This document shows positions 1 through 45,140 of a stretch of DNA of 45,140 nt, in pieces; the stretch's first letter is position 1; every line of letters begins with the position of its first letter. The translations under genes were made by a program, and so were the position numbers. The notes beneath the pieces are model-generated. The model saw nothing but the letters and a program-made list of their open reading frames with translations. It was not told the origin of the DNA and did no database searches. This DNA comes from Oscillatoriales cyanobacterium PMM_0008 (lineage in GTDB: Bacteria > Cyanobacteriota > Cyanobacteriia > Cyanobacteriales > Aerosakkonemataceae), in assembly GCA_949128025.1 (NCBI GenBank), contig CASBRD010000133.1, positions 1 to 45,140 of the forward strand. The letters are read 5' to 3'.

Positions 1-1
1 G

Positions 2-139
2 CAGACGGAAATTAACGCCTCTAGAGAGAACGACCTCTGCTTGGTTGGGTCAACTCAATTAAGTAAGCCGACTCGTGGAAAGAGGAAGCCCAAAGAGCAA
101 TCTTTGGAATCCCGCGCTATATTTGGTACTCCGAATTAG
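2..139 (+). CDS. tnpB: IS200/IS605-family TnpB, C-terminal tail (partial, cut by window edge)
   Basis: The frame is open from the window edge to a TAG at 137-139 and encodes 45 residues, including TEINASREN, LSKPTRGKRKPKEQ and SLESR. I recognise this low-complexity, basic tail as the extreme C-terminus of cyanobacterial TnpB (OrfB) proteins, which follows the zinc ribbon and RuvC domain. TnpB is an RNA-guided nuclease carried by IS200/IS605 elements. Its guide (omega) RNA normally overlaps the 3' end of tnpB and runs to the element right end, so bases of roughly 1-180 may also encode that RNA. Only the tail is visible, so integrity of the rest cannot be judged. Confidence 0.7.
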   Translation, partial: QTEINASRENDLCLVGSTQLSKPTRGKRKPKEQSLESRAIFGTPN

Positions 140-180
140 CGCCGGGAGGATGTCAAAAGATTATCCCATATTGGGGAATT
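140..180 (+). mobile_element. Probable right-end region of the tnpB element
   Basis: Directly after the tnpB stop the sequence holds a short hairpin (CCCA-TAT-TGGG, 165-174), then falls into simple heptamer repeats from about 181. IS605-type elements end in a subterminal hairpin downstream of tnpB. The exact end cannot be fixed from one copy. Confidence 0.4.
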
Positions 181-235
181 GTCATTAGTCAGTGGTCAGT
201 GGTCAGTGGTCAGTTGTCATTGGTCATTAATTATT
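181..235. repeat. Short tandem repeat tract (GGTCAGT / GGTCATT heptamers)
   Basis: Three consecutive copies of GGTCAGT are followed by degenerate GGTCATT-type units. Such heptamer tracts are common in filamentous cyanobacteria; similar units recur at 29490-29533 and 29625-29635. They code for nothing here. Confidence 0.8.
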
Positions 236-268
236 TTTTGACTTTTGAATGCGTGACTTTTGACTTTT

Positions 269-1387
269 TTAAGCCTCTAAACTGCCTCGCTTCATCTGCT
301 CTAGTTCGATCGCTTCAAACAAAGCGCGAAAGTTGCCTTCCCCAAAGCCTTGAGCCTGCCGTCGTTGGCCGTTGTTATAGCAAACTCGGCGCTCAATAAG
401 CTCAAAAAAGAAAGTGGGCAGGGCAAAAATTGGCTGGGTGAAAATCTGAAGCAGTAGGGGTAGGGCTTCTTCCGTCAATTGGTCAGAAAATACTTCCCAA
501 TCAACCAGAATTTCCTGTTTGGCAATCTCCTGCAATTCTGCTGGCGATAGAGGCAGTAGTTGTCGTTGCTGCAATTGGGTGTAGTAAGTAGGAGGAACCT
601 GGATGAATGGTACACCAGAGGCTCTGAGTTGTGCGATCGCTTGTACGAGATTGGGAATTTGCAAGGCGATATGCTGAATTCCCGGCCCTCGATTGATATC
701 CAGAAACTCCTGAATTTGAGAATTGGCAGATGCAGGCTCATTTATAGGAAATTGTACCGAGCTGCTCGGATGAACCATCACTTGACTGTAGAGGCCCGAT
801 CGCTCAGTTTGGATATCAAATGTCTGCTGGCGTCGAAATCCCAGTATTTTTTCATACCAGGTAGCCGCACGCTCCATATCACCCGTATTGACATTCAGCA
901 CCAGATGATCGATACCAGTGAATGGAACTTCCGACCCGAAGAGTTTTGAGGAATGAGTTTTGAAATACCCACTCTCCCACTCTTCCCCTCTGTCATGCCC
1001 GATTCGCTCTATCAAAGTGTGACTTAGAGAGCCCCATGCGGCAATTTTGGCCTGCTTCAGACATTGCTTACCCTGTTTTTGTGGCTGGATGGGTTGCAGA
1101 ACTTTAACCCCCTGACTGATAGCCCTGGCTATAACTGCTTCCACGTCCTCAACAAGAAAAGCGACATCCGCGACACCTGGAGGATGTCGGCGCAAATAAT
1201 CGGCAACAGGACTGGCAGATGTGAGGGGTGAGGAGAGAACAAAGTATACGGGGCCACTTTTGACCACTTCCGTGCTAGTGTGGTTGCTGGCATCACCTCC
1301 TGCGCGTTGAAAGCCGAGCTGACGAACAAACCAGTCACGCCATTTCTGAGCGTTTTCTACATAGAAGTGAACGTGGTCAATCTGCAT
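269..1387 (-). CDS. hppD: 4-hydroxyphenylpyruvate dioxygenase
   Basis: This 372-aa enzyme is a two-domain VOC-fold iron(II) dioxygenase. The family converts 4-hydroxyphenylpyruvate to homogentisate, the head-group precursor of tocopherol. The three expected iron ligands are visible in the C-terminal half: His in GIDHLVLNV, His in GIQHIAL and Glu in FFELIERR near the end. The N-terminal VOC half begins MQIDHVHFYVEN. I chose the ATG at 1387 because homology begins there; an in-frame start at 1444 would add 19 low-complexity residues. It is followed upstream by an SDR gene on the same strand, with about 186 bp between them, so co-transcription is uncertain. Length and motifs look intact. Confidence 0.88.
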   Translation of the reverse strand: MQIDHVHFYVENAQKWRDWFVRQLGFQRAGGDASNHTSTEVVKSGPVYFVLSSPLTSASPVADYLRRHPPGVADVAFLVEDVEAVIARAISQGVKVLQPIQPQKQGKQCLKQAKIAAWGSLSHTLIERIGHDRGEEWESGYFKTHSSKLFGSEVPFTGIDHLVLNVNTGDMERAATWYEKILGFRRQQTFDIQTERSGLYSQVMVHPSSSVQFPINEPASANSQIQEFLDINRGPGIQHIALQIPNLVQAIAQLRASGVPFIQVPPTYYTQLQQRQLLPLSPAELQEIAKQEILVDWEVFSDQLTEEALPLLLQIFTQPIFALPTFFFELIERRVCYNNGQRRQAQGFGEGNFRALFEAIELEQMKRGSLEA

Positions 1388-1573
1388 ATAATTGTGCGAT
1401 GAGGAAGTAGCGATCGGTCTAGGCGTTGCTTTCCTGATTTTCACGGCTGTTAGAACCAGTCGCGATAGGAGCTGACTAGCACCTGTAGGTTACGGAAACG
1501 CGATCGCGCTTATGGAATTTGCCAGCATACTCTCCTGATTTCAATCTCTCTGAAGAGAGGTTATAACGAACGA

Positions 1574-2290
1574 TTAGAAAAATAAGTGACTTTCTGGCTG
1601 AATATTAATTTCCATCGGTACTGCTTGCGGCTCACATCTAAGAGCAAACAAAATAGCATCAGCAGCAGTTTCAGTACTAAGCATTTTTGACCTGTCAACC
1701 TTCAAGCTCACATTGTCCCAAAAGGGAGAATCGACACCGCCAAAGTAAAACAAGGTAAACTTAACCCCAAACCGCTTCAGTTCCTCCGCCATGCACTTGC
1801 TAAAACCGACGACACCGAACTTAGAGGCGGAATAAGCCGCCGCCATCGCCATCGAGTGCTTGCCCAAAATTCCCACCACATTGCAGATATGACCTGATTT
1901 GCGCTCTTTCATCACTTCAGCAGCCGCTTGACAGGTATAGAAGCTACCTTTTAAGTTCAGGTCGAGCATGGCATCCAAGTCTGCTGGTTCCAGTTTGTTG
2001 TACTGTTTGAGGATACCGGCGCCAGCGGCATTAACTAGGGCGTCAATTTGGCCGAATTGGGCAACTGTCTTCTCCATTAGGGTTTGTACTTGCTGCGGCT
2101 TCGTAATGTCCGTCGGCACGGTCAAAACTTGTTCTCCCTCAGTTACCCCAAGCTGGGATACCAGAGTCGCTAATCGGCTGCTATCCCTCGCTGCCAGCAC
2201 CAAGCGAGTACCTCTAGGTGCCAGTTTGCGCGTCAAGGCTGAACCAATACCACCAGTTGCGCCAACGACAACAACCACTTTGTCCTGCAT
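1574..2290 (-). CDS. Short-chain dehydrogenase/reductase (SDR)
   Basis: A 238-aa classical-type SDR, probably a cytosolic NAD(P)-dependent oxidoreductase of unknown substrate. The Rossmann nucleotide motif GATGGIGS (residues 10-17), the NAAGAG motif (87-92) and the active-site pair Tyr153/Lys157 in YSASK are all present. The usual catalytic serine about 13 residues before the tyrosine is not at its standard place: the segment reads CNVVGILGKHS. Ser146 might substitute, or activity may be altered. The C-terminus is short and ends in a hydrophobic LFF. Family assignment is firm; substrate cannot be assigned. Confidence 0.85.
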   Translation of the reverse strand: MQDKVVVVVGATGGIGSALTRKLAPRGTRLVLAARDSSRLATLVSQLGVTEGEQVLTVPTDITKPQQVQTLMEKTVAQFGQIDALVNAAGAGILKQYNKLEPADLDAMLDLNLKGSFYTCQAAAEVMKERKSGHICNVVGILGKHSMAMAAAYSASKFGVVGFSKCMAEELKRFGVKFTLFYFGGVDSPFWDNVSLKVDRSKMLSTETAADAILFALRCEPQAVPMEINIQPESHLFF

Positions 2291-2416
2291 AGCTGTTTAC
2301 ATTTCTTTACATCGTCTTCATTATCATACTGCCTGGGCTTAGCCTAGAGCTGCGTTTGGGAGAAATCCAGTCAGGTGTGGAAACAGGCGTCGATATGGGA
2401 ATAAACTCAATTCTAA

Positions 2417-3034
2417 CTACACAACTTCAGCATTCAGTAGTAATTCGCACTGCTGAAACACATAATTGACAGCAGCAAAAAGTTTGTCTAATTCCTGAAT
2501 TGTATAGAAAATTTGATTGCGAGTAAAAACATTGGCTTTAAGTTTGCCAAATTGCCAAACTCCTCCATTAGAAGCAATTCCAAACACTTCTTGTTCGGGT
2601 TTTTCGTTCAGCTTTTGTGCAGCAAGCATCTCCGCCATACACTGCGCCCATCCCGCCTCAAAATTATCCTGTTTTGCTTCTATGAGGATAAAGTAAGGTT
2701 TATCAAAAACAACATTTCCTAATGGGGATTTTTTCGCCAGTACATACTCAGGAAATCCTGAAAGCTTCTCGTCGAATGTTAATGACTTGTGACTCCACAA
2801 GATAAATTTTTGGCGATAGTGCTTCCAAACTTCCTTTAAAACTGGATAAATCAGATTTTCACAAATCGCAAATTCAGAACAGTCGGCTGCACCGTCTTGC
2901 ATCACTATTTCCAAGTCTTCTCGAAAGTAGTCGGGGATATTGAATTCTGTTTCTAGGATAAAGTTAGATTGGGTGTAGGTAATTTGAAATTCTTGGACAA
3001 CAGCATTGATGGTTTTATAAGGACTGAAAGGCAT
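2417..3034 (-). CDS. PD-(D/E)xK-like conserved cyanobacterial protein, paralogue A
   Basis: This 205-aa protein is one of three close paralogues in the window (others at 3154-3774 and 7092-7712). The conserved core reads SGFPEY, then SPLG, then FILIEAKQDNF, then GWAQCMAEM. That layout (acidic residue, E-x-K, then a Q in a following helix) is what a PD-(D/E)xK nuclease fold looks like, with PE in place of PD. A Cys-Glu-Asn-Leu-Ile-Tyr-Pro motif lies further N-terminal. I do not know a characterised homologue; nuclease function is inferred from the motif only. It stands 119 bp beyond paralogue B and may share its transcript. Confidence 0.75.
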   Translation of the reverse strand: MPFSPYKTINAVVQEFQITYTQSNFILETEFNIPDYFREDLEIVMQDGAADCSEFAICENLIYPVLKEVWKHYRQKFILWSHKSLTFDEKLSGFPEYVLAKKSPLGNVVFDKPYFILIEAKQDNFEAGWAQCMAEMLAAQKLNEKPEQEVFGIASNGGVWQFGKLKANVFTRNQIFYTIQELDKLFAAVNYVFQQCELLLNAEVV

Positions 3035-3153
3035 AATAACTTCTTAAATAAATTTATCTATTTTTGCTAATTTTAGCATAGGTTGAAGGCGATCGGGCTT
3101 TCGGTTTTGGTAGTTGAGATGGAGAGGCGATCGCACTTCATTACTTAGTAGGA

Positions 3154-3774
3154 TTAAGCAGCTACCAGCTTATCTAGCTGCAAAGTACATTGTTGAAAAA
3201 CATAGTTAACAGATGCAAAAAGTTTATCTAACTCATGAATACCGTAAGGAATAGTATGTTGGATAAAAGTATTAGATTCCAGCTTGCCAAACTGCCACAT
3301 TCTTCCATTAGAAACAATCCCAAAAACAATGAGTGATACGTCTCCATTAAGTCGCTGTGCAGCCACCATTTCTGCTAGACATTGACCCCAACCTTCATCA
3401 AATTTATCCTGCTTTGCCTCAACTAAAAGCAAATAAGGTTTATCAAAAACAACCTTGCCCAAAGGAGAACGTTTAGCTAAAATGTATTCAGGAAACCCTG
3501 AAAGGTTTTCATCATAAGTTAAAGATTGGTGACTCCACAAAGTTAACGTCTGGAAATAGCACTTCCAAACTTCTTTAATAACTGGGTAAATCAAGTTTTC
3601 ACAAATTGCATATTCCGAGTTGCTAACAACTCCTTCTCGCATCACTAATTGTAAGTCTTCGCGGAAGTATTGAGAGATATTAAATGCGGTTTCGACAATG
3701 AAATCAGCTTCGGTGTAGGTAATCTGAAATTCTTTGAGAACTGAACTGATAGTTTTGTAATTGCTGAAAGACAT
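3154..3774 (-). CDS. PD-(D/E)xK-like conserved cyanobacterial protein, paralogue B
   Basis: A 206-aa paralogue, closest by eye to copy C inside the CRISPR operon: both carry the stretches SGFPEYILAKRSPLG and LLVEAKQDKF followed by EGW-QCLAEMVAAQ. Start: the ATG at 3774 has GGAGAGG six bases upstream and gives the same MSFSNYK-type N-terminus as its paralogues; a TTG at 3792 would add six residues. It lies about 190 bp past the last gene of the type III operon and is separated from it by a decayed helicase fragment. Function as a nuclease is inferred from the E-x-K motif and not from a known homologue. Confidence 0.75.
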   Translation of the reverse strand: MSFSNYKTISSVLKEFQITYTEADFIVETAFNISQYFREDLQLVMREGVVSNSEYAICENLIYPVIKEVWKCYFQTLTLWSHQSLTYDENLSGFPEYILAKRSPLGKVVFDKPYLLLVEAKQDKFDEGWGQCLAEMVAAQRLNGDVSLIVFGIVSNGRMWQFGKLESNTFIQHTIPYGIHELDKLFASVNYVFQQCTLQLDKLVAA

Positions 3775-3814
3775 ATTGACCTCTCCAATCAAGTCTGACT
3801 CTATTTTAGCAGAA

Positions 3815-3927
3815 TTAGAAGGGGGCGATCGCGGTTTCGGTTTTCCCGAAGTGGGGGCCCGGAGGATGATGTTTTTGCGATCGAGGAGGTGTGCGATCGT
3901 TTGGAGTTGGAATTGGCGGGGGGGGGA
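3815..3927 (-). pseudogene. Remnant of a Cas3-like/DExH helicase (Q motif and Walker A)
   Basis: Reading the minus strand from 3915 gives QFQLQTIAHLLDRKN followed by IILRAPTSGK. This is very like the start of an SF2 helicase (ending in APTGSGKT), with a codon missing from the Walker A loop. A shift of frame then continues GKTETAIAPF and a stop at 3815-3817. A run of nine Cs (minus strand; 3918-3926) just upstream is another likely frameshift site. Nothing else of a helicase survives. In cyanobacteria this wording resembles helicases of CRISPR loci, but the fragment is too short to name the gene. Part of the segment (GCGATCG plus TTTCGGTTTT) also recurs upstream of paralogue A. Confidence 0.5.
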
Positions 3928-3964
3928 AAGCCGCTAAGGGTGTGGAAGTGGTGGGAAATTGAGG

Positions 3965-4591
3965 TCATTGCTTGAAAAATTTTACATGATTAATACTGCC
4001 ATCATCAGGATTTAAAGATACAATTTGAACTTTTACTATTCCCTGTTCTGGAATGATTGCAAAATTTTTAGGTTCTTTTTCATTATATAACTCTCCCTTA
4101 ACTTGGTAAGTAACTTTGCTTCCCTTATTATTCTTTTTTATGACTTCTGCTTCCAGAATATCTCCTATCTGAACCTGACATTTTTTGGGTAAGGTAAATA
4201 ATGCCTCTGCAACAGGATTAACTTTATAGTAACGAATTAAGCGTGATGACCATCCCAGAATTTTTAGCATTGTTTGAGCATCCGCTTCGTCATCTTGCAG
4301 ATATTTGCGACAAGCTTTCTCAATAGAACGATAGTAATCAGGAGCTTGGTTGCTATGTCCGATAATTTCACTTTTCTCAACCAATTTATTTAAATAGGTT
4401 AACAAGTGATTGCCTAAGTTATCTCGATTTATTAAAGTATGAAGGTACGAAGTGACTTTTTTAAATTCAGTAACAATCCCATCTGATTTTGAATTAATTC
4501 TTATTTGATCTTTACTGAGGGGATGAGCGATCGCATGAGCAACAGCCCATTCTTCATCAGTCATTGCTTCAGTATTAGTTTCAGTAACCAT
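3965..4591 (-). CDS. Last gene of the type III operon: 208-aa protein with OB-like C-terminus
   Basis: I do not recognise this family. It begins 2 nt after the stop of the upstream cas7, with GGAG ten bases before its ATG, so it is part of the operon. The N-terminal two thirds are helical and charged, with a motif WSSRLIRYYKVNP near residue 120. The last ~70 residues (IGDILEAEVI, then VTYQVKGEL, then IVKVQIVSLNPDDGSI) alternate like a small beta-barrel of the S1/OB type, which would bind nucleic acid. It could be an accessory subunit or an RNA-binding helper of the effector complex. That role is inferred from position and fold impression only. Confidence 0.6.
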   Translation of the reverse strand: MVTETNTEAMTDEEWAVAHAIAHPLSKDQIRINSKSDGIVTEFKKVTSYLHTLINRDNLGNHLLTYLNKLVEKSEIIGHSNQAPDYYRSIEKACRKYLQDDEADAQTMLKILGWSSRLIRYYKVNPVAEALFTLPKKCQVQIGDILEAEVIKKNNKGSKVTYQVKGELYNEKEPKNFAIIPEQGIVKVQIVSLNPDDGSINHVKFFKQ

Positions 4592-4593
4592 TA

Positions 4594-5646
4594 TTAGTAA
4601 ACTCCTTCTGGGGGTTGACGATCTGTAGGATAACCAAGCACTTTAACAATTTCTGCCAATTGAGTTTTCTCCATTAGGCTGCTATTATGAGCCTCTTGAA
4701 TTTTTTGCTGTATAAACTCTTGGACTTTATTGCCAGTCAAACAACCTGTTTCTGAGGTTGTATAACTAGAGTAGCGATCGCGCAATTCATCTTTACCTTG
4801 TAACACTTGCACTTTCGTTATCTCTACTATCATCGTTCCCATCCCAACTGGTTTACCAGCCCCCACCTTTAAAGCTATTCGATGCTGAGAATCTTGTCCT
4901 AAAACAATTAGCAGCGTTCCTAATTCTTCAGGTTTCAGGTTCATAAACTGTAACCGTGTTTTAAAAATGTACTCAGTTCCAGCTTGCTGCACAGGAGTTC
5001 CTCTTTTTCCAGTATCAACAGCCCTATTTGTTTGATAGTAAAACTTTCTACCTTTGACTTTACCTTTATCGTTAAAATATTCAGGGTTAAAAGTTCTATT
5101 ATCTATTTTTGGTTGAGGAGAATATAAAGAAGGAATGAAACCGATTGAATACATCTGATCGCATCTAGCATCGCTAAATTCAATTAAGCCTTGCCAATTT
5201 AAAGCCCCGAATATCCGACTAGCAGGGCATAAGTTATTCTTACTACACAGGCTATCATGCTGACCAGATGGTAAGTATTCTTGAGGGATTCGTCTCTCGT
5301 AGTCTTTACTAATGACTCCTAGAGTGCTATTTGTAATTGCTTCATAAACAGACCTAATGCAACCTTTCAGAGAACTACCTTGCATAATAAGTTCATTCTT
5401 AATGCCCTGAGTCATAGTTTTGATTAGAGGAATACTATTGTTACCAATATCTTCCCCCATCACAACAACACCTGTGGAAACGTGCAGTGCTGTTTGCACA
5501 ACTAGATTAAGAAATAAAGTTCCATGTAAACAGTCATTGCGAAACTTATCATGTCCAGCAGGATGATCTAGATTAGGAGATTGTGCTGGAAAAGGTATCA
5601 ATTTATAAGGCTTAGGAGAAGCCAGATTGTCTGATGAGTCAACCAT
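4594..5646 (-). CDS. cas7: Type III Cas7 (RAMP), fourth Cas7 of the operon
   Basis: A 350-aa Cas7-type RAMP backbone subunit. The RAMP signature GSSLKGCIRS is followed by a C-x5-C element running into CPASRIFG, and by a glycine-rich loop (KVGAGKPVGMGTM). Other type III Cas7 proteins have an Asp a few residues before the GSSxKG motif that cleaves target RNA. Here the aligned stretch reads GNNSIPLIKT with no Asp at that position (Asp66 lies slightly earlier), so this subunit may not cut. It is longer than the other three Cas7 proteins here and carries an extra segment between the FGA motif and the C-terminal glycine loop. By position it corresponds to the Cas7-insertion subunit of type III-Dv complexes as I recall them. 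Confidence 0.85.
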   Translation of the reverse strand: MVDSSDNLASPKPYKLIPFPAQSPNLDHPAGHDKFRNDCLHGTLFLNLVVQTALHVSTGVVVMGEDIGNNSIPLIKTMTQGIKNELIMQGSSLKGCIRSVYEAITNSTLGVISKDYERRIPQEYLPSGQHDSLCSKNNLCPASRIFGALNWQGLIEFSDARCDQMYSIGFIPSLYSPQPKIDNRTFNPEYFNDKGKVKGRKFYYQTNRAVDTGKRGTPVQQAGTEYIFKTRLQFMNLKPEELGTLLIVLGQDSQHRIALKVGAGKPVGMGTMIVEITKVQVLQGKDELRDRYSSYTTSETGCLTGNKVQEFIQQKIQEAHNSSLMEKTQLAEIVKVLGYPTDRQPPEGVY

Positions 5647-5660
5647 ATTTTTACCCCTTC

Positions 5661-6089
5661 CTAAATATCCACAGTTAAAGCCACAAAGTGTACAGTAGAA
5701 GTTTGTTGGTCAATAAAATAGCGTTGAGCTATATTAGGACATTCATTCTTGAATGGATTGGGAAATCGAGTTTCTGAGTTGGAGTAGATTTGTGCTGGCC
5801 TTAGTTGTGTTTCCCAACTTTTTCCTACAGGAGTAAACCCTAAATCAGAATCAGCTTGACTTAAAAGCAAAACTTCATAGCCTGTTTTGTTTTGTTTCCA
5901 TCGAAATTCACAGTCTACATTGAACATTTGCCCTTCTGGACTTGGAAACTCTGACGGTAAGTCTTTAAGAATGCCACTAACTTTATGAAACCAACGGAGA
6001 AAGTAATAACTATGCCGATCAGCTTTCTGAGTTAGTAATTCTCTCAACTCATCTGCTGAGGAAAGTTGCTTAACACCAACAAAACTCAT
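5661..6089 (-). CDS. Small operon protein in the Csx19 position
   Basis: A 142-aa protein that starts at the ATG at 6089, sharing an ATGA overlap with the upstream cas7. A longer in-frame start at 6122 would overlap that gene by 37 nt and is less likely. The N-terminus is helical (SSADELRELLTQKADR, then FLRWFHKVSG). The C-terminal half is beta-rich and ends in a hydrophobic strand (VHFVALTVDI). No motif identifies it for me. In type III-D loci a small non-Cas7 subunit, Csx19, sits between two Cas7-type genes exactly as here, so I suggest that identity by context, with low certainty. It lies 14 nt before the next cas7. Confidence 0.5.
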   Translation of the reverse strand: MSFVGVKQLSSADELRELLTQKADRHSYYFLRWFHKVSGILKDLPSEFPSPEGQMFNVDCEFRWKQNKTGYEVLLLSQADSDLGFTPVGKSWETQLRPAQIYSNSETRFPNPFKNECPNIAQRYFIDQQTSTVHFVALTVDI

Positions 6090-7063
6090 GCTGCTGTACC
6101 CCCTCGTAAAAGCTGACTCCAAGACTGTACTGTTCTTCTAAATAAATCTTTAACTTGTTCTTCATTAGTCCAAGTTTGTTGTACTCCAAATCCTAACTCC
6201 ATTGGTTTAGCACCAACGGGGGTATCGTTTTGTCGATCTGGTTTTGGGAAACCATATTCATTGTCTGTCAAAAATTCTCCTGCACCCAATATATCTGTAT
6301 ACGAACACAAAGGCTGTTGACTGGCAAAACTGTAAATTTGTTTGTCCCTTACTTCACAACCAGGATATTGAATCACTGCTGAATTGTATTTGACTCTAAC
6401 TGTTCCTAAGCCCCGCGATTTGGCAAAACCTAAACCGAACCAACCCTCATGCAAATCTCGTAAAACTAAACCAATTAGCCCTAATTGGGCTAGGGTAAAA
6501 TTCTTGAGATGAATCTTGGTGTGGAATTCTCCAGAAGTACAAACTTGATAGTCAAATGGGCCGACTGCTACGGAACCAAAAACGCGATCGATAGCGACTC
6601 CATTACGCTCTTCAACTTTGACTTGTTGAACATTAACAGGATAAGCGTCTTCAATTCTAATCCGACTGGCAATTAAAGTGTTACCAAACATTTGGTCAGT
6701 CAAACATGATTTTTTATAAATATCAGGTGGAGGTAAGGGTTTTTTATGATTATCTTTATCTTTAAAATAAAGATAATCATGCTCATCTTTTAGTGGGTTA
6801 TTAGCCCAAGGAACATTTGGATTAGTGGAATCGAATTTTTCTTTTCCTACTGTTCTCACAATCCTTTCCGCATGGGCGCGAATAGCTCCTTTCAGGCTAC
6901 TTCCAGGCAAGTAAATTGAACGTTTACCCTGGTAGTAAGTTTCGACAAATTCCATATCCGGTTTAGTAGGATCGGCTCCTTGTCTGCCAGATTTAATTAA
7001 AATTGGCCCGTCAGGAATTAAGGTGAAGTCGAGCGTGCAATGATTAACTAATAGTTTGTGCAT
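6086..7063 (-). CDS. cas7: Type III Cas7 (RAMP), third Cas7 of the operon
   Basis: A 325-aa Csm3-like RAMP protein. It shows the core signature LPGSSLKGAIRAHAERI (residues ~52-68), a thumb segment EERNGVAIDRVFGS typical of Csm3-type subunits, and a glycine-rich loop GLGFAKSRGLGTV. A candidate RNA-cleaving Asp is Asp36 in TKPDMEFVE, at the same distance before GSSxKG as in the copy at 7714-8568; Asp31 is nearby. It would bind crRNA along the filament and cut the target RNA at 6-nt intervals, as family members do. Downstream it overlaps the small protein gene by ATGA; upstream it is 28 nt from the nuclease-like paralogue C. Confidence 0.88.
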   Translation of the reverse strand: MHKLLVNHCTLDFTLIPDGPILIKSGRQGADPTKPDMEFVETYYQGKRSIYLPGSSLKGAIRAHAERIVRTVGKEKFDSTNPNVPWANNPLKDEHDYLYFKDKDNHKKPLPPPDIYKKSCLTDQMFGNTLIASRIRIEDAYPVNVQQVKVEERNGVAIDRVFGSVAVGPFDYQVCTSGEFHTKIHLKNFTLAQLGLIGLVLRDLHEGWFGLGFAKSRGLGTVRVKYNSAVIQYPGCEVRDKQIYSFASQQPLCSYTDILGAGEFLTDNEYGFPKPDRQNDTPVGAKPMELGFGVQQTWTNEEQVKDLFRRTVQSWSQLLRGGTAA

Positions 7064-7091
7064 AGTGTAAGTTGTTGAAAAACGTTGATAA

Positions 7092-7712
7092 TTAAGCGGC
7101 CACTAACTCATTTAGCTGTAATTCACATTCTTTGAAAACATAGTTTACCGCAGCAAAAAGCTTATCTAAATCCTGAATGAGGTAGCGGTTCTTATTTTGA
7201 GTAAACGACATTTTTTCTAACTTACCAAATTCCCAGTCTTTGCCATTAGAGACAATACCAAAAACAGTAACTTGTAGTTCATCATTCAATTTTTGCGCTG
7301 CGACCATTTCAGCTAGGCACTGCGCCCAACCTTCAGAAAATTTATCTTGCTTTGCTTCAACTAACAAGAAATAAGGCTTGTCAAACACGACTTTTCCCAA
7401 AGGAGAACGTTTAGCCAAAATATACTCAGGAAACCCGGAAAGATTCTCATCGTAAATAAGTGACTTATGACCCCACAAAACAAACTTACTACGATAGCAT
7501 TTCCAAACTTCTTTCAGAACTGGATAAATTAAATTCTCACAAATTGAAAATTCTGAAGCATTAGGTACTCCGTCTTGCATAACAGTTTGTAAGTCTTCGC
7601 GGAAGTAGTCAGATATACTAAACTCAATTTCACCCATGAAATTGGCTTCAGTGTAGGTAATCTGAAATTCTTTGAGAACTGAACCGATATCTTTATAACT
7701 ACTAAAAGCCAT
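7092..7712 (-). CDS. PD-(D/E)xK-like paralogue C, embedded in the CRISPR operon
   Basis: A 206-aa member of the same family as the genes at 2417-3034 and 3154-3774. The start codon is one base after the stop of the upstream cas7, and its Shine-Dalgarno (AGGAG) lies inside the end of that gene, so translation is coupled. The presumed active-site region runs SGFPEYILAKRSPLG, then FLLVEAKQDKF, then EGWAQCLAEM (about residues 93-145). These give an acidic residue, an E-x-K and a helix Gln, as in PD-(D/E)xK nucleases. I know of no described role for this family in type III systems. It may be a functional accessory or a gene that inserted by chance; the tight coupling favours the former, the two free-standing copies nearby favour the latter. 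Confidence 0.75.
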   Translation of the reverse strand: MAFSSYKDIGSVLKEFQITYTEANFMGEIEFSISDYFREDLQTVMQDGVPNASEFSICENLIYPVLKEVWKCYRSKFVLWGHKSLIYDENLSGFPEYILAKRSPLGKVVFDKPYFLLVEAKQDKFSEGWAQCLAEMVAAQKLNDELQVTVFGIVSNGKDWEFGKLEKMSFTQNKNRYLIQDLDKLFAAVNYVFKECELQLNELVAA

Positions 7713-7713
7713 T

Positions 7714-8568
7714 TTAATCTCCTGAAGAAGTTGATAGGGTGGACTGCTGAGGAAGATTTTGTCTTAAGTGATCGATGAGAGAGTTTGTCCAACTCGCTCT
7801 TAACTGTTTTCCATCTTCGTATATGTCAGGATTGTTATTAACCAATTTTTGCAGATAAGAGATTAACTTTTCTGGGTCATTATTGACATTAATCCAGTGC
7901 ATTTTGTCAATTTCTAATTTGACTACACCTAAGCCACGCGATCGCCCTCCTCCCAGTGGAATTTGTTCTGTCTCAAATTGGTGCAATCCAATCATCAATA
8001 AACCCAGTTCCCAATCCTCAGCATTTTCTACTACTGCACGAAACTCAAAGGGTGTTCCAGAGGGAACTACTTGGAAGTCATAGAGTTTGCCATCGGAGGC
8101 TGTTTCGGTATCTCTATCAATGGCTACACCATCTCGCTCTTGATATTGTCCAAACCAAAAATCAGGCAATACCGTTAAGTCTCGGACTTGGAATTTGCTT
8201 GCAAGCCAGGGAGAACCAAATAAATGAGAAACTAGATCTGTAATTCCAATCAGGGCTGTGGTTAAACCTAAATCATCACCTTCATAGAGTTTTTTTATGT
8301 CTTCAATTTCTCTGTTTTTGCTACGAGTGGTGAAGCTAGCCGGATCTTCAGCAAAGCTGGAATCAATAGCACGTAAAAAGCTTTCAAGGCGCGATCGCAA
8401 TGCTCCTTTAAAACTAGAGCCTGGAATCAAAGGTTGCCCCAAAGCATCTTTAATCACAGGTAAATCTGAGCCAATGGGTTCAGATGACCGTCCAGCACTA
8501 ATGCGTAAGGCTGTTACGGTTATGAGAGTTCCTGTTATTTCTAGGCGATTTTTGAAAGTATCAAACAT
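7714..8568 (-). CDS. cas7: Type III Cas7 (Csm3-like RAMP), second Cas7 of the operon
   Basis: A 284-aa Cas7, the most Csm3-like of the four. Asp35 in GSDLPVIKD is the predicted RNA-cleaving residue, directly followed by the RAMP motif IPGSSFKGALRSRLE. HLFGSPWLASK, then the thumb motif ERDGVAIDRDTETA and the glycine loop PLGGGRSRGLGVVKLE follow in the usual order. It should form part of the crRNA-binding filament and act in cytosolic target-RNA cleavage. It begins 18 nt after a Uma2-type gene, and its last codons carry the ribosome-binding site of the nuclease-like paralogue C. Motifs are complete, with no sign of decay. Confidence 0.9.
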   Translation of the reverse strand: MFDTFKNRLEITGTLITVTALRISAGRSSEPIGSDLPVIKDALGQPLIPGSSFKGALRSRLESFLRAIDSSFAEDPASFTTRSKNREIEDIKKLYEGDDLGLTTALIGITDLVSHLFGSPWLASKFQVRDLTVLPDFWFGQYQERDGVAIDRDTETASDGKLYDFQVVPSGTPFEFRAVVENAEDWELGLLMIGLHQFETEQIPLGGGRSRGLGVVKLEIDKMHWINVNNDPEKLISYLQKLVNNNPDIYEDGKQLRASWTNSLIDHLRQNLPQQSTLSTSSGD

Positions 8569-8586
8569 GAGTTTACCACCCTTAAA

Positions 8587-9150
8587 TCAAAGATTTAGCC
8601 AACTAAATACTTCTTGCGCTGATAACTGTAAATCAGTTAGAGAACTTAAAACTGGCAAAACATCTTGCTCTTGCTTAACTTCAGGTTGTTTTCCCGGTTG
8701 AAAAGTCATAATTAGGCGCTCTTTTGGGTCGAGAAACCAGCCTAGCTCTGTTCCCTGATTCAAACAGAATAAAATTTTGTTGATGACGCGAGTAGAACTT
8801 TGTTCTGGTGACAGTATTTCTATAGTCCAATCTGGGTGAATTTCAAATTCATTCTCGATTTCTCCATTCGCATCAACAGGGATTCTCTCCCAGGAGAAAA
8901 CTGTTATATCTGGGACAATTGAACGTCCGCCAAAGGTACAGCGCAACTCTGGAAAAGCAAAAGCTAAACGATTGAGTTCACCCACACGATTAATTTCGGT
9001 AGCTAACCGGATTTGCAGTCGGCTGTGTTTACCTTTAGGCATAGGTTTTTGGTAGATTTGACCATCGATATATTCACTTGCTGGCTTCGTTTCTGGCAGT
9101 TTTAGGAAATCTGCTAACGAGAGTTTTAGAGGTGATTGAATTAAAGTCAT
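8587..9150 (-). CDS. Uma2/DUF820-family endonuclease-like protein within the CRISPR operon
   Basis: A 187-aa Uma2-family protein (restriction-endonuclease-like fold, very abundant in cyanobacteria). Visible marks are the N-terminal LADFLKLPETKPASEYIDGQ, the Lys/His segment PKGKHSRLQ, the active-site Asp in RSIVPDITVF and Glu in WTIEILSPEQSS. The ATG at 9150 is chosen because the family begins with this kind of segment; in-frame starts up to 9264 would overlap the upstream effector gene. It sits 52 nt after the CARF-RelE gene and 18 nt before a cas7, all on one strand, so it is co-transcribed. Uma2 proteins have no established cellular role. Whether it serves the CRISPR system is unknown. Confidence 0.85.
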   Translation of the reverse strand: MTLIQSPLKLSLADFLKLPETKPASEYIDGQIYQKPMPKGKHSRLQIRLATEINRVGELNRLAFAFPELRCTFGGRSIVPDITVFSWERIPVDANGEIENEFEIHPDWTIEILSPEQSSTRVINKILFCLNQGTELGWFLDPKERLIMTFQPGKQPEVKQEQDVLPVLSSLTDLQLSAQEVFSWLNL

Positions 9151-9202
9151 ACTAAGTATCCATTTAGCAAGGTTAGGAAAAACAAAGTTTGTTGATAAAT
9201 TT

Positions 9203-10366
9203 CTATGAATACTTATCGTTAACATAATTATGCTCTCCATAATGAAGTAAGTATAGCTGACCATCTTTAGCCAGACAACTTACACGCCGATCTTTTGGAA
9301 GATCAAAGTGATCGATATCTTTATGCTTTCCTGCATACCTACGCAATCGGAAAATTCCATCTTGCTTCACTGCACTAATTCCATCTTGATGATTGTTCAG
9401 TAGACAAGCTACTCTAGCTAAATTTTCTTGAAGAACAATCTTTTCATGGTTTGGTTTACTGCGATAATCATCTAAAAAAGTTGATTGGTATTCTATTTTG
9501 GGAAATTTAAGTGGCTTATCTTCAGCAAGAAAAACATCCTTACATTGTTGCCAGATAAGTTGACCCCAAGTAGATAAAGTCATTTCAGGTTCTACAACTA
9601 TCCGCCAATCTTCTGGTACTTTCTTTGCTTCTTCCCAAGAGGTTAATATTTCTCCAACATTCATTATTGCTAATTGAACTTTGTAAGGCTCAACTTCCGT
9701 TAGATTAATGTTAACAGGAAGTCTAGGTATTTTAATTAGTTGATTTCCTCCTTCAAAAATATAAACGATTTCATCAGCATAAAACATTCCCATAGTATTC
9801 ATATAACCTTGGATTGCTTTAAAGCCACCTACTAAGTTAAAAACTACTTTGAGTTTATTGTTTGGATAACTCTCTTGATAGCCATTAATAAGGTCTTTAA
9901 TCCAAGGAATCATTTGAGCCATTCCTTCAGAAAAATTGCTAGTAGTAGCTATGGAAAACCCTGAACCAGTTTCAGGATAAATCTGAGTATTTATAATTCC
10001 TCGCCTAACTAAAAATTTTTTGACTATTTCTGCCGTTGTTTGACCTTGTGCTGTGTCAGTAGCAATTAACCAGTGAATATCCTCTTTGCCTTTTTCTAGG
10101 TCTTCTTCATATATCCCGTATATGCCATTTAATTCAGCACTAGCATCTCGAATCTCTAACGTAGTACCGTCATATAAAATTTTTTCTGCTCTTTGCTTTA
10201 ACTGTTGAATAATATCCTTGACATCTTGATGATATTTGTGAATCTCATCTTGAGTCTTATTTGCCATCTCTTGTAAACGAGAAGACCAATCTTTAGGATC
10301 GCGTCTTTGGCTAATCTGATTAGTTAACAAACTTGTTCCAACAGTTGAAATAATTAAACGTGGCAT
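9203..10366 (-). CDS. CARF-RelE effector (cyclic-oligoadenylate-activated ribonuclease, Cami1-like)
   Basis: A 387-aa two-domain protein. Residues 1-~215 are a CARF sensor of the Csm6/APE2256 type: STVGTSLL at the N-terminus, IATDTAQGQTTAE in the middle, and the ligand loop NLVGGFKAIQGY (177-188), then MGMFYADEIVYIFEG. The C-terminal ~90 residues read like a RelE toxin: helices around 300-325, then FRLRRYAGK, DRRVSCLAKDG and LLHYGEHNYV, with basic residues Arg340, Arg343, Arg360/361 and His379 as candidate catalytic groups. Known CARF-RelE proteins (Cami1) cut mRNA at the ribosome when cyclic oligoadenylate binds. The neighbouring cas10 has an intact cyclase motif and csx3 can remove the signal, so the circuit is coherent. 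CARF is certain; RelE is a strong reading. Confidence 0.82.
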   Translation of the reverse strand: MPRLIISTVGTSLLTNQISQRRDPKDWSSRLQEMANKTQDEIHKYHQDVKDIIQQLKQRAEKILYDGTTLEIRDASAELNGIYGIYEEDLEKGKEDIHWLIATDTAQGQTTAEIVKKFLVRRGIINTQIYPETGSGFSIATTSNFSEGMAQMIPWIKDLINGYQESYPNNKLKVVFNLVGGFKAIQGYMNTMGMFYADEIVYIFEGGNQLIKIPRLPVNINLTEVEPYKVQLAIMNVGEILTSWEEAKKVPEDWRIVVEPEMTLSTWGQLIWQQCKDVFLAEDKPLKFPKIEYQSTFLDDYRSKPNHEKIVLQENLARVACLLNNHQDGISAVKQDGIFRLRRYAGKHKDIDHFDLPKDRRVSCLAKDGQLYLLHYGEHNYVNDKYS

Positions 10367-10377
10367 AACTTTCTTTC

Positions 10378-10929
10378 CTATTTGCGAATCGGTTGATGTT
10401 TAGATTCAGTTTGCGTATTGTTTGCTGCCTTAGCTTTCTCCTCCCCTACAATGGCTGTATGCTCCCTCGCTAAGTAGCCGAGAAAAAGTTGAGTTAACTT
10501 GAGGTGAATATTTTTTTTCAATTGCTCTTGATTTTCAGAAGTTTCTAAGTAGCTATGCAACTCTCCATCGCGGATAAAGCGTCTTAAAATATCTACAATT
10601 GTCTGAGCATCGTGAGATAAGTTATCAATATGCTCAACCACTGCTGTAGCAAATAGTTTGCTATCTTTGCTAGTTTTCCAAATCGGACTAGAACCACTTC
10701 GTCCTACTTGGTAGCGAATATAATTTTTGATAATTTCAACTGATGAACTAGATTCAGCTGCCACAGCTAGAACATTTCTAAAAGGGGATTTTTTATCTTT
10801 TTGAGCGATGGAAAATTTTATGGCTATATCTTTAATTCTAGGAATGATATTATCCATTTGTTTTCCGATTTCTAATTCGGTTATTAAACTTAGTTTTTCT
10901 TTTAGGAATGTTTGAGAAACTATTTCCAT
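10378..10929 (-). CDS. Cas11-like small subunit candidate
   Basis: A 183-aa, almost wholly helical protein that starts 2 nt after the csx10 stop. Recognisable pieces are PFRNVLAVAAESSSS, IIKNYIRYQVGRSG (about residues 63-76) and a helix-rich C-terminal half ending in LFLGYLAREH. Small helical Cas11 subunits (Csm2/Cmr5 class) lie beside Cas5-like genes in type III operons and make up the belly of the complex. Position, size and composition fit, and no other gene of the operon is a better candidate. Cas11 proteins are poorly conserved, so this is a context-led call. The last 20 residues are polar and probably disordered. Confidence 0.6.
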   Translation of the reverse strand: MEIVSQTFLKEKLSLITELEIGKQMDNIIPRIKDIAIKFSIAQKDKKSPFRNVLAVAAESSSSVEIIKNYIRYQVGRSGSSPIWKTSKDSKLFATAVVEHIDNLSHDAQTIVDILRRFIRDGELHSYLETSENQEQLKKNIHLKLTQLFLGYLAREHTAIVGEEKAKAANNTQTESKHQPIRK

Positions 10930-10931
10930 GA

Positions 10932-12179
10932 TTACACAGCCTCCTCACGAAGAATTAAATGGAATTCATCACAAATCCGAATTTGACCAAAACCTTCACA
11001 GGTGCGATCGCCTACTCCTCTCATTGCCAATTCTTCCAAAGGTTTGAGCCAAGAATCTAGCTGATTGGTACTAAACAAATAAACAGCACCTTTATTCGTA
11101 ATCAACTCGACATCCTTCATCAAACCCCAAGCAGAATTCCAGCCAGAAAGGTAATCATAGCTACTATATGCAGTATGAAAATCTAAACATATTGAGTTAT
11201 CCAATTCTGCAAATTCCTTTAGCATTTCTGGAGAAATAACGGTAGTACGCCGCCATTGTTCGGTTAAAATAGCGTCAGACTGTAAACCTACAGTAAAATA
11301 AGTTTGTTCATCAGATAACTCAGCTTTAGCATTATTAAAAATCTTCCAAGTTTGCCAACGTTTCCTTAATTTTTGGTTAAACTTTTGGATTCGAGCTTCT
11401 ATGTCTAGTTTAACATCAATGGGTTGTTTTGCTGTAATTTCAACTTTCCCTAAACCTCGTGACGTTGAGCCACCTATACGAAAATTATGACGGCGTTGCT
11501 CGATAAATTGTTTAAGGGAACTGGCTAACTGAGAATCTGGAACCAAAATTGAGCCAGAATAAACTATTGGATTTCCCCTTTTTTCTTTTGATTCATTGAG
11601 AGCTTCTATGCTGTAAAGTATTTGGTCTTCTGCGGTTGCACGTCTGCGGTTAATTCCTACCCGTGTCAAAAGACGTTTGCTGATAGAATGAATGTAGTAA
11701 TCTTCATTGAAGATACTATAAAAACCACTGAAAGGATCTACTCTACCGCCATCAGTTGGACAATTAGGATCGTAAGGATAGCCGTAGTTTTCAGCACAAA
11801 ATCGGTCGATCAAAGTATCAAATATACCATTTTTTTCTGGCTTAAAACCAGACTTATTTTTAGAACTAAGGGCAGTTGCAGGTAATAGCCTAATGTCATT
11901 TTGAATATCTGTTTTCCCGTTCTCAATCTCTATACTCGCTGGATAAGCATTTCGGAAAATTGCAGACTCTTCACCTAAAAATAAAGCTTGAAACTCCCCT
12001 CCATTTTGAGAAAGATCGCTAGAGTAATGACCTGATTCTTGTAAAATTTTAGACGCGATCGCACCCCGAATTACAGAACCTGGAATATAATCCATCGCTT
12101 CGCTTACCGAACCTCCCGGTTTTTGGCGGCTAATTGCCAGTGGTGAAAGTGCTTTAATTTGCAGTTCAATTTGTTTCAC
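10932..12179 (-). CDS. csx10: Csx10, the Cas5-like RAMP of type III-D
   Basis: A 415-aa RAMP protein that begins at a GTG overlapping the upstream stop (GTGA). The N-terminal ferredoxin-like half has IKALSPLAISR and the RAMP motif IPGSVIRGAIASKIL. Mid-protein is GINRRRATAEDQILYSIE, shared in form with the neighbouring Cas7 (TLNRRRHTAEDKKLYFLE), and RIGGSTSRGLGKVEI. The C-terminal half holds WNSAWGLMKDVE and MRGVGDRTCEGFGQI. This two-half architecture and wording match the Csx10 family, which acts as the Cas5 subunit that caps the crRNA 5' handle in III-D complexes. It is one of the two main grounds for calling the locus type III-D. Confidence 0.87.
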   Translation of the reverse strand: MKQIELQIKALSPLAISRQKPGGSVSEAMDYIPGSVIRGAIASKILQESGHYSSDLSQNGGEFQALFLGEESAIFRNAYPASIEIENGKTDIQNDIRLLPATALSSKNKSGFKPEKNGIFDTLIDRFCAENYGYPYDPNCPTDGGRVDPFSGFYSIFNEDYYIHSISKRLLTRVGINRRRATAEDQILYSIEALNESKEKRGNPIVYSGSILVPDSQLASSLKQFIEQRRHNFRIGGSTSRGLGKVEITAKQPIDVKLDIEARIQKFNQKLRKRWQTWKIFNNAKAELSDEQTYFTVGLQSDAILTEQWRRTTVISPEMLKEFAELDNSICLDFHTAYSSYDYLSGWNSAWGLMKDVELITNKGAVYLFSTNQLDSWLKPLEELAMRGVGDRTCEGFGQIRICDEFHLILREEAV

Positions 12180-12904
12180 TGTAACCCCCCTTGTGCCAAA
12201 AACTCCCAGACATCCTCAGCCACCAAAATTTCAGGAAGTTGCCAATCTAACCATCCCAAACCCGCCGATTTACTCCCACCCAAAGCATGAATGCCTCGCA
12301 AACCTGCCCAGATAACTGCCTTAGCATAATCAGGATGGTTTGGTGTCCAACTTGGCAGGATGTGAATGTTACCCTCAAATTTGAGTTTTGCATTGGCTGG
12401 AGACGTTTCTAAAAAGTAAAGTTTCTTATCTTCTGCGGTATGGCGACGGCGGTTAAGTGTTACCCCTGGGCGTAAAACTTCCGGTAAGTTATCTGGGTCT
12501 TCGCTACACACTAAATCATCAAAAAGTCCGCGAGATGGTAATACGGGGTTGCCGAAAATTTTACATATCAAACAGTGATAACTTGGCTGTTCTCCATAAC
12601 TAACTCTATACTCTTCACGATCAAAATTATACTCTAATCCCGCTCTTTGAGGACACATAGTTTCAGGCTTAGGAGACTGACAAACTGGCCAATGAAGTCC
12701 TCTAACAATCTTTTCGCACTCGTGGCGCAAGCGACCTTTGACTTGAGAGGCAGGAATCAATAAATTCCCTTCGGCATTGCGGACAATTGATTTGTCCGCC
12801 AGCGAACCGGAAGACCCACCTGCACCTACACACAAAGCTGTATTAATAATAGCAGTAATTGGGTGTGTTTCAACCGAGCTTAATAATTCTTCAAGTACAA
12901 TCAT
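12176..12904 (-). CDS. cas7: Type III Cas7 (Csm3-like RAMP), first Cas7 of the operon
   Basis: A 242-aa Cas7 overlapping cas10 by ATGA and csx10 by GTGA. Asp37 in SLADKSIVRN is the predicted RNA-cleaving residue, followed by IPASQVKGRLRHECEKI. Four cysteines (two in CQSPKPETMC, two in HCLICKIFG) look like a zinc-binding insertion, as found in several type III Cas7 proteins and in Cas7-11. The thumb segment is TLNRRRHTAEDKKLYFLE and the glycine loop ALGGSKSAGLGWLDW. It is the shortest of the four backbone subunits. Next to Csx10 and the Cas11 candidate it corresponds to the first part of the Cas7-Cas5-Cas11 fusion known from Synechocystis III-Dv; here the parts are separate genes. Confidence 0.88.
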   Translation of the reverse strand: MIVLEELLSSVETHPITAIINTALCVGAGGSSGSLADKSIVRNAEGNLLIPASQVKGRLRHECEKIVRGLHWPVCQSPKPETMCPQRAGLEYNFDREEYRVSYGEQPSYHCLICKIFGNPVLPSRGLFDDLVCSEDPDNLPEVLRPGVTLNRRRHTAEDKKLYFLETSPANAKLKFEGNIHILPSWTPNHPDYAKAVIWAGLRGIHALGGSKSAGLGWLDWQLPEILVAEDVWEFLAQGGLQ

Positions 12905-15171
12905 TGGCGAGTCTCCTTAGTAGTAAGTTCTTGTTGATTAGTAGAATCTGCGCTAGATACTTCGATAAAATCATAAATATCTACTACCTCTCGCCAGATG
13001 GTTTCATAAATTGTTTCAAAATATGTTACTTCTCCTATTTTTTTAGACATCCAAGGTGCTAGATTTCCTCCATTAGTTTTAGCTTGACACCAAGGCTCTT
13101 CAAACTCTTTTTGTAAAAAATCCGATTTTCCTTCCTTTAGTCTAGCTCGAAAGTAACGATAATTCAGAATAGCAATGTGTTTCCCTTTCTCTAAAAGGCT
13201 GCGGATTTGATAAAGCTGCGACTTGGGAAACTCAGCTTCTTTTAATGCTTCAACTACTTTGATTAAACTTCCTAACTCATGGAAGGTATAAGGAGCAGCA
13301 TATAGTTTTAGTGTTGGTTTCCGCTTCTTTGTCAATGCTTCTTGACGAAATTGTTCAATATTTGAAGAAATCATAGTAACAGATTTCAGGGTTAAAAAAT
13401 CAACCGTTCCTCCGTAATATCCAGCATCTCTCAACTCTTTAGCTCTTTTTTTAGCAGACTTGAGTAGTTGTTCCGTCAGTTTTTGTGCGTAATAAACTGG
13501 AGTATCTTTCGCCGTAATTAGAACGCCTATTGACATACTTAATAAAGATTGACTGGAAATTGTTTCTCCCTGACATCGGTGAACTGATGTATTTTGACAA
13601 TTTGCTGGTAAAGGATAACGTTTTGTTTTTGCTAGTTTACACTCAAACTCTTCCCCAATTGTTTTAGCAATTTGCAGGGCTTTATTAGCTGGGACAATGA
13701 GCATGACATCATCTCCTCCTATCGCCAGAATCTCAAAAGGATGAATCCAGTGATTGTTACGATTTTCATTATCAGGATCTGTCAGATTTTGGAGTTGGTG
13801 AGGTTGGAGATGCTGTGCTAATGCTTGATAAACAGATTGTTCGGTAGCTACGAAAATATCCTCACTAAATTGCTTGTATTTTTCAGGAGTTTTGATGGTT
13901 TGGATATAACCTCCCATATTGTTACCATCAGCGTAGATGTAGGCGACAAACCCTTGATAAACATTACCAAGCTCTCTGAGCGATCGCGCTTCTTCAGGTT
14001 GACTACAATTTGCATAATACTGACTTGCTAAGTGATGATTTTCGGCTAAGTAATCTTCAAATTTTGCAACCCAGCTTTTAATTTTTATACCAGTTGGTTG
14101 CCAATCTAAATTGAGACTGGTAAACCAAGGTGGTAAATTCTCTTGAAATGCTTCGCGTTTGGCAATTTGACCGACAATTCGTTTACGAACTAGCGGTTCA
14201 GATAAATAGGGTTCGCTAGGGAGATTAATCTGAGCAATAGCTGAACGGCGATCGCTTTCATCTCTCCTCAAATAAGGATGAGTTTCAAACATCGGCGGGT
14301 AGCGACGAGTCGGACGATCTGAAAAATCATTACCACTGCGACGTTGATTAAATAAAATCGCTAGCTTAGTCGTTAGCTCATTAAAACTTTTGCGATTTTG
14401 AAATGTTTTTACCAGTTCAGTTTCAGTGTCATTTTTAGGAATGCCAAAATAAGCCTTAACTAATTCTCTCTTAGCTTTATCTATTTCAGCAGTTGCCTGA
14501 CGGTATTGATCTAGCCAGAAATTATCTTGAATATTATCTGCTAGCAATCCAAAGCGAATTTCTAACAACTTAAATTTATCTCCGACCGCACAAGAGTTTG
14601 CAGTCAAAGTTTCATGGTTATACCTTTTTTCAATGGCATTAGCTAACTCGTTAACAAAAAAAGATGGACAAAAAGCTAAGATATTCCCACCCGTGGAATA
14701 TATAATTAGCTCAGGAATTAGTGCTGTTGGTAAATCGGGAAAATTTACCCCCAACCATTGAGAAATCGTGATAGATTTTTGACCTTGACCAAAGAAAGCC
14801 GGTAAATCAACCAAATTAATCCTATCTAGCAAAGCTGACGCACCTTTAATATCTGGGAGTTTTGCTGCTTCAAAAACATATTGCTTAATCTTGGTTGCTC
14901 TGCCGTAGACCAAACCAATTTGGAAATTCCAAAGGGTAGGGTATTTTTCGGTCAACTGTTTTAATTCATCTAAGGTTTCGGGAAAAGGCAGGCGATCTAA
15001 TTGATTAACTTGTTCGACAAGCGATCGCACCTCCTCCGGCACTTCTTTCCCTTCTTGCAAAGCCTGCCGCATTTGCTGTAAAATACTCATCTCAAACTGA
15101 GGTTGTCGCCCCTCTCCCCAAGCCAGACACCAAGCAATACCAATTTTGATGACATTAAAAGAATTATTCAT
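12901..15171 (-). CDS. cas10: Cas10, cyclase-competent large subunit without HD domain
   Basis: A 756-aa Cas10. In known systems the Palm domains make cyclic oligoadenylate from ATP when target RNA is bound. The second Palm motif AIGGDDVMLIVPA is intact (GGDD at residues 485-488), and the first Palm has IYADGNNMGGYI near 410. An N-terminal segment KIKQYVFEAAKLPDIKGAS is the usual lead-in to Palm 1. No N-terminal HD nuclease motif is seen, so DNase activity is not expected. The ATG at 15171 is preferred (GAG eight bases upstream) over a TTG at 15195 that directly follows the previous stop. It overlaps the first cas7 by ATGA. Length is short for Cas10, in keeping with the missing HD domain. Confidence 0.92.
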   Translation of the reverse strand: MNNSFNVIKIGIAWCLAWGEGRQPQFEMSILQQMRQALQEGKEVPEEVRSLVEQVNQLDRLPFPETLDELKQLTEKYPTLWNFQIGLVYGRATKIKQYVFEAAKLPDIKGASALLDRINLVDLPAFFGQGQKSITISQWLGVNFPDLPTALIPELIIYSTGGNILAFCPSFFVNELANAIEKRYNHETLTANSCAVGDKFKLLEIRFGLLADNIQDNFWLDQYRQATAEIDKAKRELVKAYFGIPKNDTETELVKTFQNRKSFNELTTKLAILFNQRRSGNDFSDRPTRRYPPMFETHPYLRRDESDRRSAIAQINLPSEPYLSEPLVRKRIVGQIAKREAFQENLPPWFTSLNLDWQPTGIKIKSWVAKFEDYLAENHHLASQYYANCSQPEEARSLRELGNVYQGFVAYIYADGNNMGGYIQTIKTPEKYKQFSEDIFVATEQSVYQALAQHLQPHQLQNLTDPDNENRNNHWIHPFEILAIGGDDVMLIVPANKALQIAKTIGEEFECKLAKTKRYPLPANCQNTSVHRCQGETISSQSLLSMSIGVLITAKDTPVYYAQKLTEQLLKSAKKRAKELRDAGYYGGTVDFLTLKSVTMISSNIEQFRQEALTKKRKPTLKLYAAPYTFHELGSLIKVVEALKEAEFPKSQLYQIRSLLEKGKHIAILNYRYFRARLKEGKSDFLQKEFEEPWCQAKTNGGNLAPWMSKKIGEVTYFETIYETIWREVVDIYDFIEVSSADSTNQQELTTKETRQ

Positions 15172-15195
15172 GTATTTACTCTCAAAAACACCCAA

Positions 15196-15765
15196 TTAAA
15201 TTTGACTCAACCCCACCAAAACCCTCGCCAACACTTGCACCATCGGACGAGTTGAAACATCCTCCCCCCGTTCCAGATAATGAATACTCCCCCTCAGTAT
15301 AGGAGATTCGCATTCAATCACATCGCACTTTCCCTCATACTCACTGTGAATAATCGCAATAATTTTCAAATTTAGCTCCCTACAAAACTCTTCCCATTCC
15401 GCGACTTTAGCCATATCCCCCGCTAAAATAACGGCATGAGTCGCGTATTGCATAATCAGGCGATTTTTGGGATCAATCTTGCCACCCACATCAACTAATG
15501 TCAGAGGCTCTAAACAATCTTTCACCCATTTCGCTCTCACCGCAGCAAACTCATTTGTGAACTGAGATTTGTAAGCCGTCTTTAACTGTCTGGCCTCATC
15601 AGGGTTTCGTCCTACAGTCTCAGAAAACCAGGCTCCCTCCCCATCAGGACAAGCAGTAATCACATAGGGATAAGGCGCACCATCAAGCCGACGAATAGCT
15701 TCCTTTAAACCTGCTCTCAAACAAGATTTCCCAGAATGAGGCGGCCCACAAAGTACAATTTTCAT
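15196..15765 (-). CDS. P-loop NTPase partnered with csx3
   Basis: A 189-aa protein with Walker A GPPHSGKS (residues 7-14) and a Walker-B-like LTLVDVGGKI, followed by THAVILAGDMAKVAEW. Cyanobacterial Csx3 is often fused to a P-loop/AAA-like domain of this kind (Csx3-AAA), where that domain aids ring-nuclease function. Here the two parts are separate genes: csx3 ends 19 nt upstream and in a different frame, so this is a true split and not a stop-codon break. The gene ends immediately before cas10. Role in cyclic-oligoadenylate turnover is inferred from the known fusion. Confidence 0.75.
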   Translation of the reverse strand: MKIVLCGPPHSGKSCLRAGLKEAIRRLDGAPYPYVITACPDGEGAWFSETVGRNPDEARQLKTAYKSQFTNEFAAVRAKWVKDCLEPLTLVDVGGKIDPKNRLIMQYATHAVILAGDMAKVAEWEEFCRELNLKIIAIIHSEYEGKCDVIECESPILRGSIHYLERGEDVSTRPMVQVLARVLVGLSQI

Positions 15766-15784
15766 AACTAATCTCTCACCTTAA

Positions 15785-16090
15785 TTAATCAATCAAATCC
15801 CCAACTTTGTAAGCTGGATTATGAGTAATACAGACCACATATTTGCCTAACTTTGGATCGAAAACACTAATCGCACCATACAAATGTGCTACCTTGTGCG
15901 TTAATACGCAAGCCACGGGTAATGAAGCTGGGCCATTAATTTTCAGCAATGCACCCCCTTTTAGTTCTCCGTTTGTCGTCATTTCATCCAACCTGGCGGC
16001 TGCATCGCGCACAATTTGGTCATTTTGGGCGGGTTCGCCAAAGTTTATTTTCAGCACATCGCCTTCTAGCTCGATTTTGTAAGTAGTCAT
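15785..16090 (-). CDS. csx3: Csx3 (Crn3) cyclic-oligoadenylate ring nuclease
   Basis: A 101-aa Csx3 protein, first gene of the operon. Csx3 cleaves cyclic tetra-adenylate and so switches off CARF effectors. Family features are the beta-rich N-terminus (TYKIELEGDVLKINFG), GPASLPVACVLTHKVAHLYG, and FDPKLGKYVV. The expected active-site residues are His69 and Asp78, with Lys80 where some members have Arg. The ATG at 16090 is chosen: the family starts here, and a TATGAT -10 candidate at 16119-16124 would put the transcript start inside the 16123-start extension. The start lacks a clear Shine-Dalgarno. Confidence 0.88.
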   Translation of the reverse strand: MTTYKIELEGDVLKINFGEPAQNDQIVRDAAARLDEMTTNGELKGGALLKINGPASLPVACVLTHKVAHLYGAISVFDPKLGKYVVCITHNPAYKVGDLID

Positions 16091-16118
16091 GGTGGGTTTT
16101 TGATTTACGAATAAACCC

Positions 16119-16153
16119 ATCATACACCCAGTTGGAAACCGCTATTTCCAACT
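16119..16153 (-). promoter_or_regulatory. Divergent csx3/WYL promoter region with perfect inverted repeat (operator candidate)
   Basis: Only 96 bp separate the csx3 start (16090) from the WYL regulator start (16187). A perfect inverted repeat, AGTTGGAAA-N6-TTTCCAACT (16130-16153), lies in this gap. Next to it on the minus strand is TATGAT (16119-16124), a candidate -10 box for the csx operon. A dyad at this spot next to a divergently transcribed regulator is a natural operator for it, and would also allow autoregulation. Regulator binding is inferred; the dyad itself is plain in the sequence. Confidence 0.6.
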
Positions 16154-16186
16154 AAAATTAAACTCAAATTAAGTTTTCCCATTGCG

Positions 16187-17566
16187 ATGATGTCTGCTCC
16201 CCTGTTTCGCGATCGGCCCCACATCCCCCTACTGCAATGGCTGGCGCGGGGTTCCCTCAAGCAAAACCTACTGCGTGCCATTCGGCTATGGGTATGGCTT
16301 TCTACCCTCTACGGCGACGCACAAGATAGCGAACCCTTTACATACAGCAATTGGCGGGATGCTTTTTTTACTCCCAGCCATCCTAAAGGTGAAGAAATAC
16401 CCAATTTGCATGACCCTAATTGCCGTTGTGCTAAAACGGTAGCAGACTGGCTATTTGATACTCAAACTGGTGTTTCCGAACCAGAGTGGCGACAAGCACT
16501 CTTGTGTCACGACAATATTGGCGAAAAAAGTTTAAACAGCTTGTTAAAGCGGCGGTTGTTTGGCGTCACCAGACGATCGCTTCAAGGTGATTTGGAAACT
16601 TTAGCCGAACTTGGTTGGCTGGAATATCGAGAACAACGCTATTACCGCGTCTCTCAGTTTCCTCAGTATCCGATCGAAAACGATCGCGAGTCAGAACCCA
16701 TTAAAACCAGTCAATATTCCTTTAATTTCCTGCATCCAGAACTGGCAAATATTGCCCAAAATCACTCGCGAGAAGTTAGAGGGGTACACAGGTTTTTCCT
16801 ACACCTAGATTATGTGATTCCCAAAAGTACGATCGATTTAGTTGATGATTGGCAATATCGATTAAGAGAACTGTGGGAACAAAACCCGGTTCCGCCAGTC
16901 AAATTAACTTATCAAAGTGCCAGAGTAAGAGAAAGGGTTGAATGTATTGTTTATCCCGTTAGTATCTACTATGTACAACGAGCGGTATATCTCTGTGCGT
17001 TCGGTGAAACTCCGACTCAAAAAGGAGAGTGGTACAACTATCGCTTAGACCGCATTAAACGGATGCAGCCTTTGCAGTGGGAGAATCTTAATTTGCCTCG
17101 CTGTTTGCGTCAATCCTATCCCAAACAGTTACCCCAACCAGAGGAAATTGAAGAGAAAATGGCCGCAGCTTGGGGATTTGATTTTTACCTCGAACCTAAG
17201 TGGATGCTATTGCGATTCGATCGCTCTTTCGATCGTCGCTACATTCGAGAGACTTTTCGCCACGAAACATTTCAAGCCATCAGCTATCAGCAAGCTGTCC
17301 GCTTAATACAGCAACAAACTCCCAACCCAAACCAGCAGCAGAGTTTATTAAAAGCGATTGGTTCTCGCTGTCGTGAAGATGCTTATTACAGGGCATACTA
17401 TCGCGATGGCGATACGAATGTGGAATTACGCTTGCGGTCTTGGCGACCTAAAGGTGAAGTGCTTTTACCTTGGGAGTTACGCCATAAAATAGCGCGGGAA
17501 GTAGCAGCAGAAGCACAATTGTATTTACAGGAATTTAATGAGGATGAAAATACCAATTCTGACTAA
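16187..17566 (+). CDS. WYL-domain CRISPR-associated transcriptional regulator
   Basis: A 459-aa protein divergent from the type III operon. The N-terminal part (residues ~1-160) contains helices that end in SLQGDLETLAELGWLEYREQRYYRV, a winged-helix DNA-binding unit. The middle has a WYL-type domain: VKLTYQSARVRERVECIVYPVSIYYVQRAVYLCAF, then YNYRLDRIKRMQPL. The C-terminal part (~330-450) is a further WYL-associated region. I recognise the type as the large WYL proteins linked to cyanobacterial CRISPR loci (TIGR03985-like). WYL regulators in Synechocystis repress CRISPR transcription. It probably binds the dyad at 16130-16153. ATG codons at 16187 and 16190 are equivalent choices. Confidence 0.8.
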   Translation: MMSAPLFRDRPHIPLLQWLARGSLKQNLLRAIRLWVWLSTLYGDAQDSEPFTYSNWRDAFFTPSHPKGEEIPNLHDPNCRCAKTVADWLFDTQTGVSEPEWRQALLCHDNIGEKSLNSLLKRRLFGVTRRSLQGDLETLAELGWLEYREQRYYRVSQFPQYPIENDRESEPIKTSQYSFNFLHPELANIAQNHSREVRGVHRFFLHLDYVIPKSTIDLVDDWQYRLRELWEQNPVPPVKLTYQSARVRERVECIVYPVSIYYVQRAVYLCAFGETPTQKGEWYNYRLDRIKRMQPLQWENLNLPRCLRQSYPKQLPQPEEIEEKMAAAWGFDFYLEPKWMLLRFDRSFDRRYIRETFRHETFQAISYQQAVRLIQQQTPNPNQQQSLLKAIGSRCREDAYYRAYYRDGDTNVELRLRSWRPKGEVLLPWELRHKIAREVAAEAQLYLQEFNEDENTNSD

Positions 17567-17709
17567 AAAATTTGCAGATGCTTTAGTTTATGCCACGAAC
17601 TTGCACGCCGACCAAATTCGCAAAGTTGATGGCACTCCTTGATAGCGCTATAGAACGCCAAGAAGAAGAGGGAGAGAATAAGGGGGTAATTGTTGCAGAT
17701 TCCGTATGA
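17544..17709 (+). pseudogene. Remnant of an HD-domain phosphohydrolase
   Basis: An ATG at 17544, overlapping the 3' end of the WYL gene, opens a 32-codon frame: MKIPILTKKFADALVYATNL, then HADQIRKVDGTP and TGA. This is the N-terminal start of the HD-type guanosine-polyphosphate-hydrolase-like family (KF-DAL-YA--LH--Q-RK--GTPY). After a one-base shift, SAIERQEEEGENKG leads to a stop at 17709 and may be the C-terminal end of the same gene. The catalytic HD pair is gone. It is best explained as an internal deletion leaving both ends; the N-terminal match is good, the C-terminal part speculative. Confidence 0.6.
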
Positions 17710-17762
17710 GGTACTTTCCGGGTGTGATAGGCTAGCTGCGAAGAGGAGTGTCAGAGGTATCA

Positions 17763-18818
17763 ATGGTGAATAAGATGCAAGTGGGGCTGCTGTTTGGGGG
17801 TCGATCGGGAGAACACGAAGTTTCCATCAGTTCGGCAAGAGCGATCGCAAAAGCGCTTAAATCAGAGCAAAATGCCGAAAAATACGAAGTTCTGCCTTTT
17901 TACATTCAAAAAGATGGACTTTGGCAAGGTGGGGAAACAGCACAACAGGTGCTGGATTCAGGTGTTCCCCAGCAATTTGCCAGCGACGGAAATCTTTGGG
18001 AGTTTCCCACCCAGGCGGCGGAAGTAGAGGTCTGGTTCCCAATTTTACACGGGCCAAATGGTGAAGATGGTACGATTCAGGGTTTGCTGAGTTTGATGCA
18101 AGTTCCCTTTGTCGGTTCTGGGGTATTGGGTTCTGCTGTGGGTATGGATAAGATTGCTATGAAAACAGCTTTTGCCTCCGCTGGATTGGCGCAGGTAAAA
18201 TATATGGCAATTAACAGATCTCAGGTTTGGTCTAACTCTTGTGTTTTCCCGAAACTATGCGATGAAATTGAAGCAAAGTTGGGTTATCCGTGTTTTGTGA
18301 AGCCTGCGAATTTGGGTTCTTCGGTGGGTATTGCCAAGGTGCGATCGCGCAGTGAACTGGAAACAGCGCTAGATAATGCAGCTAGTTACGATCGGCGTTT
18401 GATTGTAGAAGCAGGAGTTCAAGCGCGGGAAGTGGAATGCGCCGTTTTGGGTAACGATAATCCACAGGCTTCTGTAGTTGGAGAAATTACTTATAGTAGT
18501 GATTTTTATGACTATGAAACTAAATACACTGAAGGCAAAGCAGATTTGTTCATTCCCGCAAACATACCGCCAAATGTCGCTGCTCAGATTCAGGAGATGG
18601 CGATCGAAGCTTTTGTCGCTGTTGATGCTGCCGGATTGGGACGAGTGGATTTCTTCTACGTAGAAGCGACAGGCGAAGTCTTGATTAACGAAATTAATAC
18701 CTTACCAGGTTTCACGTCCACGAGTATGTATCCTCAACTATGGGCGCATAGCGGTATTTCTTTCCCCGAATTAACGGATAAGTTAATTCAAGCAGCGTTA
18801 GAACGGCATAAGTCTTGA
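17763..18818 (+). CDS. ddl: D-alanine--D-alanine ligase
   Basis: A 351-aa ATP-grasp ligase that joins two D-alanines for peptidoglycan synthesis in the cytosol. The N-terminus [19 protein letters not shown] is diagnostic, as are [40 protein letters not shown] and the metal-binding end [20 protein letters not shown] chose the ATG at 17763, which has AGAGG six bases upstream; a GTG at 17748 would add five residues. In many cyanobacteria a ddl gene is followed by a membrane protein of the division apparatus; here the next gene is a two-TM protein of unknown role. Complete in length. Confidence 0.95.
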
Positions 18819-18987
18819 AAAAACGCAGGATTTAGACATTTTAGGTGAAATCAAGATATAGGGAAAAACGATCGAAATTTAACCTATGGTCTATGCCCGG
18901 TGTTATACGTCCCAAAATGGTTGCCTACCTTTTGCACGAGCGCATACAATCGTTGTGAGGATAAGGTGTAGGTATTAAAAAGTGGGT

Positions 18988-19731
18988 ATGGCAAAAAACC
19001 AACTTGCACAGCAGCAAACACCCCCGTTAAGAACCGCAACGCTTCGGCAGCGTGGTGCTAAACCGGCACGAGTGGCAGAGGAATCATCGCAGCCCAGGAC
19101 AGGGAATCTCGATCGGCAAGGGAAAAAAACTACGCCACCGACTCGCGTTAATCCACTGCTGCAACTGATTCAGAAACGTCCCCTACTGGTATGGAGTGCC
19201 CTGTTGGCAACAATTCTATTGGCAGGTAGCGTTGCCATGCTCGGTCTGACTAACCCTGGGAATGTAAAAAAAGGAGAAGGATCGGAAGCTGATGCTTCGG
19301 TGGTTACTCAGAAAACAGTGCTAGAGGAGCGAAGTCAGAACAATCCTCCCGCGTGGTTGTTTGGTGCGATCGCATTAGGTTGTGCTACAGGCTCCTGGGT
19401 AATCTTAAAACAGCTAAAAGGCTCTCATAGGCGTCGCAAGCTTCGTAGGCCACTCAAACCGCGTTCTACCCCCCAACGCTCAGTGGATCGGCAACAGCAA
19501 AAGAAGGCTTCTTCACCCCGTCGAGCCGTTCCTGCTGTCAAGACGCCCCAGCGATCGGCTCCCTCAAGATTGGCTGTGGCAGATTCGGCGCAAGGCGGTG
19601 TAGCCGCCGTTAGACAGAGCCAGCCCCCATTGTCAGACAGATCTAGGGAAAGAGGGAAGAAGGCCAAATTGGCAGAAAGTATGGATTTGCGAAAACGTCA
19701 GCCTCTGTCTTCACTGTTGCGAAAACCGTAA
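18988..19731 (+). CDS. Basic, proline-rich protein with two membrane segments
   Basis: A 247-aa protein I do not recognise. Hydrophobic segments lie at about residues 68-88 (VWSALLATILLAGSVAML) and 122-142 (AWLFGAIALGCATGSWVIL). They are flanked by long stretches rich in Arg, Pro, Ser and Gln, so both ends are probably cytoplasmic and disordered. The C-terminal ~100 residues are strongly basic. It starts 169 bp after ddl on the same strand, so a cell-envelope role is possible, but only the context suggests it. ATG at 18988 is used; a GTG two codons earlier is possible. Codon use is like its neighbours. Confidence 0.65.
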   Translation: MAKNQLAQQQTPPLRTATLRQRGAKPARVAEESSQPRTGNLDRQGKKTTPPTRVNPLLQLIQKRPLLVWSALLATILLAGSVAMLGLTNPGNVKKGEGSEADASVVTQKTVLEERSQNNPPAWLFGAIALGCATGSWVILKQLKGSHRRRKLRRPLKPRSTPQRSVDRQQQKKASSPRRAVPAVKTPQRSAPSRLAVADSAQGGVAAVRQSQPPLSDRSRERGKKAKLAESMDLRKRQPLSSLLRKP

Positions 19732-19808
19732 TTAAATTTCAGATTTGAGATTTTAGAGGGCAAATTGAATAAATTTACCCTCTGCAATTTAAAATCTACA
19801 ATTCCCTA

Positions 19809-21971
19809 TTACGGCTTTTGTTGAAGTAGCGATCGCCAGTCTTTAATTGCCTGTTCTGTCCACAGCCAATTTGCCTTGAGCGTTGAGGGCTGAAAATGAG
19901 GTGCGTCATCGCGAATCACCTTTTGGCGTAGCTCGATCGCTGCGTTCATCAGACGCGATCGCTTATCGGCTGGTTGATCGAGAGCCGATCGCTTCAACAC
20001 TAATGCCAATCCCGCATATGCTGTTAGGGCATCTCGACTGGCGACTGAATCGATCGGTATTGGTGTAAAGTTTCCAGCCGTTTCTCTGCTGGCAAGTTCT
20101 GTTTTGGCAGCTTGTTGTTCTTGCGTTAAATATAGAGCCTCAAACCAAGCCTGGTTAGCGCGAGTTAAATTACCTTTAGCGTAGTAAGCAAAGCCGAGAG
20201 CGTTGTAGTAAAGCGGCGATTTTAACGATCCCGCAGCAGTCTCCCAGTAACGTCGCGCATCATCCACGGTGTAACTTTTGTCTCCAGCCTGAACCGATTG
20301 CCAAGCCAAACGTCCGTAGAGAAAGTTAATGCCTGGATTATCCCTTTGCTGCTTTGGTACGGCTGCTAAGGCAGCTTTTGCTTGTTTGAATGTACCCCTA
20401 TCCAGGAGTACTTCGACAGTCTGTTCCCCAGCCGCTAAGTTACCTTGCTGGAAATGTTTAATTGCGATCGCCGTAACGGTTGAAGTGCTGGCTTTTTTAA
20501 GAGCGACGGATGGAGTTTTTGCTAGAGATTGGGCTTTTTTAAGAGCGATGGATGAGGCTTTTGGTAGAGATCGGGGTGCTGGTGTTGTCGAAGGTGCCTC
20601 ATGTAACAAATTTGTCGATCGCAAACCTACTTGAAAGGATCGATTTCGGAAAAACCACAAACTCAAAGAAGTCAAAAGTAAAAAAGTCAAAGGCCAAACC
20701 AGCAAAGTTTTGTTTTGTAGGGGCGAGACATTGGCTTTGAAGCGATCGCCTCCCCTTACTTTATCCCAGATTTGGACTAAATTTCCTAATTTTATAGGCG
20801 ACTCGATCGCCTTGATTTTTTCTTGGCGATCGCGATTTGTTGAAATCTCTGTTTCCTCAACTGGGATAGGTTGTTTGGTATCCGTATCCGCAGCAGAATC
20901 AAGACGTTGAGTGATGGGGATAGATGTCAACTGGTTATCTGTTGACTCAGCCTCCAGCCTCAAGGTTACATCCGTTAAAGTATTTTTGGACGACTCCTGG
21001 GTAGGATTGGGTTTGGAAGGTTGACCGAGAAGACCGGAAATAAAGGCTAAATCTTCTTCATAATCCGGGTTATCCATATCTCCATCTTCCAATGCCTTCG
21101 GGTTCTGGGCATCGGACTCCTCAAGTTCGTCGAACTCCGCAGCTTGTTGTGTAGACATCAAATATCCATCAAATTCCGGGTGAAGATAGAGGATAGGTAA
21201 AGCCCAGTAAAAGCGATCGAAACCATATATCAAAATTAACTCTTGCCGCGCCGAAGTCAAGCTCACATCGACGGGATCGCCTTGACGGATGTTTTCGTAA
21301 AACCGATCGGTAAAGGTAGAAACCACCTCATCGGGGATATACTGAGGAATTGCCAGCACGCTGGAAATACCTGCCTTGACTAGGGTATCTGCCTGATTTT
21401 CCTCATCGGCGTTATCCCAAGACATCGCCCTCAAAATTTTCAGTTGTTCTTGATGGTGTCCCTTTAACTCTGACTGAGTGCGATCGTGAAAAGTCGTCGA
21501 TTTGCCGACGCAACGAGAGAAAGCCACATCAGTACTAATGGCAATAAAGCAATCTGGTGAAACCGTATCCAGGTTTTCCAAATCGCCACTATAAAGCAGT
21601 TCCCAAGGAAGACGCGCCAAACGATTCTCTTTGAGTTCCAATCGCAGACGCAATAACTCTCGCCGCGATCGGGCCATTTTTCGAGCCGTCAACCAGCTAT
21701 TGAGCAGAGTGCCTTGAAACAGCCCCCTGTACAGTTGCTGACCCAGCCCTACTGGGGACTGGGAGGAGGACGGTATGCCATTGTGCCCCTTTGCTTCGCT
21801 TGCCTCTGCGGGCAAAAAAACCAGCAACTGTGCAGCTTGGCTTAACCAATCTTCGATCGGCCAAACCACCAAATCTTCCGCCAATGGCACTCCTGGCGCT
21901 ACCAGTTCTGTTCGCACCAGATATTTATTTTCTCCGACTGGTGTTACGGATACGTGAAATTCCTGAGTCAC
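19809..21971 (-). CDS. CHAT-derived, membrane-anchored protein with TPR-like C-terminus
   Basis: A 720-aa protein. Residues ~75-290 match the edges of a CHAT (caspase-like) domain: LYRGLFQGTLLNSWLTARKM, LRLELKENRLARLPWELLYSG, and later VKAGISSVLAIPQYIPDE, then VDVSLTSARQELI and FYWALPILYL. The central part that should hold the catalytic His (in a GHG motif) and Cys is missing: about 50 residues without either motif separate the two edges. An acidic linker follows, then one membrane segment at ~418-440 (VWPLTFLLLTSLSLWFF), and a helical repeat region resembling TPRs to the end. It is probably a scaffold and not a protease. A 14-residue tandem duplication lies at ~466-493. Confidence 0.7.
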   Translation of the reverse strand: MTQEFHVSVTPVGENKYLVRTELVAPGVPLAEDLVVWPIEDWLSQAAQLLVFLPAEASEAKGHNGIPSSSQSPVGLGQQLYRGLFQGTLLNSWLTARKMARSRRELLRLRLELKENRLARLPWELLYSGDLENLDTVSPDCFIAISTDVAFSRCVGKSTTFHDRTQSELKGHHQEQLKILRAMSWDNADEENQADTLVKAGISSVLAIPQYIPDEVVSTFTDRFYENIRQGDPVDVSLTSARQELILIYGFDRFYWALPILYLHPEFDGYLMSTQQAAEFDELEESDAQNPKALEDGDMDNPDYEEDLAFISGLLGQPSKPNPTQESSKNTLTDVTLRLEAESTDNQLTSIPITQRLDSAADTDTKQPIPVEETEISTNRDRQEKIKAIESPIKLGNLVQIWDKVRGGDRFKANVSPLQNKTLLVWPLTFLLLTSLSLWFFRNRSFQVGLRSTNLLHEAPSTTPAPRSLPKASSIALKKAQSLAKTPSVALKKASTSTVTAIAIKHFQQGNLAAGEQTVEVLLDRGTFKQAKAALAAVPKQQRDNPGINFLYGRLAWQSVQAGDKSYTVDDARRYWETAAGSLKSPLYYNALGFAYYAKGNLTRANQAWFEALYLTQEQQAAKTELASRETAGNFTPIPIDSVASRDALTAYAGLALVLKRSALDQPADKRSRLMNAAIELRQKVIRDDAPHFQPSTLKANWLWTEQAIKDWRSLLQQKP
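20491..20574 (-). repeat. 42-bp tandem duplication inside the CHAT-derived gene
   Basis: Two adjacent 42-bp units (20491-20532 and 20533-20574) begin GCTTTTTTAAGAGCGA on the plus strand and differ at a few positions. They encode two 14-residue copies around IALKKAQSLAKT and VALKKAS. The frame is kept, so the linker was lengthened by duplication. Confidence 0.85.
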
Positions 21972-22464
21972 AGTTCCCCTTCACTCCCGCTCAACTCCTC
22001 AATCTCGTTGGCTTTAGCAGCCTCCAGAGCGAGTCTTTCGCCCTTATATTTAGTAGATTGATTTAAGTCGCTAAAGTTTCAATTTTTGTTTGTCAGTCCC
22101 GAAGCAGTTACCATTGCCTTTTTTTTTATTTATCCCGATCCCAACGCTTAGCGATCGGACAAAGAGATGGTAGATGCACCCTGATAAGACAACTTCCCCT
22201 GGCCCTCAAGGTCGGGGGTTTTTCTTTTCAAAGGTGATTTCCTGCGGTAAAATTATATGATAATTTTTTTGATGGATATTCTAGGTAAATTTTTTTCCGA
22301 TCGGTTTCCACACGAACGACTAAGCTTAAATTATCTTTAGACTTCTTGCGAAAGTCCTAAATCTTGGTTTTTAAACCGCAGATGAAAGCAGATAAACGCA
22401 GATAAACACCAATAAAATTTACTTTGGCAAGAGGTCTTTTTTACAAACAAGGAGAATGGGACAG
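21972..22464. other. 493-bp gene-free stretch between divergent genes
   Basis: This region holds the promoters of the CHAT-derived gene (minus) and the thioredoxin-like gene (plus). It contains a poly-T run (22121-22130), a terminator-like hairpin (22196-22228) and a short GCAGATAAACGCAGATAAAC tract near 22390 of a kind repeated at 42169-42207. No protein-coding frame in it looks real. Confidence 0.6.
22196..22228 (+). terminator. Terminator-like hairpin upstream of the thioredoxin-like gene
   Basis: CCCCTGGCC, a short loop, then GGTCGGGG followed by a T-rich run (TTTTTCTTTT) forms an imperfect stem with a U-tract. No gene on the plus strand ends here, so it would terminate an unseen short transcript, or attenuate transcription into the downstream gene. 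Confidence 0.4.
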
Positions 22465-22779
22465 ATGGATAGAGCTGTAATCAAATTTTCTTCAGAAGAC
22501 TGTGGCATTTGCCATAAGATGTCTTTTTATGACCAAAAAGTAGCCGAAGAACTGGGTTTGCAATTTATCGATGTCAAAATGCAGGATACTGCTACCTACC
22601 GCAAGTATCGCAAGATTCTGTTAACCCAATATCCCGATAAAGGAGAAATGGGATGGCCGACCTACCTAATCTGCGATTCCCCAGAAGGTGAATTTAAGAT
22701 TTTGGGAGAAGTTAAAGGTGGCCATCCCAAAGGAGAGTTCAGAAGTCGGCTGCAAGAAGTTTTGGATGCAGTGATGTAG
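22465..22779 (+). CDS. Thioredoxin-like protein
   Basis: A 104-aa protein of the thioredoxin fold, with the redox pair in EDCGICHKM (C-x2-C) after a first strand VIKFSS, and the cis-proline region as GWPTYLI. The loop between the halves is longer than in classic thioredoxin. It probably acts as a cytosolic disulfide reductase of unknown partner. The ATG at 22465 is preferred because GGAG (22451-22454) is ten bases upstream; the ATG at 22456 is too close to it. The stop codon TAG is supplied by the first bases of the dispersed repeat at 22776-22848, so the C-terminus may have been trimmed or extended by that repeat. Confidence 0.8.
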   Translation: MDRAVIKFSSEDCGICHKMSFYDQKVAEELGLQFIDVKMQDTATYRKYRKILLTQYPDKGEMGWPTYLICDSPEGEFKILGEVKGGHPKGEFRSRLQEVLDAVM

Positions 22780-22848
22780 GGGCAAAGCATTCCGTAATAG
22801 ATCTTTGGCTTGAACCAATAAACTATGCCCGGAATGCTTCGCCCTTAC
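22776..22848. repeat. Dispersed inverted repeat, GAAGCATTC family, copy 1
   Basis: The left arm GTAGGGGCAAAGCATTCCG and the right arm CGGAATGCTTCGCCCTTAC form a long stem around a centre AACCAATAAACTATG. Related copies lie at 30666-30737 and 45077 to the window end (same centre AACCAATAAA). It lies between two genes and supplies a stop codon to the left one. Confidence 0.8.
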
Positions 22849-22852
22849 TTAG

Positions 22853-23077
22853 TTAAAGCACCTTAAAGGATTTGACTTCCAGGACTGGGCCAATCATGGC
22901 GAAGGTCATCACATCTTCTCGTACTTCGCCTTTGATTTTGGCTTTCACACCAGATTTGAGGAGTTCGTCGGGTGTACCTTGGTAGAGTTCGTAGGTTTCC
23001 CCCTCCTCCGTGACTATAGCCCAGGTTCCTGGCCCAAATCCTTTGCGTTCGATCGTGCCGGTAACGTTTATACTCAT
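22853..23077 (-). CDS. Small beta-rich protein overlapping the subtilase gene
   Basis: A 74-aa protein (MSINVTGTIERKGFGPGTW...) of alternating strands, with a pattern GTWAIVTEEGETYELY and VKAKIKGEVREDVMT. It resembles small OB/SH3-like barrels found in cyanobacteria. The ATG at 23077 shares an ATGA overlap with the stop of the subtilase gene, so the two are translated together. An earlier in-frame ATG at 23125 would overlap the protease by 52 nt and is less likely. Its function is unknown; it could be a partner or inhibitor of the protease, but only linkage suggests this. Confidence 0.7.
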   Translation of the reverse strand: MSINVTGTIERKGFGPGTWAIVTEEGETYELYQGTPDELLKSGVKAKIKGEVREDVMTFAMIGPVLEVKSFKVL

Positions 23078-24840
23078 GCGGTTTTTTGTTCTCCCTGCAT
23101 CGATAACCAAGAGAGTCCGTAACACAGTATGGCGTTGACAATCAGGAAGCTACGAGCCAAAAGCCCTTCTCCCAGCCACATCACATTAGGCATCATCACC
23201 GCACTGACTAGCAAGCAGCTGGCTACGCCTATCCCGGAACCAATAGCGAACCACTTCCAGCTAGGATTTCCCAGCAGCAGCGCTATTAAGCCTAACGGAA
23301 TCAGCACGCTGGCAAACAGCGGATTTAAGCCGCTACTACCTTGAATGGCGTTGCCGAGTTCGGGAATAGAACTACCCAGGACACGGAAAGGCCACTGGGG
23401 CAGATCGAAGACGTAGAAGCCGCGCAGGAAAAATAACCCAGAACTGCCGAAAATTAGGCCACTGCTGAGCGACCAACTCCAGCCAGGTAAATAATTCCGC
23501 AAAAACCAAGCCAGGATATAAGAACCCAATACCATCGCAATCTTGGGCAGGAGTGCTACTGCACCGCCATCAAACCAGAAGCGAAGGTTGAGATAGCCGT
23601 TTTCGCGCAACCAGCGGAAGAAGTCGCGGAAGGTGATTTGTCCTTTCTGGGCGAATTTGACTGCCGCTGCTGCATCTAGGTGACCGGCACCAAAGTGGTT
23701 GAGGGGGTCTTCTGTGACGACTCGTGCCGATTTGGTGAGGACGATCTCAATTTCATCTGGGTTTTCGACACCGCTGGCTTTTACCAATGCTGCTACTGCC
23801 GCAACGTGGGGAGAAGCCATGCTAGTACCTTGGTACTCAGCAAAGACTGGTTCGCCGGTTTGGTAGTCAATGGTTTCTTGCAGAATCTTACCAGTTTCGC
23901 TGCCACCGGGGGCGGAGATATCAACACCGGCACCAAAGTTGGAATAAGGTGCTTTTTCACCTGCGGGGCCGGTTGCTGCCACGCTGATGACGTGGGGATA
24001 ACGAGCTGGATAGGAGGAGGAATTTCGGTTTTCGTTACCTGCTGCGGCGACTATGACTACGCCTTTACTGTAGGCATAGTCAACGGCTTCTTGCATGAGT
24101 TCGCTGGCACCACCGCCACCCAAGCTCATGTTAATTACATCCGCGCCGTTGTCGGCGGCAAATTTGATGGCTTCGGAAATATCGGCAACAGTGCCGCCAC
24201 CGCTGCCACTCAGCACTTTCAGGGGCATGATGCTGGCTTCGTAGGCGATCCCGGCGACGCCGTAGCCGTTGTTGGTTGATTGGGCGATCGTTCCGGCAAC
24301 GTGGGTGCCGTGTCCGTTGTCGTCATCGGCTTCTTCTTTGTCGTTAACGAAGTCGTAGCCTTTGGCAAATTTGGTATCTTTTAAGTCGGGAACGCGGCTG
24401 ACGCCAGTATCGATCACCGCAACTGTCATGCCGCTGCCTTTGGTTTCTGACCAGGCCGCTTCTACGTTGATACTCCGCAGGTTCCACTGCTTGGTGTAGT
24501 GGGGGTCGTTGGGGACTTCGTAGGCGTTATAGATATAGTTGGGCTCGATAGATTCTGTCTGCTTGGCTAGATCTGACTTTTTCAGGGCGTTGAGTAAGTT
24601 GGCATCGCCCTTGACAATATAGACATTATCCTTTATCGAGAATTCGCTGTTTAGGAAAGGCTTAACGTGATACTGTTGTGCGATCGCGCTCAGCTTACCA
24701 GCGATTTGGGCTGCTGGAACATCTTCCCGGAAGTCCAGCACAATAGAGTCATAGGTGCCACGGGTTGCCAAACCTTTAAAATTAAAGATCGCAAAACCCA
24801 GGCCGATTATAAACAAGCACAGAATAAAAACCTTTCTCAT
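23074..24840 (-). CDS. Membrane-anchored subtilisin-like serine protease (S8)
   Basis: A 588-aa protease. Residues 1-22 are a signal-anchor helix, followed by an inhibitor-type propeptide (~30-105) and the catalytic domain. The triad is Asp144 (AVIDTGVS), His177 (NGHGTHVAG) and Ser340 (GTSMASPHVAA), with the oxyanion Asn269 (AAAGNEN). Residues ~410-588 form four or five membrane helices, not usual for subtilases, which would hold the enzyme on the membrane with its catalytic domain outside the cytoplasm. Overlap with the small downstream gene (ATGA) points to co-translation. All catalytic residues are present, so it should be active after propeptide removal. Confidence 0.92.
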   Translation of the reverse strand: MRKVFILCLFIIGLGFAIFNFKGLATRGTYDSIVLDFREDVPAAQIAGKLSAIAQQYHVKPFLNSEFSIKDNVYIVKGDANLLNALKKSDLAKQTESIEPNYIYNAYEVPNDPHYTKQWNLRSINVEAAWSETKGSGMTVAVIDTGVSRVPDLKDTKFAKGYDFVNDKEEADDDNGHGTHVAGTIAQSTNNGYGVAGIAYEASIMPLKVLSGSGGGTVADISEAIKFAADNGADVINMSLGGGGASELMQEAVDYAYSKGVVIVAAAGNENRNSSSYPARYPHVISVAATGPAGEKAPYSNFGAGVDISAPGGSETGKILQETIDYQTGEPVFAEYQGTSMASPHVAAVAALVKASGVENPDEIEIVLTKSARVVTEDPLNHFGAGHLDAAAAVKFAQKGQITFRDFFRWLRENGYLNLRFWFDGGAVALLPKIAMVLGSYILAWFLRNYLPGWSWSLSSGLIFGSSGLFFLRGFYVFDLPQWPFRVLGSSIPELGNAIQGSSGLNPLFASVLIPLGLIALLLGNPSWKWFAIGSGIGVASCLLVSAVMMPNVMWLGEGLLARSFLIVNAILCYGLSWLSMQGEQKTA

Positions 24841-25004
24841 GTCAACCTGCTAGGGATAGCGCCAGTTTAATCACCACGATAACTCACGCTCACCCAATTA
24901 GAGCCTGATATTGCAAGATATTAAGTAAAACGGAAAGGAAAAATTTTTCTTTTCTCTATCTGCTTTCACAATTTTGTTCGTAGCGAACGCTGGGATAATC
25001 GAAA

Positions 25005-25433
25005 ATGGAAAGAGGTCTTTTATGGCTGCCCCTGCTGGCGGCGTTTATTTGGTTAGCTTGGGCTGGCTGGAACGAATTTCAAAAAGTTCAGGCTTATCAG
25101 CGCTGGGCATCCCAGTTTGAGCGTGCTAAGTACGATATTTATGCGGTTTTGGGTCAAAATGGCAGCGATTTGACTTGGGGAAAACCTACGCGCCGCGAAC
25201 CAGTCAATCTGCAAACTTTTTCTCTGAAAAATGTCAAATATATCTCTCTAATGGTAGATGACAAACCAGTAGATTCAAAAAATCCACCTAGCCAAGGTCG
25301 TACAGTTGCTCTGGAATTTTTGTTTTCAGAGTCTGGTGCTTCTGTGCGAATTCCCTTCACAGAAATACCCCTGGCAGCTGAATGGGGAAAATATTTGCAG
25401 CAGGAATTGCAACGTTTGCATAATGGGGCATAG
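25005..25433 (+). CDS. Conserved single-pass membrane protein
   Basis: A 142-aa protein with an N-terminal membrane helix (LLWLPLLAAFIWLAWAGW, residues 5-22). A soluble part follows with a helix (FQKVQAYQRWASQFERAKYD) and several strands: VKYISLMVDDKPV, then TVALEFLFSE and SVRIPFTEIPLA. The combination looks like small cyanobacterial membrane or thylakoid proteins of unknown role. It starts 164 bp from the divergent subtilase gene. A short hairpin (GTTCG-TAG-CGAAC) lies just before the start. I cannot name a function. Confidence 0.7.
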   Translation: MERGLLWLPLLAAFIWLAWAGWNEFQKVQAYQRWASQFERAKYDIYAVLGQNGSDLTWGKPTRREPVNLQTFSLKNVKYISLMVDDKPVDSKNPPSQGRTVALEFLFSESGASVRIPFTEIPLAAEWGKYLQQELQRLHNGA

Positions 25434-25500
25434 GAGATAGGGACTGGGAGAAGATTTTTTATCCACAATTTTCACCAAAATCCCTATTGCCTATTAACTC

Positions 25501-25601
25501 AAGTTGCTAGTTAGGTACGTTGTTGCGCTTTAGCGCTCTTTTAGCGCTAAAGCGCAACAACGTACCTGGTGCAAAAGCCTTAATAATATAACTAGCAACT
25601 T
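25501..25601. repeat. Nested perfect inverted repeats (25-bp inner stem)
   Basis: The inner stem is 25 bp with a five-base loop (25513-25537 pairs with 25543-25567; the loop is CTTTT). An outer 12-bp pair (AAGTTGCTAGTT at 25501-25512 with its complement at 25590-25601) encloses it. A 22-bp piece of the inner arm, GTTGTTGCGCTTTAGCGCTC plus TT, recurs at 45013-45034. It lies between convergent genes, so it could also act as a strong transcription barrier. Confidence 0.85.
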
Positions 25602-25664
25602 ACGTTCTTACCTATCGCCAATTCCCGATTTTTGCAATTATTGCTAAAACGGAAACGATGGGAT

Positions 25665-26024
25665 TTACTCTTGACCAGTCACCTTTTCAATCAATTGTTT
25701 CGCTTCTTGGATTATGCCAGTGTCCGGTTGTGTTTCTTCGTATTTTTCTAAGTTTTTTTCGTAAACCTTTTCTAAACCTTGGGGTTCGTCAACTGCCTCC
25801 ACTGCTTTTTCGTAAGCTTCTGTTCGATTCACAGCACCTTCGCTAGCTTGATTGGCGTTGTCGATGCCTTTTTCTATGGTGGGTTGGCTTTGTATGGGAG
25901 TTGCTGCTAAACTTGGCCCTGCGGTGAAAATGAATAAGGCTGAGAGGCTAATCAAACTAATCAGACTGAAAGCGAAAAGGATCTTGCGGAATGCTTGCTT
26001 TAAGCTTGAAAAAATGCGCTGCAT
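25665..26024 (-). CDS. Small exported protein with signal peptide
   Basis: A 119-aa protein that begins with a basic stretch (MQRIFSSLKQAFRKI) and a hydrophobic helix ending in SLAA, a likely signal peptidase site near residue 41. The mature part is acidic and helical (EKAVEAVDEPQGLEKVYEKNLEKYEE) and may form a coiled coil. It is reminiscent of small 'low-temperature-induced' proteins of cyanobacteria, but I cannot confirm this. AGGAG stands about eight bases upstream of the start. Expected location: periplasm or thylakoid lumen. Confidence 0.7.
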   Translation of the reverse strand: MQRIFSSLKQAFRKILFAFSLISLISLSALFIFTAGPSLAATPIQSQPTIEKGIDNANQASEGAVNRTEAYEKAVEAVDEPQGLEKVYEKNLEKYEETQPDTGIIQEAKQLIEKVTGQE

Positions 26025-26151
26025 CTAATTTTTCTCCTGGGTTTGTTTTTACTTCAAAAATACGCACGAATACCTTTACACCCTTAAATAAAGAAGGGCT
26101 AAAAAGCTATCTACAAGGCTGAAATTTTTAAGGGTGCCTAAATGGTGCGTA

Positions 26152-26278
26152 ATACCAAATCCGGGTTAACTACCTTCTTTTTCTTGAAGCCCGCGCAGGC
26201 GGGCTTTGTTTGTGTAGCCGCGACTTTAGTCGTCGGGTAAAAAAGGGGTCAAGGCTTGCTTGCTTGCGGATTTGGTAT
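26152..26278. mobile_element. MITE-like element, ATACCAAATCCG family, copy 1 (complete)
   Basis: The ends are ATACCAAATCCG and its exact complement CGGATTTGGTAT. Inside are two hairpins: AAGCCCGC-GCAG-GCGGGCTT and a CGACTTTAGTCG palindrome, then a conserved AAAAAAGGGGTCAAGGCTT. It has no coding capacity. A close relative of the core is at 34546-34652 and a copy with the same ends but a different interior is at 32073-32191. Confidence 0.8.
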
Positions 26279-26411
26279 AAGTTTGTTGTTCAAAAGTATC
26301 CTACGTGCCTAGCTACAACTTTCGCTTCTGCCCAAAGGTACATTCAAAAGGTAATGAAAATTACAAATTATTAATGCTAAGTAGGTGGGCGTAAATAAAC
26401 TGAACTCCCAG

Positions 26412-26542
26412 AAACCGGGTTTCTAAGCTTTGTAGGTTGGGTTGAGGCACGAAACTAGGGCAAATGCGTTGGGTTTCGCTTGCGCTCAACCCAACCTACC
26501 AAGAAATGGGGAAGGTATTGTCCAAAAAACCGGGTTTCTAAG
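26412..26542. repeat. Inverted repeat flanked by 16-bp direct repeats
   Basis: GTAGGTTGGGTTGAG (26432-26446) pairs with CTCAACCCAACCTAC (26485-26499). The pair is flanked by two copies of AAACCGGGTTTCTAAG (26412-26427 and 26527-26542). The second copy ends one base before the stop codon of the GH31 gene. Confidence 0.8.
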
Positions 26543-26543
26543 T

Positions 26544-28916
26544 TTAAAAAGTTAACTGCCTAGCCGTGCCATCATCCTGGAAGCGCTGTTCGCCTATACC
26601 TACGAGTTCCACGATCGCTTCTCGCGCTGGCGGAGAAAATTGTCCCCTCCTAGCTCCAATTTCAACTATAGCTTGTTGCCCATCTGGATAAACGCGATAA
26701 GTAGTTGTTGCCCAAGCGCCGCTTTTGTATTCAAAGCTATGACCGTCATCTTCGTAAAGCGTCCACTCACCTGTACCGGGCCAAATACGCAGCGTCAATT
26801 GATCGATCGCACGTTCGTCAACGTATTGCATTACTGGTGCCATTGGGATAATTGCGCCAGCACGCACGTAGAGAGGCATCCGCTCTAGTGGAGCCTGTGC
26901 CAGGATATGCGTAGGCCCTTTGTAGCGATCGCCACTCCACCAGTCATACCAGGTGCCTTCGGGGAGGTATACGGCGCGATGCTCAATTCCAGGTCGGTAG
27001 ATGGGTGCTGCCATCAGGGATGGGCCGAGCAATACTTGGTCGTAGAGGCTGTAGGTTTTGCGATCGTTGGGGAAGTGATAAAGTAAGGGACGCAAAATAG
27101 GTGCCCCGGTTGTTGCTGCTGACCAGAAGAGGGTGTAAATGTATGGCAATAATTGATATCGCAAATTGATATATTCGCGGCAAATCTTCTCGACTCTTTC
27201 GCCAAATACCCACGGTTCGTGACGTGCGGTACTCATTGCCGAGTGACCGCGCATGAGGGGATAAAGCATCCCCACCTGCATCCAGCGGGCGAACATTTCG
27301 GCAGTGGCGTTGCCAGCAAATCCGCCAATATCACAACCCACAAACTGCACGCCGGAGAGTCCCATATTGCAAAGCATGGGCAGGGACATTTCTAAATGAT
27401 CCCACAAGGATTGGTTGTCGCCCATCCACACGGATGACCACTTTTGAATGCCTGCAAAACCCGATCGCGTTAGCACGAAGGATCTGTCTGTAGAACGGTG
27501 TCGCTCAAGTCCTTGAAAACAAGCTTTAGCCATTGACAAACCGTACAAATTATGGACTTCCAGATGATTTGTCAGCTCGTCGGGCGGGCCTTGGGGTGCG
27601 TCGAAGGGAAACCAGATTTTATTGCCGGGATCGCCAAAAGGGCGATCGTCTAGTGCGGGTTCGTTCATATCGTTCCAGATCCCCGCAATGCCGATATCGG
27701 TGAGGGTTTTCTGCCAGTCGCCCCACCACTGCTGCACATCCGATCGCAAAAAATCGGGAAATACCGCTTTATCAGGCCAAACATAGCCGTGGAATAGTTG
27801 TCCATCCGCTTTTCGCACAAAATAATCCTGTTTTATGCCTTGATCGAAAACGGGATAATCTGCTTCTGGTTCGTACTTAACGCCGGGATCGATAATAGTT
27901 ACTGTCTTAAAACCATCTTGTTTCAAATCGCTAATTAGTTTGGCCGGATCGGGGAAGCGCTTCGGACTCCAGGTGAAGACGCGATAACCGCGCATATAGT
28001 CGATATCGAGATGGATGACATCGCAAGGAATGTTGCGATCGCGAAATTCCTGCGCTAGTTCCCGCACCACCGTTTCTGATTCATAACTCCAGCGACATTG
28101 ATGATAGCCCAACGACCATTTTGGCGGTAGTGGCATTCTACCTGTTAGTTGAGTGTAGCTATCAAGAATTTGAGCGGGTTCATCGCCATAAATAATGTAG
28201 TAATCGAGTTCTTCACCCCGCGTTTCCATCCTCAATACACCCGGTTTTTCAGCACCAATATCGAATTGACTCCAAAACGTAGTGTTGAAATATAGACCGT
28301 AAGCAACCCCCCCTAATCCCTCCCGCGAACGGGGGGGACTTTGATCGGGACGCAAAGCGATAAAAAATGGAATCGCCTGGTACATTTCGTCAGTAAGCGA
28401 ACCGTAATCTAGCGCATCAGTTGTCCAATTAGTTTTAACTTCAGATAATTTATCGAGTAGTCCGGTGCGTTCGCCAAAGCCATAAAAATGTTCGTCTGCT
28501 TCGATGCGTTTCCAGGCAGCAACTGCACCAGTACGCCAACCCATACTCATATCTATATCGTGAGCAAACGGACGCCCATCTTTGTCAAAACATTGGATGC
28601 GGCAAGGATGGCGTTGAATAGACACGCGCATCTTTTCTGTTTCGATTTCTATAGTTTCATTTGTTTCTTGAAATTGGAAATGTATGAGAGGCCATTCTTC
28701 ATCATCCAGCGCGACTGCCCAAGAACGGCGCTGCATAAATTGTCCGGTTGGTGATAGACGGACGCGGAGTAAGTTGGGTGCAAGCACGCTAATTGCTAGA
28801 CGCGCATCGCCACATTCGCAGGTGACGCAGCGTTCGTCGTGTTGGACCGATCGCACCGCGCCAATTGTTGACCAAGGCTGATTTGTTGTGGGTAATTTTC
28901 CGAAGTATTGCGGCAT
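26544..28916 (-). CDS. Glycoside hydrolase family 31 alpha-glucosidase
   Basis: A 790-aa GH31 enzyme that should release alpha-linked glucose from oligosaccharides or glycogen-type substrates. The nucleophile region is IWNDMNEPA (Asp near residue 416) and the acid/base region is VWMGDNQSLWDHLEMSL. Also visible are the N-terminal beta-sandwich, the motif CDVIHLDIDYMRGYRVFTW and a C-terminal beta domain. No signal peptide is seen, so it is cytosolic. I use the ATG at 28916 (MPQYFGKLP); a TTG at 28943 is possible. Odd: residues ~191-204 (QSPPRSREGLGG) are encoded by an in-frame copy of a palindromic C/G-run repeat at a place where relatives, as I recall them, read straight from LRPD to YGLYF. 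Confidence 0.92.
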   Translation of the reverse strand: MPQYFGKLPTTNQPWSTIGAVRSVQHDERCVTCECGDARLAISVLAPNLLRVRLSPTGQFMQRRSWAVALDDEEWPLIHFQFQETNETIEIETEKMRVSIQRHPCRIQCFDKDGRPFAHDIDMSMGWRTGAVAAWKRIEADEHFYGFGERTGLLDKLSEVKTNWTTDALDYGSLTDEMYQAIPFFIALRPDQSPPRSREGLGGVAYGLYFNTTFWSQFDIGAEKPGVLRMETRGEELDYYIIYGDEPAQILDSYTQLTGRMPLPPKWSLGYHQCRWSYESETVVRELAQEFRDRNIPCDVIHLDIDYMRGYRVFTWSPKRFPDPAKLISDLKQDGFKTVTIIDPGVKYEPEADYPVFDQGIKQDYFVRKADGQLFHGYVWPDKAVFPDFLRSDVQQWWGDWQKTLTDIGIAGIWNDMNEPALDDRPFGDPGNKIWFPFDAPQGPPDELTNHLEVHNLYGLSMAKACFQGLERHRSTDRSFVLTRSGFAGIQKWSSVWMGDNQSLWDHLEMSLPMLCNMGLSGVQFVGCDIGGFAGNATAEMFARWMQVGMLYPLMRGHSAMSTARHEPWVFGERVEKICREYINLRYQLLPYIYTLFWSAATTGAPILRPLLYHFPNDRKTYSLYDQVLLGPSLMAAPIYRPGIEHRAVYLPEGTWYDWWSGDRYKGPTHILAQAPLERMPLYVRAGAIIPMAPVMQYVDERAIDQLTLRIWPGTGEWTLYEDDGHSFEYKSGAWATTTYRVYPDGQQAIVEIGARRGQFSPPAREAIVELVGIGEQRFQDDGTARQLTF
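28305..28343 (-). repeat. C/G-run palindromic repeat in frame within the GH31 gene
   Basis: The plus strand reads AACCCCCCCTAATCCC, then TCCCGCGAACGGGGGGG. It belongs to the same family as the element in glyS (39661-39710) but is read in the opposite orientation. It adds about 13 residues without shifting the frame. Confidence 0.75.
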
Positions 28917-29114
28917 AAGATAAAAATGCCCTAACGCACTCAAGTCTATATCGTTCTCTTACCAAAATGAACTTTAAACGTCAAAACGCTCTATATCGTC
29001 TGCCTTTGGAGAGAATAAGTTAATAACGGCACGACGATAAAAGCTGTGTTTAGCAACTTATTGCTCAGGCTCCTTGCATCGCTATTTTAGGTAAGCTGCT
29101 GATGCCTAAAAAGA

Positions 29115-29390
29115 CTATTCCATTTCTGATGGCGGATTTTTGCCTATTTTCATTGCCTTCTTGCTTTGCTTCAACGGCTTCCACAAAGATTTTATCTGTC
29201 GGTAAGCTTCCTGGGGAGTAAGCTTACCTCCAGTTTCTAGTGCAGCTATATATGCAACTTTCTGAGCAAATTCTTGCAAATTGGCGTTAAAAGCTAGGTG
29301 TTCGGGTGTAAACGCGCCGTAGTAGCGGCCCCGTGGGTAGAAAAAGTTGTTTTTGCTCTCTTGGTTGAAATTTTCGTCCTCAGTTGACAT
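29115..29390 (-). CDS. Small conserved cyanobacterial protein (DUF7219-like)
   Basis: A 91-aa soluble protein with the characteristic wording FFYPRGRYYGAFTPEHLAFN, ANLQEFAQKVAYIAALETGG and LTPQEAYRQIKSLWKPLK. I have the impression of a family of short cyanobacterial proteins now listed as DUF7219, but cannot verify it. There are no membrane segments or known active-site motifs. It is monocistronic by position, with a 170-bp gap to the GH31 gene and repeats beyond its stop. Function unknown. Confidence 0.7.
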   Translation of the reverse strand: MSTEDENFNQESKNNFFYPRGRYYGAFTPEHLAFNANLQEFAQKVAYIAALETGGKLTPQEAYRQIKSLWKPLKQSKKAMKIGKNPPSEME

Positions 29391-29533
29391 TGATTTTTAA
29401 TCGTATAACCTTAGTTATACATATTCTTAACCAATTCTTAACTAAAGTATACCCTTCTGGGGGATAAACTTTGCAAAAATTAACTTGCGTTGTCATTAGT
29501 CATTGGTCATTGGTCATTAGTCATTAGTCATTG

Positions 29534-29621
29534 GACATCTCCTTTCAAAGAATGTAGAGACGTTGCATGCAACGTCTCTACAAGGGTTACAGGTAACGCA
29601 CCTTTAATTTCTGGAGATGTC
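29534..29621. mobile_element. 88-bp MITE-like element holding a GTAGAGACGT palindrome
   Basis: The ends are GACATCTCC and GGAGATGTC. Within lies a perfect 30-bp palindrome (29553-29582) made of TGTAGAGACGTTGCA and its complement. It is inserted in a tract of TTGGTCATT heptamers, which continue on both sides. A sister palindrome with TTTCA in place of TTGCA is at 32114-32143. Confidence 0.75.
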
Positions 29622-29635
29622 TATTGGTCATTGCT

Positions 29636-29678
29636 CTCCCACTCTCCCACTCCCCCACTCTCCCACTCTCCCACTCCC
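29636..29678. repeat. CCCACTCTCC simple tandem tract
   Basis: Six near-identical CTCCCACT/CCCCCACT units in a row. Low-complexity DNA that recurs as single units at 968-985 and near 29716. Confidence 0.8.
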
Positions 29679-29772
29679 CTTTTTGACTTTTGAATGAGTG
29701 ACTTTTGACTTTTCTAGCTCCCACTCTCCCGCAACGCTGCACGCATAGTTAAAACCCAAGAGCCGTCTGTGG

Positions 29773-30582
29773 TTAGGTATTTGACAAGCTAGTCATGATT
29801 TGAAATAATTCATTAGACAAATCGTAAGGAGCTTGGCGCTGTTTTTGAAATAGAACACCAGCTAATAGATAGATGTTTTGTGAATAAAAAGCCATGTTGT
29901 TTTCTCGCAGCCTGGCAATCGTATTCCTAACTTTTGGCTCGGAGCTATAATAGCCAAACTCTAGAGGTGAAACTAAAAACTTGGAGATGTAATAACCTTG
30001 TTCGAGGCCATAATCAATCGTGTCTACAGGATTGGAGTAACTAGAAATCATCAGCATCACGTTTTCGTAATCTAATGACAGGAGTTGTTTGGTAATACTA
30101 GAGCCGTCGTTGCCTCCACGTAACAAGGGTAGATAGATATCGTCATCTACTGACGGTAAATATGGCGGGTTTGATACAAGATACCTGGAATCAGGTTTAG
30201 CAGAATTAAAGAAGCATGAATTATGAACTACATATTTATCATTGAGTTCGTAGGCGGCAATTTTTGAATTGGCGATATCACAAGCTGAACTGTTCAACTC
30301 ATAACCATGAATTAAGCCATCAAACTGGGTTCTAAGTAATGAATTAAGAACTGGAAGGCCATCGCCGGAACCAAATTCGATCGCAACTTCATTTTCATGA
30401 CAATTACTTAGAATCATCATGTCTAAGCATTGGGAGTAAAAATTCGATTCTTCTGGGCAAATAAATACTTCTTTTCCAGAAGGACTCCTCTTAGCAATTT
30501 TGGAGGTTGGATTTTGGGTGGAGGTTTTGCGAGAGCCCAAAATTGACGTGGATGTTGGATTTAGGATTGTCTGGTCAAACAT
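29773..30582 (-). CDS. SAM-dependent methyltransferase (HemK/PrmC-like fold)
   Basis: A 269-aa protein with a class I methyltransferase core. The SAM-binding loop is AIEFGSGDGLPV, the adenosine acid is in HGYELNSSA, and the catalytic-type motif NPPYLPS follows. The NPPY motif is typical of N-methyltransferases acting on planar nitrogens. The first ~45 residues are polar and probably disordered. No recognition domain for a ribosomal or release-factor substrate is visible, so a small-molecule substrate is possible. The next gene upstream on the same strand (222 bp away, with a repeat between) encodes a heme-oxygenase-like diiron enzyme, a common partner in small biosynthetic clusters. The pairing is inference. 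Confidence 0.8.
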   Translation of the reverse strand: MFDQTILNPTSTSILGSRKTSTQNPTSKIAKRSPSGKEVFICPEESNFYSQCLDMMILSNCHENEVAIEFGSGDGLPVLNSLLRTQFDGLIHGYELNSSACDIANSKIAAYELNDKYVVHNSCFFNSAKPDSRYLVSNPPYLPSVDDDIYLPLLRGGNDGSSITKQLLSLDYENVMLMISSYSNPVDTIDYGLEQGYYISKFLVSPLEFGYYSSEPKVRNTIARLRENNMAFYSQNIYLLAGVLFQKQRQAPYDLSNELFQIMTSLSNT

Positions 30583-30665
30583 AGTATGGTAGTTGGTAAT
30601 TGGGGAAAGGTTAGTGTTAAAAAATCAAACTTGTGGCTCATGACAAAGCTAGCTGGTTGCCAGGA

Positions 30666-30737
30666 TATAGGGCGAAGCATTCAGACAGAAAATGTGGGTT
30701 TTGAGTAAGAAATTGTGGCCTGAATGCTTCGCTTCTA
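30666..30737. repeat. Dispersed inverted repeat, GAAGCATTC family, copy 2
   Basis: TATAGGGCGAAGCATTCA pairs with TGAATGCTTCGCTTCTA around a diverged centre. It is related to 22776-22848 and 45077-45140. It lies between the diiron enzyme and the methyltransferase genes and may affect read-through. Confidence 0.75.
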
Positions 30738-30804
30738 CTCACTCACAATTGTGATGGCTCAGCTTGGTAAGAAGAATGTTCGGTTTGACAGGTACAATTG
30801 GTTT

Positions 30805-31914
30805 TTAAAGTGATGCTTCTAGTGCGCGGATCGATCGCACTACAGCAACGCCAGCGCGATCGCCCATGAATTTCCCCTGGTCGTACCCCAGCACCAGTTC
30901 CCAGGCGCTTGAGGCGTACATATCCGCCAATGGCAAAGCCGCATCATCCAACATCCAGCGACCGTGCAGCTCGTCTACTTTAATGTGCAGATCCCAATAG
31001 GCTGTTGCATTTGCTTGAAGTCCCAATCGGTCAGCTGCGGCGCGGTAGTTTTTGAACGCCGCCGGTACGGAAAGTTCTGCGTAGAGCAGTCCGCCGATGT
31101 AGCGTAGGAAACAGCGCTTGCGTTCCGTGAGTAGGAAGCTATGGTTGATGAGTGCGAGAATTTCCCAAGGGACTAAATCAAAATATGCCTCTGGTTCGGT
31201 CTGCATTTTGAATTCGGCAAGCATGGTGATGAAATGGGATGAGTGCTTACGCGCAAGGCGACCGCCGCCGTACTCTTCCAGCAGCAAGCGGGTCAGCACC
31301 GAATGCACTTCATTACTGACGCCACCCAGGGTGCGGGAAAGTTGACTTGCTTCGACTAATCCATCCAGGGATGCGATCGCAAGCAGATGGCGATATCCTG
31401 CCTCAGTCATCTCTTCTCGTATGTAGTGACTGTCCTGTGTTAGAGGCGGATCGAGGTCGCTTTTTGCCCGCTCAATTAATGCTTGCTTGACATCGAGTTT
31501 TTGCAGGCTTTCTACACCTAAGTGCGACAACTCCCACTGCTGCCAAACTTCCTCGATTCGATCGCGTATCTTTTGCAAGTAATAAGAACGTTCGTTGGTG
31601 TAATGACGCAAATCGTCGTACCAAAAAAGCTTTAATCGGTTGATGCGATAAAGCACGCGCTGTAAAAAAAGATGTGCCGCATTGCGATCGCCCGATCCTC
31701 CTTCGTAAGCAACTGGGATTGCGCGTGCGATCGCGCTTTCAAAATTAACAGCAATTTCAGGTTGTGCAGCTATTTTTTTGTCTAAATCTTCCAGTTCCAA
31801 CAGCACGATGAATTGCTGCTCTGCCTCATCATATTTGAAAACTTCCGTTCGTAGCTCAGCCTTACTATTCACCTTAAAGTTGGTTAGCGGCAAGCTAACT
31901 ACATTGCTCTGCAT
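30805..31914 (-). CDS. Heme-oxygenase-like diiron (iron-containing redox) enzyme
   Basis: A 369-aa helical protein. Its C-terminal two thirds carry the metal-ligand patterns of the HDO/iron-containing redox enzyme family: EEYGGGRLARKHSSHF (about residues 212-228, Glu and His ligands) and DLHIKVDELHGRWML (about 304-318, His, Asp/Glu and His). Such enzymes activate oxygen for N-oxygenation, desaturation or C-C cleavage in natural-product pathways. The ATG at 31914 follows GGAAGATGAG; a TTG at 31938 would add eight residues. No signal peptide is present. Substrate unknown; the neighbouring methyltransferase could act on the product. Confidence 0.82.
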   Translation of the reverse strand: MQSNVVSLPLTNFKVNSKAELRTEVFKYDEAEQQFIVLLELEDLDKKIAAQPEIAVNFESAIARAIPVAYEGGSGDRNAAHLFLQRVLYRINRLKLFWYDDLRHYTNERSYYLQKIRDRIEEVWQQWELSHLGVESLQKLDVKQALIERAKSDLDPPLTQDSHYIREEMTEAGYRHLLAIASLDGLVEASQLSRTLGGVSNEVHSVLTRLLLEEYGGGRLARKHSSHFITMLAEFKMQTEPEAYFDLVPWEILALINHSFLLTERKRCFLRYIGGLLYAELSVPAAFKNYRAAADRLGLQANATAYWDLHIKVDELHGRWMLDDAALPLADMYASSAWELVLGYDQGKFMGDRAGVAVVRSIRALEASL

Positions 31915-32072
31915 CTCATCTTCCTTATTCTCGTACAACTTATTTTTGTTTATTATTTATTCGCACTATTTAACAATAACTTCCTTCTAGGCATTATTAA
32001 ATCTTTCTTAAGTAGGAACGATTGCAGAGATAAAAGATTAAAAAATTAGGGTGGGCATTTCCTACCCTACTC

Positions 32073-32191
32073 ATACCAAATCCGCAACGATTACCTCCTT
32101 TATGTCTCTAGGCTGTAGAGACGTTTCATGAAACGTCTCTACAATGTTTAGGCCAAAAATTCTCATGGGGTAACCAACCCGGATTTGGTAT
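32073..32191. mobile_element. MITE-like element, ATACCAAATCCG family, copy 2 (different interior)
   Basis: The ends ATACCAAATCCG and CGGATTTGGTAT match copy 1. The interior differs: it carries a perfect 30-bp palindrome (32114-32143, TGTAGAGACGTTTCA and its complement). The right end lies four bases before the cupin stop codon, so it may serve as that gene's terminator. Confidence 0.8.
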
Positions 32192-32194
32192 CAA

Positions 32195-32536
32195 CTATGA
32201 CTCATCGCGCCCGTGAACTTGGGCAGGGGGCGAAGTAGCTTCAACTGCTGTAAATGGTTCCAGTATTTTGTAAGTGTGAGATGCCCCTTTTGGTACTACC
32301 CAGGAACTACCAGGCTCAAGCAGAACCATCTGACCTTCGATGTGTAGTTCAGCGCGACCTTTAATCGCGTAACCGACAGTTTCATAATCGCGTCGCGTTT
32401 CAGGTTTAGCCTCACCAGGCTGTTCATCCTCCCAAAGACGCATGGAAAGAGCCTTTCCAGAGGCAAGATATTTTTGCCCCATTTCACCTTGAGGCGAATG
32501 GGTAGATTCTACTTTCTTGACGTTTGTATCAACCAT
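32195..32536 (-). CDS. Small cupin-domain protein
   Basis: A 113-aa single-domain cupin. The two cupin motifs are seen around YETVGYAIKGRAELHIEGQ and LEPGSSWVVPKGASHTYKI, but the usual His pair of motif 1 is weak (the segment has Tyr and Glu), so metal binding is uncertain; one His remains in motif 2. The ATG at 32536 is preceded at six bases by AAAGGAGA, which decides the start over 32554. It lies before a small gene and a zinc alcohol dehydrogenase on the same strand, in what looks like a stress or aldehyde-handling neighbourhood. Role unknown. Confidence 0.8.
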   Translation of the reverse strand: MVDTNVKKVESTHSPQGEMGQKYLASGKALSMRLWEDEQPGEAKPETRRDYETVGYAIKGRAELHIEGQMVLLEPGSSWVVPKGASHTYKILEPFTAVEATSPPAQVHGRDES

Positions 32537-32616
32537 ATCGGTCTCCTTTGTCATTCGTCATTATTTGTCATCGGTCATTGGTTATTGGATATTCCTAATG
32601 ACCAATAACTTTAATA

Positions 32617-32826
32617 TCAGGCTGTTGTATAGTTTTCATCTTTCCAACAGCGCGGCAGATCCTCGCCGGAAGGAAAAAGCAATTTTTCCTTGGCATAAGA
32701 AACTGCCTGTTGTTCTTCTTGACCTTCTTGATCTCGTCCTGTTACCTCATTCTTAATAGGGTTGAACAAGTCTTCAACATTGACTATTTTGATTAAATTG
32801 CCATTCTCTTTGGTTTTGAGAAACAT
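32617..32826 (-). CDS. Short hypothetical protein
   Basis: A 69-aa polar protein (MFLKTKENGNLIKIVNVEDLF...) with an AGAGG five bases before its ATG. The C-terminal part FPSGEDLPRCWKDENYTTA has a single cysteine. It has no membrane segment and no recognisable domain. The good ribosome-binding site, and its place between two same-strand genes in a clean gap, are the reasons to accept it. No function can be offered. Confidence 0.6.
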   Translation of the reverse strand: MFLKTKENGNLIKIVNVEDLFNPIKNEVTGRDQEGQEEQQAVSYAKEKLLFPSGEDLPRCWKDENYTTA

Positions 32827-32977
32827 AGAACCTCTGTAAGTAGATCTAATTGCTTTAATTTATCATTTTTCAAAGCAAATTTGTCATCTATCAAAAGTTG
32901 TTTTTTATTGGTTTACACTCGTTTATTTGTGCCTGCAACCAATGACTAATGACAGATGACAAATGACCGATAACCGA

Positions 32978-34147
32978 TTATGGCTTGAGAACCACCTTGA
33001 TGCAGTTGTCTTTTTTGTGCTTGAAAATTTCGTAGCCTTTCGGCGCGTCTGACAAACTCATGCGATGGGTGATCACAAATGAGGGATCGATTTCACCCTT
33101 TTGAATGCGATCGAGCAAAGGTTTAACATATCTGTGGACATGGGTTTGTCCCATTTTTAACGTTAAACCTTTGTTGAAAGCTGCACCCATCGGAATTTTA
33201 TCCAGGAACCCACCGTAAACGCCTGGAATTGATACCTGACCGCCTTTGCGACAGGCAACAAGGACTTGCCGCAATGCAGTCGGTCGATCGGTTTCCAGAC
33301 GCACGGCTTGCTTTACTTTGTCGTACAAAGCATCAGGCCCAGTGCCGTGCGCTTCCATTCCCACCGCGTCAATACAAGCGTCGGGGCCACGTCCGCCAGT
33401 CATTTCGTTGAGCGCTTCGCCAGCATCAACTTCTTCGTAATTGATGATTTCTGCCTTACATTGCTCTTTTGCCATTTGCAGGCGTTCGGGGATGCGATCG
33501 ATCGCAATCACCCGTTCTGCACCTAACATATAGGCGCTTTTAATTGCAAATTGTCCCACAGGGCCGCAACCCCAAACGGCGACGACATCCCCTGGCTTAA
33601 TATCGCAATTTTCTGCTGCCATATAGCCAGTGGGTAAGATATCTGTGAGGAACAAAACTTGCTCGTCTTTTAGTCCATCGGGAATTTTAAATAAGCCGAC
33701 ATCGGCAAAAGGAACGCGGGCGTATTCCGCTTGTCCTCCAGCATAGCCGCCGAATAAATGGGAGTAGCCAAATAATCCCGATGGCGAATGGCCATACATT
33801 TTTGCAGCCATCCCAGCATTGGGGTTGGAATTGTCGCATAGCGACCACAAATCGCGGTTGCAAAAGAAGCAACTGCCGCATGCGATGGTGAAGGGAACGA
33901 CAACGCGATCGCCCACCTTCACATTTTTGACTTCGCTGCCAAGTTCAACGACTTCTCCCATGAATTCGTGACCGAGAATATCGCCTTTCTCCATCGTCGG
34001 GATGTAGCCATCATAGAGATGCAGATCTGAGCCACAAATCGCGGTAGATGTAATTTTGATGATGGCGTCGCGGGGATTAATTAGTTTTGGATCTGGTACT
34101 GTATCGACGCGGACATCATTAGCACCATGCCAACAAACTGCTTTCAT
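32978..34147 (-). CDS. Zinc-dependent alcohol dehydrogenase (glutathione-independent formaldehyde dehydrogenase-like)
   Basis: A 389-aa MDR-family dehydrogenase. Catalytic zinc ligands are Cys38 (ICGSDLH) and His60-Glu61 (GHEFMGE). The structural zinc site is Cys90, Cys93, Cys96 and Cys104. The NAD-binding loop is [10 protein letters not shown]. The long insert [20 protein letters not shown] and the end portion ([14 protein letters not shown]) are typical of the formaldehyde dehydrogenase-like subgroup rather than plain ethanol dehydrogenases. Cytosolic; oxidises an alcohol or aldehyde adduct with NAD. A truncated SDR gene lies just upstream on the same strand and may once have been its operon partner. 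Confidence 0.9.
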
Positions 34148-34302
34148 TTATTTTTTATCCTTGGATAAAGTAACTAGAAAATAGGGTGATTTTACATTTA
34201 AAATTGAAATATATATTCAATTTTAAATCGGCAATTCTTCAATTTGCAATTTCCCCTGCTCAATCCCCTTTCACCTTTTAATGGTGTGAATCTCTTTGTC
34301 TT

Positions 34303-34464
<162 letters not shown>

Positions 34465-34480
34465 TCATTATTAATGTCAG

Positions 34481-34544
34481 ATTTCATATTTCAGATTGCA
34501 GATTTAATTTTTCAATTTAAAATCTCCAATCTGAAATATGAAAT
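34481..34544. repeat. 18-bp perfect inverted repeat (hairpin)
   Basis: ATTTCATATTTCAGATTG (34481-34498) pairs exactly with 34527-34544 around a 28-base loop that itself contains AGATTT/AAATCT. It directly abuts the element at 34546. It may act as the terminator of the DJ-1 gene region or be a repeat of its own. Confidence 0.75.
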
Positions 34545-34545
34545 T

Positions 34546-34652
34546 ATACCAAATCCGGGTTAACTACCCCTTTTTTCCTGAAGCCCGCGCAGGCGGGCTT
34601 TGTACGCGCAAGCCGCGACTTTAGTCGTCAGGTAAAAAAGGGGTCAAGGCTT
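34546..34652. mobile_element. MITE-like element, ATACCAAATCCG family, copy 3 (right end lost)
   Basis: It matches copy 1 (26152-26278) through the left end, both internal hairpins and AAAAAAGGGGTCAAGGCTT, with a few differences. It breaks off at 34652 without the CGGATTTGGTAT end, three bases before the DJ-1 stop codon. This suggests the element inserted at, or was cut back to, the gene's 3' end. Confidence 0.8.
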
Positions 34653-34655
34653 ATT

Positions 34656-35756
34656 TCAGACCCCGACAGCAGGTGAAGTAGAAGGTTTGGCGGGTTTGGC
34701 AATTTCTGAACCCAACCGCGCATGGTAAAGTTGTACAAACCGTTGTTCGTAATCAGATAGAGCGATTTCGATTTGGTTGAATATCTCTGTTGTAACTGGG
34801 TCGGTAAACTGATTGCGTAGTTGGAAGGTATCAACAACAGCGGTTTGGATATCACCCAGTGCGCGACGCAGCATCGCCATTTCGTCGCTACCTTGGAGAG
34901 AGGTTTTTAATTTGGCATAGGTATCAGCTGCTTGCGCGGGTAAAGAAGGTTTTTCGCCCAGTGCATTTAGCCGTTCTTCCAGCATTTGGATATGTTGGTT
35001 TTTAGTGGCGATCGTCTCTTGAAGGAGACTGCGTACTTCACCATCAGATGACTTTTCGGCGTAATGCTCAAACGCTTCGGACGAGTAACGTTCACCCGCA
35101 AGTGCTGTGTTCAAAGCCTTGACAATATCGCCCTTAGTCGAGCCATCCCAAGCAGCAGCAATTTTCCACCATTCTGCCGTAGCATCATTTTCATTAGGTA
35201 GATCGACTTCTTTGCCACCATAACCCAGACGACTCAGAATTGCTGTTGCGAAAATCGCCAAATCTCCAGGACGGCGCGATGTAATTAAATTGCCATCTAC
35301 AACCAAAGGCTCATCGATATAGTTCGCACCGGCGTTAATAATATCCTTGCGGATCGAGATAAAGCAGGTCGCATTTTTGCCTTTGAGCAAATCGCCTTCA
35401 ATCAAAACTTGTGGCCCGTGGCAAATAGCTGCAACCAGTTTTCCTTGCGCCATTGCCTGTTGCACGAATTTTACCGTATTCGGGTTGGTACGCATCGTGT
35501 CGGGAGCAAGACCTCCCGGAATAACGACTGCATCGAACTCTTCAGGGCGTGCTTCTGTCGTCGTTGCATCCGGTTTAATGGAAAGTTTGCCCTGTTTGCC
35601 CACATAGGTGCTGTTCATGCGGGAACCAAGGACAACTACATCAAATCCCGCCATTTTTAGCGCTTTGTAAGGAACTTGAAATTCGGCGTCTTCAACACCA
35701 GTTTCTATTAAAATAGCAACTCTTTTTTTGCTGATGTGATTATTGTCTTGTCTCAT
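34656..35756 (-). CDS. DJ-1/PfpI-family protein with ferritin-like C-terminal domain
   Basis: A 366-aa two-part protein. Residues 10-185 form a DJ-1/PfpI domain: the acid in ETGVEDAEF, PGGLAPD at 80-86, and the nucleophile elbow AAICHGPQ with Cys112-His113. This family includes glyoxalases, chaperones and catalase-like proteins. Residues ~215-340 form a helical domain (YSSEAFEHYAEKSSDGEV, then NQHIQMLEERLNALGEKP) that resembles the ferritin-like DUF2383/PA2169 type, suggesting a stress or metal-related role. Fusion of the two is unusual. The C-terminal tail is Pro/Ser rich. It is divergent from the DUF6335-like gene across 342 bp that contains three direct repeats. Confidence 0.85.
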   Translation of the reverse strand: MRQDNNHISKKRVAILIETGVEDAEFQVPYKALKMAGFDVVVLGSRMNSTYVGKQGKLSIKPDATTTEARPEEFDAVVIPGGLAPDTMRTNPNTVKFVQQAMAQGKLVAAICHGPQVLIEGDLLKGKNATCFISIRKDIINAGANYIDEPLVVDGNLITSRRPGDLAIFATAILSRLGYGGKEVDLPNENDATAEWWKIAAAWDGSTKGDIVKALNTALAGERYSSEAFEHYAEKSSDGEVRSLLQETIATKNQHIQMLEERLNALGEKPSLPAQAADTYAKLKTSLQGSDEMAMLRRALGDIQTAVVDTFQLRNQFTDPVTTEIFNQIEIALSDYEQRFVQLYHARLGSEIAKPAKPSTSPAVGV

Positions 35757-36098
35757 GTAATTACCTCAAGTTATTCAAAATGGGCATTTAAGATTGCAAA
35801 TTCATTTTTTTAATCTGCAATCTTAAATATTTCAAGCTGCAATCTTTTTACAGAGATGACGTTGAAATTCCCTCTTTAGAGGGATTTACGCTGGTAACAA
35901 ATCGTTTATCGTGCTTAACAACATCTGTTAGTTGTCGTCAAATCTCTTCTTTAGGTTACGCATCCCAGCACTCGGATATCGTCCTTCCAAAGTGATAAAT
36001 CAGTTTCGCTCTAAAGTGATAGATCGGTTTCGCTCTAAAGGGATACATCGGTTTCCCTTTCAGAAACTAAACTAGAAAAGCAGAAGGAGTGATTAATT
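35757..36098. other. 342-bp divergent regulatory region between DJ-1 and DUF6335-like genes
   Basis: It holds a hairpin AAGATTGCA...TGCAATCTT (35790-35824), a second hairpin AATTCCCTCTTTAGAGGGATTT (35869-35890) and three 24-bp direct repeats (35989-36060). AGAAGGAG precedes the plus-strand gene start by a few bases. No coding frame. Confidence 0.7.
35989..36060 (+). promoter_or_regulatory. Three 24-bp direct repeats upstream of the DUF6335-like gene
   Basis: Units at 35989-36012, 36013-36036 and 36037-36060 share AAAGTGATA-ATC-GTTTC (third unit AAAGGGATA), each 24 bp, so they recur on about the same face every ~2.3 helical turns. They end 38 bp before the start codon, at promoter distance, and could be activator sites or simply a recent tandem expansion. 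Confidence 0.6.
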
Positions 36099-36512
36099 AT
36101 GGCGGACAAAGCAGATATAAAAGCACCAGACGTAGATGAAGCGATGATTGCGGATTTGCCGCAGGAAATTACTGAATCCTACGGAACTGGAGTTAAGACA
36201 GAGCCGGGAGACAACATCGGTACGCGAAGACTGCGAGATGAAATGAAGCAATATACATCGACCAGCCCAGAACTTAGTGGAGGCGATGTGGATGCAGCTT
36301 GGGAACAAGCTAATACGTCTGGTGAGGAGGCGGTTGGTGGAAGTGTCCCTACCCCGGATCAAAGTATTGTTGATGAATTGGGAGCGGCTGTTGGATTGGA
36401 GATGGATGACAGGGCTTTTCTGCGTACAACAGATATTTTAGAGCAGCGCGATGACCAACGCTGGGAGTTAGATCCAACGTCTTCCGAAGATTATGAGGAA
36501 CGCAAAAATTAA
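36099..36512 (+). CDS. DUF6335-like acidic protein
   Basis: A 137-aa hydrophilic, acidic protein. The conserved block ELSGGDVDAAWEQANTSGEE, AVGGSVPTPDQ and the end RWELDPTSSEDYEERKN match my memory of the DUF6335 family, common in cyanobacteria and often near stress genes. It has no membrane segment or catalytic motif. The start at 36099 has AGAAGGAG at about the right distance. It probably responds to stress with the divergent DJ-1 gene, but that rests on position only. Confidence 0.78.
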   Translation: MADKADIKAPDVDEAMIADLPQEITESYGTGVKTEPGDNIGTRRLRDEMKQYTSTSPELSGGDVDAAWEQANTSGEEAVGGSVPTPDQSIVDELGAAVGLEMDDRAFLRTTDILEQRDDQRWELDPTSSEDYEERKN

Positions 36513-36522
36513 AAATTAAACT

Positions 36523-36549
36523 CATCCCACGCCTGAAGGGAGTGGGATG
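36523..36549. terminator. Hairpin between convergent DUF6335-like and murD genes
   Basis: CATCCCAC pairs with GTGGGATG (36523-36530 and 36542-36549), loop of 11. It lies 11 bases beyond one stop and 29 from the other. There is no T-run, so it is a weak candidate for a shared terminator. Confidence 0.45.
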
Positions 36550-36577
36550 TAGTGTACGGGCGATCGCAATTAACAAT

Positions 36578-37969
36578 TTACATTGCAGTATTTTCCTTGG
36601 TAAACTCGATGCAAAGTTGACGAAAACGATCGCCTCGTTGCTCGAAGTTTTGGAACTGGTCAAAGCTAGCGCAGGCGGGTGATAGCAAGACAACTTTGGC
36701 TTGATGTTGTTTGGCTAATTCAGCCGATCTAGGTACAGCGCGTTCCATTGTTTCCACTATTTCATAACTGGAATAACCTATTTCGTCCAGTCGTTTAGCA
36801 AAAGCAGTTGCAGCATCACCGATCAGTAAAACTGCTGTTGTTTTCTCTTTAATTTTCTTCATCCAACCCGTATCGTCACCTGATTTCGCTTCGCCACCAG
36901 CTATTAAAATAACGGGCGATTGTACTGCGTTTAATCCAACTTCAGCAGCGTCGTAATTGGTCGCTTTGCTATCATTAATAAAGTCAATTCCTTGCCAAGT
37001 GCAGATGTGTTCGAGGCGATGAGGAACGCCGGTGAAGTTGGCAATAGCTTGAGCGATCGCATCTTTTTCAATACCCGCCAATCTTGCCGTCGCTACCGCC
37101 ATTAACAGATTTTGCAAATTGTGTTCTCCTACCATTTTTAATGATGAGGCTTGCACTATTTGATCGCCGCGATCGACCACCCAACCATCTTCAATATAAA
37201 AACCGCGATCGCAAATTAAATCAGCTTTACCTTTTACACTTGTCCAGTAGGCATTGGGAAAACTTTCGGGTACATTTTCGCGCAGATATGGATCGTCACC
37301 ATTCAATATTTGCATCTGCGATTGATTTAGTAATTTGGCCTTGATATTGAAGTAATTTTCTAAGGTTTTATGACGACTGAGGTGATCCGGTGTGAAAGTT
37401 GTCCAAACGCCAATACGCGGTGCAAGTAGACGCGAAGATTCAATTTGATAACTGCTGATTTCGGCAATTACCCAATCTGGCGCAGTGTCGGATAGCATCA
37501 ATTCGCAAGCAGCATTGCCGATATTACCGCAAGCAGGCGCATTATATCCAGCGGCTTGAAAGATAGCAGCAATTAAAGCTGTGGTGGTAGTTTTGCCGTT
37601 CGTACCCGTAACGCCAACCCAAGGACAAGTTTGCAGACGACGCCACGCCAGTTCAATTTCGCCAATTGTTTCTATACCTTGTTCTCTGGCGCGAAGCAAT
37701 ACGGGAATATCCCAAGGTACGCCGGGACTGACAACAATTAGCTGGGGTAAATCTTCGCCTTCTGGTGCAAAGGAATAGCCAAGCTTGACGGTAATTCCAT
37801 CGGCGGTAAGTTGCTGTTGCTGTTGTTGGAGGGTTTCGGAGGTGTTGCGTGAAGCTAAGCTTTCCGCGCTGGCGGAATCGCTCAACGTCACATCCCAACC
37901 TTCCCGTTTTAGCAGTCTTGCAGCAGCAATTCCAGATTTTCCCAAACCAATGATGTGCGCGATCGGCAT
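36578..37969 (-). CDS. murD: UDP-N-acetylmuramoyl-L-alanine--D-glutamate ligase
   Basis: A 463-aa Mur ligase of cytosolic peptidoglycan precursor synthesis. The N-terminal Rossmann part is [16 protein letters not shown]; the ATP loop [12 protein letters not shown] lies near residue 120. The metal-binding region SSYQIES, then FTPDHLSRH, and the C-terminal segment [15 protein letters not shown] complete the MurD pattern. Start ATG at 37969 agrees with family length. It is followed 131 bp upstream by glyS on the same strand, so the two may share a transcript, though their functions are unrelated. Confidence 0.95.
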
Positions 37970-38100
37970 AGACTTTGTGGTAGGTTTTCCCCTGATTAAG
38001 CAATCTTTATCGTACTCGATCGGGATGAAAAAGAATATTAACCACAGATATACACAGATGAATATAGATGAAGATTTGATTTATCTGCTACAGGCTGCGG

Positions 38101-40284
38101 TTAACTTTTCACGATCGGGCCGAAATCTGCCAGCACCCGCGCATGATTTCGCAGCAATCCCAACAAATTCAAACGATTTCGCCTGATATCCAGATTTTCA
38201 TCCATAACTAACACGCTTTCTGCACCATCAAAAAATGTGCTGACTTTGGGAGTAATTTCGCTTAAAGCGTCTACCAATTGTTGATAATTGCGCTGTTCTC
38301 GCGATGCTGTTGTTTGCGGAACTAGCTGGACGATCGCATCATAAAATGCTTGTTCTGATGGTTTTTGGAATAACTCTGTCTTCACCAATCCTGTTGGTTC
38401 TAACTGTTGCTTATCCAAACCTCCTTGTGCGGCGAGACGAGTAGAACGGTTGACGGTTTCGTAGATTTCCGATAATTTCCCGTTGTTGCGGATTTCTTGC
38501 AGGAAAGTAGCGCGATTTCGCACATCCAACAAATCTTTTAATGCGCGTTCCGTATATTCTGGATCGTTTTCTCCCAAAACGGCATTTACTAAATCGTAAT
38601 CTATGGCGCGTTCTTCTTGCAGTAATGTCCGAATGCGTTGCAGGAAAAATTCCTGTAACTGTTGCAATAATTGGGATGAGTTGGTTTTAGGATAAGCCGC
38701 CACAAAATCTGCCACAATTTGTTCTAATAATTGTTGCAAATCCAAAGGTAATTCGCCCACCCAAGTTATATTAACCACCGCATTGGCAGCACGACGTAAG
38801 GCGAAGGGATCGGAAGAACCTGTTGGCAACATTCCCAAGCCGAAAATGCTGACTAAAGTATCGAGTCGATCGGCTAAACCAACAACTTGACCTGTGAGAG
38901 TTTCCGGTAATTTATCCCCTGCACCTCGCGGCAAATAATGTTCAAAAATCGCATTTGCCACGGCTGAGGTTTCGCCACTCGCCGCCGCATATTTTTGCCC
39001 CATTACTCCTTGCAATTCCGGGAATTCGCCTACCATTTGGGTAACGAGGTCAGCTTTACACAAGAAAGCGGCGCGTTGAATATTTTTACTATCTTCTGCG
39101 TTTAATTGCAGTTGTTCGCTGATTTGTCCGGCAATTTTGATGATGCGATCGACCTTTCCACGCACTGTACCCAAATCTTCTTGAAATGTGACTTTCTCCA
39201 GTTGGGGAACATAACTTTCTAAGGGTTTAGCTAGGTCTATTTTATAGAAATACTGACCATCGGCTAATCGCGCCCGAATTACCCGTGCGTTTCCAGCGGC
39301 GATCAGATCGGATTTGGCTGGATCGCCGTTGGAAATTGTGATAAAATTGGGTAACAATTCCTTAGCTTCTGGTGTTTTGAATACCGGGAAATAACGCTGG
39401 TGAGTTACCATCACCGTGGTAGTTACTTCCGCTGGTAAACTCAAGAAATCCTCATCAAATTTGCCCCTAACAGCAGTAGGCCATTCTACCAAGTTTGTGA
39501 CTTCTGCTAATAAATCGGGATAGATTTCGGTATAGGCATTTTGCTGTTGGCAAATTGCCTCAATTTGCTCTTTAATTTTAGCTTTTCTGATCTCTGGGTC
39601 AACTTCCACAAAGGCAGAACGGAGAGAATTCACATAATCTTTCGCGTGGGAAATTGTGACTCCTCCCTTCCTCCCCCCTGTGGACGGGGGGGATTGAGGG
39701 GGGGTTAAAATCCGATGACCTTGAGAAATGCGATCGCTGTTTATCCTCTCCGAACCATTCACCAATTCCACGGGCAACACCGCATCATCCAATAATGTTA
39801 CCAGCCAAGCGATCGGACGGGAAAACTTAATATCCCCATCGCCCCAACGCATGAACCGCTTACCTTCCAACCCCAAAATCCACGCAGGGACCAATTCCTT
39901 GAGAATATCAGCCGTAGCGCGTCCCGGAATGCTTTGCTGGACAAACACGAAATCGCCTTTATCGGTGGGGCGAACTTCCAGCGCCTCCAGGGAGACACCC
40001 TGCTTGCGGGCAAACCCTTCCGCCGCTTTCGTGGGTTGTCCATCCTTAAACGCCGCCGCTGCTGGTGGGCCTTTGATCTCTTCTATGCGATCGGCTTGTT
40101 GTGCGGGCAAACCTTCGATCAGCACAGCCAAACGGCGAGGAGTTCCATATACATGAATCGCCTCACTTGTCAAGTATTGTTCCGAAAGGCTTTTGGGGAT
40201 GAGAGTTTGCCATTGTTGGATGGCGCTACCCACAAAGCTGGCGGGGAGTTCTTCTGTACCGACTTCTAATAAAAAGGATGGCAT
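38101..40284 (-). CDS. glyS: Glycine--tRNA ligase beta subunit
   Basis: A 727-aa beta subunit of the tetrameric glycyl-tRNA synthetase. The start ([17 protein letters not shown]) and the motif [19 protein letters not shown] are diagnostic, as are [11 protein letters not shown] and the HD-like core with [20 protein letters not shown]. The anticodon-binding helices form the C-terminus ([19 protein letters not shown]). Odd: residues ~193-206 ([14 protein letters not shown]) are encoded by a palindromic C/G-run repeat that relatives, as I recall them, do not have between GHRIL and VTISHA. It is in frame, so the enzyme should remain active, as it is essential. Confidence 0.95.
39661..39710 (-). 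repeat. C/G-run palindromic repeat in frame within glyS
   Basis: The plus strand has CTCCCCCCTGTGGACGGGGG followed by GGATTGAGGGGGGGTT, with a CCCCCC-N7-GGGGGG hairpin. Same family as 28305-28343 but in the opposite reading direction. It encodes about 14 extra residues. Confidence 0.75.
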
Positions 40285-40414
40285 AACCGAGGATTGAGTT
40301 AGCTGGTTAGAACAGTTTACCGTGCAAGTAGTAGCATTGAGAATAGTTCGAGCAAGATTTAGTGGATCGAACCTAGACTGAAGGCAATGGCCTACTTAGT
40401 AAGGCTTTTGTCAT

Positions 40415-40453
40415 CGATGCGTAAAGCCAAGTTGAGAAGCGCGTGCGATCGCA
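40415..40453. repeat. 39-bp exact copy of ABC-ATPase coding sequence
   Basis: CGATGCGTAAAGCCAAGTTG and the following 19 bases are identical to 41380-41418, which code for part of the ATPase near its C-terminus. AAGGCTTT 14 bp to the left also matches the order seen in the gene, so this may be the worn end of a small duplication. The rest of the 40285-40534 gap shows nothing else of note. Confidence 0.75.
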
Positions 40454-40534
40454 TCCCATAACCTCACCCCATCACAAAATCGCTAATATCAAAGACAATG
40501 GCAATTGCTAAAACACATTATTTAGGAGAATCAA

Positions 40535-41155
40535 ATGGTAACGCTGCAACTGCGACAACTGGGCGTACCGCCGGGACATCGAGTGTTATTCCATGATGTG
40601 AATTGGCAGGAATTTGAGGCAATTTTAGAAGAGTTGGGAGAAAAACGACCTTCTCGATTAGCTTATAGTAAAGGAATTTTGGAGATTAGGGTGCCACTAC
40701 CAGAACATGAAAAAGCCAAAGTAATTATTGGTGATTTAGTGAAAGCTTTGCTAGATGAATGCGATCGCAATTGGGAATCCTTGGGATCGACAACCTTTAA
40801 ACGAGAGGAAATGGGGGCAGGTATTGAACCAGACGACTGCTTTTATATTCAAAACTATGCTCAAATGATTGGCAAAACTCGCCTAGATTTAACCATCGAT
40901 CCCCCGCCAGATTTAGCTATTGAGGTAGATGTTACTTCCAAAACCCAAGTAAGCGCATATCAAGCATTAGGAGTACCGGAAATTTGGCGATATGAAAACG
41001 GAAAAATCCAAATTTACCTACTGCAATCTGGAAAATATGTGGAGTCTCAAACCAGTCCCAGTTTTCCCAATTTTCCCATAATTGAGGAGATTTCTCGTTT
41101 TCTGGAAATGAGTCGGACAATAGGGATCAAGTCGGGCGCTGAGAGAGTTTCGTAA
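40535..41155 (+). CDS. Uma2/DUF820-family endonuclease-like protein
   Basis: A 206-aa Uma2 protein. It has the Uma2 order: SRLAYSKGILEIRVPLPEHE, then the acidic IEPDDCFYI and PPDLAIEVDVTSK with candidate metal ligands (Asp, Glu and Lys), and ALGVPEIWRYENGKIQIYLL. TTAGGAGAATCAA precedes the ATG, giving a good ribosome-binding site. The last 15 residues diverge from a normal Uma2 end and the stop overlaps a repeat region, so the tail may be shifted. The family expands greatly in cyanobacteria with no proven function. It is not adjacent to anything that hints at a role. Confidence 0.85.
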   Translation: MVTLQLRQLGVPPGHRVLFHDVNWQEFEAILEELGEKRPSRLAYSKGILEIRVPLPEHEKAKVIIGDLVKALLDECDRNWESLGSTTFKREEMGAGIEPDDCFYIQNYAQMIGKTRLDLTIDPPPDLAIEVDVTSKTQVSAYQALGVPEIWRYENGKIQIYLLQSGKYVESQTSPSFPNFPIIEEISRFLEMSRTIGIKSGAERVS

Positions 41156-41191
41156 GTGGGTGAGAGAACAAATAAATCTTATCAATTAAAA

Positions 41192-41236
41192 CCTAACCCC
41201 CCAGCCCCTTTCCTACCAGAGAAGGGGGATTTTAAC
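41192..41236. repeat. CCTAACCCCCCAGCCCC-type dispersed repeat
   Basis: The sequence CCTAACCCCCCAGCCCC...GAGAAGGGGGATTTTAACC is a common intergenic cyanobacterial repeat with an internal CCCC/GGGG pairing. It includes the TAA stop of the ABC ATPase gene (41232-41234). Confidence 0.65.
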
Positions 41237-42122
41237 CTTGTGTCACCTCCACATAAATATGTTCCAATCGCACAGGCGATCGCGCGATCGCATCCACAGC
41301 AATCCCATCAAAACAAGCAATTATCTCCTTTAATTCTAAAGGCTTTGGCAGCCAAAAAGCCAGGTCATTGCCATAGCGCCGATGCGTAAAGCCAAGTTGA
41401 GAAGCGCGTGCGATCGCACCTTCCTCATCCCGCGTTTGCACCACCACAACTTCCTGCGCCGGAATCAACTCCCGCAACACAGACAAACTCCCCTCAACCA
41501 CAATTCGCCCATCTTTAATAATACCTATTTTATCGCAAAGCCGTTCAGCCTCATCCAACAAATGAGTAGTCAACAAAACAGTAATACCCTGCTTTTTCAG
41601 ATTCCGAATTAACTCCCAAATCTCATAACGCGCCTCAATATCCAAACCCGTCGTCGGTTCATCCAAAATCACCAACTTCGGCTGATGTACCAACGCCACA
41701 GCAATATTCAACCGCCGCTTCATCCCACCGCTGAGAGTTTCCACCGGACTTTTAGCCCTATCTACTAAATTAACAGCCTCCAAACAAACTTGTACCTGTT
41801 CCCAGCGCTGCTGCTTTGATAACCCATAAATCCGAGCAAAAAAATCAAGATTTTCCGCACAAGAGAGACTTTTGTAAAGTAAATTCTCTTGCGGCGCTAC
41901 CCCAATCAGCGACTTACTAGCCTCAGAAACAGGTTGCTTATTAATCGTAATTTCTCCCCTATCCTCCTTCACCAAATTACATATTATATTGATAGTAGTA
42001 GTCTTACCAGCACCATTTGGCCCCAACAACCCGTAAATTTCACCCGGTCGAACGTGCAGCGTCAAATCATTAAGAACTTGTCGCTGACCGAAAGACTTAC
42101 TCAACCTTTTGATATGCAGCAT
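41232..42122 (-). CDS. ABC transporter ATP-binding protein
   Basis: A 296-aa ATPase of the ABC-2 (drug/daunorubicin-type) exporters. Walker A GPNGAGKTTT, Q-loop in APQENLLY, signature LSGGMKRR and Walker B LVILDEPTTG are complete, with the switch His in LLTTHLLDEAE. The ATG at 42122 (MLHIKRLSKSF) is the family start; an earlier frame start at 42164 is unlikely. The partner permease lies upstream on the same strand, 114 bp away. The substrate is unknown. The final residues and stop lie in a dispersed repeat. Confidence 0.92.
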   Translation of the reverse strand: MLHIKRLSKSFGQRQVLNDLTLHVRPGEIYGLLGPNGAGKTTTINIICNLVKEDRGEITINKQPVSEASKSLIGVAPQENLLYKSLSCAENLDFFARIYGLSKQQRWEQVQVCLEAVNLVDRAKSPVETLSGGMKRRLNIAVALVHQPKLVILDEPTTGLDIEARYEIWELIRNLKKQGITVLLTTHLLDEAERLCDKIGIIKDGRIVVEGSLSVLRELIPAQEVVVVQTRDEEGAIARASQLGFTHRRYGNDLAFWLPKPLELKEIIACFDGIAVDAIARSPVRLEHIYVEVTQG

Positions 42123-42168
42123 AATTTTAATAGATAGAGAAAATAAACTTTGACATAAAATCAAATCT

Positions 42169-42207
42169 TATCTGCGTTCATCTGCGTTCATCTTCTTCCA
42201 TCTGCGG
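42169..42207. repeat. ATCTGCGTTC tandem units
   Basis: Three to four imperfect copies of TCATCTGCGT(T) between the two ABC genes. Related units are near 22374-22403 and after the last gene (44987-44996). Typical low-complexity intergenic DNA of cyanobacteria. Confidence 0.65.
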
Positions 42208-42236
42208 TAAAAAATTAGCCCTTTCGCAAGAAGACA

Positions 42237-43010
42237 TCACAATCTCCTCTCCACACTCAACATCCGCCGATAAGATAGCCATCCCGCCACTACCATCAAA
42301 ATAGCAAACACATATAAAAACCAAAAATGCAACTCAATATCTGCAAATTTTTTTCCCTCATCAGACACTCCAGAAAGCGCTTTAACCATGTGGTAAACCG
42401 GATTAAATTTAGCTATACTCAATAGAGTCTTAGGAAAAACAAAACTTGGCACAAATGCGCCCCCCAAAATTAACAAAGGCACCCCAAAAGCCGCCACCAA
42501 AGCATTGACATCCTCAGTCCGACGAGCAAATTGCGTACCGAGAACAAATCCCACACCAACATACGAGATAATGCTTAGTAAAATAATAACTCCTCCCAAG
42601 AGGATAGAACCTTGAAACTTAGCGCCCCAAAAGGCCGCAATAGTATAAACCAGTAGCGTTTGACCGATGCCAATGCAGGTGTGAGCAACAAAAATGCCCA
42701 AAAAGTAGGAAGTTCCACTCAAGGGCGAGATAAACAGACGTTTGAGCGTTTGCTGTTCTCGTTCTGCTACCACCGTTGCTACACTACCACCCAGGCAGCT
42801 GAAAAACAACGCCGCACCCACCAGAGTTGAGGGGGCAGCGTATTCAAACGCCTCAGCCATTGACAGTTGGGCGCGTTCTGCCACAATAAAGCCGTTGATT
42901 AATAGGATAGAAACTGGAAAAATAGTCCAAAAAACCAGGCTGCGTCGCCGCCGCAACAATTCAATCAAGATTCGCTGTGCCACAGCCAGCGTTTCGCGCC
43001 AATATTTCAT
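42237..43010 (-). CDS. ABC-2 type transporter permease
   Basis: A 257-aa membrane protein with about six helices: after ILIELLRRRRSLVFWTIFPVSILLI come stretches such as GAALFFSCLGGSVATVVAE, GIFVAHTCIGIGQTLLVYTI, GGVIILLSIISYVGVGFVLG, GVPLLILGGAFVPSFVF and FWFLYVFAILMVVAGWL. The segment REQQTLKRLFISPLS is the cytoplasmic coupling region of ABC-2 permeases. It pairs with the ATPase at 41232-42122. The ATG at 43010 is taken. Its start is 26 bp from the divergent FAD oxidoreductase start, so promoters must overlap coding sequence. Confidence 0.9.
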   Translation of the reverse strand: MKYWRETLAVAQRILIELLRRRRSLVFWTIFPVSILLINGFIVAERAQLSMAEAFEYAAPSTLVGAALFFSCLGGSVATVVAEREQQTLKRLFISPLSGTSYFLGIFVAHTCIGIGQTLLVYTIAAFWGAKFQGSILLGGVIILLSIISYVGVGFVLGTQFARRTEDVNALVAAFGVPLLILGGAFVPSFVFPKTLLSIAKFNPVYHMVKALSGVSDEGKKFADIELHFWFLYVFAILMVVAGWLSYRRMLSVERRL

Positions 43011-43028
43011 CTTGTCAGGAGTGAACAG

Positions 43029-43034
43029 TATAAT
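43029..43034 (+). promoter_or_regulatory. TATAAT hexamer directly before the FAD-Rieske gene start
   Basis: A perfect -10 consensus ends three bases before the ATG at 43037. If used, transcription would begin inside the coding region, or the gene has another promoter. AGGAG (43017-43021) is 15 bases upstream, too far for a usual Shine-Dalgarno. Both may be chance in a very tight divergent gap. Confidence 0.3.
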
Positions 43035-43036
43035 AC

Positions 43037-44983
43037 ATGAATCAATTATCAAGGTACGCGCTTTCGCAGCCCATTTCCCGACGCACATTATTTAAGATGT
43101 TCGGTGTCGGTGCAGTCAGCGGGATGGTAGGATACTCTCGATTCTCCAAGCCGCAGCCGACTGTCTTTCAGCAAGATACCCTAGATTTGCCCCGTTTGAC
43201 TAATCGACCCGTTAGTGTAGCAGTTGTTGGGGGTGGGTTGGCAGGATTAGCTTGTGCCTACGAACTCAGCCAAAGGGGTTTCGCGGTCAGCCTCTTAGAA
43301 CGCGCACCCCAGTTGGGAGGCAAAATCGCCAGTTGGCCTATCCAATTTGGCGGTGAATCTTTTATGATGGAACATGGGTTTCACGGCTTTTTTCCCCAGT
43401 ATTACAACCTCAAGAGTTTAGTTGCAGAAGTGGGAATTAAAGACAATTTTGTAGATTTGAAATTCTACTCAGTTGTTTATAGAGGTGACAAATATAAGCC
43501 AGAAGTATTTCGCCCTAGCCATTCAGCTTTCCCCTGGAATATAGTAGATTTGGCAATAGCATCTCCGAATCGTTTGCGCTGGGGAATAAATCTTACTAAG
43601 TGGGAACATTGGCAAGTTTTTCGGGCAATTACTGGTTTCCAAACTGAAAGGACTTTCCATAATCTCGATCATATATCAGTTGCTGAATGGGTTGAGAAGG
43701 AGTTTCCCAGAGGACTTTATGACCTCTATTTCCTCCCGTTTGCAAAATCTAGTTTAAATGCGCCAGATAAAATGAGTGTGGGGGAATTAATGCAATTTTT
43801 TCACTTCTATTTTTTTGGCAATCCAGAAGGACTAGCCTTCAACGGCACGAAGGATGATATGGGGACGAGTTTGGTGCAACCCATTGCTAGGTCAATTGAA
43901 AGTAAGGGTGGTAAAATAATTACAGGTGCAACTGTTAGAGAAATTAACTGTTCCCAAGGTAAGATTGCTTCGTTGAGTTATCAACAAGGGAATGCTGTCA
44001 GCGATGTTCCTTTTTGGGTGAGTCGCAACGAAGTTATCGCTGATGACAATATGGAATATTTTGGTGCTGGGGATGAAGTTTTTGCTGCCAAACCTGGGGA
44101 AGCTGAAGCGATTTCCTTGAGTTGCACTCACCAAGGTTGTACGGTTAAGCGACAAGCGGATGGCGAGTTTCACTGTCCTTGTCACGGTGCTGTTTTCAAT
44201 GCTGATGGTAAGGTGGTGAAAGGGCCAGCAGAACGGGATTTGCCTAGATACAAGATTGTACAGCGTCAGGGAGTGCGATCGCAATTAGTCGCCGCCACTA
44301 ATTCCCCACAACCAACATCCGCCGAAACCATCAAAGCTGACTACTACGTCATCGCCGCTGATGTCCCAGGAGTTCAACACCTGTTTACATTGATGACTGG
44401 CGATGTCGCGCCCCAATTGAAAACACAAGTAGAACATTTAAGTATAGCAGATCCGTTTGCAGTTTGTCGATATTGGTTCGATCGCGACTTTGAATGGTCA
44501 CAAAGTTGGTTTACCTCCCTCTCCGGTTATCGCCTCACCGACAGCATCACCCTTTATCACCGCATTCAAACTCAATTTATTGAATGGGCAAAAAAAACCG
44601 GGGGTAGCGTTGTCGAATTACACGCCTATTGCTACAAAGAAAAAGAATTTCCCACCCAGGAAACACTACTCACAACTTTCCAGCAAGAACTCTATGAAAT
44701 TGTACCAGAACTCAAAGAAGCCAATATCCTGCACCGCGAATTAGTCAATCAGAAAAACTTCTCCGGTTATCCACCAAATAGTTATGCAGAACGCCCCAAA
44801 ACCAGCACCGCTATTCCCAACCTAATGTTTGCCGGAGATTGGGTAAAAATGCCCTTCCCTTGTGGTTTAATGGAACGCGCAATTAGCAGCGGATTACTAG
44901 CAGCAAACGAAATTCTGCATCGCGAAGGTTTGCAGAGGCGTCCCTTACTTTCCGTCAACCCAGAAGGCGTTTTAAAAATTTGA
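43037..44983 (+). CDS. Tat-targeted FAD-dependent oxidoreductase with inserted Rieske domain
   Basis: A 648-aa protein. A twin-arginine signal ISRRTLFKMFGVGAVSGM (residues 13-30) leads into an amine-oxidase/carotenoid-desaturase-type FAD fold: VAVVGGGLAGLACAYELSQRG and then LGGKIASW. Residues ~345-400 hold a Rieske [2Fe-2S] domain with CTHQGC (Cys363, His365) and CPCHGA (Cys380, His383). The extra cysteines in both loops are the disulfide pair of high-potential Rieske proteins such as that of cytochrome b6f. The end IPNLMFAGDWVKMPFPCGLM with MERAISSGLLAANEIL is like CrtU/CruE carotenoid enzymes. An aromatic carotenoid or other membrane-located oxidation is possible; the substrate is inferred only. 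Confidence 0.85.
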   Translation: MNQLSRYALSQPISRRTLFKMFGVGAVSGMVGYSRFSKPQPTVFQQDTLDLPRLTNRPVSVAVVGGGLAGLACAYELSQRGFAVSLLERAPQLGGKIASWPIQFGGESFMMEHGFHGFFPQYYNLKSLVAEVGIKDNFVDLKFYSVVYRGDKYKPEVFRPSHSAFPWNIVDLAIASPNRLRWGINLTKWEHWQVFRAITGFQTERTFHNLDHISVAEWVEKEFPRGLYDLYFLPFAKSSLNAPDKMSVGELMQFFHFYFFGNPEGLAFNGTKDDMGTSLVQPIARSIESKGGKIITGATVREINCSQGKIASLSYQQGNAVSDVPFWVSRNEVIADDNMEYFGAGDEVFAAKPGEAEAISLSCTHQGCTVKRQADGEFHCPCHGAVFNADGKVVKGPAERDLPRYKIVQRQGVRSQLVAATNSPQPTSAETIKADYYVIAADVPGVQHLFTLMTGDVAPQLKTQVEHLSIADPFAVCRYWFDRDFEWSQSWFTSLSGYRLTDSITLYHRIQTQFIEWAKKTGGSVVELHAYCYKEKEFPTQETLLTTFQQELYEIVPELKEANILHRELVNQKNFSGYPPNSYAERPKTSTAIPNLMFAGDWVKMPFPCGLMERAISSGLLAANEILHREGLQRRPLLSVNPEGVLKI

Positions 44984-45012
44984 AATGTAACCGCAGATAA
45001 ACCTCTGGGTAT

Positions 45013-45034
45013 GTTGTTGCGCTTTAGCGCTCTT
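45013..45034. repeat. 22-bp fragment of the nested inverted repeat
   Basis: GTTGTTGCGCTTTAGCGCTC plus TT is identical to 25519-25540, one arm of the large hairpin. The opposite arm is absent here. Confidence 0.7.
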
Positions 45035-45076
45035 ATCCAAGTTCATATATAGCAACCGCCAAGGCGACTCTTGACA

Positions 45077-45140
45077 GTAGGGGCGAAGCATTCGGGTAGT
45101 AAATCTTCGGTTTTAACCAATAAATTATATGCCCCTAGCC
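45077..45140. repeat. Dispersed inverted repeat, GAAGCATTC family, copy 3 (cut by window edge)
   Basis: GTAGGGGCGAAGCATTCGG, then the shared centre TTAACCAATAAATTATATG, as in copy 1 at 22776-22848. The right arm is reduced to GCCCCTA. Confidence 0.75.

What the first reader, a model, noticed from the sequence alone, without database searches (positions are those of the whole stretch)
7092..7712. Nuclease-like gene translationally coupled to a cas7 inside the type III operon
Seen: paralogue C starts one base after the cas7 stop, with its AGGAG inside that gene, and is 28 nt before the next cas7. Its core has a PE, then E-A-K, then a helix Gln, as in PD-(D/E)xK enzymes. Two more copies (2417-3034, 3154-3774) follow the operon. 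I know no description of this family as a CRISPR accessory. It could be a new ancillary nuclease, or a mobile gene family that settled in the operon.
Basis: partly seen in the sequence, partly recalled or inferred. Interest (0 to 1): 0.75.

Follow-up and report, generated by a model that had tools for sequence, protein, structure and literature searches.

The report
Nuclease slot inside cyanobacterial CRISPR operons
A small DNA-cutting-type protein of a large cyanobacterial family has a branch that repeatedly settles inside type III CRISPR defence operons, usually in the same spot between two core genes, and it may supply a DNA-cutting arm that these systems lack.

Summary
In detail: ORF 7092-7712(-) starts one base after the csx7 (cas7) stop, with AGGAG inside that gene, 28 nt before the next cas7, in a type III-D operon; two paralogues follow the operon. 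It belongs to a wider cyanobacterial PD-(D/E)xK family (19 matches in this genome), one branch of which is type III-linked. In a 386-genome census 22 of 56 close members lie within 10 kb of a III-D or III-A marker (rough chance expectation 0.17), against 0 of 25 more distant ones. Of 29 III-D loci, 13 have an intact copy in this slot, 4 remnants, 2 an Uma2 gene there instead, 10 neither. The branch also enters III-Dv-like and III-A loci; the gene tree rejects a single III-D clade and a common origin of the window's three copies. The predicted fold is PD-(D/E)xK. All 119 branch members carry Glu at the PD position, where 86 of 88 relatives carry Asp. Best reading: an optional, swappable nuclease partner of type III effectors whose Cas10 lacks the HD DNase. 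Fold and genomic linkage are shown; activity, complex association and the HD-replacement role are inferred. PADLOC already holds a generic profile for the wider family.

The parts
7092..7712 (-). PD-(D/E)xK protein, copy C, in the slot between csx7 and the next cas7
3154..3774 (-). paralogue B, downstream of csx21, 72% identical to C; groups with a copy from a III-Dv-like locus of a same-genus genome
2417..3034 (-). paralogue A, 69% identical to C; groups with a copy downstream of csx21 in a same-genus genome
7714..8568 (-). csx7 (Cas7), upstream neighbour; its 3' end holds the nuclease gene's SD-like AGGAG
6086..7063 (-). Cas7-like gene downstream of the slot
   Evidence: TIGR02581 89 bits, below cut-off
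5661..6122 (-). csx19
4594..5646 (-). Cas7-like gene (best hit TIGR03986, below cut-off)
3965..4591 (-). csx21
8587..9264 (-). Uma2 family gene (another PD-(D/E)xK-type family) between the CARF gene and csx7
9203..10366 (-). CARF protein (PADLOC CARF7--CARF_RelE)
10378..10929 (-). Csm2-type small subunit
10932..12179 (-). csx10, III-D signature (TIGR02674, 454 bits)
12176..12904 (-). Cas7-like gene (best hit TIGR02581, below cut-off)
12901..15195 (-). cas10, GGDD present, no 'HD' in the first 110 residues
15196..15765 (-). Csx3-associated AAA protein
15785..16123 (-). csx3 (ring nuclease family)
16187..17566 (+). TIGR03985-type CRISPR-associated protein (51% to the Allocoleopsis one)

Best explanation
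The gene encodes a stand-alone PD-(D/E)xK nuclease-fold protein of a clade specialised as an optional, exchangeable accessory of cyanobacterial type III systems, above all III-D. Placed between two Cas7 genes and translated right after Csx7, it is made in step with the effector backbone and probably acts with or beside the effector, giving a DNA-cleaving arm to a complex whose Cas10 makes cyclic oligoadenylate but has no HD DNase domain. Shown: gene position, type III linkage, predicted fold, purifying selection, conserved E119-K121-Q131 and the clade-wide Asp-to-Glu change at residue 96. Inferred: nuclease activity, DNA as substrate, physical association, how activity is held back until infection (the Glu may attenuate it), and replacement of the HD function.
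For: 386-genome census: 22 of 56 members at >=57% identity lie within 10 kb of csx10 or csm1 (rough expectation 0.17) against 0 of 25 below 57%. Slot in 29 III-D loci: 13 intact, 4 remnants, 2 Uma2 instead, 10 neither. Coupled spacing: 50 of 69 III-D copies start within -14 to +28 nt of the csx7 stop. Recurrence in III-Dv-like (8) and III-A (7) loci, including one copy between csm4 and csm5. Predicted fold pLDDT 84, pTM 0.86; VIA Z 13.0 BpuSI, 12.2 DrdV, 9.8 HsdR. In-clade K121 119/119, Q131 119/119, E119 118/119, E59 118/119. Median dN/dS 0.09 over 245 pairs. Of 78 Cas10 ORFs of 350 aa or more, 77 have no 'HD' in the first 60 residues; the window's Cas10 has none in its first 110. Published: HD in 3% of III-D Cas10s (PMC11229360, passages).
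Against: HD is absent from Cas10 whether or not the nuclease is there (27 Cas10s from loci without, 50 of 51 from loci with), so the replacement idea is not tested by this contrast. 10 of 29 III-D loci have neither gene nor remnant, so it is dispensable. In the clade 25 copies with at least 5 kb of flank have no type III gene found nearby, some up to 89% identical to the query. Asp-to-Glu at this metal site often weakens PD-(D/E)xK enzymes (recall). pLDDT of residues 81-120, which hold most of the active site, is only 62-76. The nearest structural matches are mitoribosomal proteins, not nucleases. No sequence match to any solved nuclease.
Confidence: 0.45

Rival explanations
1. A mobile or selfish nuclease gene family that prefers defence loci: it hops between type III operons and other sites and is tolerated because the slot is harmless; it gives the effector nothing specific.
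For: III-D label needs 22 changes on the gene tree, at least 11 forced by starred branches; III-Dv 8 (5 forced), III-A 7 (3 forced). AU tests reject one III-D clade (p 8.7e-29) and one clade for the window's three copies (p 3.5e-5). Remnants, clean absences and Uma2 replacements in the same slot. Solo copies in 25 in-clade loci.
Against: No hits near Cmr4/III-B loci although Cmr4 was found in 76 genomes; no hit in 50,697 phage records or in the viral contig scan; a fixed slot with coupled spacing; purifying selection as strong as in solo copies (medians 0.09 and 0.10); nuclease distances correlate with core-gene distances (r 0.24-0.42 in 34 loci). No terminal repeats or target duplications were looked for systematically.
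Confidence: 0.25
2. A catalytically retuned or dead nuclease fold acting as a structural or inhibitory subunit of the effector (for example capping Csx7, or binding nucleic acid without cutting).
For: Glu replaces Asp at residue 96 in 119 of 119 clade members against Asp in 86 of 88 relatives; the best structural match is to mitoribosomal proteins of this fold.
Against: E119, K121, Q131 and E59 are kept in 118-119 of 119, unlike in a decayed active site.
Confidence: 0.13
3. A cOA-activated nuclease of the NucC sort, in which the nuclease domain itself senses a cyclic nucleotide and no CARF domain is needed.
For: Stand-alone PD-(D/E)xK protein beside a GGDD Cas10 and a Csx3; VIA Z 6.3-6.5 to NucC; one copy lies right after a csx1 gene (L065).
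Against: Z 6.5 is within the range the tool calls common; no sequence match to NucC; solo copies exist without any cyclase nearby.
Confidence: 0.09
4. A housekeeping or anti-plasmid nuclease of a large cyanobacterial family whose type III linkage is a by-product of defence islands.
For: 19 matches in this genome, about 30% identical paralogues in many genomes; 0 of 20 control paralogue loci near type III genes.
Against: The close branch is strongly enriched and sits inside the operon, not merely nearby.
Confidence: 0.08

Closest known systems
PADLOC profile PDLC01472 'PD_DExK' (CAS-associated)
   Same: Matches the window copies (E 2e-45) and all 8 further members tried
   Different: A generic label for the wide family: three 30% paralogues of this genome score 166-177 bits against 152 for the window copy. 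It does not describe the type III slot or the D-to-E branch.
Type IIG restriction endonuclease N-terminal nuclease domains (BpuSI, DrdV) and HsdR N-terminus
   Same: Fold: Z 13.0 (rmsd 3.1, 147 aligned), 12.2 (2.5, 138) and 9.8 (3.5, 126)
   Different: Sequence identity 10-14%; here the domain stands alone, without methylase, helicase or specificity domain
Uma2 / DUF820 proteins
   Same: PD-(D/E)xK-type fold, Z 7.0 to 3ot2; also found in III-D operons, in this window and in the very same slot in L147 and L148
   Different: No Pfam Uma2 match for the nuclease or for any of 25 aligned members
NucC
   Same: Stand-alone PD-(D/E)xK protein used by some type III systems; Z up to 6.5
   Different: No sequence match; cOA control not tested
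CARF-PD-(D/E)xK effectors (Can1/Can2/Card1 type)
   Same: PD-(D/E)xK nuclease accessory of type III; one lies in the III-Dv-like locus L110
   Different: The window protein has no CARF or SAVED match and the nuclease fold fills its 206 aa
Type I-E3 Cas11-fused PD-(D/E)xK nuclease (PMC12669027, passages)
   Same: A PD-(D/E)xK nuclease tied to a class 1 effector, role undetermined
   Different: Type I, fused to Cas11; not compared by sequence here

Membership tests
PD-(D/E)xK superfamily | alpha-beta core with nuclease relatives | tested here: met
   Model pLDDT 84.1, pTM 0.86; VIA Z 13.0/12.2/9.8 to BpuSI/DrdV/HsdR. Foldseek alone is weaker: DrdV at E 0.011 behind mitoribosomal chains at 4e-4. 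Residues 81-120 pLDDT 62-76.
PD-(D/E)xK superfamily | motif PD...(D/E)xK plus helix Q | tested here: met
   P95-[E/D]96, E119-A-K121, Q131; in the clade the PD aspartate is Glu in 119 of 119, a departure from the canonical letter
PD-(D/E)xK superfamily | metal-dependent nuclease activity | not testable with these tools
   bench assay needed
Core type III-D cas gene | present in essentially all III-D loci | tested here: not met
   13 of 29 loci intact in the slot, 4 remnants, 2 Uma2, 10 neither
Type III-linked accessory gene | neighbourhood enrichment over related control genes | tested here: met
   22 of 56 against 0 of 25; controls 0 of 20
CARF/SAVED effector | cyclic nucleotide sensor domain | tested here: not met
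   no CARF/SAVED match in Pfam, NCBIfam or PADLOC
NucC | sequence and fold relation, cA3 control | tested here: inconclusive
   Z 6.5, no sequence match, ligand not testable
Uma2 (PF05685) | Pfam model match | tested here: not met
   0 of 25 members of A1 at E 0.1
PADLOC PD_DExK | profile match | tested here: met
   E 2.1e-45

The most novel reading that the evidence does not exclude
The gap between csx7 and the next cas7 is a modular nuclease slot: type III-D effectors that lost the HD domain carry an exchangeable, catalytically retuned (Asp-to-Glu) PD-(D/E)xK subunit co-translated with the Cas7 backbone and held in check until target RNA is bound. The module is swapped between III-D, III-Dv and III-A systems and is sometimes replaced by an Uma2-type nuclease.
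Probability: 0.25. Interest if true: 0.82.

Novelty: new variant of a known kind. Interest (0 to 1): 0.62.

Why it matters
III-D Cas10s mostly lack the HD DNase, and it has been proposed that III-D works mainly by signalling (PMC11229360, passages). A recurrent nuclease gene wired between the Cas7 genes would give these systems a direct DNA-cleaving arm. The fixed slot, the loss-and-replacement pattern and the clade-wide Asp-to-Glu change make this directly testable. It would also show how a large cyanobacterial nuclease family feeds CRISPR systems with parts.

Tried and rejected
Rejected: (1) local tandem duplication of the three window copies: AU p 3.5e-5 against one clade (I had already seen the tree). 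(2) A single insertion followed by vertical descent: AU p 8.7e-29 against one III-D clade. (3) Co-occurrence with the HD domain as a test of replacement: no contrast, since HD is absent with and without the nuclease; of the 21 csm1 places taken as loci, 20 match the Csm1 profile only from position 43-93 on and one (G103) from position 3; that the HD region is the first part of that profile is recalled. (4) A phage origin: no match in viral contigs or phage records.

Led nowhere: sequence searches of the PDB (chance-level rows only); Pfam and NCBIfam (no match); neighbours of solo copies (105 neighbours of 30 copies; the 25 most frequent PADLOC families of 109 include no Cas family, but 84 families were not shown, so absence is not claimed from this); repeat search for a CRISPR array in the window (none under those settings). 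A check of HD in III-B Cas10s was planned and could not be run.

Limits of the counts: the named loci (L056-L135) are the best 80 of 459 relatives, hence biased towards the query and towards III-D; only the 386-genome census is free of that bias. In that census only the first 8 candidates per genome were scored. Cas genes were sought by tblastn with queries from this window, L049, L065, L083, L110 and L113, so types I, II, V and others could be missed around 'solo' copies. The Mantel set (34 loci) shares the similarity bias, so the low nuclease distance (0.217) is partly built in. The L140 remnant is weak (19 residues, E 1.5e-4).

Full report
What is there. The minus strand from 16123 to 3965 is a type III-D operon: csx3, Csx3-associated AAA, cas10, cas7, csx10 (TIGR02674, 454 bits), csm2-like, CARF7-RelE-like, Uma2, csx7, the nuclease gene (7092-7712), cas7, csx19, cas7, csx21, then paralogues B (3154-3774) and A (2417-3034). 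The nuclease ATG follows the csx7 stop by one base, its AGGAG lies inside csx7, and the next cas7 ATG is 28 nt downstream.

The family. The protein has no Pfam or NCBIfam match and matches PADLOC PDLC01472 'PD_DExK', a CAS-associated profile, at E 2e-45. The same profile scores three 30% paralogues of this genome at 166-177 bits against 152 for the window copy, so it marks a wide family. The window's genome has 19 matches, 3 here and 16 at 27-33% identity on other contigs; 40 of 60 relatives have at least one match. No match was found in viral contigs or 50,697 phage records; 16 plasmid records match.

Type III linkage. In 386 genomes of the phylum, 53 have a match at E <= 1e-40. Of 56 places at >= 57% identity, 22 lie within 10 kb of a csx10 (20) or csm1 (2); of 25 places below 57%, none does; the rough expectation for the 56, assuming 6 Mb genomes, is 0.17. 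In fetched neighbourhoods, 0 of 20 loci of 30% paralogues and 0 of 20 loci of members at about 44-57% carry type III gene hits. Two 31-32% paralogues do lie inside III-D operons, in L137 and L145, found because those loci were fetched for their csx10. Cmr4, the III-B marker, was found in 76 genomes and no listed place is near a >= 57% nuclease place. In the 29 places with csx10 over its cut-off, a >= 57% nuclease match lies within 10 kb in 15 (one broken); in 13 places with weaker or fragmented csx10, 2; in 21 csm1 places, 2.

The slot. I read the csx7-cas7 junction region or its remains in all 29 III-D loci. An intact nuclease sits between csx7 and cas7b in 12 (the window, L196, L257 and L259-L267) and next to cas7b in one decaying operon (L153): 13. 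Remnants lie in 4: L152 (two pieces), L144 (40 residues, 80% identity), L151 (15 residues at the end, and two full copies downstream of csx21) and L140 (19 residues, weak). In L147 and L148 the same slot holds an Uma2 gene (PF05685, E 2e-30). Ten have neither, with gaps of 4 to 309 nt. Across 69 distinct III-D-labelled copies, 50 start -14 to +28 nt from the csx7 stop; 44 of these have the cas7 ATG within 60 nt, mostly 25-31 nt, and 48 of 50 have an SD-like motif. The same arrangement, with two tandem copies, is annotated as hypothetical proteins on a plasmid of Allocoleopsis franciscana PCC 7113.

Other type III contexts. Eight distinct copies lie by III-Dv-like operons, usually after the long cas7 (PADLOC hits for Cas10, Cas5, double Cas7, Csx19 and a 757-aa Cas7 in L110), and seven by III-A operons, in L175 between csm4 and csm5. 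The III-Dv label rests on gene order as described in PMC11026444 (passages); two of the eight (L135, L176) rest on the long cas7 alone.

Tree. On 167 proteins (quick IQ-TREE), every type III-linked copy above 40% identity falls in one clade of 119 rows (SH-aLRT 93, not starred): III-D 69, III-Dv 8, III-A 7, other CRISPR 3, none found 25, short contig 7. Outside it, among members at 40% or more, there are none found 30 and short contig 12. Inside the clade the label changes often: III-D needs 22 changes, at least 11 forced by starred branches. AU tests reject one III-D clade (p 8.7e-29) and one clade for the window's three copies (p 3.5e-5). So the gene has entered or left type III loci many times, or copies recombine, and the three copies here have separate origins.

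Active site. Within the clade, residue 96 is Glu in 119 of 119; outside it is Asp in 86 of 88 (40 of 42 at 40% or more, 46 of 46 below). E59 118/119, E119 118/119, K121 119/119 and Q131 119/119 are kept. So the clade changed the PD aspartate to Glu and kept the rest. Median dN/dS is 0.09 over 245 pairs of type III-linked copies and 0.10 over 28 solo pairs. Nuclease distances correlate with those of csx7, cas7b, csx19, cas7c and csx10 (r 0.24-0.42) about as csx7 or csx10 do with the others (0.29-0.47) in 34 loci, a set biased by how it was collected.

Fold. AlphaFold2 with 53 sequences: mean pLDDT 84.1, pTM 0.86; residues 81-120 only 62-76. Foldseek's top rows are mitoribosomal proteins (E 4e-4), then DrdV (E 0.011). 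VIA-align gives mitoribosomal chain 7qi6_5 Z 15.5 (3.6 A, 194 aligned), BpuSI 13.0, DrdV 12.2, HsdR 9.8, Uma2/DUF820 7.0, NucC 6.5.

Mechanism. Cas10 here has GGDD and no HD. Of 78 Cas10 ORFs of 350 aa or more from the loci, 77 lack 'HD' in the first 60 residues; the exception, L113, is a lone dipeptide at residue 6; 76 have GGDD. Published: HD in 3% of III-D loci and 65% of III-A (PMC11229360, passages); a III-Dv Cas10 with a disrupted HD pocket (PMC11026444, passages). A nuclease built next to the Cas7 backbone would fill that gap. But Cas10s lack HD with and without the nuclease, so this is a proposal and not a tested correlation. The mobile-gene reading explains the many transfers but less well the fixed slot and the absence near III-B.

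Prior description. Searches of the paper library brought up no paper that describes this gene in III-D operons; I read passages of six (PMC11026444, PMC12669027, PMC11229360, PMC11855584, PMC8730458, PMC5513706) and listings of the rest. Two likely sources, the 2018 gene-neighbourhood study and the 2019 type III accessory-protein survey, are not held, so prior listing there is possible; PADLOC's profile suggests that someone has listed the family.

Noticed in passing
7092-7712 model m75cd6709d327: The closest solved structures are mitoribosomal large-subunit chains (7qi6_5 Z 15.5, 9uwh_s Z 14.2; mL37/mL65 by recall), above all nucleases: these mitoribosomal proteins may descend from this sort of nuclease fold.
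   Followed up: no
L147 9145-9780, L148 9107-9727: An Uma2 gene occupies the exact csx7-cas7 slot that holds the PD-(D/E)xK gene elsewhere, with similar spacing.
   Followed up: partly
8587-9264; also L059, L060, L062, L064, L069, L074, L107, L121, L127, L147, L261, L263, L267: Uma2 genes recur just upstream of csx7 in III-D operons. Uma2 is abundant in cyanobacteria (recall), so chance was not excluded.
   Followed up: no
L145 8166-9688 and 10655-10891: A III-D operon carries a 31% PD-(D/E)xK paralogue, a MazE-like/PIN pair and a DUF2283 gene around csx7.
   Followed up: partly
L049 3424-8175: TniQ, ATP-binding and TnsA-domain genes lie between the csx3/TIGR03985 genes and cas10 of the III-D locus on the Allocoleopsis plasmid.
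   Followed up: no
L075 6806-8665: A solo copy of the nuclease lies near an RT_UG35 (DRT-type) reverse transcriptase gene.
   Followed up: no
26152-26257 and 34546-34652: Two copies of a roughly 105-nt intergenic repeat (93-98% identical segments) 8.4 kb apart.
   Followed up: no
L065 8689-9933, L240: The nuclease directly follows a csx1 (CARF-HEPN) gene with no effector genes found within the stretch.
   Followed up: partly
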